The position numbers and the translations under genes are program-made. From NCBI RefSeq assembly GCF_947623445.1, contig NC_135248.1:3286977-3350976 (forward strand): a DNA stretch of 64,000 nucleotides, in the 5' to 3' direction. The DNA is from Clavelina lepadiformis. Taxonomy: Eukaryota; Chordata; Ascidiacea; Aplousobranchia; Clavelinidae. Shown piece after piece: positions 1-64,000 of this stretch (the first letter of the stretch is position 1; each line of letters begins with the position of its first letter). A model generated the notes under the pieces. That model ran no database searches. It saw only the letters and a list, made by a program, of their open reading frames with translations, and was not told where the DNA came from.

Positions 1-3000
1 TGCTCGCATGGAAAACGTTTTGTGCGTTGGACGTAGCCCGCATTTTGATCCCGCCATTGATAAAATGGATGAGCGAAACAATAAAAATCTACTAAATAGA
101 AACTCTGGGTAGTGTAAAGATTTTGATATTGCCGGCTGGTCTCTGTTAATTAGTCACTTGTTGTTTTTTGAGTACAGATGTAAATTGTGCGACATACGCG
201 TATTCATTGCGTGTGTATAAAATCTGCGTTTCAGATCGATGAGAGAGGCACCTAGGAACGTATATGGTGGCAACACTTGCGTCATGTTGCCAATGTTTCG
301 TAGTGGTTCTAACGGTGCTCCATCCGTAGCCTTCCATCACATTGCGGGCTATCCGTCTCTTCGTGGTTTGCTCGATATCAAAGGTAAGTTTGAAAGTAGA
401 AAAAACTTTTTGGTGGTTTAAGTTTATGCGTTGTTATCAACAGTAGCTGTTCAAAATGACTTAAATAACTTTCTTGACACAAAAAGTTTATCTATATCTA
501 GTCTGTATTGTTAATTAATCAACATAATGTTGATTCTATTTCAATATTTATGATTTAATTCCCGTTATAAGCTCATCGCTTGATAGGTGGAATTGTTATA
601 CGAGCAGTCTTATGGTCTAATTACCTTCTGAAAATGGTTTAAAGCAAAGATGGTTGAAAACCATTAGGTACATTTTATGCGAAATCTCCGGGTAATCCAC
701 ATTCCATTAAAGCAAGGCAGATCAGCCAAACTGAAACTGTAGCAATATTCTCGTTTTAATGTGCTGTGCGCTTTATTCTACAAACTAACGCTGTCGTTGT
801 TTTTTCTTTTTTCTGTTTTTACTTTTCAAAAAAACTGTCCGTTGTTTTAAAAGGTCTCCACGCTCAAAACTACAACTTGAACTTGGACGGAACACGTGAC
901 CTGGTCTTCTTTACCAATCCAAGCAACGAAGACGTTTTCCACCCAACCTACCTGAGAAATATTGTTCTTAGTAACGTCGATGAAGCCAGCAAAGTTTATT
1001 ACGCAAGACCTAGTATCGGGTAAAATTTTTTAATTATTTTTTCTGACTTTCGATGTTTTATGCTAAATTCGTAATAATTATGGTACTTTCAGAAATATAT
1101 ATTGTAATAACATATAAATCAGTAATAAATAAACAGAAAACTATAAATTGCTTCATTTTACGTCGGTTTTAATGCCCAAATTTGAAGTTGTTGTAAGTAT
1201 ATTGCGAGTTACTACTTACTAAACCTGATTATTTAAGGTTGATCAATCCATCTGGTTGCGTCGACTTGGAATGTGATGGAATGAAGACAGTTTTGATAAA
1301 AGATTTCGATGGAGGATTTATCGGCGGCACTGGTGGGGCCGTCCTACCTCAGGTACTTCACCGCTTTCTATGCTCATAAAGAGAAGTTTTTTATTGCTTT
1401 GAGTAACCCAAGCTCATCTTAAGTGTAACTCTCAACTCAGGCTGAATATGAATGGGATGGCGATCAACGTCGCAGTTTAGGGGATTACCGGATTCCGAAA
1501 GCGTTGCTCACAACTACAACTGGCAACAGAATTCCAGTGGATGACATTATCGATGAAAGAGGTAAGACATAGATTTCCCGGTTTTTATTAGAGTGTCAAT
1601 CACACAATAAATCAACAGGATATTCCATAACCTTTATGATAATTTGCCATCAAAGTAAACATGTAATTTTTTTAAAGTCGTTTCCTAAATAAGTAAAATT
1701 TAGTATAATCAATTCTTACAAGCCGATCTATTTCAGGTATACTTCGCAATTCGGCATGCACATACAATAGCAACTGGCAGGCGTACAATTGCCAAAATGA
1801 CGGCGAAAATAGAACTTTGGACTATCGCATGCTGGTGATAGAGAGCTTAGACTCAGACACGGAAACAAGGCGGCTGTCTCCTCTTGCCATGCTAAGCAAC
1901 AGATACATTGATCTTAACAACGGTATTTAGCTCTTCTTTTTCTTTTTAAAAGATGAATAGGAGTAAGTATTATTAAATAGGATTGTGGACTCCGTTTCTG
2001 ATGTCAAAGCGCATGACGCAGAGACTCTTGAACTCTTTAGATTTCACAAACAACATGTTGTTTAAAGACCATTTGTTTGATTTAAGTTCACCGTGGTTAC
2101 GCGAGGTCCATGTGGAGTTCCTCAATTATTTTCCGCTATAACGTATTTATTGTTTGTTTGTTTGTTCCGTTTGAAACACTGCAATAGGATAATATACTCA
2201 ATTCACAAGGTTAATATGCTGATCACGTGACTCTTAATTCAAGCCATTTTTCAAACAATTTTTTATATGATTGTGATAATGGTTAATAACAGTTAATAGC
2301 AGTCATTTATTACCATCCTAATTTTATGAAATTTCAATTTTCTAAAAACTTTTGTTTTTCGATTAGATGACGTCATGTTGTGACGGTTGTTATGGTAAAT
2401 TTTCCTCTATTTAAGAAGAAACTCACAATTCATGTTTTTCTGTCATTCGCTTATTTCAAATCCACCAATTTACACTTTCATTTGTGTAGTTATTCAGCAT
2501 AGTATATTATTCTAACCACAACACCAACGCAGTATATATCATATTATTATGGTCACAAGACAATATTGACTTGTGAGTATTTGCTCTACAGTATAACTCG
2601 ATTAGATTTAACCTGTAAGGGAATTTTTTAAAACATTAAACACTGTTTTATAAGTTTTCACTGATCTATTTTCCTCTGTTTCGTCTATTGCTATTGAAAC
2701 ATTTCGATAAAATAAATTCATCAACTGTACGTTTTCTTGGTAACTTTGTTTTATATTTTTTGTTTTTTTCCGATTGAAACATTGACTTTCTTACGGTTTA
2801 GCGTTTTCTTGCTATTGTTAATATTGATTTTATGTGTATTTTTCTCTGATTTTTAGGACTTCGGATTTCGACTTTCTACACAATCGTCGCCACCGGGCAT
2901 CATTATGACGTTTACTTCACTGGTTATGCGCCGAAAAAGTTGAGACTGACCCTGTTGAACGTTGATGATGACATCACACTGCGAGTTGCTATCTGGTGTG

Positions 3001-6000
3001 TTTTTGGTCATTAAATTATAATCTTTTTAAATGAATTAACCAACAATAAATGGTTATTTCAACCAATACCTACCAATTTTTATGTGTGGATATAATTGGT
3101 TACCGATATTGGTTAACGCAACCAATTTTTTATTTATTCCAACCAATCTTTTTTCCAACCAAATTATAGTTATAACAGTAACAGTTACAACAGTCGCAAA
3201 TTTTTTTTAAGATAAAATATCACTAAAGCAATGTTACAAAGCGTAGTTTACCCACTAAAAAAAAACAGAAAGAGTGCTGTAGATAATTTAATTATAGATT
3301 TGTGTAAGGAAGAATTCTGTTTAAGGCACTTTGTTGTCACAACCATTATTTGTGTTTAAGGTACGCAAGACCCGAAAAGTTAGAAGTGTTTAGATTCGAA
3401 TCTGGACCACGGTTTATTTTGCCTGAAAACTACGACTATGACGTGGGCAAAGACAAATGGATTTACAAGAGACCGGAAACCGATGGGCAATACAGACCAG
3501 CGATTGATTCGAGTGAGTTATATACATTGCTGTAGAAATAATATAGTAGCATTTGTTAAATTTTGCTTTTCTCTGCAACAGGGATCCATGGCGCCAACTT
3601 CATGGACGTAAAAAAGGACTTGCTGTATGTGACGTTGCGAGGTGGCGAACCAATCGACATTAAAACCGCTCCTGCTGTTATTTTAGCTTTCGGTTTTCCC
3701 GCCATCTCCATTGATGAATTCTTTGGCGAAAATTTGATTTCCAACCTTGCTATGTAAGTAATTGGCTAAGGCTGCTTATTATAGCAGTATGAGAACATTG
3801 TTTATTTGTTGTTGTTGTTATTGTTGTTACTATTTAGGTGTATAATAATAATATTATGGAACATGGAAATGCGTTAATAATAGTATCCACATTTACAATT
3901 ATATAGCAGCTTATTCATTTAACAGATAACACTAATGCCAAATATGTTTTTCTAATAACAAAATTTTAAAATGATTATGGTATTTTTATTATGATTTGAC
4001 TAGTGTTTATGAGTGTAGCATTGTAGGACAAAACAACTGATGCTATCTCTTCTACATAATAAGCTTCTTTGAATTCTATTAATCTTTTGAAGCTACCTGG
4101 GAGTGCCCGACGACAAAATCCGCATCGTTGACGTTGTTGAAGAAACGAGCTCAAGAAAACGTAGAAGCACAACGTAAGTCGCTCTGTATACTTTTTGATA
4201 TACCTAACGCCAGTACAACCAGTTATTATGTTTAAAATCGACGTTTAAACACACTAAATTAAACGATTTTTTCTTTTACACAGCGGTGGAAGTGTGACGT
4301 ACACAATACAGTTCAGTGACGAAGTTAGCAATGCGTCAGTCAGCGGCAATGAGACGTTAGCCGCCGAATTCCTTAACAACAAGACAGATACGGTAAGTGT
4401 TTGTTAGAATGGTTTACCGTAAAACAAATTTAGCTCCTGATTTATCGTGCAGTTTACGGTAAATGAAGAAAATAAACCAACAAATTGCATTGGGTTGATT
4501 TTTTATGATTGGTAACTCAATTTTATTTGTACCTTTAACCGCATTTATTTGAAAATTGATTCCGTAAAATTCCTCTCAACCTCAGCTAATCTTGGATTTT
4601 CAAACCGGACACTTATGGGAGCGCCTGAACGTCACTGAGGGATCGTCTTTCTCTTCTACAGAGGCATCAACATTTAACACATCAGGTGAGAAGATGAGCT
4701 AACATAGTCTGACACATTGACACAGTTCGGTGACCTGTAGTCTAGAGATAAATGTTGACAAACAAGTTCGACCGGACCACCAGGCTGTCAGTTTTAGTTT
4801 AATTTACTAAATTTTGGTGCTAATATTCCTGTGATCAGCATATCGTGGAAAAACTGTTTTGTAAAAAACCTGTAACCGTTTACAACTTGTTTTTTTTCTG
4901 TGACTTTGTTAGATGATACTGGAGACCTGGTTCTGGTCCAATATTCCATTCCCACTCAACTTGTTGTATCGTCACTTCCGTCAAACGCGGAAGAATACAT
5001 CGTCTTTGATCCACAACCGATGGTTTCCATTTTGGACGTTAACGTAATGCTTTCACCAGAATCAGATACTTAGTTCATTCATAAAATACAGTGCTTAGTA
5101 TACGCAGTTAATGTATACGATCACTGAATAAACTAACCTGGTTTTGCAGAACCAAGTGGTTTCAAACCTCGGTGGTAACTGGATGGTGACTGTTTCACTT
5201 AACACGTCAGATGCCAACGCAGATAATGAAGCTACTTTGATGGGCACTACTACTGTCGAAGTGTCCAATGTAAGTTATATAAATGCAGTAGTTAATTTCG
5301 AATACTGGCTTTTTTTACAAACACTATATGAAACGATCACTTGAAAGAAGCTCTTATTGTTTAATTATATAGGTAAAGCTGTCTTGAATTTTTTGCTATT
5401 TATTGTTTTTGGATTGTGAAAACTTTTAACAAAGATTTTAATCTCACTCATTAAATAAAGTTTGTGTAAAAACAGGGATATGCCAACTTTACTGATCTTG
5501 GAATCACTCACAGCGGTACCGGATACGGTCTAAGATTTTCAGTAAGTTTAGTTATTCTTGTATTTACAGATTAAGTTAGAATTTTGTACTCGGCGGATTG
5601 TGGATGTGAAAGGTTATGGTTTAATCGACCGTAGCTTTAATTAATTATTATTAACTAAGTTAATTATTATGCGTATAGATAAGTCAACCAAGTGGCATCA
5701 ATTTGATAACCACGGACCCAACAATTGACATCAGCCCTAGAACTGTCAACATTGGCCTGCCCAGCGGTGTTGATGGGTACATAGAGCACAACAACCCTGT
5801 AGACATCACCCTCGAACTTCAGAACGTTAACGGCGTCACCCTGGAAAATATTGGATACAAGGTAATGAAGTTTCACTCATTGTTCGTTTAGAAAAAGTCT
5901 CCGAGTGGTCTCATGTTACTATGTGTAGCGTTCTGTTGGTTTAACAAAGCTGTAAATGGCGTCTTCAATGTGATGCAGCAGTATGTTGCTGCTGAGTTTC

Positions 6001-8759
6001 GTAGAAGTCCAGAAACGCAGATAACACGTAATAAGCTCATCTAAGCCTATAATAATTGTCTAAATTTTCCGAACAAACTTCTAAATTTACCGATCTAAAT
6101 TTGCCGAACCAATGTTGCAGTTTTAAACTTTTGGTGAGCCTGAAAATAAACCGAAAGGTCTGAAGACTGAGCACTTTGAAAACTTGTATACGTTAAGTAA
6201 AGAAGTAACTAAAACACCAAACTATTCAAAATTTATAAGCAACTACTCTATTGCTTTATCTTGTCACTGTATTTTAATCTTGCAAATTATATTCATCAAG
6301 GGCCACACTTGGAAAGTCGACATATCTCTTGACGACAGTTCGATTTACGACAGCACTGGGGTTGTTGGCACCTCCACTTTCACCTTTGACCCGACCATTG
6401 GTCGTACGATAACCACCGGTTTAAGCCTGACCAATACGGTCAGTTATTACCAATACAATCTCCGCTTCCGGGTTTACACGGAACCTGCCCTGTACGATTT
6501 TGCCGTCGCGGGACCAACGTTACAGGTATAGGCCTATATCACTGTTATGTTTTTTGGTTAGTAGCAGGTATATAGCCTACAACTTATACTATGAAATACT
6601 ACCAGTGTAAGCTATAGGCATTAAGTTTATAACCGGAAAGCAGCTTTTCCATTATCAAAGTAAAAGTATACCTGATAGCAATAGCTCGTCTTACAAGAAC
6701 TGAAATCAAATTCTCGTGGGATTTCTCCTTTTACAATATCACTTCTTATTATCCTAATTCGAATCAATTCTCTTAGTTGTCTTTGTATGTTATGAAGCAT
6801 CCCACACCGCAATGCCGTATTATATACAGTAATATAATGAAAAGTGAAATAACACGAACTTTGCCAAAACGTTCACAATACTTTACGATTTGATTAGTCT
6901 AATTTAATTCTAAAACGCATGGGAGACCATTTTTCTTTCGTCTTAGTTTATTTCCCCAACGGATGACCTTCATCAGACAGTAACCAACATAAAGAAACTG
7001 ACGTAAGAGCTGTGTTCTTCTTAAATAATAAATTTTTGAAAATACTTCAATGAATAGTTTACCGATTTGCTTTGTTTAATTAGAAAAGAGCGCAGGCGAA
7101 TTAGCGATTAAAGTTTATATGCAGTAAATGACGGAATACTTCTGAGCTAGGCATGCAACTCCAGAGCAACAGATCAGAAAAACGAAAAATATCTATTTTC
7201 CATGTTTATACTTGTAAAAATTACGCAGGATTGAATTTATCGGACAACCGTACACATCCAGAACATCTTCGTCCTCCATATCCACCTTCATAGCTTATTT
7301 CCACAACGTGGTGGTCGAACATACAACAGAGGTTCTTATTACAAACACTGACGCCAGCGAGATATCGAGTAAGAGAAGTTTTCACTCCAATGCGTTTTGC
7401 CAAATCTTTTTCAAAAGCAGCTGATTTTTTTGTCTTTTTCAATTTTTTCACAAAAAATGAGTTATTCCTAGTTGAAACGTCTTCGATCAAGTTAATATTA
7501 TTACAAATTTTCGCAGATGGAAACACTGAAGTATCCTTCGATGTTGGTTCAAGCAACGCAACTGCAGTGGACATAACAGTGACCACAGTGTCCGACTTCC
7601 TGGTTGCCTCAGACAACGGTTTGTCCTTCGAAGGATCCAGACTGGTAGTGGCAGATACATCCTGCGTAGTTACAGTTGACGAGGAATGCATCGCAAACAC
7701 TGTTAGGCCTACTGCTGTAAGTCGTATAAAGCACTTTTGGTTGTTGTTGTGTGCTGCTTATTTCTTGGCGGAAAGCTTGATGCTTTTGAGGTTACGACAT
7801 GACTGAGTGACAGTGACAGTTATTACAGCCTCAGTAAAACCTTGTTATCATATTTTTAAATTTAAATCCAGTCGCCTGGTTTAACCAACTTAACCGGTTC
7901 AATAGTTATCGTTTATACTGCAAAAAGAAATTATTATTAAGTAGATTACATGTAATAAATTATTATACCTCAGAACTATAACATTGAATATTTTACAAAG
8001 GTCACTCCAACTCCATCGACAGAAAGCTGGATATATGCGGTCATTGGTGTGGGAATTGGCATTGTGCTGATAGCATGCGCTTTGGCAATCTTCTGCTTAG
8101 CAACACGAGGTAGGTCCAGGCATGATGATTTATTAGAAGGAATAGTGTTTTGGTAAATGTTAGAAACAGAAATTGCGGTACACGCATGCGCATGACTCGG
8201 TTTCATTTACTTTTATTACCGTACAACAAACAACACTTTTAAACAAGTTGAAACAGCTTTTCAGCAAATCTATAAGTTGTTGTGAGCGATGATACAACAT
8301 TATTTTAACTTTTATTGTAATGCTGGGTTGCAACAATCAGCATTGTTTCAATATCTATGACGTTAATAAAATGTAATATATTTGTATTCGCGCCAGAAAT
8401 CCTTTAATCTATGTTTTTTATGTGTATAAGTTTCATTGTATTTTTTGTTATATAACCTCTTTGAGATAAACATTTGTCCGCGTTTTACGCATGGAGCCAA
8501 ATATTTATTTAGCTACTTTTTGATGCAGGGAAAACCCCCACTCCAAGCAAGGAGTCAAATCGAAAGCTTGATAATTGCTATACAAACCCCAGTGCTGTGT
8601 AAGTAAAAGGATTAGTAAGTCAAAGAACCAGTCGATTATAAATAGCTTAAAAGTAAAATGCTTTCTGTCATGGATGACGTAATTAGGCTTAATTTTTTTT
8701 ACAGCTATGACATCCCTTACGTGGGAAACCGCCCCGGCAAGACTCCTGTCCGCGCTTAA
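1..8759 (+). CDS. PKHD1L1: PKHD1L1 (fibrocystin-L)-like protein, C-terminal part, 5' end outside window
   Basis: Exons: <1-108, 235-383, 854-1019, 1238-1352, 1441-1561, 1737-1922, 2857-2995, 3361-3512, 3582-3753, 4093-4173, 4284-4392, 4586-4685, 4913-5043, 5150-5269, 5476-5541, 5679-5861, 6301-6525, 6947-7002, 7229-7368, 7517-7716, 8001-8109, 8529-8598, 8705-8759. Every junction is GT-AG and the phases agree, giving about 983 codons to a TAA. Fibrocystin-L is a very large type I membrane protein with IPT, G8 and parallel beta-helix repeats; only the region after these is here. Family signatures are the stretches KTVLIKDFDGGFIG, AEYEWDGD, DYRIPKALL and MLVIESLDSDTETRRLSP, followed by HYDVYFTGYAPKKLRLTLLN. 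A furin-like RKRR lies at the end of exon 4093-4173. The ectodomain ends in exon 8001-8109, which holds a membrane helix (WIYAVIGVGIGIVLIACALA). A tail of roughly 45 residues with YDIPYVGN follows. The first exon (<1-108) and exon 6947-7002 are the least certain. Confidence 0.88.
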
Positions 8760-9096
8760 CCACCAGTTGACCTTTCGACCTTTCGACCTCTTGAAATCCT
8801 CCGAACGTATCTAAATTTGATTTTTATTCTCCCAAATCATGGCCAGCAGAAAGATGATGATTTCTGCAGCTATAAATGTATGAAATTGTTGCAAATGTAT
8901 TAATTTCCATTAGGTTTCTAAATTTTTGACAAGTTCAATGATCTATATTCTATAGCAATCTATATGTTGTGACATCTGTGTGTATTTACAAAAATCACTG
9001 ATCAAGGCTATTGGTGCGGGAATTATTTTTCTTTTTTACTTATTAAACATAGTTGCCTGATTCACGATTTATTGCACAGATCATTATGCTTTCTTG

Positions 9097-9102
9097 AATA
9101 AA
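9097..9102 (+). terminator. AATAAA polyadenylation signal of the PKHD1L1-like gene
   Basis: A canonical AATAAA lies about 340 bases after the TAA at 8757-8759, in an A-rich context. It is the first full match I noticed downstream of the stop and would give a 3' UTR of ordinary length. Confidence 0.5.
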
Positions 9103-9571
9103 AATATAAAAAAGGCATTTTTTAGAAATGCGAAAAATAACACAAGAAATGAGTTGCTCAACCTAGAAGTAATTTCCGGCAAACAGTAGGCCTACGTCGG
9201 TAAATTATTATTATGCATGCCATGCACATATAACAGCTAGTTTTAATTTTTTATAATAGTAACACTAGTGTTTTATTAAACTTTTAGAACGTTTTCTACT
9301 GTTGTCCGAAAGGTGTAACTTACTTATTCCTGTAGTAGTTATTGTTTATTGGTGTTACTTTCAAGTATCAACTGTTACTGATGCTGTTGGTGGTCTGTGT
9401 CATTTTCAACTGAATAGTAACGAACTAGTAGTAAAACTGTAGCCGGGTACTGATCGTCGAAAAATGGTATTCTTTGCTTACTTTTATAGTAAACTGCTAT
9501 TATTTTCTGAGTCTTTGCGGTTTGCAAACAGTTGACCAATCGCAGTGCTTTACACGTCCTTATTATTGTGA

Positions 9572-9868
9572 CAGAGTTGTAAACGGGCGTTTATTTGAAC
9601 TCGATCTCGAAAATTGATTTAAAGCCCAATTTAGGCCCGAAATTTAAATTTAATGAATGAATTAAAGTCTTCTTTTGATGCCATTCTTTGACTGTCATCC
9701 TCTTCTAAGTTGCGCTCTGTGGAAGGTTTTTAGCACTCTACGTGCATGCGCATTCGTGTGAAGAAAGTGAAATTACCACGCAATTGTGGCAGAATGTGAG
9801 TATAAATTCAGGCCTGAATCTGGCCCGACATTGTTTCAAAGTTAAGCCCGTCCCGATTTACAGCTCTG
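9572..9868. mobile_element. Small hAT-like MITE
   Basis: The left end reads CAGAGTTGTAAACGGGC. The right end, read on the minus strand, is CAGAGCTGTAAATCGGGACGGGC. These are imperfect terminal inverted repeats in the CAGNG form of hAT elements. The interior has several GGCCCGA or GCCCG motifs near both ends and no coding capacity. The 8-bp flanks do not match, so the insertion is either old or its ends are misplaced. It lies in the gap between the first two genes. Confidence 0.5.
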
Positions 9869-10983
9869 TGTAGCAATGCAACGGAAAATTTAGTCTCACC
9901 AATGAACATGGCGGAACAGTGTATCTACTCTTGATATTCAATCTTTGAGACAAAGCCTACCCCTAATTACTTTATTTGCAAGACCTCTTCTCTTTCAGCA
10001 GACTAGCGACACTGCGTTTCGGCTCCAGAAACTTTCTCGTCAAATCACCAACCTCTACTATGACCGTCAACTTGTTACAATATACCTTTAAATTAACTGT
10101 TATAAACTATTTTGGACTGAACGTCAATTGAGAAAATTTTAACTATACCACAAAAATTTTTAAAAACCCGAAAACTTTCCTGCAAATTCCATGTTTCTCT
10201 GCTCAATATCAATTCCGGGTATGCATTGAATAAAATCAGATAAATTTATGAACATAGCGCATGCCACAAGGTGGTGGCAAGAGCTGCATTATATCAAAGC
10301 TTACAATGTAAACACCGAGATAGATCAAGGAATTTTGAACAAGACTTAAATTTTCTTTTTTGAAACCTACAGTATATATTTATGAAATGTGTATGGTATA
10401 ACACATCACAAACATCGATTGTGGTTTAACCGTATAAATAAAAACCTTTCATTGGAATTCAATCTTTCATTTATTCCAACTCACAAGAATACGTAAATTT
10501 TAAAAGACAATATTCACCAATCTCGAGTTTTGTTCGAATAATATTTTAACTGCGACTGTCAAAATACAAATCTTCAAAACAAAGAACGTTTAAAGCCTTA
10601 TTTCTAACAACAATTAACTTTTAAGAAAAAGCAAGTTCAATGGAGTTCCATGACAATAATCTAAAAACCACGACTTTTAAGATTAGATTTTATTATGTTT
10701 AAAACCATTATGATTATAAGGTAACAGGTATTTGCAAATTAACTCATTTCTTTTTGAGAAACAACCAAAAAAATTGATCGATCGTTATAGAAAAACGTAA
10801 GCACAATTCAATTCAACACATTTTCAATTATTCAGTTAAGCAACACACGAACATTTTGCTTAAACATACAATAATTTTAAACATTTGGATGATTTTAATC
10901 AAATGGTTAAGAAGATGACTGTTTCAGAGTGTTTTATTAAGAAAACCACAATTTCCACTTCACTGTTGCTTTAACAATTTCCT

Positions 10984-13900
10984 CTAATTCGATTTCTTTA
11001 ATCGATTGGAGAGATCGCCTCGTTTTGATGGCAGAAGCACTTTGGCCAGTTCCATCACCGGCCATTCAATAGTTAAACAGAGCAAAAACCCCACAATAAG
11101 ACTGAAGATAAAAGTTCCTGAAAAATTAAAAAAGATTAAACAAACATGACCATTCAAAGAACACAATTTTAACCAAACTAAGTGTTACAAAGCGTAACAA
11201 TGATTCAAGCGTTTTGCAATACCTATAAACATGAAGAGAAAATCAAACGTCTGACATTGAAGCATGTCATTTCGGTTCAACAAATACCAAATCAACACCA
11301 AAATATGAACGAGATAGGAAGAGTAAGTCAAGCGGCTGAGGGGGTTAAAGACTTTCCAATTCAAAAACTTTGTTACAGGACCTTAAAAGAAATTTTAAAA
11401 TCATTAAGTCAAAAAATTTATAAAAGAAATTTCTCACCAATAAGAACCTTACCTCCGTAGCCACATACACAGGCTATTATAACCCAGCTAAGACAAAGTC
11501 CATACACAGGTCTATCAAAAGCATTGTAAATTGCTGCCAATTCAGGGTCTAAGTTATTATCTGTGCTGGTGTGCGGAAATAATCCGAATATTACCGCAAA
11601 ACCGCCACAAATCGACGCTAACCATCCCAAAACCACCAATAACTAAATGATAAAAATTCGTTTAATGAACATTTTTTAGTTTATCTGTTTATTGCACAAT
11701 ATTTGAAGTAGAATGTTAGTTTATCTTGAAATGGGCACATTCAATACGGAAACAAGTGTATTTGGTATAGATACAACATTCTTGTACATAAGCCACTTAT
11801 TTACATACTCAAGTATACAACGTTTTTCCCGATACTTTTACTTAAACTAAAGATGTAAAATACAATAAAAAAAAACTTGCACTAACTTTTGGAACTTTCA
11901 GTTTGCCTTTAGTAGCAAATAGTACATAACCAGTCAACATCCCAATCATGTAAACGTGCATTCGAGCCCATGGCATATAATATATATCATATTTGAACCT
12001 TATGTCGTAGGTTATAGCTTCAAAGTATTCCTCCATACTGCGAGAAAGATCAGTTATTAATCAGGTTGCTATATTTTACAAGTAGTTTTAATTCTATTTT
12101 TACAACTTACATGCCCAAATTTTGAACGTGGGTCGCCGTAAAAGGTTGAATAGGACCAAGAAAAGACAGTACTCCGCAAACAGCCATACTTGCAACAGTG
12201 AAAAAGACCATCAAAGATACTCCCACTCGAGGCCACCTTTATAGTTCAAAACGTTTAATGTAGGCAAGTGAAGTAATTCTTAAGTTTATAATGCACAGTG
12301 TATCGACATATAAAGAAAATATAATCAACAGAAGTTGTTACACATGCTATCACGACATTAGAAGACTAGACTCTACCACGACATTAGAAGAAATACATCT
12401 ATTGCTTGATGATCTCTGTCAAGCTTAGAATAAAATACTCAAGCTGAGTTTATGGAAGGGACTTACCGGTAAGTGAGAAGAAGAATAAATGGAGTCAATA
12501 GATAGAGCTGCATATCCACCGCCAAATACCAACACCAGGCATAGCACTGTATAAGTTAGAATGTATCAATTCAGAATTATTTATCATTCTATATACGTAA
12601 GAATACTATACTAATACTATACTGTAAAATACAGCACGTACCACGTTAAGAGCAGGATACAAGTTATTAATGTACACAAGATTGGTCCACCAAATATCTT
12701 GGCATGTGCTGGAAGGTAACATGGGATTGGAAGACCAGTGGGGTCCACTCCCCAACCACTTCAATAGTCCCATTGAGAAAAGTATTGAATAAGCGTAAAT
12801 AGGTGTTATCCTGAATGAAATGCGAAAAAGTTAAACACCTTTTTCAATAGACGGCTTTGCATCTCAACCAATTCAGTACAAAAGTATATTCAATAAATAT
12901 TTTACATTGCTTTATATCAAAAACGTAAAATAAAAAATTTTCATTCAAAAAAGAAAAATATTAATAAAGTTAACCTTCAGAGTGCCAAACTATATCCTGT
13001 TTTTATTTTACTATAAAATTTGGTTAACACGGTTCAGACAACATCAAAAAAGCAAAAATACTTTACCTGATAAATCGATAAAGGTACATCAGTGGGATGT
13101 TCATTCGACCTTTGGTACTGGTGAGCTGCTTCATACCAAGATAAAACACCAACAAACCACCCAACAAGAAGAAAGTGTCGACAGAGAAATAATGGTTTGT
13201 TAACGGCATAAAAGCAACTTGTGATTTTAAGTATTTTGAGGCCGGAATAAAATTGCCTAAAATAATGAGTTCATACAATTTTAAAATAATGCTATAACAT
13301 ATTTCTTAACATAATGTAACATGATTTCTTTATATAATTTTGACTTGTTAAATACAAATGATATACTGTCTGTTAATTCTATAGGTCAAAGTGCTTGAGC
13401 GCCGTGGGGTGTAAATATTGCCTCGCGGCAATTTGTTTCAAAGGTTTTGCTATCGGCTAGACTTACCTATCTCGAGTATTGCCTCATTAAAAACGTGACC
13501 AATTGCAACCCAAGCTGTACTTAAAAATCGAATTCCATTGAGAACATCCAAAGAACCACCAGAAGACTCCGTTGTTAGTATTTTTTCACTATTAGAAATC
13601 ATGGAGAAGCACAGAGCCATCCTTGCTGGAATCATTGCATTTGATAATTGAATTCAATTTTACAGACAACTAATTACACTAAGTATTTTACTTACCGTAG
13701 TTGATAACCAAAATTGTAAGTGCTCTGTCGTAACTTACTTAGCAAAGATGGATCTTTTGTTGATTTTTGCTTTTTGTCATTTGGTTTGTTGTCCTTCGAA
13801 AAGACATCGACAAACGTTCCGATCAAGTTTAAAAATAATATCACGCAAGTGACCACACTAGAAGGGACATAGAACAAAAACGTGAAAGTTATTTTTTGTT

Positions 13901-15172
13901 CCAGAGTTTTTAAGCTGATACATTTAAGACCACTGCTATTTATTTTAATTATTACGTATTAGTATTGACAAATTACATTCCAATGGTGTCGGCTGTGGTC
14001 CATTCTTGCTGTTCAGTGGTTAAAGGACAGTATACTTGAAGCAATGTGGGATTGCCAGTTTTGTTGTTACTCTTAAATTGCAACATGTCTTGAAAGATTT
14101 TTGTGATGGAACTTTCGGAGCATCCTGAAGGAAAACAAATGCCAACAGAAGGAGTTCTTGGTACTGCGGCCATATTGGGCTGAAAAGAAAAACACTTAAT
14201 TGGAGGAAATTTTTAAAAAAGCTTTTCTTTTTTTCTGACTAGCTGTGCAGCTTTTCGCAAGTAAATTTGATGTGATAGTCAACGCCTCCACAAGTAAAAT
14301 AGATTTTTGGACCTCGGCTGAGTGATCCATGTATGCTTCGCACCATTTTCCGTTGAAATCAGGTCCTTCTGCTTCAATACATTCGTAATAATTACCCATC
14401 CATTGCACATTTCCGTCCAGAATTCCACTTTCTTTTCGCCCCCAGGAGTCAGCCACTAAATATAATTATAACAATTTACTTTAAATAAAGATGAAAATTT
14501 GGCAAAAACAAACAATGAAGCGTTCATAATCGTTATTTGGAAAACTATTTATAAACAAACAATGTTTGTTTTGTTGGTATCAGTTATAAGGGTATGATGT
14601 AAGGTATAAGGCTGACGGTACGACACGACAAACGGTGCGACTTAATCATATACTTCTCAAAGCATAAGATTGAGATTGAAGATCTTTGATGAACGTTTGC
14701 CATTGCTTGCGACAGATTTTCATGCCTGGTATTTCTTCCCCATTTTCGTCCAAAGGTTCAACCGTCCTAGATAACATACACTAGGAGCTGATTTTTAGTT
14801 TTGACGACAGTCAATTTCATGATCATGCATTGTTGTGACAAAAGTAAAATTTAGAAAATTATTTTAAGATGAAGTGCCTTGCAGCCAGCTACGTTTACAA
14901 TTAACAAGCTATGTAACATCAATCAATACAGATCTAATTATTTCTGTTAACATTTATACTAACTGGACAACTGTCTCGAAAATATCATCAAAACTTCTTT
15001 CGCCGAACAATTTCATGAAGGAAGAGATAGTGACGTATTCTTCGTTTAGATTAGATTTTGTAGATTTGCTTTCAACCTTTTTGTTGGAAGACTTGTCGAC
15101 ACTTTCAAGGCAATTGTATCCATAACAAAAGCACAAAAGTAACAACAAAGTTGATTTAGGGATAAACTTCAT
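10984..15172 (-). CDS. nrf-6: NRF-6-like (nose resistant to fluoxetine) multi-pass acyltransferase
   Basis: Fourteen exons on the minus strand: 15172-14964, 14766-14654, 14455-14292, 14179-13977, 13857-13696, 13621-13467, 13256-13067, 12810-12642, 12546-12467, 12236-12111, 12037-11887, 11642-11453, 11381-11223, 11117-10984. They join in frame to 735 codons including the stop, a usual family length. A signal peptide (MKFIPKSTLLLLLCFCYGYN) leads into a cysteine-bearing NRF domain (SGILDGNVQWMGNYYECIEA, GICFPSGCSE). After one membrane helix comes the acyltransferase-3 domain, with LNGIRFLSTAWVAIGH, HYFSVDTFFLLGGLL, CYAWCWYLAVDMQ and NPLSRLTYSSYLVH. Homologues in worms and insects are membrane acyltransferases linked to lipid or yolk transport and drug uptake; the substrate here is unknown. 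The donor of exon 3 (GTGGAG) was chosen because it keeps frame and family spacing. A minus-strand AATAAA lies at 10938-10933, 46 bases past the stop. Confidence 0.92.
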
Positions 15173-15338
15173 TTTAAAAATCGTCAGTGATTAACAACAG
15201 TATGCTTTGGAAAGTAAAGCTTTTAATTAATTTAGTTATGATAAGATTTATATACAGGCCAATATAAAACTTTCTGCGATGCTCGAATTCAGAACTGTGC
15301 ACCAGAAGCGCTCACACAGAAGCAAACAAAATAAAATT

Positions 15339-15725
15339 TAAAACTCAAGTCAATTCGAGTCTTTTGGTAGAAGTGCCTCGAATCGAGTCATTTGGTAAAA
15401 AACACTAGAGTCGAATCAATTGATATTCGAAACCCGGCCAAAGAAAAAGCATAAAGACCACTTCTATCAAGCAAAAGCGCTTGGAATCGTTACAAAATTT
15501 GCTTCGTTTAAGTGCATCTTACGTGTTCGTATACAAATAAATTCCTTTTAAGTTACTCTTCAATTTGTTCGGACAAAGAATAGAGATTCGTCTCAAGAAT
15601 AACCGATTCGAGTCAAGTCGAGTCATTTAAAGTATTAACTCGAGTCAAGTCAAGTCTTTGAAAAAAGTGACTCGAGTTTAACTTGATTCGAGTCACTGAC
15701 TCGAGTCGCTAAGACTCTGGTTGAT
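15339..15725. repeat. Degenerate repeat rich in CGAGTC/GACTCG motifs
   Basis: Within about 390 bases there are many copies of CGAGTC or near matches (ATTCGAGTC, GACTCGAGTC, AGTCGAGTC), dense towards the right end where they are partly palindromic. This looks like the subterminal motif cluster of a decayed hAT-like element. I could not define two matching ends. A related cluster lies at about 33.7-34.4 kb. Confidence 0.45.
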
Positions 15726-18220
15726 GTATAAAAAATGACAGACTTAACCTGCAGAATATATCAATTTTATGTATTCCCGAATTAATCGGATGTTTTTATA
15801 AAAAAAAAAAACTCAAAACTGTGGCGTGATTACTTATAATGCTTTACTGTTTTACACACTATATCTGAGCTTTATAAGTACAAATAAACCATCCGCTGCT
15901 AGCAAAGAATCACAATAATCGAACGTCAAGTTGTAATGCAATAAATGAGTGTTAACGTATTTTCTTGATTTCAAGCCGATTTCAGTAGATTAGGAGCCGC
16001 AACGATGGATGCTAAACTATTACTCTCTTGCAAGTCGTCATTAAGACAACGTTGTTTCCCGCAACGTGTTGTTGAATACCGCAGCTTACCGAATTGGAAT
16101 TGGAAGTGTGAAAACGTTCTTTCAACAAGAGACTCAAAAAGTGTGAGCGGTCTCTTACAGTGAGCATCCGCTGATTACACAGGACTAGCATCACAGTAAA
16201 TGAGTCCGATCTTCTGCTGATCTAATTAACAAATAGAATCCGTGCAAAATGATCAAAAATGAAAAATAGTAGCCGCATTTCTATTCGAAAAAAATACGGG
16301 ATTGCTAGGATCTCATGCCAGAACCATTCCCCTACCCCATAAACCATTTAAACCGTCTTTGTTTCTTTCTTGGTTATTTAACAACGTTACTTGTTATCTG
16401 TTACACGAATATTATACCTTTCGCTTTTCTCTTTAATTGCTGGTCGCTTCTCGTATATTCTTTTTTGCCCCAGCAATGAAGCGAACTGTGTCTAGTCCTG
16501 GGTCCTGATTACCAGCACTTATGATAATCAGGCCTAATCAGACTATGCGGGAAGAAATAGTCTGCTGGTAGTGATTGGCTGCAAATTTTAGGGTGAAATG
16601 GAAATTTTTGCTTTGCATTTGAAAATAATTCTCTCACAATTGAAATAATCTTTGCTTGTGGAACTAAACATAAACGTTCGAATAAAGACAAAGCGAAGCT
16701 CGGTTTCGTGCAAGCACTTGATGACGTTCATGCCGAACGTTCAGATTCGGGTTCACGTTCGGCATGAACATTCACATCCTCGCATTTTATGGAGCCACGT
16801 ATAAACGAAACGCATGCATTCACCTATTGACACGTTTTCTTGTAATATAAATAGTAAACACGTCAGTCAAAAAATATTTCAAAGTTTTTGGTTTAGTGCT
16901 TGTTTTCATGGTTAGGTTTTGAAATAAAGTTTCCGACTTTATAAAAAAAGTGCCATATCTTAACCACAAACTAATCCAATCCAACGAATTTCTAAAAAAA
17001 CTAAACCCTAATCCAAGTCAAAGTTTTATCTAACTGCCAAGACAGGCGAAACCGTGTTGAATATTTAAAAATTTGTTTTCAAAAAGTATCGAGCGTTTGC
17101 TTTCCTAAATCGATCCTTTTTAGAAAAACTCGAAAAAATGTGAAGAAAATCCTGATGCCAGACAATATCATCACTCCTTCGAGAACAATAAAAGCGAAAA
17201 ATAAAGTTGTCAATATAAGCACCTCGTGCTAGTAGGCACCAGTCTAACAATGACCATGTTTTCCATGTTCGCGTGCTCTGACTGTACTCGCTGCCTTTGC
17301 CGGGTTTTCGCCGAAAACTATAATGGTTAATATTTCATGACTTAGACTTGTGTGACAATGCTAAAACTGTAAATGCTTAACAAAGCAATCTACCGGTTGA
17401 TGCGTGTTGCACTTGGTTGTACGTGCCGATCAAAGGTTAAAATGATTAAAAAAAATAAACCTGCATCATTACCCGATCCTTTTTCACCTACTGCTGATTG
17501 TATGTCTAACGCCTTGTAGTCAGTCAGCTTAGGGCAAAGCGACAAAAGTAGAAAATGCACTCTTTACACTGCAAGACGGACTTTATACTCACAGATAACA
17601 ATGTTTACTTTTTACAACAGCAGGTTGACTCATTTGGACGTTTCAATCGCTACGAAAAAGTTTCTTCAACTAGAACTCTTCCTCCAATTTGCTGTTTAAC
17701 TACAAAAAGGGAGGTTGAATAGGGTCATGTTTGCACAGTCAACATAGAAAAGGAAAACGTCAGCACTGAACCATAATCGCATGGTCGCCGTGTAAATCAA
17801 AGTGAATGACATTTGAAAAATAATTTGCAACAGTACAAGCAACATTAGCAAACTATGAATGAAACTAGTAAATTTTAGAAGATAAATGTTTAATTCTTTG
17901 TAAATGTTAATGTGAAATGTGGACTGATTAGTGAATGGCAATAATTTATGGCAGTGCATAACTGGGGTAATATATTGTATATTTACTTTGTTAAATAAGA
18001 AAACATTGAGATAACTTAAAAACCATTATACCAGGCAACGCGACTGGTTTTCAAAACTTTTTAAATCTTGTTTGAAAAAGTTAAAAATTCTAAAAATCCG
18101 TGTATAGTTTTATACCATAAACCGAAAACTTTTTAATACCACAAGAAGGGATAATTTTAACCGGATAACTGGATGAATTAATGCGGTTTCTGGAACATAA
18201 TTTTAAAAAATGCTGTTTTC
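15726..18220. other. Gap without a recognisable gene
   Basis: The stretch is AT-rich with only short, motif-free open frames. The one clear structure is the perfect hairpin at 16726-16769, listed separately. Confidence 0.5.
16726..16769. repeat. Perfect 15-bp inverted repeat (hairpin)
   Basis: GTTCATGCCGAACGT at 16726-16740 is followed after 14 bases by its exact reverse complement at 16755-16769. No oligo-T run follows and no gene is adjacent, so it does not read as a terminator. Confidence 0.8.
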
Positions 18221-18241
18221 TAAGACAGCACCGCCGAAATT

Positions 18242-19738
18242 ATGATAAACGGTCACCGATCAGCGGAAATAACGCTAGACAGAGGAGTAAGACAAGGCGA
18301 CCCACTAAGCTTTTTTTTATTTCTAATCGCAACCGAACCCTTGACTGAAAAACTGAGCAAAACCCAAGACATAAAAGGAATCCAATTAAGCGGTCGAAGA
18401 GAAATTAAGAATGTCAGCTATGCAGACGATGTGACTCTAACACTGAAAAATATCGCTTCAGTTGAAAAAGCCCTAGACCTCGTCGAAAAATTTAAACCCG
18501 CCTCGGGACTTAAATTAAACATCAAAAAAACCCAAGGCCTGATAATAAACGGCGACCCCCCAACACTCCTACTACCAGATATAAAATGGAACAAAACAAC
18601 CCTAAATCTACTCGGCACAACAATCGGAATAATAAATTTGAACCACCTCTGGCAAGAAACCCAAAAACAAGTCGAAAACAAAATAGAAGAAATTAAAAAA
18701 ACGTACGCCACGCTCGACGCTAAAGAAATTCTAATCAAATCGAAGCTTTTAGCAATTACCAACAACGCGGCGCAAACGTATCCTCCCCCAGTAAACAGAA
18801 TGCGATCAATAAACGAAAAAGTAAAAAATTACGCAGTAGGAAAATTCCCCCACGTAAATATAGACACCCTTCAACTCCCGAAACTCGAGGGCGGCCTAAA
18901 CCTCCCAAACTTCGAAATATACGCGGACTTAACGTATCTAAAATCCATCAGAAAATACTGCCTTGCCAGAGTTCTAAACGAGCCCCTTAGCGCCCACAAC
19001 AGCTATATCGAATACCAGATTGGCCACGTAATTCCCCGAACTTTAGAAGTTGTACACCTAAACAATCTCCCCCACACCGACATCCGATCCCCATATTATG
19101 AAAAAGTAATCGAAATTATTAAAAAATACGATCTGAAAAAAATTGACCTCATCTGCGGAAGTCTAAAAAAAACGTACAACAGAATAATAAGCAAACCAAG
19201 AACACAATCCAGAAATACCCAAACAGAACGCAAAAGATGGGAGAGAATACACTGCCCTGAACTCCCAAGCTATCTACGGACCTTTAACTTTAAACTCGAA
19301 AGCAACCTGCTACCTTTTAACACAGATATAAACCAATACGCACCAACAACAAAAAACAGCTGCCGTTTTTGTAGAATCGGACCAGATACCGCCTACCACT
19401 TATTTCACAAATGCCCCCAGACCAAGATACAATGGAAAAAAACAATAACGATCGCCGAAAAAACATTAAACCTAAAAATTAATAAAGAAAATGTCGAGAA
19501 GCTGTGCGCCCTCAGGCACGACATGGGACTCGAACTAAACACCGACAAAGTTCTCACCGTACTAATTACAACGATGAACCACCAAATATGGAAAACGAGA
19601 CTTAAATGCGTAATCGAGAACCAACAGTTCTCCTCAGAAAAACTGTCGAACGATATTTACAGAAGTTTTAAATACAGAATCTCCACCCTACGCAAAAATA
19701 ACCCAGACATTGTAAGAAACCTTACCACCCCCCTCTGA
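18242..19738 (+). CDS. LINE reverse transcriptase, C-terminal part of ORF2
   Basis: A 498-residue uninterrupted frame of a non-LTR retrotransposon. The first residues carry the finger/palm motif RGVRQGDPLSFFLF. The catalytic motif SYADDVTL follows near residues 58-65, then the thumb with SGLKLNIKKTQG. Near the C-terminus a cysteine-histidine knuckle, CRFCRIGPDTAYHLFHKC, resembles the zf-RVT motif of Tx1/L1-type elements. The endonuclease and early RT motifs are absent, so this copy cannot transpose alone. The ATG is simply the first in the frame, which stays open back to codon 18224. A long ORF without stops in a truncated copy argues for fairly recent insertion. The clade is uncertain. Confidence 0.85.
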   Translation: MINGHRSAEITLDRGVRQGDPLSFFLFLIATEPLTEKLSKTQDIKGIQLSGRREIKNVSYADDVTLTLKNIASVEKALDLVEKFKPASGLKLNIKKTQGLIINGDPPTLLLPDIKWNKTTLNLLGTTIGIINLNHLWQETQKQVENKIEEIKKTYATLDAKEILIKSKLLAITNNAAQTYPPPVNRMRSINEKVKNYAVGKFPHVNIDTLQLPKLEGGLNLPNFEIYADLTYLKSIRKYCLARVLNEPLSAHNSYIEYQIGHVIPRTLEVVHLNNLPHTDIRSPYYEKVIEIIKKYDLKKIDLICGSLKKTYNRIISKPRTQSRNTQTERKRWERIHCPELPSYLRTFNFKLESNLLPFNTDINQYAPTTKNSCRFCRIGPDTAYHLFHKCPQTKIQWKKTITIAEKTLNLKINKENVEKLCALRHDMGLELNTDKVLTVLITTMNHQIWKTRLKCVIENQQFSSEKLSNDIYRSFKYRISTLRKNNPDIVRNLTTPL

Positions 19739-19803
19739 ACATGTAACGTCTATACCATTTGTGTGTTTATATGCGTTCTGGAATGTACGCCTTTACCTAC
19801 TTT

Positions 19804-20163
19804 TGTCTTCGCACTGTTTATGCTTCAGTCTCATAATACGTATTGTGAAATATAAAATGACAATCTATCACAAATATATATGTAATCATTCCTCATCAAT
19901 TGCATCTGTCTGAATATAATTATTTACATGACATGTATATGCCTCCAAAACGGAGAAATATTGTACCAAGAACACTCATTATAGTACTCTCATCATGTCT
20001 TCACATTGTCTATGCTTCATTCTCATAATGTGTATTGTGAAACATAAAATGACATCCTATCACAACTATATATGTTATCATTCCTAATCAATTGCATCTG
20101 TCTGAATATAAAGATTTATATAACATGTATACGCCTCCAAAACGGAGAAATATTGTACCAACA
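19804..20163 (+). repeat. Tandem duplication in the LINE 3' tail (unit about 190 bp)
   Basis: Copy one is about 19804-19995 and copy two about 19996-20163. Both run from TGTCTTC through ATTGTGAAA, ATCAATTGCATCTGTCTGAA and CCTCCAAAACGGAGAAATAT, ending TTGTACCAA. They differ by scattered substitutions and small indels. Confidence 0.85.
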
Positions 20164-23100
20164 CTTGCTGTAATTTAAACGAAATGAATTTTGATCTCGT
20201 TCTTTTTTTTAAATTCTTTATTCGCGTGCAAAAATCCTTTTAATCGTGAATAAACAAAAACGAAAAAATGCTGTTTATCTAGCAAGTTGGTCAATTCGTG
20301 TTAAGTAAACAAAAAATGATAAGAACTGCACAAGTTTTAACAAAAGCAGTTTAGTCGTTGTCTTTCTTAAAGAAATAATCATGTAATCAGAACATTGTTT
20401 GTTTTATTTAATGGCATTTTTTAAAATATCAAAATAAACAAATGTCAACATGAATAATTTCATTATAACTGAATTGCTGAAATGTTTTAATGGGGAAACA
20501 GTTGTAGTCTGGTTGTCTGAGATCGTGGGTCAAATTAAAGTGGGAAGATGGAGATTTTAGCGGGCTGCACTATATTTCTGAGGAAATACAGTAAACCTTT
20601 TTCTTTTACTTTGGGTTTAATTGGATAAAAATTTTTTACTTTAGCATGACGTGGGCATTAGTGCACAACTAGCTGCAACGCTTTACTATTTCAGTTACAA
20701 CTATTTCGGAAATTGAAGCCACTTTTCCAAGCGGATTGCAGAAGTGACGTTTAACAGAAATCCATCCAAGCCACTAGTTTCAACTTTTATAAATCTTCGC
20801 TGTTTATAGAACAATTGCATGTATTCCACCGCACGATGTCAAATACGGCTCATACCATACGATTTCTTTCTCAACGACCTCATGACGTCATTTACGCATG
20901 ACATGCAGCGGACGATCGTTCCACCGATGAAGTAACTGCCAAATTTGACCTGACACACAAATCCCAATAGATCTCATTAAAAATTTCACCCGACTTGTCA
21001 CGAAGATTCGTAGCAACACATTCGTTTGTTTGTCTTAGTAACAAAAAACTCACTGTGTTCTTATAAGCTGAATTAATTTTTTTTGACCTCTTATTTAATG
21101 ATTTAATTTCATATCCTTTTCCCGATATCAGTTGAAGTCTGCAAGATAGACACAAAAATAGTAACATCAAAACGGCAGAAAATTTCTGTGACTGTTGGTT
21201 TGCTTGCGTGTATTTGACACTTTGGCTCTCTCTCTGCAATTACCTTCCCCCATTCGGCCTCAAACAAATTTCTGCCAAATTAATCGATCTCATGCGGCAT
21301 TCCACAGTTTTTGTGGTGACTTTATAAAGAACTTTTTGAAGTTGGTATCGAATACGAGGTGCAAGCTTCCTCTAGTACTTTTACCAAGAATGCTACGAGC
21401 CAGAGGAAAATATTGTATGGTGCTTTTTCGTGCTATAGTCCCCAGAAATTCAACTGCTTCAACTAGTGTTTTTCGGTTTGTTTATGAAGGTGTTTGTAGC
21501 TATAGAATTTGTTATATTTCGCATTTGTATTTTGTTGATGAGTTTTAGGAAAATTATCAGGACATGAATATTATGGATATTATTATATTATGATGTTATG
21601 AATATTACTACTCGGCATTAATTATTACCTTTATAAATCTTAATCCTTAATTTCAAAATAAATTTTGCCAAATGCAATAACTATTGTATTTGATTGTTAA
21701 CTTGCTACTTCCCCCTGCTGGATTCTTATTTGTAGCGTATTTAACATATTGATATTAATTATGACGTCGTCATTTTAGGTCGAAGCAGTGCATTCATAAT
21801 ACAAGTTTAAACTCATCCTAATAACCTGACTGCCTCACAATTCACTCGATTTATGAAGTTTTTTTGTATAAACCGTCGTTTTATATTCAAAGGGGTTCAA
21901 CGACCGTTTGAACTCAAACAGCGGTTTGTAACAAAATTTCTTTGTTATTTTTAGGCTGTTTTGCGCGTTGCGCCTAATCTTCAGCCACTGGTGTCGTCTG
22001 TTTGTACGTTGGCCTCAACATGACATATAAAATAGTTTATCAAACCTGGTTTGGGTTTTGCATTTTCTGCATTTTATTTCTTTCCGCGTGAAGGGTGCGT
22101 TGTACGATTTTGCGATAGAGTTTACTTTTTCATTTTGTGAAAACCTCAATCATCCCTAATCTGGTTGCAAACTAATTTCGTGTCGGTTGTTTGCTAGAAA
22201 CGTTACACGTCATATACAACAACGGTTTACGATACAACGATTAACTTGACGGTTACGAAATATCGTTTAACCCAAACAATTAGACAATTAGTTTTACTAC
22301 ATGTTTATGGACTTTTTTGTGGTAAATTTCTTGCATCTTTTATTTGCAAATTAACTCATTGTAGTCACGTATCGTATGTTTGTTTGTTAGACGTGTTTTG
22401 TGGCAAAATGAAAGAGCACAGCCAGAAAGGTTTGCTGACGCTTTGATTTCTATGTTGATTTCTCTTTTGTTTGTGCGGGTTAAACTACCCTTGGGGATTA
22501 CCCTTTGCTTTTCCCTGGGAATATCAACTTTCCTTTGTTTTTTACAGTATTTTAATAGTAATAAAAGAATTAATATATCAAATAGTCAATTCGTATAGAA
22601 TATAGATCAATTAATTATTAATATTTTTACGATTTTCCGGACATTTTAAGAAGACGAAAATGAAGGCAGGTGAGAAAACTAATATTATTTTACCGTTTAA
22701 AGTCACTTACATTTTTAAATAACTTAAATAACTAACCAAAATGAAATGTAAATGTAACGACCTACTTGCTACTACGTATCAAAATCCCTGTATCTGGTTT
22801 ACACAACATTGACGCAAGAAAATACAAAACGTTTCGAGAAAAGAACCAACTACTTTTGCAAAGAAAGCTTTTGCGCATGTTTATAAACGCGGCAAATGCG
22901 GCACTTTTTTCTCAAAATATGATATTCAGTGCTATGTAGCCTATGCCTTATACCACTAAACTTAAAACCATGACTGAGCTACAGTAAGTGTTGTCCACTT
23001 TCATACCACTATCTGGTTAGGATTAAATTCTCATAATTTCATGATCTACTGAAATTTACTTGCCGACTTTTATCAGCTTAGAGACCATTGGCACTACTTG

Positions 23101-24891
23101 GCGTTGGTGACACATTACACGTCGACATCCCTGTATTTCCATCGCCGTTGCCTCCTGATTATTTGTTGAGTGCCTCAATTATCTTGCTGTTACGACGATA
23201 TAGCGCAAAACACAGAAGAGGTAAGTACAAACTTTATAAAGTTTTGTTTTACTTCATATCTTACATTTAAAGAAATTGTTTTTTTTCAACATCAAGTTTT
23301 CTGTGTACACTTTCGCTTAGTTGAGTTCGTGAGCATTGTGCATGTAGTTAAGTATTTTTTTCTAGCCTCAAAATCTGCGTATTTTATGCAACGACGTGGT
23401 TTGTGTTGCTGGTGCCAGCAACGACTTTCCGGCTTCGTTACTTGAATGGAAAAACGTGTTCTGTCTGCTAGGATCGGTCCCAAACACAAGCTCGATGTGT
23501 GCTTATTGGTCAACTGGTCAAGCGTATGGTCACTCTGGACTAAAAGTACAGTGGCGTGACGATGACATCATTGAAACCATAAAAAACATTATTTTGCAGT
23601 GTAATAGAAGAAACACAACGAAAGTGCGCTAATATTACAACTATAACTATTGATGGGTATAAGCTTTGGAAGTAGCTATCAGTAATAGCTTGAGACTGGA
23701 AAATATATGCGTCATGTAAAATTCAAAGTGGATTATGAACAAACTGCGTGAACGAATATCATGCCGATTTGAAGTGGTTCAACAGTCCCCAGAAATAGCC
23801 AATCGAGCCCTGAATTTCCTAGCTTCGACCGCAAGTTTTCGCAATATTTGTTCATGCTTTTGTCTTATAATCGTGCAATGACAAGAGATGACGTAATATT
23901 GCAGGAGTGTACGCGCAAAATATAAACCTGCTTCAAAACGCATTGTTACATTAACAGTGAATCGCTTCCGTACGCAACTTCAGATTCATTCACCGTACGT
24001 GAATTGGGACGCCATGTTTTGGGCTTTCTGAAAAAACATTACACCATGGTAGGGAAATATTTGCTTTGAATCAACAAATGTGAACTGAAGAGTGCAAGGT
24101 TCAACTTAATGCTGTGCTCGTTAAATGTGTTTTCGCCTAAGCGGTCAGCAATGCCTTGTATGTAATAATAATAACCGATACGTCAAATAATTATGGTCAA
24201 ATGAAGAGAGCGAGCGATGAGTGACGTCATTGAGCTTGCTCGCCTATTTTGTTCCTGTTTTTCTCTTCGCCTTTGCTGCGCCATAAAACATCAACGAGAT
24301 AGGCTTTTGTTTTCGCAGTTGGCTCCAGAAGCAAAAGCAAATTCAGTGATGTTTAGTTTGTTACTTGTATGAGGTTGTATGCTTTGCTAAGTAGCGAGCG
24401 GCTTAAGTTTTTGATGAAATGGAAGCCAGTGCTATATGTGTTTGCTGACAGAAAATAGATAAAATGCTTCATTTAGTTCATTAATTGGCTGAGTGATAAA
24501 ATGAATTCTAACGCACTTGTTTAACCGAACTTTCCATTTTGTACCGAAATTTTGACGAAAAAGTGCTTAGTTTTATTGTTATCGGTCTACAAATGCATCT
24601 TCTAAAGCAAAAGCCTCTGTGTGCCGGCTTGTTCCAGTGCGACGACTCTGAATACAAGACTTTTCGGTTTTAGAAGTCACCTTTGTTGGATCACGTTTTT
24701 CACTGGCGAAGACACACAAACTATTTTTAATTCACTGAAGAAAGCGTTATCATTTACTTATGTAAGCATATTTAGGCCTTGTTATTAACTGCCACTCCTA
24801 CTTTTAAAACTATAGATGCTTCTATCAATAACATTTTGTTTTTAGAAATCGTCAAAACATTCTCCCGGTAAAGGCAGATTGCTGGTCGAAA
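20164..24891. other. Gap without a firm gene
   Basis: Only weak exon-like pieces occur: an open frame with a GTAAGT donor near 23080-23220, another after an acceptor at 23366-23632, and a minus-strand frame at 20892-21239. Their phases do not join and no domain is recognisable. The rest is AT-rich. Confidence 0.4.
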
Positions 24892-25402
24892 ATGACTTTT
24901 CCTGTACCGGGGCTATATCAGCAACATGGGAGGTTTGTTATGTCATGTCCCTCGCACTAAACAATATGTTGTCGTGTGTATGTACGGGCATCTCTGCGTA
25001 AGTGCTCTCGTCATTATACGACGATGGCGACACAGCTTTGTCGAAATGCTCAACTGGATTCATTTTTTTAACCACACGATGTAGAAAACTACTTACGCGA
25101 ATGCTTAGCTTGAACGTAAGTACTGCTGATATGCTTCTATGTGCAGGTGCTCAATGGAGCAGTGCACCAACACCGTCACTGTCAAGTACGTGTCGTGTTC
25201 GCATGGATTCTGCTCCGAGCATGAGCAAGTCGGAGTTGCTGATTGCAGCAGATGCTCTTCTCCTGCAACCTCCCAAGATGCTCCGGATGAGGAGGACCTA
25301 CAAGCTTCCATTCACAAGGATGATCATCGACCGGATCGTGTCTTTGAGGCTCCTAGCAGCGACGAGGAGAACGATCAGGTGGAAGCCTTCCTGGAAGAGT
25401 AA
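24892..25402 (+). CDS. Possible small RING-like, acidic-tailed protein
   Basis: Two exons, 24892-24932 and 25147-25402, join in phase 2 to a 98-residue protein ending in TAA. The start is the ATG of MTFPVPGLYQQHGRCS. Residues 14-50 hold the spacing C-x4-C-x10-C-x-H-x2-C-x2-H-x7-C-x2-C (CSMEQC ... CSHGFCSEH ... CSRC), which closely mimics a RING or B-box zinc site. The rest is acidic and ends in EEND and EAFLEE. No transmembrane or signal segment is seen. The second exon is also open in another frame (to 25421), but that frame lacks motifs. I do not recognise the family. An E3-ligase-adaptor role would be speculation, and the first exon is short with a moderate donor (GTTTGT). Confidence 0.42.
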
Positions 25403-27926
25403 AGGATGTGGAAGTGGATGATGAAGTAAATTACTTTAAAGACAACCAGGCACTGACGTTATTGCCGGTGCAAATTTTTTACAAATACAGCAGCATCCAA
25501 TTATACTCTGCTTACTTGGCTTGGATTTCGCTTGTTCAAACTCTACAGGCAGCATAGCTGCTACCACGTTGTTTGTTTTATTGAAGAATATTCTCACATA
25601 ATGTGACAAGGTATTCAAGACATCATTTTAAATTTGACGAACCCTCGCCTTTGATTTGACGTAAAACTTTTTAGAACAAGTGCTGAGAATGGTTACCATG
25701 ACAAAGTCTGGCACGGTCGTTTTTGAAACTTTTCTCTTTTGCTAAGTCATGTGACAAGAAATGTTTACGTTTAAATATTCGTCACTTTAAAAGCTCATGC
25801 AGCAAATTTTGAGGTTTAAACTTGTGCATTTTCAGATGTTTCCGGTATAAAATATAAAAACAATATGTGCGTTTAGTTCAGCGAAATATACTTTGATTCG
25901 CGCATATGAACCATTTTGTTTTCTCTTTGGCGCTTCTTTCCCAGCCTGTAATTTTGATTGTAATTTTCTACACCATACCAAGTTGTGCTTTGTTAATAAC
26001 GTACTCATGGCTAGCCGGTGATCCACAACTGAACCATAATTTGCTGTTAAATTAAGCTAATGTTTGAAAACGCCTTACTGGTTGCCGCAGTAGATGCTTT
26101 GTACTTTTTTATCTCAAAGTTTCCAGTTTCCAGTCCAGCCCCGTTTTCGTATTTTGCTTTCAATGTCCTGTTATGGTGTACATGTACGTAATGCCGTAAA
26201 TCTTCGGTGTTTTTCAATGAATTTTGATCCGGGATGACCAGATTATATTTTAATAATCCTAACAGTACATACACCGCGGTTCATTAAATTTCATTTAATC
26301 CTGATTCGACTTCAATCTCGACAAATTTTTATTTTAGCTCTGCTATCTATTGTGTGGTGTAATCATTTCTGTAAAGGTATATTTACGTGTTTCCTATTAA
26401 ATGTAAGCATATATGTGAGTGTGAATACTTTGCGCCCTTGATTCTTTTGCATGTCATGGTTGCATTTTCTTTATCCTGTATTTGCAAGGGCGCACCCTAA
26501 TTGCTAGTGGTTTGGTAAGTTTCACTGTTAGGGACAGGATTTATACATTATTTCGTCATCCGGAGACAAACTAACGGTTAAGGCAAGTAATCAGCATGTC
26601 CGTTGTTATGGCCCTTATATAACTTATCCCCGAATACATAACAAATTATAACCAACTCAAACGCATTTTAAATGATTTCATTTTTTAATATTACGCAATA
26701 TAACAATCTAAACTCATAACGGAAGCGTACTTGACGTTCTTCCTAAACAGCCAGCAAAGTTACGGAATATTGGTGAGATACAAAACAGCGTAGTAGCTCT
26801 GCAACCAAATTTAAACATAATTGTAGGTGAAAGTTTCAAAGGTCACCGTTGTATGAAGCAAAATGTTGTTTACACGGGCCTTCAGCTCTTTGATGTGACA
26901 TGGTTTTTTGATATACCCAAGTATGATGATTTAATCACTTTCCTTTGACGATTTCCACCTCAATTTGCTCGACGTTTGTGAATAACAATGAGTCATTATT
27001 ACATTTAATAAAGATTCATTACAGCACCTTGGAGCTGACCAACGCTGACTTCAGCAGCAAATGATAAGGGCGCCTCATAGAGGAAAAATTCAAGATGAAA
27101 GCCCAGCTGTGAATCATTTTCAATATTTGGAAGACTAAAGGACTGCGCAAGATCAATTAAACATGATTGTACCAACGTTGAACAAATAGTGTTATCAAAA
27201 GTGTTTTTCTACAGGTGTTTTTTCTTGCCGGAAACAAAGTTGATCCCCTCACCTAAATTCCCCCAAAATCTATATTTTACAAACTGTCCCACTTTAAACT
27301 TTTCTGGTCACACAACTTCAACAAGGATTCAAATAGAACGAGTTAGCTTATATGGTCCGCCTAGGCAGGAAAGTTTCGTTTAAAATCAGGAACTGAAACA
27401 GGACGATTAAATTTATTTGTACTGCAGCAAAAATCGCTATTTGGTACTGATAAGTGGCCACTATACGTTTACACATGCGCATACGTGCGGTGGTGTAAAA
27501 GCAGCTTACGAAAAGATTTACGCACGCTTTTCAAGTTAAACTAATTTTATCAAAATCTGAAAAAGGTTTCTTCTACTGTATTAACAATTATTTATTATTA
27601 TTAACACAATCTAGTTGCTTGGTAGAGTTGGTATAAAGCGCTCACTCGCTCCCGCCGTTAAGCGATATCTGTGATACCTGTTTGTTGTTTCCCAGGACGC
27701 CCCTCAGAAAGATCACCTTTCTATCACCCACCAGCTTCCAAGTAGAAGATTCTTTGTATGTTCTGAGTCTGACTCCAGAACCTGCAGACGGCCACATACT
27801 TGAAAGCCGGAATTGCCATTGTTTGATAACGACATTTAGTGACCGGAATTTATAAAAATTAAAATAACGCCAGAAGCGCTAAAGCCCTTTTATATCGTTT
27901 GTGAAACGCTTAGAAACGCAAGGTGG
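25403..27926. other. Gap without a recognisable gene
   Basis: Open frames here are short and without motifs. A tRNA A-box-like string occurs at 27620-27630, but no B box follows, so no RNA gene is called. Confidence 0.45.
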
Positions 27927-27934
27927 CTTTTTCT

Positions 27935-30360
27935 CAGGGCTTTGGAGCCGGAGCCTGGAGCCCCGGAACCGTGCATTTTCAACGGAGCTGGAGCCGGAGC
28001 TCTACTTCAAATTCAAATGGAGCTGGAGTCAGTTGTTTGAAAAATAGCTCCGGCTTCGATGTATTTTATAAGATGCTATGTTACTAGCCTACTACCATTG
28101 ACTGAATTCACATAATTTAAAAGCAACCCTTCACAAAATTAGGAATTGTTGCCTCTTTGGCGCCACCTTTTCTAATTAACTCAGGTTGCTGGGGATTTGA
28201 CAGCAGAGAGCAGAGCAGTCACATGTTCATAGCTGCAAAGCTGCTACCGATGGTATTCACCACTGACTGACTGATTTGATAGTTTTCACTCAGGTATTAA
28301 AATTGACTTTAAATGGTGTAAGTTATGTTTTACAAGTACTGTAGTTCCTTTAGCTTAAATTGAAAAAAATTAAGAAATTTGTGCAGCCAAATTAGGATTA
28401 AAAATGTTTAATTTGGAACGTCACATAGAACGGCATCACCCTGATATTTTCAAAACTGTTCTTGAAGAGCAACCAAACAACAAAGAAGATATTCAAGACA
28501 GCAGCACAAGTAAACAACAAATGCTTTCACAATACTTCCACAGTGAAAAAATTAATGTGTCAATGACAAAAGAAAAATTGAAACGACATCTCATTCAATT
28601 GGTTGTTGATAATGGTGTAGCTCTTACACTCTTCTCTTCACCGGCATTTGTAGGTTTGCATGGAGAAATGGCTGAAAAACTTGGTGTTTCACTATCAAGT
28701 ATAAGAAATATGATTCTATGTGAAGCTGAGAAACAGAAAAAAAAATTAAAAGAGGATTTAAGAGATAAATTTTTGTTTTTGAAACTGGATGCATGCACAA
28801 AACACAGAATAAACTATTTTGCAGTAAATGCTCAGTTTGTTGACTCTAAAAATGAAGTGAGCATCTTTACATTGGCAGTAAAAGACACAGAGAGCCAACA
28901 CTCTAGCGATTTTATCAAAAGGATGGTTAAAGATGTTCTCAATGACTTTGACATATCCAAGCAACAAGTACTGGCAATAGTAACCGACAATGCTTCCAAC
29001 ATGACTCTAGCAGTTGAGAAATTGGCTGAAGACTGTGTTGTTGATGAAAATGAAGATGATGTTGAAGTAGAGGACATCCCAACTTTAGATGAAATAAATA
29101 CGTTGGCTTTTGCATACCATTCAGAGTTTAAAAACATGTTGCATATGCGATGTGCTGCCCATACATTGCAGCTAGCAATCCGTGATGGGTTAAAAGTGAG
29201 ACATGTTGCTTCACTGATCAGCAAAATTCGCCAGGTTGTGATAGCTGCAAGAACTCCGAAAATTGATGCAATTTTGAGGAAAAAAAACAATAAAGGGGCT
29301 ATTAATGACCAAGCTACAAGTTGGGTTAGTACATACCTTATGCTTGAACGCCTTCTTGAACTGAAACCTGTCTTGGTAGACATTGCACATCCAGATGTAT
29401 CACTGTCTGATGGTCAATGGAATGAAGTAAAACAGCTGGAAGAGTTGCTTCGCCATCCTTTCGTCACAACCAAAAAACTGCAGGCTTCCGATTTGACGCC
29501 AGGGTCATTTTTGAAAGAATGGAAAAAACTACTTTTCCAGTTTTCACAAATTCGTGGCAATTTGGCTGATGCCATAAGAACATCCATGGAGCGTCATGAG
29601 CAGGCGCTTCTCGCCAATGATGTGCTGCTGGCAGCAGTATATGTTGACCCGATGTACAGGGTAATATTGAATGATGAGCAACATTCAAAAGGGAAAGCTA
29701 CTTTACTCGAAATTGCTCTGTCTATGAAGGATCATGGAGAAAGTAGATTAGGTAAAAATCTGTCACAAGGTGGAAATCAAACCAACAGGGTAGAATCAGC
29801 AAACTTTTCACCCACCTCCGAAGATGAGGACTTTGAAAAAATTCGAGATCGGGAAGCAAAACGTCGCAAAATTGCAGCAGATTCTACACATGGAAGTGCA
29901 CATCAACGGTATAAAATGGACTTTACCAATGCATTATCCAATATCGAAAATATTGATAGGTCCTCAAAAGTGGCTGTCATGGATGCAATTTCCATGTACC
30001 CAGACATTCTGCAAAAAGTGGCGTACTCAGTCACAGCTTTGCCACCAACACAAGTGAGTGTGGAGAGACTTTTCTCCGCATTGCGCATCATTCGCTCAGA
30101 TTTAAGATGCTCGATGAAAGAAGACTTGACAGAGGCAATATTATTTCTTCGCATGAATGGTTTTTGAGCTTTGTGCAGAAATAAATGTTTTGTGTTCATT
30201 AATTGTGTTGTTTTGTTTGTGATTATTTTGAAACGCTAGATATTCCTAATTGAGCGTTCATCCTTAAAACTCAGTTTTTTACGTAATGTAGCCGGAGCAG
30301 TGGTATTAATGAGCGTTGGAGCTGGAGCAATTTATTATTTACGCCTGCTCCAAAGCCCTG
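27935..30360 (+). mobile_element. hAT DNA transposon, nearly intact
   Basis: The left end is CAGGGCTTTGGAGCCGGAGC; the right end read inward is CAGGGCTTTGGAGCAGGCGT, so the first 14 bases match exactly. The flanking octamers are CTTTTTCT (27927-27934) and CTTTTGTT (30361-30368), matching at 6 of 8 positions, as for an ageing 8-bp target duplication. GGAGC/GGAGCCGG motifs repeat just inside both ends. A single long transposase frame fills the interior, so the element may be autonomous or only recently disabled. Confidence 0.88.
28404..30167 (+). CDS. hAT family transposase
   Basis: A 587-residue intact frame. It begins with the second half of a BED zinc finger (FNLERHIERHHPD). The frame is open upstream of the ATG and a TTTGTGCAG acceptor precedes it, so a short 5' exon may supply the BED cysteines. 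The RNase H-like core shows LKLDACTKHRINYF for the first catalytic Asp and VLAIVTDNASNM for the second. An acidic insertion (DENEDDVEVED) follows. The C-terminal hAT dimerisation region is intact: PPTQVSVERLFSALRIIR ending EAILFLRMN. The protein excises and reinserts elements carrying the matching terminal repeats. I see no stops or frameshifts. Confidence 0.93.
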   Translation: MFNLERHIERHHPDIFKTVLEEQPNNKEDIQDSSTSKQQMLSQYFHSEKINVSMTKEKLKRHLIQLVVDNGVALTLFSSPAFVGLHGEMAEKLGVSLSSIRNMILCEAEKQKKKLKEDLRDKFLFLKLDACTKHRINYFAVNAQFVDSKNEVSIFTLAVKDTESQHSSDFIKRMVKDVLNDFDISKQQVLAIVTDNASNMTLAVEKLAEDCVVDENEDDVEVEDIPTLDEINTLAFAYHSEFKNMLHMRCAAHTLQLAIRDGLKVRHVASLISKIRQVVIAARTPKIDAILRKKNNKGAINDQATSWVSTYLMLERLLELKPVLVDIAHPDVSLSDGQWNEVKQLEELLRHPFVTTKKLQASDLTPGSFLKEWKKLLFQFSQIRGNLADAIRTSMERHEQALLANDVLLAAVYVDPMYRVILNDEQHSKGKATLLEIALSMKDHGESRLGKNLSQGGNQTNRVESANFSPTSEDEDFEKIRDREAKRRKIAADSTHGSAHQRYKMDFTNALSNIENIDRSSKVAVMDAISMYPDILQKVAYSVTALPPTQVSVERLFSALRIIRSDLRCSMKEDLTEAILFLRMNGF

Positions 30361-30368
30361 CTTTTGTT

Positions 30369-33300
30369 TTTCTTGCGGCATTTATGTCATCACACTAAGC
30401 ACCAATTTTGTGGAAACCATTGCCAATAGGAACTTTTTGCAAAGTTCATTGAACTTTCCTAGCATATCAGTGCTTTGACAAGTTATAAAATTTATGATTA
30501 GGTATCATTTATATTCATGTAAAGGTTCCATTATCACGCGATCCAATCTTAACGAACAGTCTCTGTTTTAAAGGATTTGGACGATGCGAGAAAGATCGAC
30601 GACAACCTCCACCGAAAATCGAACGCAAGACCTTCATGCTTGGTGATGGAAAATTTTCACAAGCATTTCATTGCTGGGTAGCAACTAGTGAAAAAAAGTT
30701 GAATTGAACAAAGAAGGAATTACCGCATAAAATTATATTAAAAAGATAATTTTCAGAAAATCTTCAAGTAGTTAGTCACTTGATGTTGACAGGATCATAC
30801 ATAAATGCATTTAACAACTGTTATAACTATTATTTCGAGGTCCATTAAACTGCTACGAAGAACGCAAGCTGATTCAATTCCATGCAAGTATTGAATCAAG
30901 TAAAATGATTCCAGTGTCTATCTTGCGTTAGGTTAGAGGTATCTTATATCGCTTTAACGTTTGGGCCGCGCTTGGCAATCATTTGGGTTTTTGTTGGAAA
31001 GACTGTGGTAAGCTCTTTTAGCACCTATAAGTTGCTCCTGAGATAGAAAAAATAAAAATTACGGTAAATGTAAGGCAAGTGGGGGACTTTTTTGTCCGGC
31101 CGAAAGTGAAAAAAACATTAATTTATTACAATTTGGATTAAATCATCAAATCAAGATAAATCAATCAAGTCAAAATAAAATAGAATTTTAGTTTTGTTAT
31201 TTATGCTACTTCATATTTCGAGAATATCATTGTATGACTTGGTTTACTTGGCTGGTTTTATTTTCACTTAAACCAACATGTGTTACTTTTCGTAATCATA
31301 GAAATAAAACTGCTTCTGATTGACCGTACACGTACAGTGTTCGCCAATGCCTAATCAGCCAGCAGGAGGTTCATCAGCTGTTATCACCTTTCACGACGAG
31401 AACGTGGAGATTTTAATAATATTATAATAATTTTAATCTAATAATAACTAATAAGAATAATTTTGCTAAAGATTGGTATTTCTGATTATTTATAGCCTGC
31501 GATAAAGAGCTACAAACATAGGCTACTTATTTATCTGCTGCTTATCTAAAGGAAAAAACCATGAACTAATTGTTAGCTTTTTGACGGTAAACATCCTTGA
31601 AACGTGAAAAGCAATGGGGCAGTTGTCGTTACCCTTCGAAGGCAATCAAACCATTCATGTTTTTGATTTTTGAACTTATTCTTTGCGCTGTGCATACAGT
31701 ACTAGGTTGTAATTTTAATGCTTAATGTGTGATTGGCAAAAATTAAATTGGCACGCAGACGAGTTATTAATCTTAGCATTTTCTTTGTTTCGGGTTTATT
31801 TGAAACGTTATTTTTTAAACGAAGCAAGTTTTAAGAAAGCTATAATAAGTCTGGCCACTTTCATGTTTAAATTTTTAATGAAATGGATCGTACTGAGATG
31901 CTAACAGCTGTCGACATACAAAACAGGTCAACTGGAACGGTTACACAGAATAAATTAATTTGTCGAAAATGCTTCACCATCTGTGATTTTAACAGATCTC
32001 TGCGGGAGTTTATTAAGAATCAAACGTTGACCAATCAGAAAAAAGAAAGCGCTGTCGTGTTTGTCATTTTTGGTGTCACTTTGCCGCGTTTTTGCTGAAA
32101 GCAGCATCAACTGTAAACTAGCAGCGAGCAAAACTTAACCATTGTGAGCTTGTTGGTCGGGCAACGCTGTCTAAATTCTACCGGCAAAACCAGTTAAAGA
32201 CAAAGCAACGGCTAGGCGCAAACAGATGCGTAGTATCGACAGTGCATCGTTTCGAATTTCGAGTATTATGCCAAATGTTTATTTTAATAGAGTTAAGCTA
32301 TGTACGGTAATTTTAGTTTTAAAGGTTGTAGGCTTATAGTTGGCTGCATCTGGCGCAGCAGTAAACCGTTCTACAACATACTGATAATGATGAACTGTTA
32401 CTCTTTTTAAGGTGAGTGGTATTTCCAAGACGTTGCGTTACATAAAACAAGATAAACAAAAGAAATCCTATAATGTGTTCATCATGCGTAAGATATGTAA
32501 ATATGCATATTTCTTAAACCAAAGTTACTCTGCAAAAACTGTTCTGCATAGCTGACTGCAAATTTTAACCAGCTATTTATGTTTGTGCATGTAATAACAT
32601 AGAAATGTATAAGAGCGCGTAGAAAAACGTAATCACGATAAATACTGCAATAAATGCAAAAAAATACTAGAGGGTTTCCTTATCACCCGTGAAATTAATG
32701 GAAAGGTGCTAACTGCCCAAGTTCTTACGAATAGGTTTGTGAATTATTTTTGTAAATCTCTGCTCGGTATTTTAGTACCTCTTTCGGGATTCCATTAACA
32801 AGAGTGGATTTATTTTTGTGATTGTGCCTTGTGTGTAAAGATTTTGGTAAGTACTATTTGGCTACAAAGAATGTTTATACTAATTTGAATGAAAATTATT
32901 TTGTTTTAGATACACACATGGTTGTCTGCAGAGTGAGATTATTTGAAGGTTTTTCAACTACAAAATGGGCGTCATAGGCTGGTAAAAAGCGGCGATGCAT
33001 GGAGTGCTGTAACATTTTGCAAGGTGAGATTGCATGAACATTTACTACTGCGGGTGAGCTTTATGGCGGGCACCTATAAGATTATTAATTGATGCATTTA
33101 CTTAAAACGTAAACCTTTATTTTAAAAACGATCTAACTTGTAAGCACCGTTAAATAGTACTGTAGGCATGACTGCAACACAACTGGGGCGTAGGGATACT
33201 CTTTGGGGTGTGGCGCGGGTTTAACCACTTTTTACAAGCCGTATCAAGCTGCTCAAAAGGTACAAGAGGCTTTTTTGTCAAGAAAGATAAACGAATAAAA

Positions 33301-33699
33301 AATCGGAATAATTGAAATCATCTAGCATACTAAATAACTAAGAGTTCGTTGCAACAACCGTAACGGTGAATAGTTTTGTCAAGTTTTTTCATTCATTTGA
33401 ACAAGCTGGCTGACAGCCTTAGTAAACCTAGTAAAATACTGGGAACGTGTAACTATATCTATGTAGTAAAAATTCCACTGCATGGGTTTCATTTCCGGTT
33501 TGTGTGATACCAACAACTCTACAAATAGAATTTTCGACTCCCACGCGTGGCGTTCAACTTGAAATAAATAAGAAGCGAAAAGAAAGTAAACGCACGGTGG
33601 CAGCAAAAGGCCAGAAGCGCGCTGACTACTGCGGTATTCACTGCTCAAGCAGCTGCATGGCCAAATGCTGATGAAACGGGGTTTGGCGCCGCCCTATGT
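30369..33699. other. Gap without a recognisable gene
   Basis: AT-rich sequence with only short open frames and no domain or convincing exon pair on either strand. Confidence 0.45.
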
Positions 33700-34440
33700 A
33701 AAATAAAGTAGAGTCGTAAACAAGTTGTAAACTCGAGTCGCAAATCAAGTTCAGTCATTTATGTAACTTCTTAGAAAGGTTCTCGCCTCATTATACGACT
33801 CTGTCAAAAGGCATAGAAAGAAACTTTATGTTTATTGATATTACTCTAGAATGCATGAAAGATAGCTGCTTAAAAACTACAATTTGTCAATAATTTTGAA
33901 ATTTTTAGATAATGTTGAGACTTTGAATCGGTTTACCATTTAACGATGAATAAACCTGAAGCAATTGCCCAAAAATATTAGTTTTCCAATGGACATAGTT
34001 TTTGTTTGTTAATTTAGTGTTTTAACTTTTTGCGAAATCAGATCTGTTTAGCAAAAAACAGTGATAAAAGCTAGAGTCGTTATAACGCCTCGCTCAAGGG
34101 CGCTTTAGCCAATGTTATGAGGTCTTAAAAAATTAAGTGTGAAAACGCAAGTCGTATGGTAACCACTCGAGTCGATTTAAGTTGCATTTTCCAATGATTT
34201 AACTCGAGTCACATTATGGTATGGTGTGACAGCCAAAGATTTGCGCCTTAGAAAACAGAAGCCACCAATGTTTTCATAACAAGTTACAGTTGCTAGAAAG
34301 ACATGATTAAATTTCGGACAGCTTTAATGAATGGCCCATCAATTTCACGCAGCACCCAATGATGCCGTCAACAAACTTTATGGAGTTTATGTCATTGGCT
34401 AGAGTCATAGCTTAGACTTAGAGTCTTAGACTGACGAGAG
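33700..34440. repeat. Second degenerate CGAGTC/GACTCG-rich region
   Basis: The motifs AGAGTCGTAAAC, AACTCGAGTCGC, CACTCGAGTCGA, AACTCGAGTCAC and AGAGTCTTAGACT are scattered over about 740 bases. They echo the cluster at 15.3-15.7 kb, including its terminal AGAGTCTTAG string in the opposite orientation. This is probably an old, larger relative of the same element. Boundaries are approximate. Confidence 0.35.
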
Positions 34441-35695
34441 TTAAGAATAAACCTAGCTACATGACTAGATTTGTTTGAGAAAGAAAAGATGACTTGCTTA
34501 CAATTTTGAACAATGTAGGCTACTATCAAAAGAGGGGTCATCTAAAGTGATGGTTTTCGGTGTAAAAATTAGTTGACCGCGGGGATACGCCTGTTACGTC
34601 AAAAATGAAAAGTGATCATAATTAACCGTAAGTTTAAAATAATTTTGACAGAACAGACAGACAGAAAGCTTTTCGCAAATATTGCAAAACGATTTCGCCC
34701 AAAAAACACAGCACTTACCGAAACAATCAAGACGACCTTTTGTGCATCGAAGAGACGAGTAAAACCTTTCGACCTTTACAAAAAAATTTGTTCACAATTT
34801 ATTTAAAATTTCCTTGTCCCCGGCCCCTGCGGTAAATTTTAACTTACGCTGAATCAATGTTATGTAGTGATTGGTAAAAAAAGTATTTGAAATCTTCCAT
34901 ATTCCGAACAAATGCATGCAAAAAGCGTTTACTTTCTCTGGGTATTTATTTCACTTGAAACTCAAAATAATTAAATTAAAACTAGTGGACGATAGAAATG
35001 AGCATAACTGATGCACCACATAAACATAAGGTTGGCGAAAGCCGTTTCTATCCCACCATAACAATGATTACTATATAAGATATATGGTTTGGGGTAACCG
35101 AACATCAAAATAGCAAGTTTAAGTAACTTGGAGGTTTAAGTAAGAGCGAGGTTACATAGTGCGTAAGTGCAATACCGTAGCCACTATATGATACGTATTG
35201 GCACTTAAAGGCTAACATTGAATTATCTTCAGACCAATTTTTATCATTAACGTAATACCATAAAATTTAAGCCATGATAATGTATAAAGATACGATAGCC
35301 TAATTTACTGTATAGCCTATGGTTAAAGCTGTTATATACCAGTTATATTAATTCATAATTCCCAAAAATCCTCTTTTCTAACTTGCCATAAAACGCTTAA
35401 CTTGTGTTGGTGGAAATTTAGTTTAACAACACAGCCACAATTTAACAATGGTAGTTGTAATTGAACGATTCAATAATGGTAACTTTGCTAGCTTGCACGC
35501 AAGAATTGATTGAGAAATAGCCAATGAAATGAAAAGTGTAAGATCGGCTATATACATCTATACCAAGGCGAAAAAAAGTCGGGAAACACTCATTTACAGT
35601 GGATTACTTTAACCAGTCTGCAAATAATTAGGACTTCTTCCCAACTTAGTTACAGGGTAACAAAAGTGACTGCATCACGCAACTATACTGTAGCC

Positions 35696-36004
35696 CAGGG
35701 GTCCGCAAATACTTTTTGGCGCGTACCTTAAAAAATAGCTCTAAATTCTCGCGACCCAAGCATTTTTTTAGAGTATAATTTTGTGGAAAATACTATGTAA
35801 TTAATTAGACTACTATAGACAGTAGCTATTTTCTTGCACAAAATTGTGTGAAACTTAGCTCATAAAACCGTAAAGTAAATGAATACATTTATTCTACCTA
35901 ATGCGAACTAAGGGCTTTGTGTTGAAAACAATAAATATTAAATAAATATTAGTTAAAATATTTTGCGACCCAGACTGGAAGGTCTCACTATTTGCGGAAC
36001 CCTG
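35696..36004. mobile_element. hAT MITE, 309 bp
   Basis: The left end is CAGGGGTCCGCAAATA; the right end read inward is CAGGGTTCCGCAAATA. The 8-bp target duplication is CTGTAGCC (35688-35695) against CTGTAACC (36005-36012), a 7 of 8 match. The interior is non-coding. Confidence 0.9.
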
Positions 36005-36012
36005 CTGTAACC

Positions 36013-39000
36013 TACTGTAAATGGTTATTCATGCGTTGTCGAAATAACGGGGAAATCCCTATGTTAGTATACAATATTTTTTACCAAGAGAAAGGAAATT
36101 ACAAATCGTTTCGCATTATTTCAAGGTAAGCTGGTCACCGTTATTGGAAAATACAACAACTCTTCAAACAAACAATCAACAACAAAAATATAGAAAAGCT
36201 AACCCGACAATATTATAGCCTTTTAAGTACAGTGAATTACTGTAGTCTGAGAAAGTTAGATAAAACGTGGTGCAATCTTTTTCAACTGCCTGTACGTTTC
36301 TTGTTAGGTCAAATAGGTTTGTTTAGTTAATTTTTTTATTATATTTATCAGCAGTTAAACAGTGTTTAAATAATTTAGTTTTACCTACTTAAACATAATT
36401 ATCACGTTTAGGGCAAGAGAATGCACACATTTTGATAACTTTGCTGTTTGTATTTTAAGTTACAAACTTACAATAAAATAATTTTGGTATTTAGTTTTTG
36501 TCAAAGGCTAGCCTATCTTCGTTAAAAGCAAAGCTAATAAATTTACTTTAGCAAAGCACTGTGTGCGCAAAACAGTATTACCTGTTGCTTTGTGTTTCCT
36601 TGTTGTTTTACGATCTACATAAGTTTTGACAACAATACATGGTTTTATATATGAATCTTTTGTATGCCCATAACCATAGAAGCGGCACATTATATCTCTG
36701 TTCATGTTTGTCACTTTGTCTTTCTCTTACTTTCATTGCTGAGCGTTGACTTTCTCCCTGGTACGGGTATAGTTACAGGTGTATTTAGTTTCGTTAAGGT
36801 TCCCTAAATATTCAGCAATTCGAAAATTATGAGCTTTCGCAAAGAACCCTTGAATGATTACGAAACCGAAATTTAAACTTCAAATGTGCTTACCGACGTA
36901 AGCGTACTGTATGTACCATGCAGGATAAGCGAAACAAGGCTAAGCCCTCAGCTCAAGCTTGAAACATACGCGATGGCACGTATCAAGAAAGTCGGCATTA
37001 AAACTTTGCATGGCCACTAAACCCAAATATCTAATTTATGAACGAGTAAATAAAAATTACATCGATGCCATCCTGCAGTCCAATGAAGAAACGTAGCCCA
37101 AGAAGACCTAGATCTAGGTCCTAGAGCATGTACTGCTGGTATAGGTTCACACCTCTCAGTTTAGCCGGATCATTCACAGGTTTGGTTCTTTTCCCATACC
37201 AAAGTGGATCAACTATTGCGTTGATTTTACTGCAATCTTTTTTTCCGGTGTACGTCCTGATAAATGCGTCATGTTATACAGAGTTATCCATAGATGTTAA
37301 GATTCCGCTTTGGTAATTTTGCTTCTTAGGTCTCTTTTCTCATCTGAATATCGTAATTAGTTTGGTGGATAAAAAGTCAAAGAATATGGTTTGACGAGAC
37401 CACCTGTACTAAATAATGCCTTTATACTTAGCTTTATTAAACGTAAAATCATTCATCTGAAATAATAGAATAAGGATAAGCAAAGCAACACAGCCTCACA
37501 GCTCAAAGGATGTTCATTGGTCACAATGTAAACCGTTAATTAGTCGTAGTCTACAACGAAGAAAAACACACTTGTCCGAATCAGAAACAAAACACAAGAA
37601 ATAATTAAGATAAAACGAGGCGAGTTAACAAAGGACTCGAGTCATTACTCCATCCATTAGCTTTCTGTTTTGTGGAAATATTTGTCCTTCCTAGTATTTT
37701 TCTTTTTTCTCACTGCTTAAAAGCTATTCAAAACTTCCATAAACGGCTAACCAGTAGTTCACAAGAAGTTTAATACTGAAATAAAACTTTATTCTTTCTT
37801 CACACGGTAATATAACAATTAATACAGAAAATTAAGGTGAGAGAGGCTTCACACGCCGTGTACAGTTAGCTCTGGAATTTTAACAACATACGGCGTACAT
37901 ACAAAATGTGCTTATGCTCGCATAGAAGCAATTTTCGATTTGGGTTGAACTGCGACAAATTTCGAACTCATACTACTGTTACTAGATTAAGTACTGTATA
38001 ACGGTGACAGCTAAAAATGCAATTATGCCACAGCGGTCACGCTGCCCTAAAACACACTTACTAGGTTCCAGGCAAACCGACAGAATGTGTAGGAAAATAC
38101 AAAGTATACATGAAAACGCAACATGAAAAAGAGAGTATACGAGAATACTAAAGGTTAGTTACTAGAGATACTCGTGAGGAACGAAATGAACTACGCTTCA
38201 CAATAAGCGGGGACAGGAAAAACCGGCAAAAGATATGGATTGTGAACACCAATAAATTGTCTTGAATTCTCACGAGAAGATATTTCTACAATTAATTTAA
38301 ACATTGTGCACAAAAGAAATCAATAAAGTAGTTTGCTTATAATAAACTAGCTTGCAATAAATATAATTCAACGACAAAATGGGCCGTCGATAAACACTAG
38401 CGGACATTGTACAACAGCCAATTCCTGAGCGACGTTGCCGATCCGTCCGGTACTTTCTTCTGATTAACGGGGAGATGACCGTTGTTGTCATTAAATAAAT
38501 TAAGGCCACTTGAGTGTAGAATGCACGGAACAGATGGAACTACATGTCGAAACACAAACATGGCATGCATTTTACGTGCGTGCGCGCGGAAGGGAAAGGT
38601 TCAATGCGGGCAAGACAAACAAAAATATAAACTCGCAATTAATTTCATCAAAACAGGTATTTCATTTTCGCGGCGCCCAGTTTTATTCAGTGAATAAAAT
38701 CGCTTAACATCTACAAACAAATTGTTATACAGGAGTATGTCGCCAGTTGCAAGCGCAAGTCGTACTTGCAATGCCAACGTGTTGGGAACAGGTGAAATTA
38801 GCATACGACTTCTACTGTAACAAGGAAAAGCGCCTAGAAAATACGTGGAAAAGCTTTCGCACTAATGACTAAAAGGCAGATATGCGCGTTTTCAAGCTTT
38901 TTATGGGGTGTTTAAAATGCATAGAATGGTATTCTTTTCGTTCGCGGACAAGAGTTAGAAGAAACTGGGAAAACGAATATGGATCAATTTGCATAAGATC

Positions 39001-39465
39001 AATTAAAATTTTAATGCACACAGTTAACCGGGGAATTTTGACAATTTCACTCAACTTACAAAAACGATTGGAAATTTGGAAAAAAATAATTTCTTAGAAA
39101 TCCGAAATAAAATTTGGTGCCATGTTGATATTGCGGTCACAGTGAAACTCCTGTGTTACCTTTTTAATGCAAAGCTCTGACTTCAAAGCGCTCAGCACCG
39201 ACCAACGAAAATTAAACCTAAAAAATTAAAGCTTTCTAACAGACGCCTTGTTGACTAAGAAGTTGCCGCCTTGCTCAGAGGTAGTTTACGGTAGCATCAG
39301 TATTTTCTGCTTTTCGGTGAAAAATGCCAAACGTGCGGTACAGGTGGCGCCGGAACGCCATGCAGGTTACTGAACTATTTGGTACACCTTGCTGAAACTT
39401 ATTATAAAATCCAAGCATGGAACAATGTCTTCAAAAGAAAGCAAATTTTGTAACAGTTCACGGCG
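36013..39465. other. Gap downstream of MXD without a recognisable gene
   Basis: No coherent exons on either strand. Part of it should be the 3' UTR of the minus-strand MXD gene, whose stop is at 39466-39468. Confidence 0.45.
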
Positions 39466-42400
39466 TTATGATGACGTTATCATGTTTTTGTTGCTCTTAA
39501 CGGGCACCGCTCGGACAGGCAATGATATAGCTTTGGGCACGCTGATAGTTATGAGGTTGGTGGCGCGTGGCTGCGTCTTTGGTAACGCCGCCCGCAGTAA
39601 ATCCGGTTCTTCGCTGCAGTCCGTCACGTCGATAATTTCTTCATCTGTGAAATAAACAGCCCAAAGTTAGCTGCGCATTGATACCGGAGCCGTGACAAGA
39701 CAGATAATCACTGAATAGGGCGTTCCAACGACCCTATACAATGTATCAAGAGACTTTGCTCAAAACGTGGCAAACAAACATAAAGGATATTTTTACGGCC
39801 TATAAACACTGTATTGCGGTGCCTCAACGGTTGGTTGCTATTTGCATTCTGCAATATTGTTCAAACAAACACTGCACACTCGCAAGGTCAGGATGCTGTC
39901 GACAGCATTTCAATGCACGATCCATAACCCTGTTAACCCGAGCGCATGCGATAGGCGTTGGATATAAAAATACCAAACTGGACTATCAAAGTATGGGTAG
40001 TCCTGCTTACCTTTATCGGAATCGTTTGACGATTCGGAGTGTCCGGAGGACCAGGCGGAACCAGTCGAATTTCTCCGGTGTCTCGATATTTCTAGTTGAA
40101 TTAAGGTTTTTTTTAAATTATTGTTGTGCTTATTCAACTGCGATTTTTCTTCGTCAAACTTCCTTTTCTTGTCTTCCAATTTCTAAAGAAACGAAACATT
40201 GATTAAGTTTCGCGATAGCGGCGGTTTAAACGCGCAGCGTGGGCAAAATGTGGGGACAGTTAGCGGTTAATTGCAACGGTTGTCTATGTAAACTCTTCAT
40301 AACAGTGCAGTTTGTACCAAATGTTTTCCATCATAGTACCTTTATTAACAAACAGGCCTGGTTCAGCAAGCCCAAGGTCGTATGTCGAGTGGCGTCTTGA
40401 CTTAAGGGAACAATGGCTTTTAGATTTTCCAGGCAGCTTCGTAGATGTGCTCGCCTGCCGGAAGAAAACCATTTTCACGGAATATGTCAATGATATGACT
40501 AGCAATACTATAAACAGACCACGCAAAACGTGATGCTGTCGCGTAGAAAAAGGTCAGTTGTAGTCTGCTGCGCATAGTGCTTGTAGCAAGTTGTACACAA
40601 CAATCTTTCCAGCTTTGTGCCCAAGCAAGCATGTATGTGCGTAGGTAATTCTAGCTCAAAATGCTCCTTACTCAAAATAAAGAGACTTGGGAACGAAGTG
40701 TAACAGCACTTTGGAGCACACGAGCGATTTTTTACCAGAATAGAAATCAGCTGTTACGCTTATAAACACACGATCGGGGGAAAAAGGTTGCTCGCTAAGA
40801 AACAGACAAACTGCGGGATTGAATCGTACTGTCCGTGTCGGACCCACTCTGCCACGCCCCGTTTGTTTTAAATAAAGAAACAAGCACTCGCGTATTGCTG
40901 AGGCCTACTACGGTGATACTCTGCGCTTCCGGGATTGAACATCTGACTTTTTCCCTTATCGATAGATTTCACATCACGACGCCTTAGGGCTTAGCCCGAA
41001 TCTATGAAAATTCTGGGGAGATGGCAAAAGCTTGAACCGAACGCCGAACTAGGTTAGTGAACAAGAAACGCCTTTGCCTTCGGCTAAATGCGAAGTTACA
41101 GCCAAGTACACTTCAGTTTTGTCAATAGGCTTCCTCGTGAAGGAACACATCGGTTATTTCTGCCTGCGGAGAAGCGTAAAAAAGAGAAACCAATTGCGTG
41201 TCGACGAATGCAGCGCTCTAAGCGGCAACGATGCAAAGTCGTTTGAAAGTAGGTCGATGCTGCATATTTAACCGTTGACTGTAGAGCGCGCTTTGCATGG
41301 TCGAACTGGCACATTCCTTTCGTGAAAATCATCGCCAAGATCTTCTTGAGTGATGATAAAAACAAAACTTCCGTAGATTACTACAGCCCCCGGGGCGTTT
41401 TTACGAACGCAAGCGCTGTTTTGGCCATGTCCGCAAACGTGTCGTTGAACACCTATAAACGGCCTGTGACAACTTTAAACGTGTTCGGGCCAAAACGTAG
41501 TAAATTTCACATCGTAAACAAGTCATTTTAGTGCCACGGCTCGTACGTCATACATTCTATAATTAAAGGAATTTTCGTGACGGAGTTAGCTTTATTAAAA
41601 AATCGAACAGACATAATGGCTAACTGAATCGTTGGTCACTATCCACCAACACATTAAGTGTACCAGGAAATTTAGGGGAAGAATTGTGACATGTCTGTAA
41701 CATGCTATTAGCTTAAAAACCAACCGAAAACAAGCAATTGGCGTGTGACTTTGACCAGTTTGAAAAGAGAAAGGGTTTCTATGACAGGTAATCAATATTG
41801 CCTACAGACGCAAGGCTGCATACTCAACGCGTAACCTGGCTGTGATTTATGGGTGTATAATATACGTGTTAATTCAAACCGGCGTGAAAAATTTCACAAG
41901 TAGTTTTTAAAAAACGAATAAACAGTACTAAGCTACATTAAACAGGTCTATTTTAATCAGTTCACTTTAGGCACTGACACTATAAAGTCTAAATTGACAC
42001 TGTAAATTCCCATGAATCACCGCCGAATAATCGGTTTGTGTATGGGCATAACCCAACTTTTTAGAGCTTTGCCGCTGACCGTTATTCCATGTGTTCCGCG
42101 TTTATTTTGGGTCATTCCAGATAAAACAACCCACCAATCAATCAAAATCGTGCCCTTAACCGACTTCCAGCGTACGCCAGCGCTCCTCTGCAAAATTGCC
42201 ATATTAGGACGGGTATTCTATGCAACCTTCCCGTTAGAGTGCGTATATTTTGCAAAGGGTGTGCGCGCACGCTGCGCATGCGCTATGCCACATGTGCGCC
42301 AGCACAGTAAAAGTTGGTCGGCTTGTTTACTAACTCCAACCGTCAGTTTCAAACGAAACGTCACCAAGTGCATGTACATTGTACGAGGAATGACGTCAGA

Positions 42401-45400
42401 GATCCGATGTTTTTATTCGACGTCTTAAGCTCATAACTCGACAGCTCAAAAACAGTATCAAATTCTGGACAATAACAAGTTTTCCAGTGGGCCGAAACAG
42501 CAGAAGCAAATACTGCACGGTTATGCAAACGACAATTAATGATTTCACACGAACAGTAAATATTGAAATGACAACGGTCTGTTGAAATCAACGTACAGAA
42601 CGCACCTGTACTAAATTAATCAATTCATACAACTACAAACTAACAATAAGGCGGGTCTGGCGGATTTTTGACGACTCAAAAATGTCGAAGGTTAAGATTG
42701 TATCGGCTTGTGTTCCTTTTATGTTTCTTTTGTTTCAACAGTTTTTGCTTATTATATGGGACTCTATAGACACGACAGTACGACAATACAATGTTCGGTT
42801 TTACAGTGTTCTGTAGGAACAATAGCAACGGGCGCTTTAGAAAAATGGCCGCTTTTTTATTGTGTCCTTCGAAGGAACAATAACAATGGTTGCGGAGTAA
42901 GAGTCTCTTTCTTATTTTTAAAAGGACAGGCCAATTAATATCACAAGAATTGCTTGGAACGTAAGGCACTTGGCGGAGGAAAGAGAACCCATTAAAGCAA
43001 TGGCTGTTTCCTCGAAAAGGGCGAGCTGTTGCTAGCTGCGTATTGATCGCTTTGCTTCAATCAGCTGAGTGTAACAACGTGCCGTGTTTCTTTTATTATG
43101 ACGTCGAGCGTCAGGCCATTCACGTGGAAACCATGTGATTCAAGATGGCGAACGTTTTCAAGTGGATTTTCTACGCACGCTGAATTAGATTTAAAATTTA
43201 GCGCCCAAAAACGTTACTTTTTAAACTAATTTGGGGCCCTTGAAAAAAAAACGCCCTTGTGTTCTATAAAAGGCGTTTCCAGTATTGCTTCAAGTGAATA
43301 TATGTACCAATTGTACGATTTAAAGTAATGTTGCTCACCTATTTTTTTCCAATTCGTTGTGCGATGTCCTGCAAAACACAACAATAACCTTGGATAACCG
43401 ATAAGCACTTGAAAAACACTTTATTACATACTCAACTAAAATACCATTAACAAATACCACCCAAAGAGTATGTATGACATATTATAGTGCATTTCATAGG
43501 TCAAGCTCATAAGTGGCTGTTGTGGCATCTTTCAATAAATGTTTTATTGCACACTGAGCTGCCCTGCAGTCAAGCGTTGCGATTGGTCAATCGTGATTTG
43601 TTATTAGTCTTTCGTTCTTCTACAATCTACAGCATAAAAGAACGACAGAGCACGGAGCGCACAGTAAAAGTATTTCGTTGGGCTTTTTATTATGACTGCT
43701 GGGCGGTTCAGAAAGTTATAAACTCATGCCATGAACACATTTTAATAGGCTGCGCGCAAGCACAGTATGCTGTCCTGGGTTGTTTACATATTCAAGCCGG
43801 AAGCACTGCCAACACGCAACTGACAAAACAGCTGCTGAAAATATTTCGCTACGGGGTCAGCAGGCTCTTTCGCGGTTACATTCGCGTGGCAATGTTATGC
43901 AAATCGACAAACACCTTGAAACCGAAATATCTGTCGGAAGTACGACGAGATATATGAGCATTGGGCGATACACGAGATACATAACGGGAAGTGATAGGGC
44001 ATCGAAAATAATATATTACGCGCAGAAAACTACGCTAGACGTTGATTGATGACACAAGTCGATGAATGATACCTTCAGTGGCGTGAAAACACGTCACATC
44101 GCGTACAGTGGCTACCCGAACATTAATAGTCGAATGAGCGGAATGAGTGATGCTTATCACTATCCCGCCCAGGAAACGGTACAATAGATAAGAAGATATT
44201 GCTTCACCTCGGGATTACGGACAAAAGACATGCACACCTGTGTGTCAGGGCTCTACGGTCTGCGCGTTTCCATGGAATTCCAAAATGCCGTCATGAAAGG
44301 GTGACTCCCCTGGGTTTATATGCCCAGGTTCTTACAGGTTTCGCAATCCCATTAAATATTGTGCCGTGGATTGCACCAGTGGTCACACAATGCGTAGGCG
44401 AGGTTCGTGGTCTTTAAACAATAACCGACCCTGGACAAATAAGCAATGAATTTGCCTTTACGAAAATATTTAACCACCGAACCCGAAAATGGTTTCTCGC
44501 CTGGTCGAAAGTAAAATAGAATTTCTATGACAATAAGTTTCGGTGACGTTGATAACTTCGCACGATCATAAAACGTCATTAAATCTCATTTAGTACAAAT
44601 GACTAGTAGTACAAACGTAAGGCCGTGAATGAAAGAAAACCCGTTTGCACCGGCCTAAAGTTGAATACCGTCAACGGGCTAGGCTTATTTGCTCATCGCC
44701 CAAGTAATTAGCATATGATCAGCTGTGCCCTAGAGCAAACAGCATAGGAGATTATCCGTTGCGCCACATTTGCACGCAACGTTTGAGCTATACTGTTGTA
44801 ATGTTGTTTAACTGTGTTTGCAAATATTCCGATTCGCAAGTAAACGTATTGCGGGCGGAAGAACTAACACATACAGATATACTGCTCACGGAATATACAG
44901 TTTGCTGTTGCCTAAACGCACGTCTGTAGCCGCCACAGGACATGACGTGTAGCACATAGCGAATAAAAAGGCGCCACGTGTAAGGCAGACCCCTTGTACC
45001 ATCTGTGACATTTAAAGCCGATACATTAAAATGCTGACAGGGATCGATTTTAACAAGACACGGTGTTACCTGAATAACAATAGCCAGTTCACTGGTCACG
45101 CTGGAAATAGGGATTTGACCCGGTCAGACGCATCTCATGACTGTGTATAGAAGCGAGCGTTGGTGTTATTCCGTTAAGTCATGAATTTTGTCACACTCTA
45201 CGCATAACGCTACTGATGTGTGGGACACTGACTGGTAGTAAGTTTAGTTATTGGTGGTGCAATAATTCGTCACAATCATAATCGAGAAACAGACTGTCTG
45301 GCGTAAAGTTTAGACTGAAAACATTCCTTTCCATTCAACGCCAATCCACACGAAGGGAAAGATAATAGAGTCGACATAGAACTTTCACGATCATCAAACA

Positions 45401-46684
45401 AAGCGCTTATGAGAGAAGCGTTGTCCCTTTTATTATAGTGGCAAATCGTCACTATTAGTCAACTTTGTCAAACCCTATAAAGACGCGTTATAAAGAATTG
45501 CCAGTTTACGCGACCAACGTCACGTGCCAACGGTGTATGAAAAACCCTGTTCAATACGTCCTACGTCACAGAACAGTAAACGGAACTGTGAATTTGACGT
45601 CACCGACAAATTATGTATTACGCGCTCGAAAAGGAAATCGCTTCAAAGGATTTAAACGTCTCGCTCAATTAAATTGGTCATAAGCACGTTTTAATGTAAA
45701 CAAGCAATCGGCACGTCTGAATTACAAACCGTTATTAGCTATGTACCGTAAAGGAGGTTCAAAGGAAATAGGCTGTGGTGAATATATGACGTCAGAGTGA
45801 CAACTAGGTTATGCCTAACCTCGGCAGTTTCCTGTGGTGGGACATAGTGGATACACACTCTATATACGTGGGTAGCCTATACTCAGAAAGTAATGGCCAC
45901 ATCATTTCTTACATGACGACCATTCTGCGCTAGGTAACTGCAGGTGGTTTCCCGGCGGTTAAAGTTTTCGGCAAGGACCAAAAAAGACCGTTAATATCTG
46001 TCCTGAAATCACACCGTTACACTGTTATGAACAGCCGATTTGCTAGTGATATAAAGGACTTGTTTCCTGAGCCTGTTTTGCCCATGGCAATACAGGTCTG
46101 CACATGCCTTGAAAAGTCAAAGAAAATAAACAGAATCTTTAAGACGTAATACCGCGTCGTCAATTCGCTTTAGTTGACACAAGGCACATTAGCTCGCTTT
46201 AGTATGCCCACGCCTTGATGAATATCGCCTAACAGTGCGTTTTCAAACACCAACAGCAGCATAACTTTAAATGCATAGATAAGTATGGGAGATGCTTTGA
46301 ACAGTTACTGTTGGGAACAACGTCATTCCGAGCATTGAAAATATTAGGTTTTGATGAATCAAATAAGTTGCTTATTATTAGCAAAAAGTAAGCATAATAA
46401 TTGGGATAAAAACACATACTTAAGCACTCACCTATTCTGTGTTCGACGCATTACTTTCATTTTTGTTCTCAATGGTTCTTCACCAAACCTGTAGGCTGGT
46501 GCTGCATAACCGTGTTCCTTTTCTGTCAGAAACACATAACGTTTTGATTTCTAAATCAAATGCTTTCTGTATTGCCATTGTGCTTGCACTTACCCCTAGC
46601 TCGTTTGTCTTGATTGTCTAAAAATTCGGCTGCTTGAAGTAAAAGTGCTATTTCATTGCCTTTGCCGAATTGTGCTTGCTGCAT
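39466..46684 (-). CDS. MXD: MXD (Mad) family bHLH-leucine zipper repressor
   Basis: Six exons on the minus strand: 46684-46594, 46522-46432, 43368-43339, 40454-40340, 40182-40011, 39644-39466. They join in frame to 225 residues, matching vertebrate MXD proteins. Residues 11-30 form the Sin3-interaction helix ([20 protein letters not shown]). Residues 61-76 are the basic region [16 protein letters not shown], with His64, Glu68 and Arg72 at the E-box-reading positions. HLH follows ([26 protein letters not shown]), then a zipper running to about residue 140. [20 protein letters not shown] corresponds to the MXD IERIRMDSIGS segment, and an acidic stretch ([13 protein letters not shown]) follows. 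MXD proteins dimerise with Max on CACGTG and recruit Sin3-HDAC to oppose Myc. The basic region is split by a 30-nt exon. Confidence 0.95.
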
Positions 46685-48914
46685 GTTCCACTGGCTGACT
46701 TTAATTACACGCACAAAAAACACTTAACCGAATTTAAAATTTATCTTGGTGTTATGACCAACAGGCCTTTTAATGTTGTTAAGTGGGGTTATGGGTTCAC
46801 AGAGTTGGCACTGAAACATATGTAAGAAGACTGTTGAGCAAGACTTGCTTAAACCATGTTAAAATAGAAAAAATACACCTGAAATGTAGCAGAGTTTGAA
46901 GTGGTGCAATACAATCTGATAACTTAACATAGCAAGAATTCCTTTCAAGCAGAACTGTCATGTCTGGACTTGCCCAGATGGCATTTCACTTGCTGCTTAA
47001 GTTTACCAATCAAGAAGGGTTTGATTGGAAATTCATTCTTTATATGAAGACTAATGTTGATGCAATACATTTATAGCATACAAACAAAGTTGTATGAATG
47101 TTTGTTTATTGAGTATTGACATGGTTAGGCAAAAACTAATAATGTGATCAGGAATTTAAAACTGACACAACAAAAACTACACTAATTTAAGCATTCATAT
47201 TTAGCTTTAACTTAAAATACATTTGCAAAGAAATGCAACAGTGCTATAATACAAAAATACAATAACCTACAACATAATCCTATGTGTCAAGTTGCATTTG
47301 TTTTTATGTACTGTATTGCCCTAAATAATTGCACTGGCATTTTCCAGTTCAATTATAACACCCAATATTTTACAGAGACTTAAGGAACCTATGAAACAAC
47401 ATATCTCAGACACATAGCAGTCATGTTGAGATGTATAATTGTATATTTTCAAGAATAAGGTTGGTGTCATGCCTATAATATTGTTGTTGAAATTATTACT
47501 GCAGCAAGCAAAAATGGTATACATAATTGTCAGGGAAAATGATGAACGAAAAATGGTGAACTGGATGATGTACAGTACAATGTACCATTGTTAAAATTTG
47601 ACCATTTTAAATTTAAGCCGATTGCAAGTTGGACAGAACATAAAAGTGTTTGAGAATATATTTTCAAATCAGAAAACATGGAATTCTAGCATTGTTAGTT
47701 TAAATAAGAGCAAATTATTAATACTATTAAGTATGTATTTCTTAGCCAACTGCATATGAAAATGAAGCTAACTTCCGAGAGATTTAAACCAGGTTGCCAG
47801 GTAGGCCCCTATGTTACAACTTCAGTTAAACTAAGGACTGTGAATATTCTCTACAACTCAAGTGTTATGCTATGCACCGAGCAAAAAAGTAGAAATCTTT
47901 TCAGCTATAGAAAGTAGCCTAACATAAGCAGCCTATTATGAAAGACTGGCGATTATTTCAGAGCAAAGCAAATGTAAATGATTGTTTTTAATTAAGTTGT
48001 CTAAGTTGGATTTCCAATGATTTGTAAAGAAGTTTAGGTTACTATGTTAAAAATTTCAAGTTAGGTTAAATACGAGTTAATAAAAATGCTTCAAACGTTG
48101 TTTTAACCTGTGAAATAATGACAGCCAAAATATCACCTGATGGTCAAACATACAGACATATGATAATATACATCTACAAACGCTAATTTCGCTCATTAGA
48201 AGATGTAAACTGCCCGGGCAAGAACCTCGCCAAGTTTATACAATTTTTTAACGTCTTTTGCCTAATCCACCATGTATTGGAACAGCCTCAATAGAAAATA
48301 TCAAGTGCATATGTAGGCCACTGGCTTACTACACTGCGGTACTAGCTAAGGGCGCTAAGGCTGCTAAGGCTGTACGAGATATCAGCGTCTGTTTGTAGGT
48401 CAATGTCACCGACTAGGCTAGGTTAGGCTAAGAACTTGTTGGGCAATCAGCATGATGACAGCATCACAGCAACGTATCTAGATTCCCAAAAGGGAACATG
48501 TGACAGTACATGTGACAACATGGCGAATAAAATCATTTGCGGAACAAAGCTTAAGCCCCACACGTCAAACGCAACCATCTTTTCCAGTTCCTTTTGCTAT
48601 GTTATGATTGCGTGTGTGCCTTTTTCGCTACACTAAACAAAGAGCTTAGTGACGCGGAGCGAACTCACCAATCAGAATGCATTATATGCTTGGTTACCCA
48701 TGCGTTCGTCTGTCCGTGAACTGACGTAATTCTCATTGAACTTGGTTAAATAAAAATACTGTGTTGTGAATCTGTGACAAGAGATCATTTTTAAAATTCA
48801 CACTGGCTTGAGACAACCTCTTGTTAAAAATTTATTGTGATTTTTTATTTTATTTTAACTATACTTGTTTGCAATGTTAATGTTGTCATGAGCAATAGAA
48901 TCATTCATGTATAC
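46685..48914. other. Region upstream of MXD, no gene seen
   Basis: No convincing exon on either strand. The MXD promoter and 5' UTR should lie in this stretch, but I see no specific element that I can support. Confidence 0.4.
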
Positions 48915-49232
48915 CAGACATGTGCAACCAGTGGCCCGCGGGCCGCAGTGCGGCCCGCCAGGTTGTTCCAAGCGGCCCGCGTGGTGCTCAGCAAAATGTT
49001 AGAAGTTCATACTAGCCATCACTATTTGATGCAGTTTACATCAAAGCAATGGAAATTTTCGAAATTTTCGCATTTTCGTGTCGTGGACTACATTAAATCT
49101 ATTTCTTAACTATATAAACTGCATAGGAAAGTCGTTTTATGATACTCATTTTTTCTGAAAAAATCATGTGGCCCGCGTTGTCATTCAAAATTTTGTATTT
49201 GGCCCTCCAGTGAAAAAGGTTGCACATGCCTG
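48915..49232. mobile_element. hAT MITE, 318 bp, with perfect target duplication
   Basis: The left end is CAGACATGTGCAACC; the right end read inward is CAGGCATGTGCAACC. The flanking octamers are identical: ATGTATAC at 48907-48914 and 49233-49240. The left part contains the GC-rich string GGCCCGCGGGCCGCAG typical of one widespread animal hAT group, and GGCCCGC/GGCCC motifs recur at the right. No coding capacity. Confidence 0.95.
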
Positions 49233-50021
49233 ATGTATACCTACCCTCCTACAATACATTTTTGCCGATTAAATTATTATTATTATTATATAAGATTAGA
49301 CTATGAATAAACTGCTGTAATCAACGATAGTATGTGAAGGTAAAGGATAAATTTAATAGCCAGCTTAGTAGATTAAACAAACATAACCTCGTCTAATGTA
49401 CTGTACGCAAGGGGAAAACTGCAGTTAAAGCTCTAGGTAACGTGTAATTCTCACGGTAGGTGGTGGAGAGAGGCAAACCAGGCATCGGGCGTTCCTCTGA
49501 AAATCTCGGTTTAACACTTTTATAATGTCTTTCAAGTGCTTTTTCATAAGTCCATAGTCGTCCGTGATAAATGCATGATGCACGTTATAAAATAAGTTAC
49601 TTATAAAGATTAGTCATTGTAGCCGTTTATAAGCTAGGCTACAGCGTAATTGGTATAGCATCTGAATCAAGTAGTTGTTTAGTTTGTATTACAATGAAGT
49701 CATATTTGTATTGAATGTAGATGATGCATAACTTTTCCATGAACAAAATGACGATTAACGATTAATACATTTTATAAGTTTTTCAACTTCTTATATGCTT
49801 AGGCTGACATGAAATCGATAATTTCTCCCAAGCTTGAAAGGGAAGTTAGGATGTCTGAAACAAAAAATAGCTTAAGCAAGAAATACGGCTGTATTTCAGA
49901 AAAAAACTCCTTGACCTAGAAAGTTTTCTAATGCTTCCATTGAGAAGTTTTAGAAAGTTATACAGCGGCTAAACAATATCTGTGGGTAAAAGGAAATTTT
50001 CTACAAAATTTAACCATTCCT

Positions 50022-53000
50022 TTAGGCTAGCATCTTACTATTGATGGTTGCTCGTGCCACAGCATGTTTTTTTAGCCTTCCACCGTTTCTTTTTAAAATG
50101 CTTGAAGCCTGATGTAGCTTTTTTTTCACCTGAGAGACCATTGCTGCAGCCTTCTCTATTTTTCTGGCAGCTATCGTAAGTTCTGTTCTGGCCGCATTTC
50201 CCATTCGTTGGAAAGTAGCTTGAAACGAGAATCAAAAAATAAAAAAGGAAATTTAGGCAAATCTACATATTTGAAGCGTTCATTATCCTTTTTATGCGTA
50301 ACACTTGTGATTTCTTTGCGCATCGGTAACTAATTTGTATTTTATAAATTGCTATGTCATTGTTTTCGATTTTCCATACATGCAGATAAAAAGCAACTTT
50401 ATTTCGTTTTTGTTAAACTAACAAACCTCAAACAAAATTGAAGAAAACTCAATTTTTAGTGACCAAGTTATTTGCAAGCAAACTTTTACTAACACAATTT
50501 TACTTCCAAATATCTTACGGGGTTGTGGTGTTGTCATTAGCAGTTGGCTTGATTGCACTCGTTGGACTGGTTCAACATAGCCAGAACAATTCTACAAAAT
50601 AACATTAAAAAAAGTTCAAATATTTTCTAAAAAACGGAGAACGAAATTCATCCAGAAACTAGCCGACAAAAATCTCAGTCCTACCACAGAGCTTCACCCA
50701 GTCATAAACTTGCAAAATCGGGCAATTTTAATTGTAGCTTATGCTCTAAACTAGGGCTTCTCAAACTATGGGTCGCGACCCCAGTTTGGAGTCGTAAAAT
50801 GTAATTTTGGGTTCGTAAAACAATTCAATTTTAATAAAATGAATTGTTTTTGTTAATTTTTTATTGGCTTTGCTGTTTCCATTACGTGGTTCTTCTATTA
50901 CTGTAGGCTACAGCTACTGTATTTTGGTGGATTATATGCATTTATAGGATTTTGCCAGAGACAAAAACGCCACTTGAGGTTCTTAATTGAACGTTTATTG
51001 TTTTAATATCTTTAACGTGTAGTCTACCCATCAAGGGGTCGTATAACTTAGAAAATTTCTTTTCTAAAATGAGGTCACAGAACTAAAAAGTTTGAGAAGC
51101 TCTGCTCTAAACGGAACCATAAAAGTACAATTCAGATACATACCGATACAGGAAAACGTGAACATCTGAGCGAACGTGGCCATTGAAACCCAAGTCTATT
51201 CATTAATCGTTCACAACCATTTTGTGCATTTTGGCAAAGACTCCTGCAAGTAAATATAAGCTACACATAGTTTTCGTTTTTAGTGTTTCCGTTTCTGAGT
51301 TTTGATGTGGTTATAAAGCTATTACGCCTATATGCAAAAAGTGTTGATATTAAAACAGATATGTTTTAATTAAAATAAGTATTTTCATTGTAACAATAAC
51401 GGAAGTATCTCTGCTACTGCACTTATATTTATAAAAACACAGGGAAGGAAAACTAAAAATCGTATGATCAAAAATAACCTTCAGAGTGCCAACGTATTAC
51501 TTGTTTTTCATTTTACTAAAAATTATAAGAAATACTTTGCTTTTCTATTCGGTTTTATACACTTCGTTAATATTTCAAAAACGTTTTGTTTAACTTATTG
51601 TTAAGTGGAACACTTTCTAAAGTAAACATACATGTCTTTTTAAGTTGAATTATCAAAAGATAAACGTTTTCAACGTGACAATCACGCTAGCTTTATTGGC
51701 CTGTACCTGCAAGGAGTCGCTGTTTGCGCTTCAGAATCGCACTGTGGAAAGTAAGTCCGGCATAAAAATTCCTCAAGAGATGGACTACATTTTATCTATA
51801 TAGAAAGTTTCTGATTTCAATGAAGTACTTTATAGGTTAATAATTAGGATTTTTAAGAAAAAATCCACTTAAGACAGGATTCGAAAAAATGAACAGAACA
51901 GTTGAGCTACCAATCAACATACTATTACAAGTGGATAGAATTGATTAACTTCCAAGCCTGCGTCTTCTTCATTTTCATGACTGAGAATATTTGGAAAGTA
52001 CGTTTGGTTGTAGTCCATTCTAGCGCACACTGGGCTTCGGAAGGTAACACATGTTCCTATGAGAAAATCGAGAAAGTTAATGTTGATATTAACACCGTCT
52101 CACATATATTCAAGTTTTATAGTAGGCTACACCGCGATGGGTGATGTAAGCCTATATAATTTCTCAAAAACTTTACAGGTAGTTTTAGTGTATACAGCAG
52201 AGTCGAAGTTTGTAATATTAACGTATGCCACATGGCAGCCGTCTATCGAACAAATGCAAAAGAGAAAGGTGCGAAAAAATGCAATTTTTATTTCGTTTCT
52301 GTTCAACTAAGAAATCCCATTAAAGATTGAAAACAAAAAAAATCTCAATAAGTTTTCAGTTATAATCGTCAAAAGATGTAGACAGTAGACACACAGTCAT
52401 TTTAAACCCATATGCGAAATGGGAATCTTTACAGAATCAAAAAATCAATCAAAAAATAAAAAAGGAAATTTAGGCAATTCTATACATACTGTATTTAATG
52501 CGTTCATTAGCCTTTTTATGCGTAAAACTTGTGATTTCTTTGCGCATCGGTAACTAATTTGTATTTTATAAATTGCTATGTCATTGTTTTCGATTTTCCA
52601 TACATGCAGATAAAAAGCAACTTTATTTCGTTTTTGTTAAACTAGCAAACCTCAATCTAAATGGAAGAAAACGTAAATTTTAGTGAACAAGTTATTTGCA
52701 AGCAAACTTTTACTAACACAATTTTACTTCCAAATATCTTACGGGGTTGTGGTGTTGTCGTTAGCAGTTGGCTTGATTGCACTCGTTGGACTGGTTCAAC
52801 ATAGCCAGAACAATTCTACAAAATAACATTAAAAAAAGTTCAAATATTTTCTAAAAAACTGAGAACGAAATTCATCCAGAAACTAACCGACGAGAATCTC
52901 AGTCCTACCACAGAGCTTCACCCAGTCATAAACTTGCAAAATCGGACAATTTTAATTGTAGCTTATGCTCTAAACCAGGGCTTTTCAAACTGGTTCCACG

Positions 53001-56000
53001 ACATATGACCGCGGGAAAATGACCGCGAACAAACTCACCGGGAACAACTGAACGTGACGTAAATTGACCGCGATCAAACTGACTGTGATGTAAATTGACC
53101 GCGAACAAACTAACCGGGAACAGACTTACCGGAATGAAAATTGACCGGGAGGTAAATTGACCGTGCAAGTGCTGAATTATTGTGTTTAAGTTGATGGTAG
53201 TATATGATATGTAAAGTAAATATTTGTTTGTAACTATTTCCTTTGTTTTTAACAAAATTTTTTTTTTTATTTCAATACACATTGAAACATTTATTGAAAT
53301 AAACAGAAATATTTCCGGAAATACGAGAAATACGAGTAACAACATTAAAAGAAGTTCACTGCAAAACACATATGACACTACATAATAAGGGCACTAAAAT
53401 TTACACAAACTGTTATTTGACAAATCAGTCAACCTTGACTGCAATACACATACTTAATTGGCTGAGATTAAAGCTGATGCGCGACTAGATAGTGAATTAG
53501 AATTTTGACCTTCTGACGGCCAATTTGTCGCCGGTTAATTTGATCGCCGGCCAATTTATCGACGGTTAATTTGATCGCCGGCCAATTTGTTGCCGGTCAG
53601 TTGTCCACTACCAGTTGTCGCCGGTGATTTTGTTCACGGTCACTTCTCGTGATCCCTTTCAAACTATGGGTCGCGACCCCAGTTTGGAGTTGCAAAATGT
53701 AATTTTGGGTTCGTAAAACAATTCAATTTTAATAAGTTGAATTGTTTTTGTTATTTTTTTATTGGCTTTGCTGTTTCCATTACGCGGTTCTTCTATTACT
53801 GCAGGCTACAGCTACTGTATTTTGGTGGATTTTATGCATTTATATGATTTTGCCAGAGACAAAAACACCACCTGAGGCTCTTAATTGAACGTTTATTGTT
53901 TTAATATCTTTAACGTGTAGTCTACCCATCAAGGGGTCGCGTAGAAAATTTCTTTTCTAAAATGAGGTCGCAGAACAAAAAAGTTTGAGAAGCTCTGCTC
54001 TAAAGTCTAAACAGAATAAAAATAAAACGCAGACACATACCGATACAGGAAAACGTGAACATCTGAGCGAACGTGGCCATTGAAACCCAAAATTATTCAT
54101 GATTCGTTCACAACCATTTTGTGCATTTTGGCAAAGACTCCTGCAAGTAAATATAAGCTACACATAGTTTTCGTTTTTAGCGTATCTGTGTTTTGATGTG
54201 ATTGTAAAGCTATTACGCCTATATGCAAAAAGTGTTGATACTAAAACAGATATGTTTTAATTAAAATAAGTATTTTCATTGTAACAATAACGGAGGTATC
54301 TCTGCTGCTACACTTATATTTGTAATAACACAGGCAAGGAAAACTAAAAATCGTATGATCAAAAATAACCTTCAGAGTGCCAACGTATTACTTGTTTTTC
54401 ATTTTACTAAAAATTATAAGAAATACTTTGCTTTTCTATTCGGTTTTATACACTTCGTTAATATTTCAAAAACGTTTTGTTTAACTTATTGTTAAGTGGA
54501 ACACTTTCTAAAGTAAACATACATGTCTTTTTAAGTTGAATTATCAAAAGATAAACGTTTTCAACGTGACAATCACGCTAGCTTTATTGGCCTGTACCTG
54601 CAAGGAGTCGCTGTTTGCGCTTCAGAATCGCACTGTGGAAAGTAAGTCCGGCATAAAAATTCCTCAAGAGATGGACTACATTTTATCTATATAGAAAGTT
54701 TCTGATTTCAATGAAGTACTTTATAGGTTAATAATTAGGATTTTTAAGAAGAAATCCACTTAAGACAGGATTCGAAAAAATGAACAAAACAGTTGAGCTG
54801 CCAAGCAACATACCTTTATAAGTGGATAGAATTGATTAATTTCCAAGCCTGCATCTTCTTCATTTTCATGACCGAATATATTTGGAAAGTACGTTTGGTT
54901 GTAGTCCATTCTAGCGCACATTGGGCTTCGGAAGGTAACACATGTTCCTATGAGAAAATCGAGAAGGTTAATATTGGTATTAACACCATCTTACATATAA
55001 TCAAGTTTTATAGTAGGCTACACCGATGGGTGATGTAGGCCTATATAATTTCTCAAAAACTTTACAGGTAGTTTTAGTGTATTCAGCGGAGTCGAAGTTT
55101 GTAATATTAACGTATGCCACATGGCAGCCGTCTATCGAACAAATGCAAAAGAGAAAGGTGCGAAAAAATGCAATTTTTATTTCGTTTCTGTTCAACTAAG
55201 AAATCCCATTAAAGATTGAAAAAAAAAGATATTTCAATAAGTTTTCATTTATAATCGTCAAAAGATGTAAGCACGCGGTCATTTTAAACCCTATGCGGAA
55301 TGGGAATCTTTACAGAATTTTGTTTTAAAAATATATTTACTTGATTGTGGTGTTGTCATTGATAGTTGGCTTGGTTCCACTCGTTGAGTTATTTCTACAT
55401 GGCCGGAACAATCCTATAAAATAATATACAAGTTTTCTAAAAATTAACGAAAAAAATTCAACAAGAAATAAGTCGGCGAGAACTTCAGTCTTCAGAGCAT
55501 AAGCTATACATGAACTCAGCTTACATATAACCAACAATTTGTGATCTTAATACACCTAAAAGTGATATTATTTGTAAAAACAAGCATTGATCAATACCGT
55601 TACTGGAAAAAGCGAGCACTTCAGTGCAGGCGGCCATTGAAACCCAAATAAATTCATCAGCTGACTGCATTCATTTCTGGCATGTTGGCAAAGGCTCCTA
55701 TAAGCATGTGTGAAATAAGTTTATACAAAACAAAGGCTAAATTTCATCAATATCAATATCTCTACCTCACTAAGTTACAAGTGAAAAACAGAAAGAAAAC
55801 GAACATTTTACTTCTGTCTTTATTTGTTTTGAATTTTGTTTTTCTTGTAAATATTTAACCTTATTTATGAGTTAGACGTGTGTTGGTGAAAGTTACTCGT
55901 TACATATGTATTTTGCGTATTTATAACTGTATATATGTTTATTGCGTATGTAATATAAGCTTGATCAGACACTGAGCGGTTTCAACGTAGTAACCTGAGA

Positions 56001-58937
56001 TTTCAAGAGTAGTCTGAGAAGTTACCGCAGCTTTCATCCTATGTTTGTGTTACAAAATTTAGCCATGCATTTTTTTAATTATTTTGATTTTGGTGTTATA
56101 TCTACATTTATACGATTTACTCTCTGCCGCCACCCATGTCTGCTGAAAGCAATTGATCGATCATATGGTCACTCATCATTATCATGGTCACTCATTAATC
56201 ATCATATCACTGATCGATCCTACATGGCTGAAAGAGAAACTTTGTCGCAATGGAAAATCGCAATGCGAAGTAAAATGTTCCGAACTTGACAACATTACTT
56301 ATAACTGGATATTCCGTTCAATATCGTACAATTTATATGCGGCGCACATAACTGAGTTTGTATGTCAACATGTCGAAGTCCGAAAATACTGCGACATGTA
56401 TTTCTCTTTAAGTGTAAACCGTAAACTCGATCGTTGACGTAATTTATATATCACCTACAAGTAAAAACCTGACAAATAGGGTTGTAAACGCATTGCCATA
56501 TGGAACACAGCTTTGGGATAACTTAAGGCAATTTAACACTTTCAAATTAATTTGAATTAGCTCGACCAGTTCCTTCTTACTCATAAAACTGAAAGTTAGC
56601 GCAACATAACATAGATATAGGCTGTACCTGCAAGGAGTTATTCCTTGTCCGGAATCACACTCAGGAAAGAAAGTTCTACAGAGGAATCCTAGCAGCGGCG
56701 ACATGCGGCTTAACTATTATGTAACTTATTGTGAATTGTTTGAAAAAAAATGTGTTTTTATAAAAGTACTTTATGCTACAACTAACCTTGCTTAAAAGAC
56801 AACCATTTCAGATGAGCTACGAACGAAATGCTTCAACAAACCATAATCTATGACTTGATCAACAGACCTTTAACAGTGGGCGGAATTGATTAATTGCCAA
56901 ATTTGCTTCTTCTTTGTTTTGATGACCCAAAATGTTTGGAAAGTACGTTTGGTTATAGCCTATTCTAGCGCACATTGGGATCCAAAAGCCAACACATGTT
57001 TCTATGAACAAAATGAAAGTGGAAGTTTTGTCTAAGGCTTCGAAAATTACAACAATATGTAAAACTTGACTTAGTCTGCAATTGATAAAGATCATCACAG
57101 AAATGGTGTGAAAAATATTTGTTTAAAGCCTGACGAACTAATGCTGCATGAATAAGTGCAAAATCTGTGACAAGGTTTGTTAATTGTAGTAGCCTAAGGT
57201 TACTTACTTGCTGGGGTTGTTTTTTCCGCTGCCTCGTGACTTTTGCAATCCTGCAATTTAAATTTTAAAAGTGATATTTTTACATGGAATAAATGCTGCA
57301 TGGGAAGAAATCTTTTATCATAGTCAAATCTTAATAATAGTAACTTGATAAAGCAATTTTGCGTATGACTAATATAGCTTGTACCGAATATAGGTTGCAG
57401 ATTTGGTGATAGATTTACTTAAGCGTAACCTAATTAATTATTAAAGTTAGTTTTGAAGCCTATGACAAATAGAGAAGACGTCCTCATAAGAACATTACAG
57501 CAATGGTGTCATGTAAATTAGTGGCGCAGCGTGGATTTTGGCATCCATAAGCCGAAGCCAAAGTAGAAGCCTATGTCATGTTCAATCGATGCTAGTTTTA
57601 AAAACAGATATGGTAGCTAAAAATGATAGTAAATAAAAAGGAATAATTTTGATGTAAAAGCGCAAAAGGAGAATACGGAAATAGGCTATATTTAAACAAA
57701 TGATGCGACTGTTTTTATACTGACAGGGACTACGCACGGGACCAATTCTGTTGAAGTAAAGAAAGACCTTACAAAATTTGTTAAAAGGTTTTTATATTTC
57801 ATTATTCGTAACAACTGTCCGCCCTAGGCGGTTCGCACCATACACACCTCTCTGCACCACTGATGCAAACGATTTGTGAATCATAACAAGCCGTTTTATA
57901 ACTGCTGTTATTTTTGATGGTAGTTGCTGTTTAACGATGGATTTTAAGTGAAACGAGTTTAATGAATTTGGATTTCACCACCGAATGTCATATAATTCAT
58001 AGTATCATAATACCCCCATCCCCTGCCCGTAGAAAAGTGGGGATTACCGGAAACTGAGAACACTCAAGTGAAGAAGGCCATGTGAAACCGAAACTGGTGA
58101 GAACGTTGTTGCATCCATTTTTTGAATCCAGGCAAAGTTGTCTACAAAAAAAATTAAACACCATTGCTTATTATTATTATGTAGTTGACAGCGTATTTAA
58201 GCGCTGTAGCTAAAGTTTAGAATTGCCAACTACCAAAGCTTTTTTGGGAAATTCTTTTGCTAAAAAGTCTTAAAAAAGTTAAAATCACTAATTTGTCATT
58301 TGATAATACCGGCAAGGGCGTAAATCGGGATTTTGCTCGGCGGTGCACTCAGGAAAATGCAATTGACAGAGAACTTTTTTGAGGGACAGACTGCAATTTA
58401 TCTGAACAAATAAGAATAATGATAGTTAAACCTCATATAGGCGTTTTCATTTCATATGACAAGCTCATAACTTATTCTATTTATTTCATATGCCTACTCT
58501 GATGCTGCACTGCATCAACGGCAAAGCAATATTTTACATTTATTTTTTCAACCATATTTAAAATTAATAGATAACCTAACTATTTAACTAACCCTTAAAA
58601 GCGGATAGAATTGATTGATGTTCATATTCGCTTCAACAGCGTTTGCATGACCCAAAACGTTTGGAAAAATTGCGGCATTGTATCCCAAGTCCGCACAGAT
58701 GCTTCTTTCTATTTCAACGCAGTTATCTATTATGGCGAAATGATATAAGTCACTGCCAAATACTGCATAACTGTAAGCTGAAAGAATTAAATACACTTGC
58801 CTATATGGTTAAAAACTTTGTTAACAAGGTAGGCTATTGCAATACCAACAAAACTTACTCGCTGCGAAAGTTTCTTCAAATAGCACGGAAAATAGATGTA
58901 GTAAAACTATCGTAAAACTTAGTAAGTACGCTTGCAT
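50022..58937 (-). CDS. Secreted protein with four tandem Frizzled-type cysteine-rich domains
   Basis: Minus-strand exons: 58937-58859; CRD1 58777-58593, 58401-58310, 58141-58048, about 57250-57209; CRD2 57001-56868, 56713-56628, 55697-55598, 55413-55341; CRD3 54947-54814, 54686-54598, 54140-54041, 52815-52743; CRD4 52056-51923, 51795-51707, 51243-51144, 50591-50519; tail 50218-50022. Exon 1 encodes a signal peptide ([16 protein letters not shown]...). Each CRD follows the Fz pattern: C-x7-C then GYNxTxFPNxLGH, CS...LC, FPxC, PCRxLC, GC, GFxWPxxLxC and a last NC or DC. Fz domains bind Wnt acyl chains. No membrane helix is seen, so the product of about 624 residues should be secreted, ending in a Lys/Ala-rich basic tail. 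Every cassette starts and ends in phase 1. The small CRD1 exon near 57.2 kb is uncertain by one base. No homologue of this architecture comes to mind. Confidence 0.88.
50230..52446. repeat. Tandem duplication, copy 1 (CRD4 cassette)
   Basis: A 2.2-kb unit starting AATCAAAAAATAAAAAAGG that contains the four CRD4 exons, their introns and one hAT MITE. It is repeated at 52447-55318 with very high identity in exons and introns alike. The left boundary lies 12 bases upstream (in gene orientation) of the tail exon, which is therefore single-copy. Confidence 0.92.
50752..51104. mobile_element. hAT MITE in CRD4 intron (copy 1)
   Basis: The left end is TAGGGCTTCTCAAAC, with the usual first C mutated to T; the right end read inward is CAGAGCTTCTCAAAC. 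The target duplication CTCTAAAC is perfect (50744-50751 and 51105-51112). The GGGTCGCGACCCC string near the left end is typical of animal hAT MITEs. Confidence 0.93.
52976..53997. mobile_element. hAT MITE copy 2, interrupted by a nested element
   Basis: This is the same MITE as at 50752-51104, duplicated with the cassette. The left end here keeps the intact CAGGGCTT. The target duplication is CTCTAAAC on the left (52968-52975) and CTCTAAAG on the right (53998-54005). The MITE is split at 52992-53656. Confidence 0.92.
52992..53656. mobile_element. Nested 665-bp element with 9-bp target duplication (Mutator-like?)
   Basis: The insertion is delimited by comparison with the empty site in MITE copy 1. 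The target duplication TTTCAAACT is at 52983-52991 and 53657-53665. The ends are GGTTCCACGACATATGACCG and, read inward, GGGATCACGAGAAGTGACCG, an imperfect terminal inverted repeat. Both flanks of the interior are filled with short repeats such as TTGACCGCGAACAAACT on the left and CGCCGGCCAATTTG on the right. The 9-bp duplication and GG start suggest a MULE-type MITE; the class is inference. Confidence 0.8.
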
Positions 58938-61900
58938 CTTGTTGCATTCGGCAAACTTATACAACCTCTTTTTCGTCTGATAACAACAACGACATAAAGT
59001 GAAGTTGAATTAGGCCCAGACGTTTAAAAATAATCTTGCAGGTATTCTATCTAGCTACTATAAAGCCTACGCATGTTTTAACAAAGGTAAGCAACCAGGG
59101 TCTGCAAGCCTTGCAGAAAGCAATAATGCTTGGTTTTGCATAGTCTATTCTATATACCACTGCTGAACCAATTAAAATCCTTACAAACATACGACAAACG
59201 TAACACCCCAGCTACAAACATTGACTTAGGATTCTGCAAGCAGGAAATGATAAGCAACATATTGCCCAATTAATAACCAGAAAAGAAGAAACCATCAGCG
59301 GTCCTTAGGTAAGAAGCAAACCAAAATTAGGCAAGATCTATAAAATGTGTTTGCCGGGAAATGCGAGCTGTTTAGTATCGTGGCCGATTTTCAAGACTTT
59401 CTACAGCCCCGTCAGTGTAAGCATAAAGTATCTGGTACCCATGGTTATCATATGCATGCATAGCCTACTATATTTCTATAATTAAATTTAAAAACATTGT
59501 TTTTGGTACAAGTGCTTGCATTACAACACTATTTAGTTGTACAATATCGTTTCGGTTTAATTAACGCAATTTTTGTATTTTTCGTGAATGCTTGTTTTAT
59601 AAGCTGGAAACTTGGGTGTCTTATTCGTATCCTTCATGCATAATATCGTAATAGGCTACTGTAACATTAACATATGGTATGGTATGATAATCTTTATCCT
59701 CATGATTCGTCATCGCTCAAGCCCAAGTAGCCTATTTGAACTATAGCCTTTGTGCAAGTTCTGATTGTCACATATTTTTTGTTTTTGGTTTTTCGATTTT
59801 TGATATGGCATTGCCCGAATTTCGAACTGTACATCAGGTCCATTGTATAGGAACAAGCGCCGTCAATGCCTTGCCCAAGAGCATTACAACGGTAAGCTAT
59901 AGCGTCACTGGGTATCGAACACGTAACACGTCTGATATACTTTTAGACGACACAACATTGCCAGAGGCATGTCGCCTAATTTATAAATCGTTACATCAGT
60001 TGTAGACCTACAATCCATATATGTCAATCTGTTACTATCTTAGGCTTATCAGTTATCACTTATTGATGAATTGTCCATATCTAAACTTCCTGCGTTTCTA
60101 TTTTTTATCTTTGTCCTCCCTTTCTCTCACAGAAGCTCTCACGCACGACGTTGTTTCTCACTAAATGTTTCACATTTTCTTCTAATTTCCATGCAAATTT
60201 GTAAATGTTGCATGACGGCCATCGAATAAACACGACAATGTTACTGTATCATAATAAGACATTCAATTAAATCGGTCAAACTATTTATAGTCCCGGAAGA
60301 ATTAGCACTTCAACAAGACTTAGTATCTTTTGTATATCAATACAATCCAACCACTCTCCGCCTCACTGCGGAGATGGAAGTCAAGTTGACCAGAGAAACA
60401 TTCTACCTCAAATCTTCACTTCAATTAGGCCAAAGTTAGAAAAATACCTATAAGCGGGTTAAAAGAATAACTTATTTTACAATTTTGGTAAAAATAATCC
60501 GGTCACTTGATAAGTTACACAACGGTGGTACATTTTATTATTTTCTACTTTTACTTACGTAAAAAGTAAGCTTATTAATTATTATGGAAGAAATCGTAAT
60601 TTTTCCCCCTTACAATAACAAAACTTGAATTTAATTAGTCCCTTCAAATTTGGGGAGGTCCCTGTAAAGATACATGTACAATTGTACAGTTAAGTATAAA
60701 TAGACATGCAGGAGAAGCTCGCTAAATTTATGCATTGGGCTGTAAATCAGCCCTTTGGGTTTCATGCACCATCAGTAGTTCTTAATACCAAAAAATTGAT
60801 ACAGATTAAGTAATTTGTTAAAGTATTGCAACCCGTGGTCAATACTCAGCAACGCTACCCTTATAGTGCCTTGCCCATGAGCAACCCAGCCAATTAACGA
60901 CGCTTGTTCTTGTTCCGTGATCCAGATGAACAGTTCCAAGTTCAAGCAATATGATATAGGTTGAAAAAAAAATAACATATGTGTATCTATCCTATCCGAA
61001 TTTGCATAAAGACTAGCTCGGTAACCGGGGCTCAAGTGATGAGGTATCATCGTCGAGTCAATGTCGTAGAAGGACTTCCCTCAGTTTGAAGATAAAAATT
61101 TGGATAGCATAGTCCACCAGCTCAGAGCCGAAGTCCTATTTCACCAGCGGTGATGTACAGAATATCGGACAGCTCAGTGTAATGAGAGTGCAAATTTTTA
61201 ATGTAGGCAAGTAAGCTCTGTAATGTAAGCCGTAGGCTACATTAAACGGTTGACCAGTGATATTGGTCCAAAATGATGTCGGTATGTTTTTTCAGCACTG
61301 GTTTAGAACTGTTCTAGATATTTTCACTTTCGATTCATAATCTTCACACAAGTCCATTGTTTTACTGTACTGATGTTCAAAAGTAGTGCATAATGTCCAG
61401 ATTGCAGAGTACGGCAGTTTTCGCCGAGATCTCAGGTATGCAGAAGCAAAATTCCGGTTCGCAAAAAAGAAGCTGGTGTGCACTGCGACTCGTAACCCAA
61501 GGTTTCCCAAATTTCGTGCAGGCAAAGATGCCACCCTTTATGTTAGAAACTGGGGTAAAAAATCAGTGTACCATACTCTGCAGTTCGACATAATGTTTGT
61601 GCGGAAAAGTTTTGTTAAACTAACATTCGCGTTGGCCGTCAGTAAAAACAAAATAGAACAAGGCTCGTAAAAGATCAATGCTAATTTACAGAATATCATT
61701 ATTGATGCTAATTTGGAGAACGTGAGGAAATATATAGATTTATTTATCCCAACTTTTGTTGAAATCGATATTGCATGCTTTCGGTAATATCTGACTTTGA
61801 TGTAAATCGGTAATTTATATAAAACACAAGATAAATAAACGAAATCGTATGCAAAATGATACTACTTTATGCTATACATTGGTGTGGAAGTGCAGTATCA

Positions 61901-61988
61901 ATTGCTGTGAAGACTAAAATATGATATTTTATAACTACTCACTTCTCATGAATTATTATATGTCTGCCGTATGCTAATCAGGCAACTA
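58938..61988. other. Intergenic stretch without a recognisable gene
   Basis: It contains the presumed promoter of the multi-CRD gene next to 58937. Two short related strings, TGCCTTGCCCAAGAGCA near 59868 and TGCCTTGCCCATGAGCA near 60869, resemble pieces of a dispersed repeat. No exons with supporting signals are seen. Confidence 0.4.
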
Positions 61989-62603
61989 CAGTCGAATCCG
62001 CTTAATTCGGACACCGGATAACCCGGACAACCGCTTTATTCGGCCAAAATGCTCGGGAACGGAACAAAAGTAAAAATTGAACGTAAAAAACTCCCGTTAA
62101 TTTGGACAATTCTCCGCTTAATTCGGACACAGGTTCGCAATTCCTATCGTCAGGTTATGACACAATAATCAGTACTTCGTTCGTTTTAACACAAGATGCA
62201 ATTGCGTTATGAGTGATTATGGTGAAACAATGACGATCTATGCAGTAATAATCGACAATGAACTCATATAAGGCCGTTCCAGCTTCATAGTCGCTTTTAC
62301 TTCGGTACAATTGCGTCCATCTTGTAGAACAGAATGGTACAGAAAAGTTTAGCAGAAAAAGTGAAATTGCTCACTAAAGTAAACGAAGACGTTTTATGCA
62401 ATCAGTGCCAATTACTGCAGTATAGCGCAGCTGCAATTCATTTATTACGCAACAGTACAGTATTTTAAATGCGTTGTCTGCCTTTACGCATGACCATGAA
62501 ACGAACAATTGATTTTCCGCTTAATTCGGACAAAGCCGTTTCTTCGCTTAATTCGGCCAAAAGTGAGCGGAACCAAAGTGTCCGAATTAAGCGGATTCGA
62601 CTG
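61989..62603. mobile_element. pogo/Tigger-like DNA transposon remnant
   Basis: The terminal inverted repeats of at least 25 bases are near-perfect: the left end CAGTCGAATCCGCTTAATTC and the right end read inward agree, continuing to GGACAC. TA flanks both ends (61987-61988 and 62604-62605), the target of Tc1/mariner/pogo elements. CCGCTTAATTCGG also repeats internally near 62114 and 62518. An open frame at 62334-62468 begins MVQKSLAEKVKLLTKV, resembling the CENP-B-type N-terminus of pogo transposases, so this is a deletion derivative. It ends 124 bases before the SCO1 start codon. Confidence 0.88.
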
Positions 62604-62727
62604 TATATCATCCAAACCAACTGTTCTTTGTTTTTGCATCAAAAATCAAACATAGGCTTGATATTTTCTTAAAATGGAAAATTCTGTATCTGAATAACTA
62701 AGTGTCATTTTTTTAAAAGTATAAAAT

Positions 62728-63860
62728 ATGATGCAGCTCTTAAGTCAACGTTTACTAAGATTGACAATCCGGCTGTCCTCAGAAAAACAGACATTGTCAA
62801 AACACTTGCCTTGTTTGATTCGACAACCTCTGAAAACATTTCTTCCTGAGCCCATACAACTCAATAAAACCTATTTTTCACAAACAACTTTCATAAGATC
62901 AAATGATGTTGCACAAAATCGCCACCGTGACAGCATATGTCGGTATTTGGTAACTTTACCACCCAAAAGATCACGCAACATGCCAAAGGGAAGTCCGATT
63001 AGGTGGGAAATTGTGATGGTTCTGGTCGCGGTTGGCACTGTATTGATCCTATTAATGAAACATTACAAGAGCAATAAAGAACAGAAGCTTGACATGGATA
63101 CGATTCGCTCATATGGTAAGCCACTGCTTGGTGGTGACTTTGAACTCGTAAACCAAGATGGGGAACCTACAGGCAACAAAGATTTCCTTGGGAAATGGAT
63201 TTTGATATACTTTGGTTTCACACATTGTCCCGATATTTGTCCAGAGGAATTGGAGAAAATGGGGAATGTAGTTGACATTGTTAATAGGGAAGATTTTATT
63301 CCTGATTTGCTTCCCGTGTTTATCAGCATTGACCCTGAAAGAGACACTACGGAAGCCGTGAAAACATACATTTCTGTTAGTTTTTAGCACTAAAATGTTA
63401 TGTAATCAGTTATGTGATTGGAAACTAGTAAAACAATGAACTTTAACTCTTTTTAGTTTTAGTTTTTAAGAGCCTAAATTTGTTTTTATAAAGATTTAGT
63501 TTTAAGGTTTAAATACTATTAATATAGCATTTATGATTTTACATAATAAAGCAAATCAGTCCAATGCCATGGACTTCAACCATTTCATTTATATAACAGG
63601 AATTTCATCCTGACATGGTTGGACTGACAGGAACAAGAGAACAGGTGGACCAAGCATCAAGAGCCTTTCGAGTCTACTACTCTGCCGGTCCAAAGGACAA
63701 TGACGATGATTACTTGGTAGATCATACTGTAATCATGTATCTTGTTGATGATAAGGGCGAGTTTTGTGAGTATTTCGGTCAAACTAAATCTGCTGGTGAA
63801 ATTGCTTCTACTATAACAGCAACTATGGTCAAGTCATTGGGTGTCAATGCTATGAAATAA
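62728..63860 (+). CDS. SCO1: SCO1 mitochondrial copper chaperone for cytochrome c oxidase
   Basis: Two exons, 62728-63375 and 63600-63860, join in phase 0 to 302 residues, the normal SCO1 length. The first 60 residues are rich in Arg, Leu and Ser and fit a mitochondrial targeting sequence. A membrane helix lies near residues 93-110 ([18 protein letters not shown]). The thioredoxin-fold domain faces the intermembrane space. The copper ligands are all present: Cys167 and Cys171 in [10 protein letters not shown] and His258 in [14 protein letters not shown]1 hands copper to the CuA site of COX2. The donor is GTTAGT and the acceptor is ATATAACAG. AATAAA occurs at 63893-63898. Invertebrates usually have one SCO gene, so SCO1 is preferred over SCO2. 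Confidence 0.97.
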
Positions 63861-63892
63861 AATTTTTCTGATTTTTAACAAAATTTGTTGCC

Positions 63893-63898
63893 AATAAA
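63893..63898 (+). terminator. Polyadenylation signal of SCO1
   Basis: AATAAA 33 bases after the SCO1 stop codon. An overlapping AATAAA also spans the stop itself near 63856. Confidence 0.6.
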
Positions 63899-64000
63899 AA
63901 AAAGTGTCACTTTAGTAGTGATTTTCTTATAAAAACGCTCCATTCATTTGTTTTGATGTGTTCAAATATACATTACATCATATCTTACGGTAATGTGACA

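Follow-up and report, generated by a model that had tools for sequence, protein, structure and literature searches.

The secreted protein with four Frizzled-type cysteine-rich domains (CRDs) for which the literature search returned functional data is sFRP-1 of the sea urchin Strongylocentrotus purpuratus, and it was the only such multi-CRD secreted protein found; a parallel literature search for sFRP or frizzled in ascidians including Clavelina returned no paper. As described in the available excerpts of Khadka et al. 2018 (PMC5778778, citing Illies et al. 2002), sea-urchin sFRP-1 bears a signal sequence and four CRDs in tandem, the third and fourth of which are separated by an Ig domain; it lacks a netrin domain, and a relationship of its CRDs to those of sFRP3/4 is stated. 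According to the same excerpts it is required for antagonising Fzl5/8-JNK signalling in embryos; 15 novel CRD genes are reported for the sea urchin and at least four related genes for a sea star; the sFRP family proper combines one CRD with a netrin domain; and the CRD is, in the view of Pei and Grishin as cited there, a mobile evolutionary unit (PMC5778778). The four-CRD gene of the ascidian Clavelina lepadiformis described here is best read as encoding a putative lineage-specific, multivalent Wnt-binding antagonist of this already known, little-studied kind. A scattered set of secreted multi-CRD proteins thereby gains a tunicate member, and its CRD3/CRD4 pair offers a recent duplication step for study.

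The window analysed, a stretch of 64,000 nucleotides (C9:3286977–3350976) to which all positions refer, contains the gene on its minus strand. It comprises 18–19 exons whose boundaries are AG/GT and whose phases fit throughout, in which a signal-peptide exon is followed by four A-B-C-D cassettes and a tail exon, and the phases 1-0-2-0-1 recur in each of the four cassettes. The first spliced model gave a single open frame of 618 aa. The signal-peptide exon (58859–58937) has an ATG, encodes a hydrophobic N-terminus and ends in a phase-1 GT donor. CRD1 is encoded by A1 (58593–58777), B1 (58310–58401), C1 (58048–58141) and D1 (57208–57250, which supplies the last cysteine and a linker); CRD2 by A2 (56868–57001), B2 (56628–56713), C2 (55598–55697) and the linker exon D2 (55341–55413); CRD3 by A3 (54814–54947), B3 (54598–54686), C3 (54041–54140) and the linker exon D3 (52743–52815); and CRD4 by A4 (51923–52056), B4 (51707–51795), C4 (51144–51243) and the linker exon D4 (50519–50591). 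The basic tail exon follows at 50039–50218. Exons B1, C1, D1, A2, D2, A3, B3, D3, A4, B4 and D4 are given by both the spliced frame and an NCBI model.

That model was reached through the best database match of the spliced protein (among the best 120 of 331 rows), which is named 'uncharacterized protein LOC143470150 isoform X2 [Clavelina lepadiformis]'. The form 'isoform X2' is the naming style of NCBI predicted models; LOC143470150 is an NCBI prediction, and the gene model is known here from genomic sequence. Joining 19 segments of the window rebuilds isoform X2 (P0001, 614 aa) letter for letter, with the same start. The two models differ at few points. The C-exon donors of CRD2, CRD3 and CRD4 lie 6 nt further on in the NCBI model than in the first model (which had 55604, 54047 and 51150), and in isoform X2 splicing to an acceptor at 58708 leaves CRD1 without its first cysteine, while the acceptor at 58777 with the remaining NCBI exons gives a protein of 637 aa. 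The initial annotation had placed the gene between 58937 and 50022; exons do occupy that span, but the NCBI coding sequence runs beyond it to 49799, through a donor at 50039 that joins the tail exon to a last coding exon at 49799–49854 carrying its own TAA. The TAA at 50022 is thus intronic in the NCBI model and would be used only if the tail intron is retained, the unspliced exon continuing to it. The gene model is very probably correct, and the prediction of a single chain with four Fz domains, its exons joined in phase from signal peptide to tail, is borne out by the continuous spliced frame with its AG/GT boundaries and matching phases, by four Pfam Fz stretches and by the separate NCBI prediction.

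A Pfam scan at E 0.01 detected these four tandem Fz stretches and no other domain (whole protein E 1.9e-113), and each cassette alone passes the Pfam curated cut-off for Fz (E 9.5e-32 to 1.1e-27). The claim that all four CRDs are complete survives in part: cassettes 1, 3 and 4 have ten cysteines each, but cassette 2 has nine, an Arg encoded by B2 aligning with its third cysteine position, and CRD1 of isoform X2 is without its first. Across the four cassettes this makes 39 of the 40 cysteines expected. A base error at the CRD2 Arg is unlikely because the published assembly has a QV of 67.4, if the window belongs to it (PMC10884593, available excerpts). Ten cysteines per CRD are stated for sFRP-1, and cassette 2 departs from that number, which is not known to define the sFRP-1 kind. 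Mean hydropathy in 19-residue windows peaks at 0.97 for windows starting after residue 40, against 1.87 at the N-terminus, so that the annotated lack of a transmembrane segment holds and the protein, judged by hydropathy only, appears to be secreted behind its signal peptide. The tail is basic, as had been proposed, with 14 K/R and 4 D/E within 78 residues. A search with the tail region, in which 100 candidates of suitable length were considered, returned only the Clavelina protein itself, and Pfam detected no domain in it at E 0.01; at E ≤1 there was only Sec8_N (0.085), far below the cut-off.

Comparison with known proteins follows from this domain content. Frizzled-1/2/7 receptors have one CRD and seven transmembrane helices, unlike the Clavelina protein, and corin is a membrane-anchored protease with two Fz domains. 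In the Clavelina protein the Pfam scan gave no match to the Frizzled membrane domain (nor is there a hydrophobic stretch), to a protease domain or to a netrin domain; a Frizzled receptor, a netrin-type sFRP and corin are all ruled out by its Fz-only content. Likeness to them extends to secretion and a CRD in the case of the sFRPs, to the possession of more than one Fz domain in the case of corin, and, for the Frizzled-1/2/7 receptors, to CRD sequence and fold and to one intron place common with the Clavelina FZD1/2/7 gene. Sea-urchin sFRP-1, by its description, shares the signal sequence, the four tandem CRDs and the lack of a netrin domain or transmembrane segment. It is set apart, again by description, by its Ig domain and sFRP3/4-related CRDs, whereas in the Clavelina protein Pfam detects no Ig domain between CRD3 and CRD4 (Fz being the only domain at E 0.01), the CRDs are nearest to FZD7/FZD2 and the tail is without relatives; the missing Ig domain speaks against orthology with sFRP-1. 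The uncharacterised teleost proteins of ~650 aa from Amphiprion (P0022) and Thunnus (P0028) also have four CRDs, a similar length and no strongly hydrophobic internal stretch, but their CRD1 is degenerate and long-branched, their C-terminal part is different and their CRDs lie elsewhere in the tree. Orthology with them is likewise not borne out, the Clavelina CRDs grouping together, without position-wise pairing with those of the fish. The C-terminal part of P0028 gave a sub-threshold EF-hand (E 0.055), and that of P0022 none.

Compared with PDB sequences, CRD3 has FZD7 and FZD2 as its top matches (best E 1.6e-40; 54 sequences at E ≤0.001), with sFRP3, sizzled and Smoothened ranking below them. 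Residues common with FZD7 number 43/104 in CRD1, the most divergent of the four, 53/103 in CRD2, 58/104 in CRD3 and 59/104 in CRD4. The motif QFxPL is retained in all four CRDs (as QFRPL in CRD2), as is the Phe two residues past the position of FZD8 Tyr125; both are what we take to be Wnt-lipid groove positions. Tyr125 of FZD8 is itself given as a groove residue in the available text of PMC11341715, and its position is occupied by Phe in CRD1, CRD2 and CRD3 and by Leu in CRD4, being thus aromatic in three of four; named groove residues were not found in the accessible part of PMC4068752. AlphaFold2 applied to isoform X2 with 52 sequences gave a mean pLDDT of 80.7 and a pTM of 0.37, with CRD blocks mostly at pLDDT 80–97, linkers mostly below 50 and the tail as two helices of lower confidence; an earlier prediction with 10 sequences had been poor (mean pLDDT 51). 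The predicted arrangement is one of beads on a string, with well-defined modules and loose linkers. The five best Foldseek matches of the X2 model are all FZD7/FZD2 CRDs (TM by target 0.77–0.90). The FZD1/2/7 type of the CRDs is indicated by the PDB sequence comparison, for CRD3 only, and by the comparison of folds, with a tree placement that is poorly resolved.

The sequences of CRD3 and CRD4 mark them as a recent tandem duplicate. They are 91–92% identical in protein and ~94–95% in DNA including introns, their B exons are identical, and they differ at 12 of 129 codons, ten of these changes altering the residue. The ratio dN/dS is 1.1 by NG86 and YN00, 2.4 by LWL85 and 0.94 on the CRD alone, with dN 0.040–0.045 and dS from 0.017 (LWL85) to 0.048 (NG86, CRD alone), and the changes are too few to tell relaxed from diversifying selection. 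Divergence in five non-coding stretches is 0.026–0.061, close to that of the coding sequence; purifying selection has thus left no visible trace since the duplication. Between older cassettes dN/dS is 0.23 (CRD2 vs CRD3) and 0.24 (CRD1 vs CRD2), both values being rough at dS ≥1; CRD1 vs CRD3 and CRD1 vs CRD4 were left out. These low ratios suggest an older constraint. The intron between C3 and D3 contains a ~650-bp repeat (52990–53640) that is missing from the paralogous C4–D4 intron. Close to each of its ends a 15/31-bp unit is repeated in tandem, the two arrays being roughly opposite in orientation, and the element is matched by 95 pieces of the genome, many of them approximately full length at 85–98% (40 of 559 candidates scored); it is probably a non-coding mobile element.

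The initial annotation had implied that four CRDs on one soluble protein are rare, and this must be given up, with sea-urchin sFRP-1 in print (PMC5778778) and proteins of three to nine CRDs present in several phyla. Two protein searches of the kind that it had called for listed 183 distinct proteins (the best 120 of 331 and the best 120 of 228 rows, the searches being drawn towards such proteins and providing no census), 61 of which have three or more nearly complete CRDs and 42 four or more; the highest number among the matches listed is nine, in Antedon. Names are available for 50 of the 61, of which 45, by eye count, bear the label uncharacterized, hypothetical or unnamed. The named rows include many teleosts, two crinoids, two sea stars, a hemichordate, a spiny lobster, a nemertean and an anemone, and no tunicate besides Clavelina occurs among the 50 named rows listed (11 of the 61 being without a name). 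The hemichordate protein (P0053) has a clear membrane segment, and therefore not all multi-CRD proteins are soluble. Elsewhere in the C. lepadiformis genome no second CRD array was seen in searches giving 21 and 23 matches, with the best candidates scored: all cassette matches fall at this locus and eight other Fz places were read, those at C1:23230943, C5:10925374, C5:10938054 and C8:16453230 being left out of the reading.

Trees were built from 81 and 45 CRDs, keeping only those that cover most of the profile and drawing, besides Clavelina, on 17 and 8 of the proteins with two or more CRDs, hand-picked for taxon spread. In both, the four CRDs of Clavelina fall into a single group (87/90 and 90/70, neither starred). 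A phase-0 intron follows QFYPLVK in the Clavelina FZD1/2/7 gene and agrees in place and phase with the A/B intron of the cassettes; it is the sole CRD intron common to the two, and the FZD1/2/7 gene has none at PCR|SLC. From such sequence evidence an origin of the CRDs in FZD1/2/7 is likely but not proven, and the array probably expanded within the tunicate lineage, starting out with an FZD1/2/7-like CRD; the CRD3/CRD4 duplication would have come last. A grouping of CRD4 with the fish CRD4, named after the first tree was seen, is rejected (p-AU 0.0026), a result also expected from the recent CRD3/CRD4 duplication or from concerted change. A single origin of the multi-CRD rows other than Brachyhypopomus is not rejected (p-AU 0.082, 35 rows vs 10), and independent origin is therefore supported at best for Brachyhypopomus. 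The protein of Brachyhypopomus gauderio (P0008, 468 aa) has three near-alike CRDs lying among vertebrate FZD1/2/7 rows (93/99 and 85/89), and appears to stem from a Frizzled gene that recently acquired a multi-CRD form. The two CRDs of a 414-aa protein from the sea slug Elysia marginata (P0057) adjoin those of Clavelina (85/77 and 98/91), a placement that may reflect long-branch pull. It is a tentative idea, more doubtful than not, that, as the trees suggest, an FZD1/2/7-type CRD has repeatedly and independently given rise to soluble multi-CRD arrays in a tunicate, an electric fish, echinoderms, a lobster and others, that such multivalent Frizzled decoys contribute, by convergence, a mostly unexplored tier to the control of Wnt outside the cell, and that the Clavelina array is young and still growing by tandem duplication. 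If the arrays are independent inventions, whether evolution commonly arrives at avid soluble Frizzled decoys can be put to the test.

A multivalent Wnt or Frizzled binder is plausible because the CRDs are nearest to those of FZD7/FZD2, most groove positions are kept and a four-CRD Wnt antagonist exists in the sea urchin. On balance we lean slightly towards the Clavelina protein acting as a soluble, multivalent Wnt sink or antagonist. Each intact CRD would accommodate a Wnt lipid within its groove; four linked CRDs would hold Wnts with avidity, away from Frizzled receptors; and the basic, predicted helical tail would tie the protein to matrix proteoglycans, the net outcome being a local sink or antagonist, the role suggested for sea-urchin sFRP-1. 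Several features speak against a Wnt trap: CRD2 lacks its third cysteine, CRD1 of isoform X2 its first, the Tyr125 position is Leu in CRD4, the QFxPL motif reads QFRPL in CRD2, CRD1 is rather divergent, and CRD3 and CRD4 carry no sign of purifying selection. They bear also on a rather improbable alternative, in which the array does not serve Wnt binding at all and is instead a structural or matrix protein, or is partly decaying, with CRDs used as stable modules. The replacement of Cys3 in CRD2 by Arg, the CRD1 cysteine lost in X2, the approximately neutral divergence of CRD3 and CRD4 and the relative-less tail would all suit such a protein, but it sits poorly with the retention of almost all expected cysteines across the four cassettes, with the low dN/dS between older cassettes and with the groove positions kept.

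It is likewise unlikely that a Wnt-binding array would act as a multivalent carrier or clustering factor, aiding Wnt spread or gathering Frizzled receptors and so raising signalling. Dimerisation of FZD CRDs on a Wnt lipid is reported in the available text of PMC11341715, and four linked CRDs could favour it; another secreted CRD protein of the sea urchin, sFRP-1/5, is needed at low levels to stimulate Fzl5/8-JNK signalling, according to the excerpts of PMC5778778. Sequence does not separate a carrier from a sink, but the only four-CRD secreted protein found with functional data is an antagonist. The number of CRDs could itself be questioned: the CRD3/CRD4 duplicate might be an assembly artefact, an unpurged haplotype, and the true protein have three CRDs, which we regard as very unlikely. 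Tunicate genomes are sometimes very heterozygous, and the similarity of the two copies would suit this explanation. So would the nine haplotypic duplications removed in curation of the published C. lepadiformis assembly (210.1 Mb, 102 scaffolds), but that assembly, if it is the source of the window, was made from HiFi reads at 117-fold coverage and cleaned with purge_dups, in addition to its high QV (PMC10884593, available excerpts); moreover, the copies follow one another within a single frame, and only one of them has the repeat insertion, in the C3–D3 intron. That the cassettes are separate single-CRD genes is scarcely credible and is contradicted by the phase-1 hand-over from every linker exon to the next A exon and by the NCBI model, which joins all cassettes.

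The window also contains 13 open reading frames of at least 130 aa, three of which were scanned against Pfam. The clearest neighbouring host gene, at 62725–63387 (+), has a SCO1/SenC domain (Pfam 4e-28). A 597-aa frame at 28374–30167 (+), with a DUF659 match just below cut-off and a hAT dimerisation domain, is transposase-like, and a 504-aa frame at 18224–19738 (+) with a reverse-transcriptase domain resembles a LINE-like remnant.
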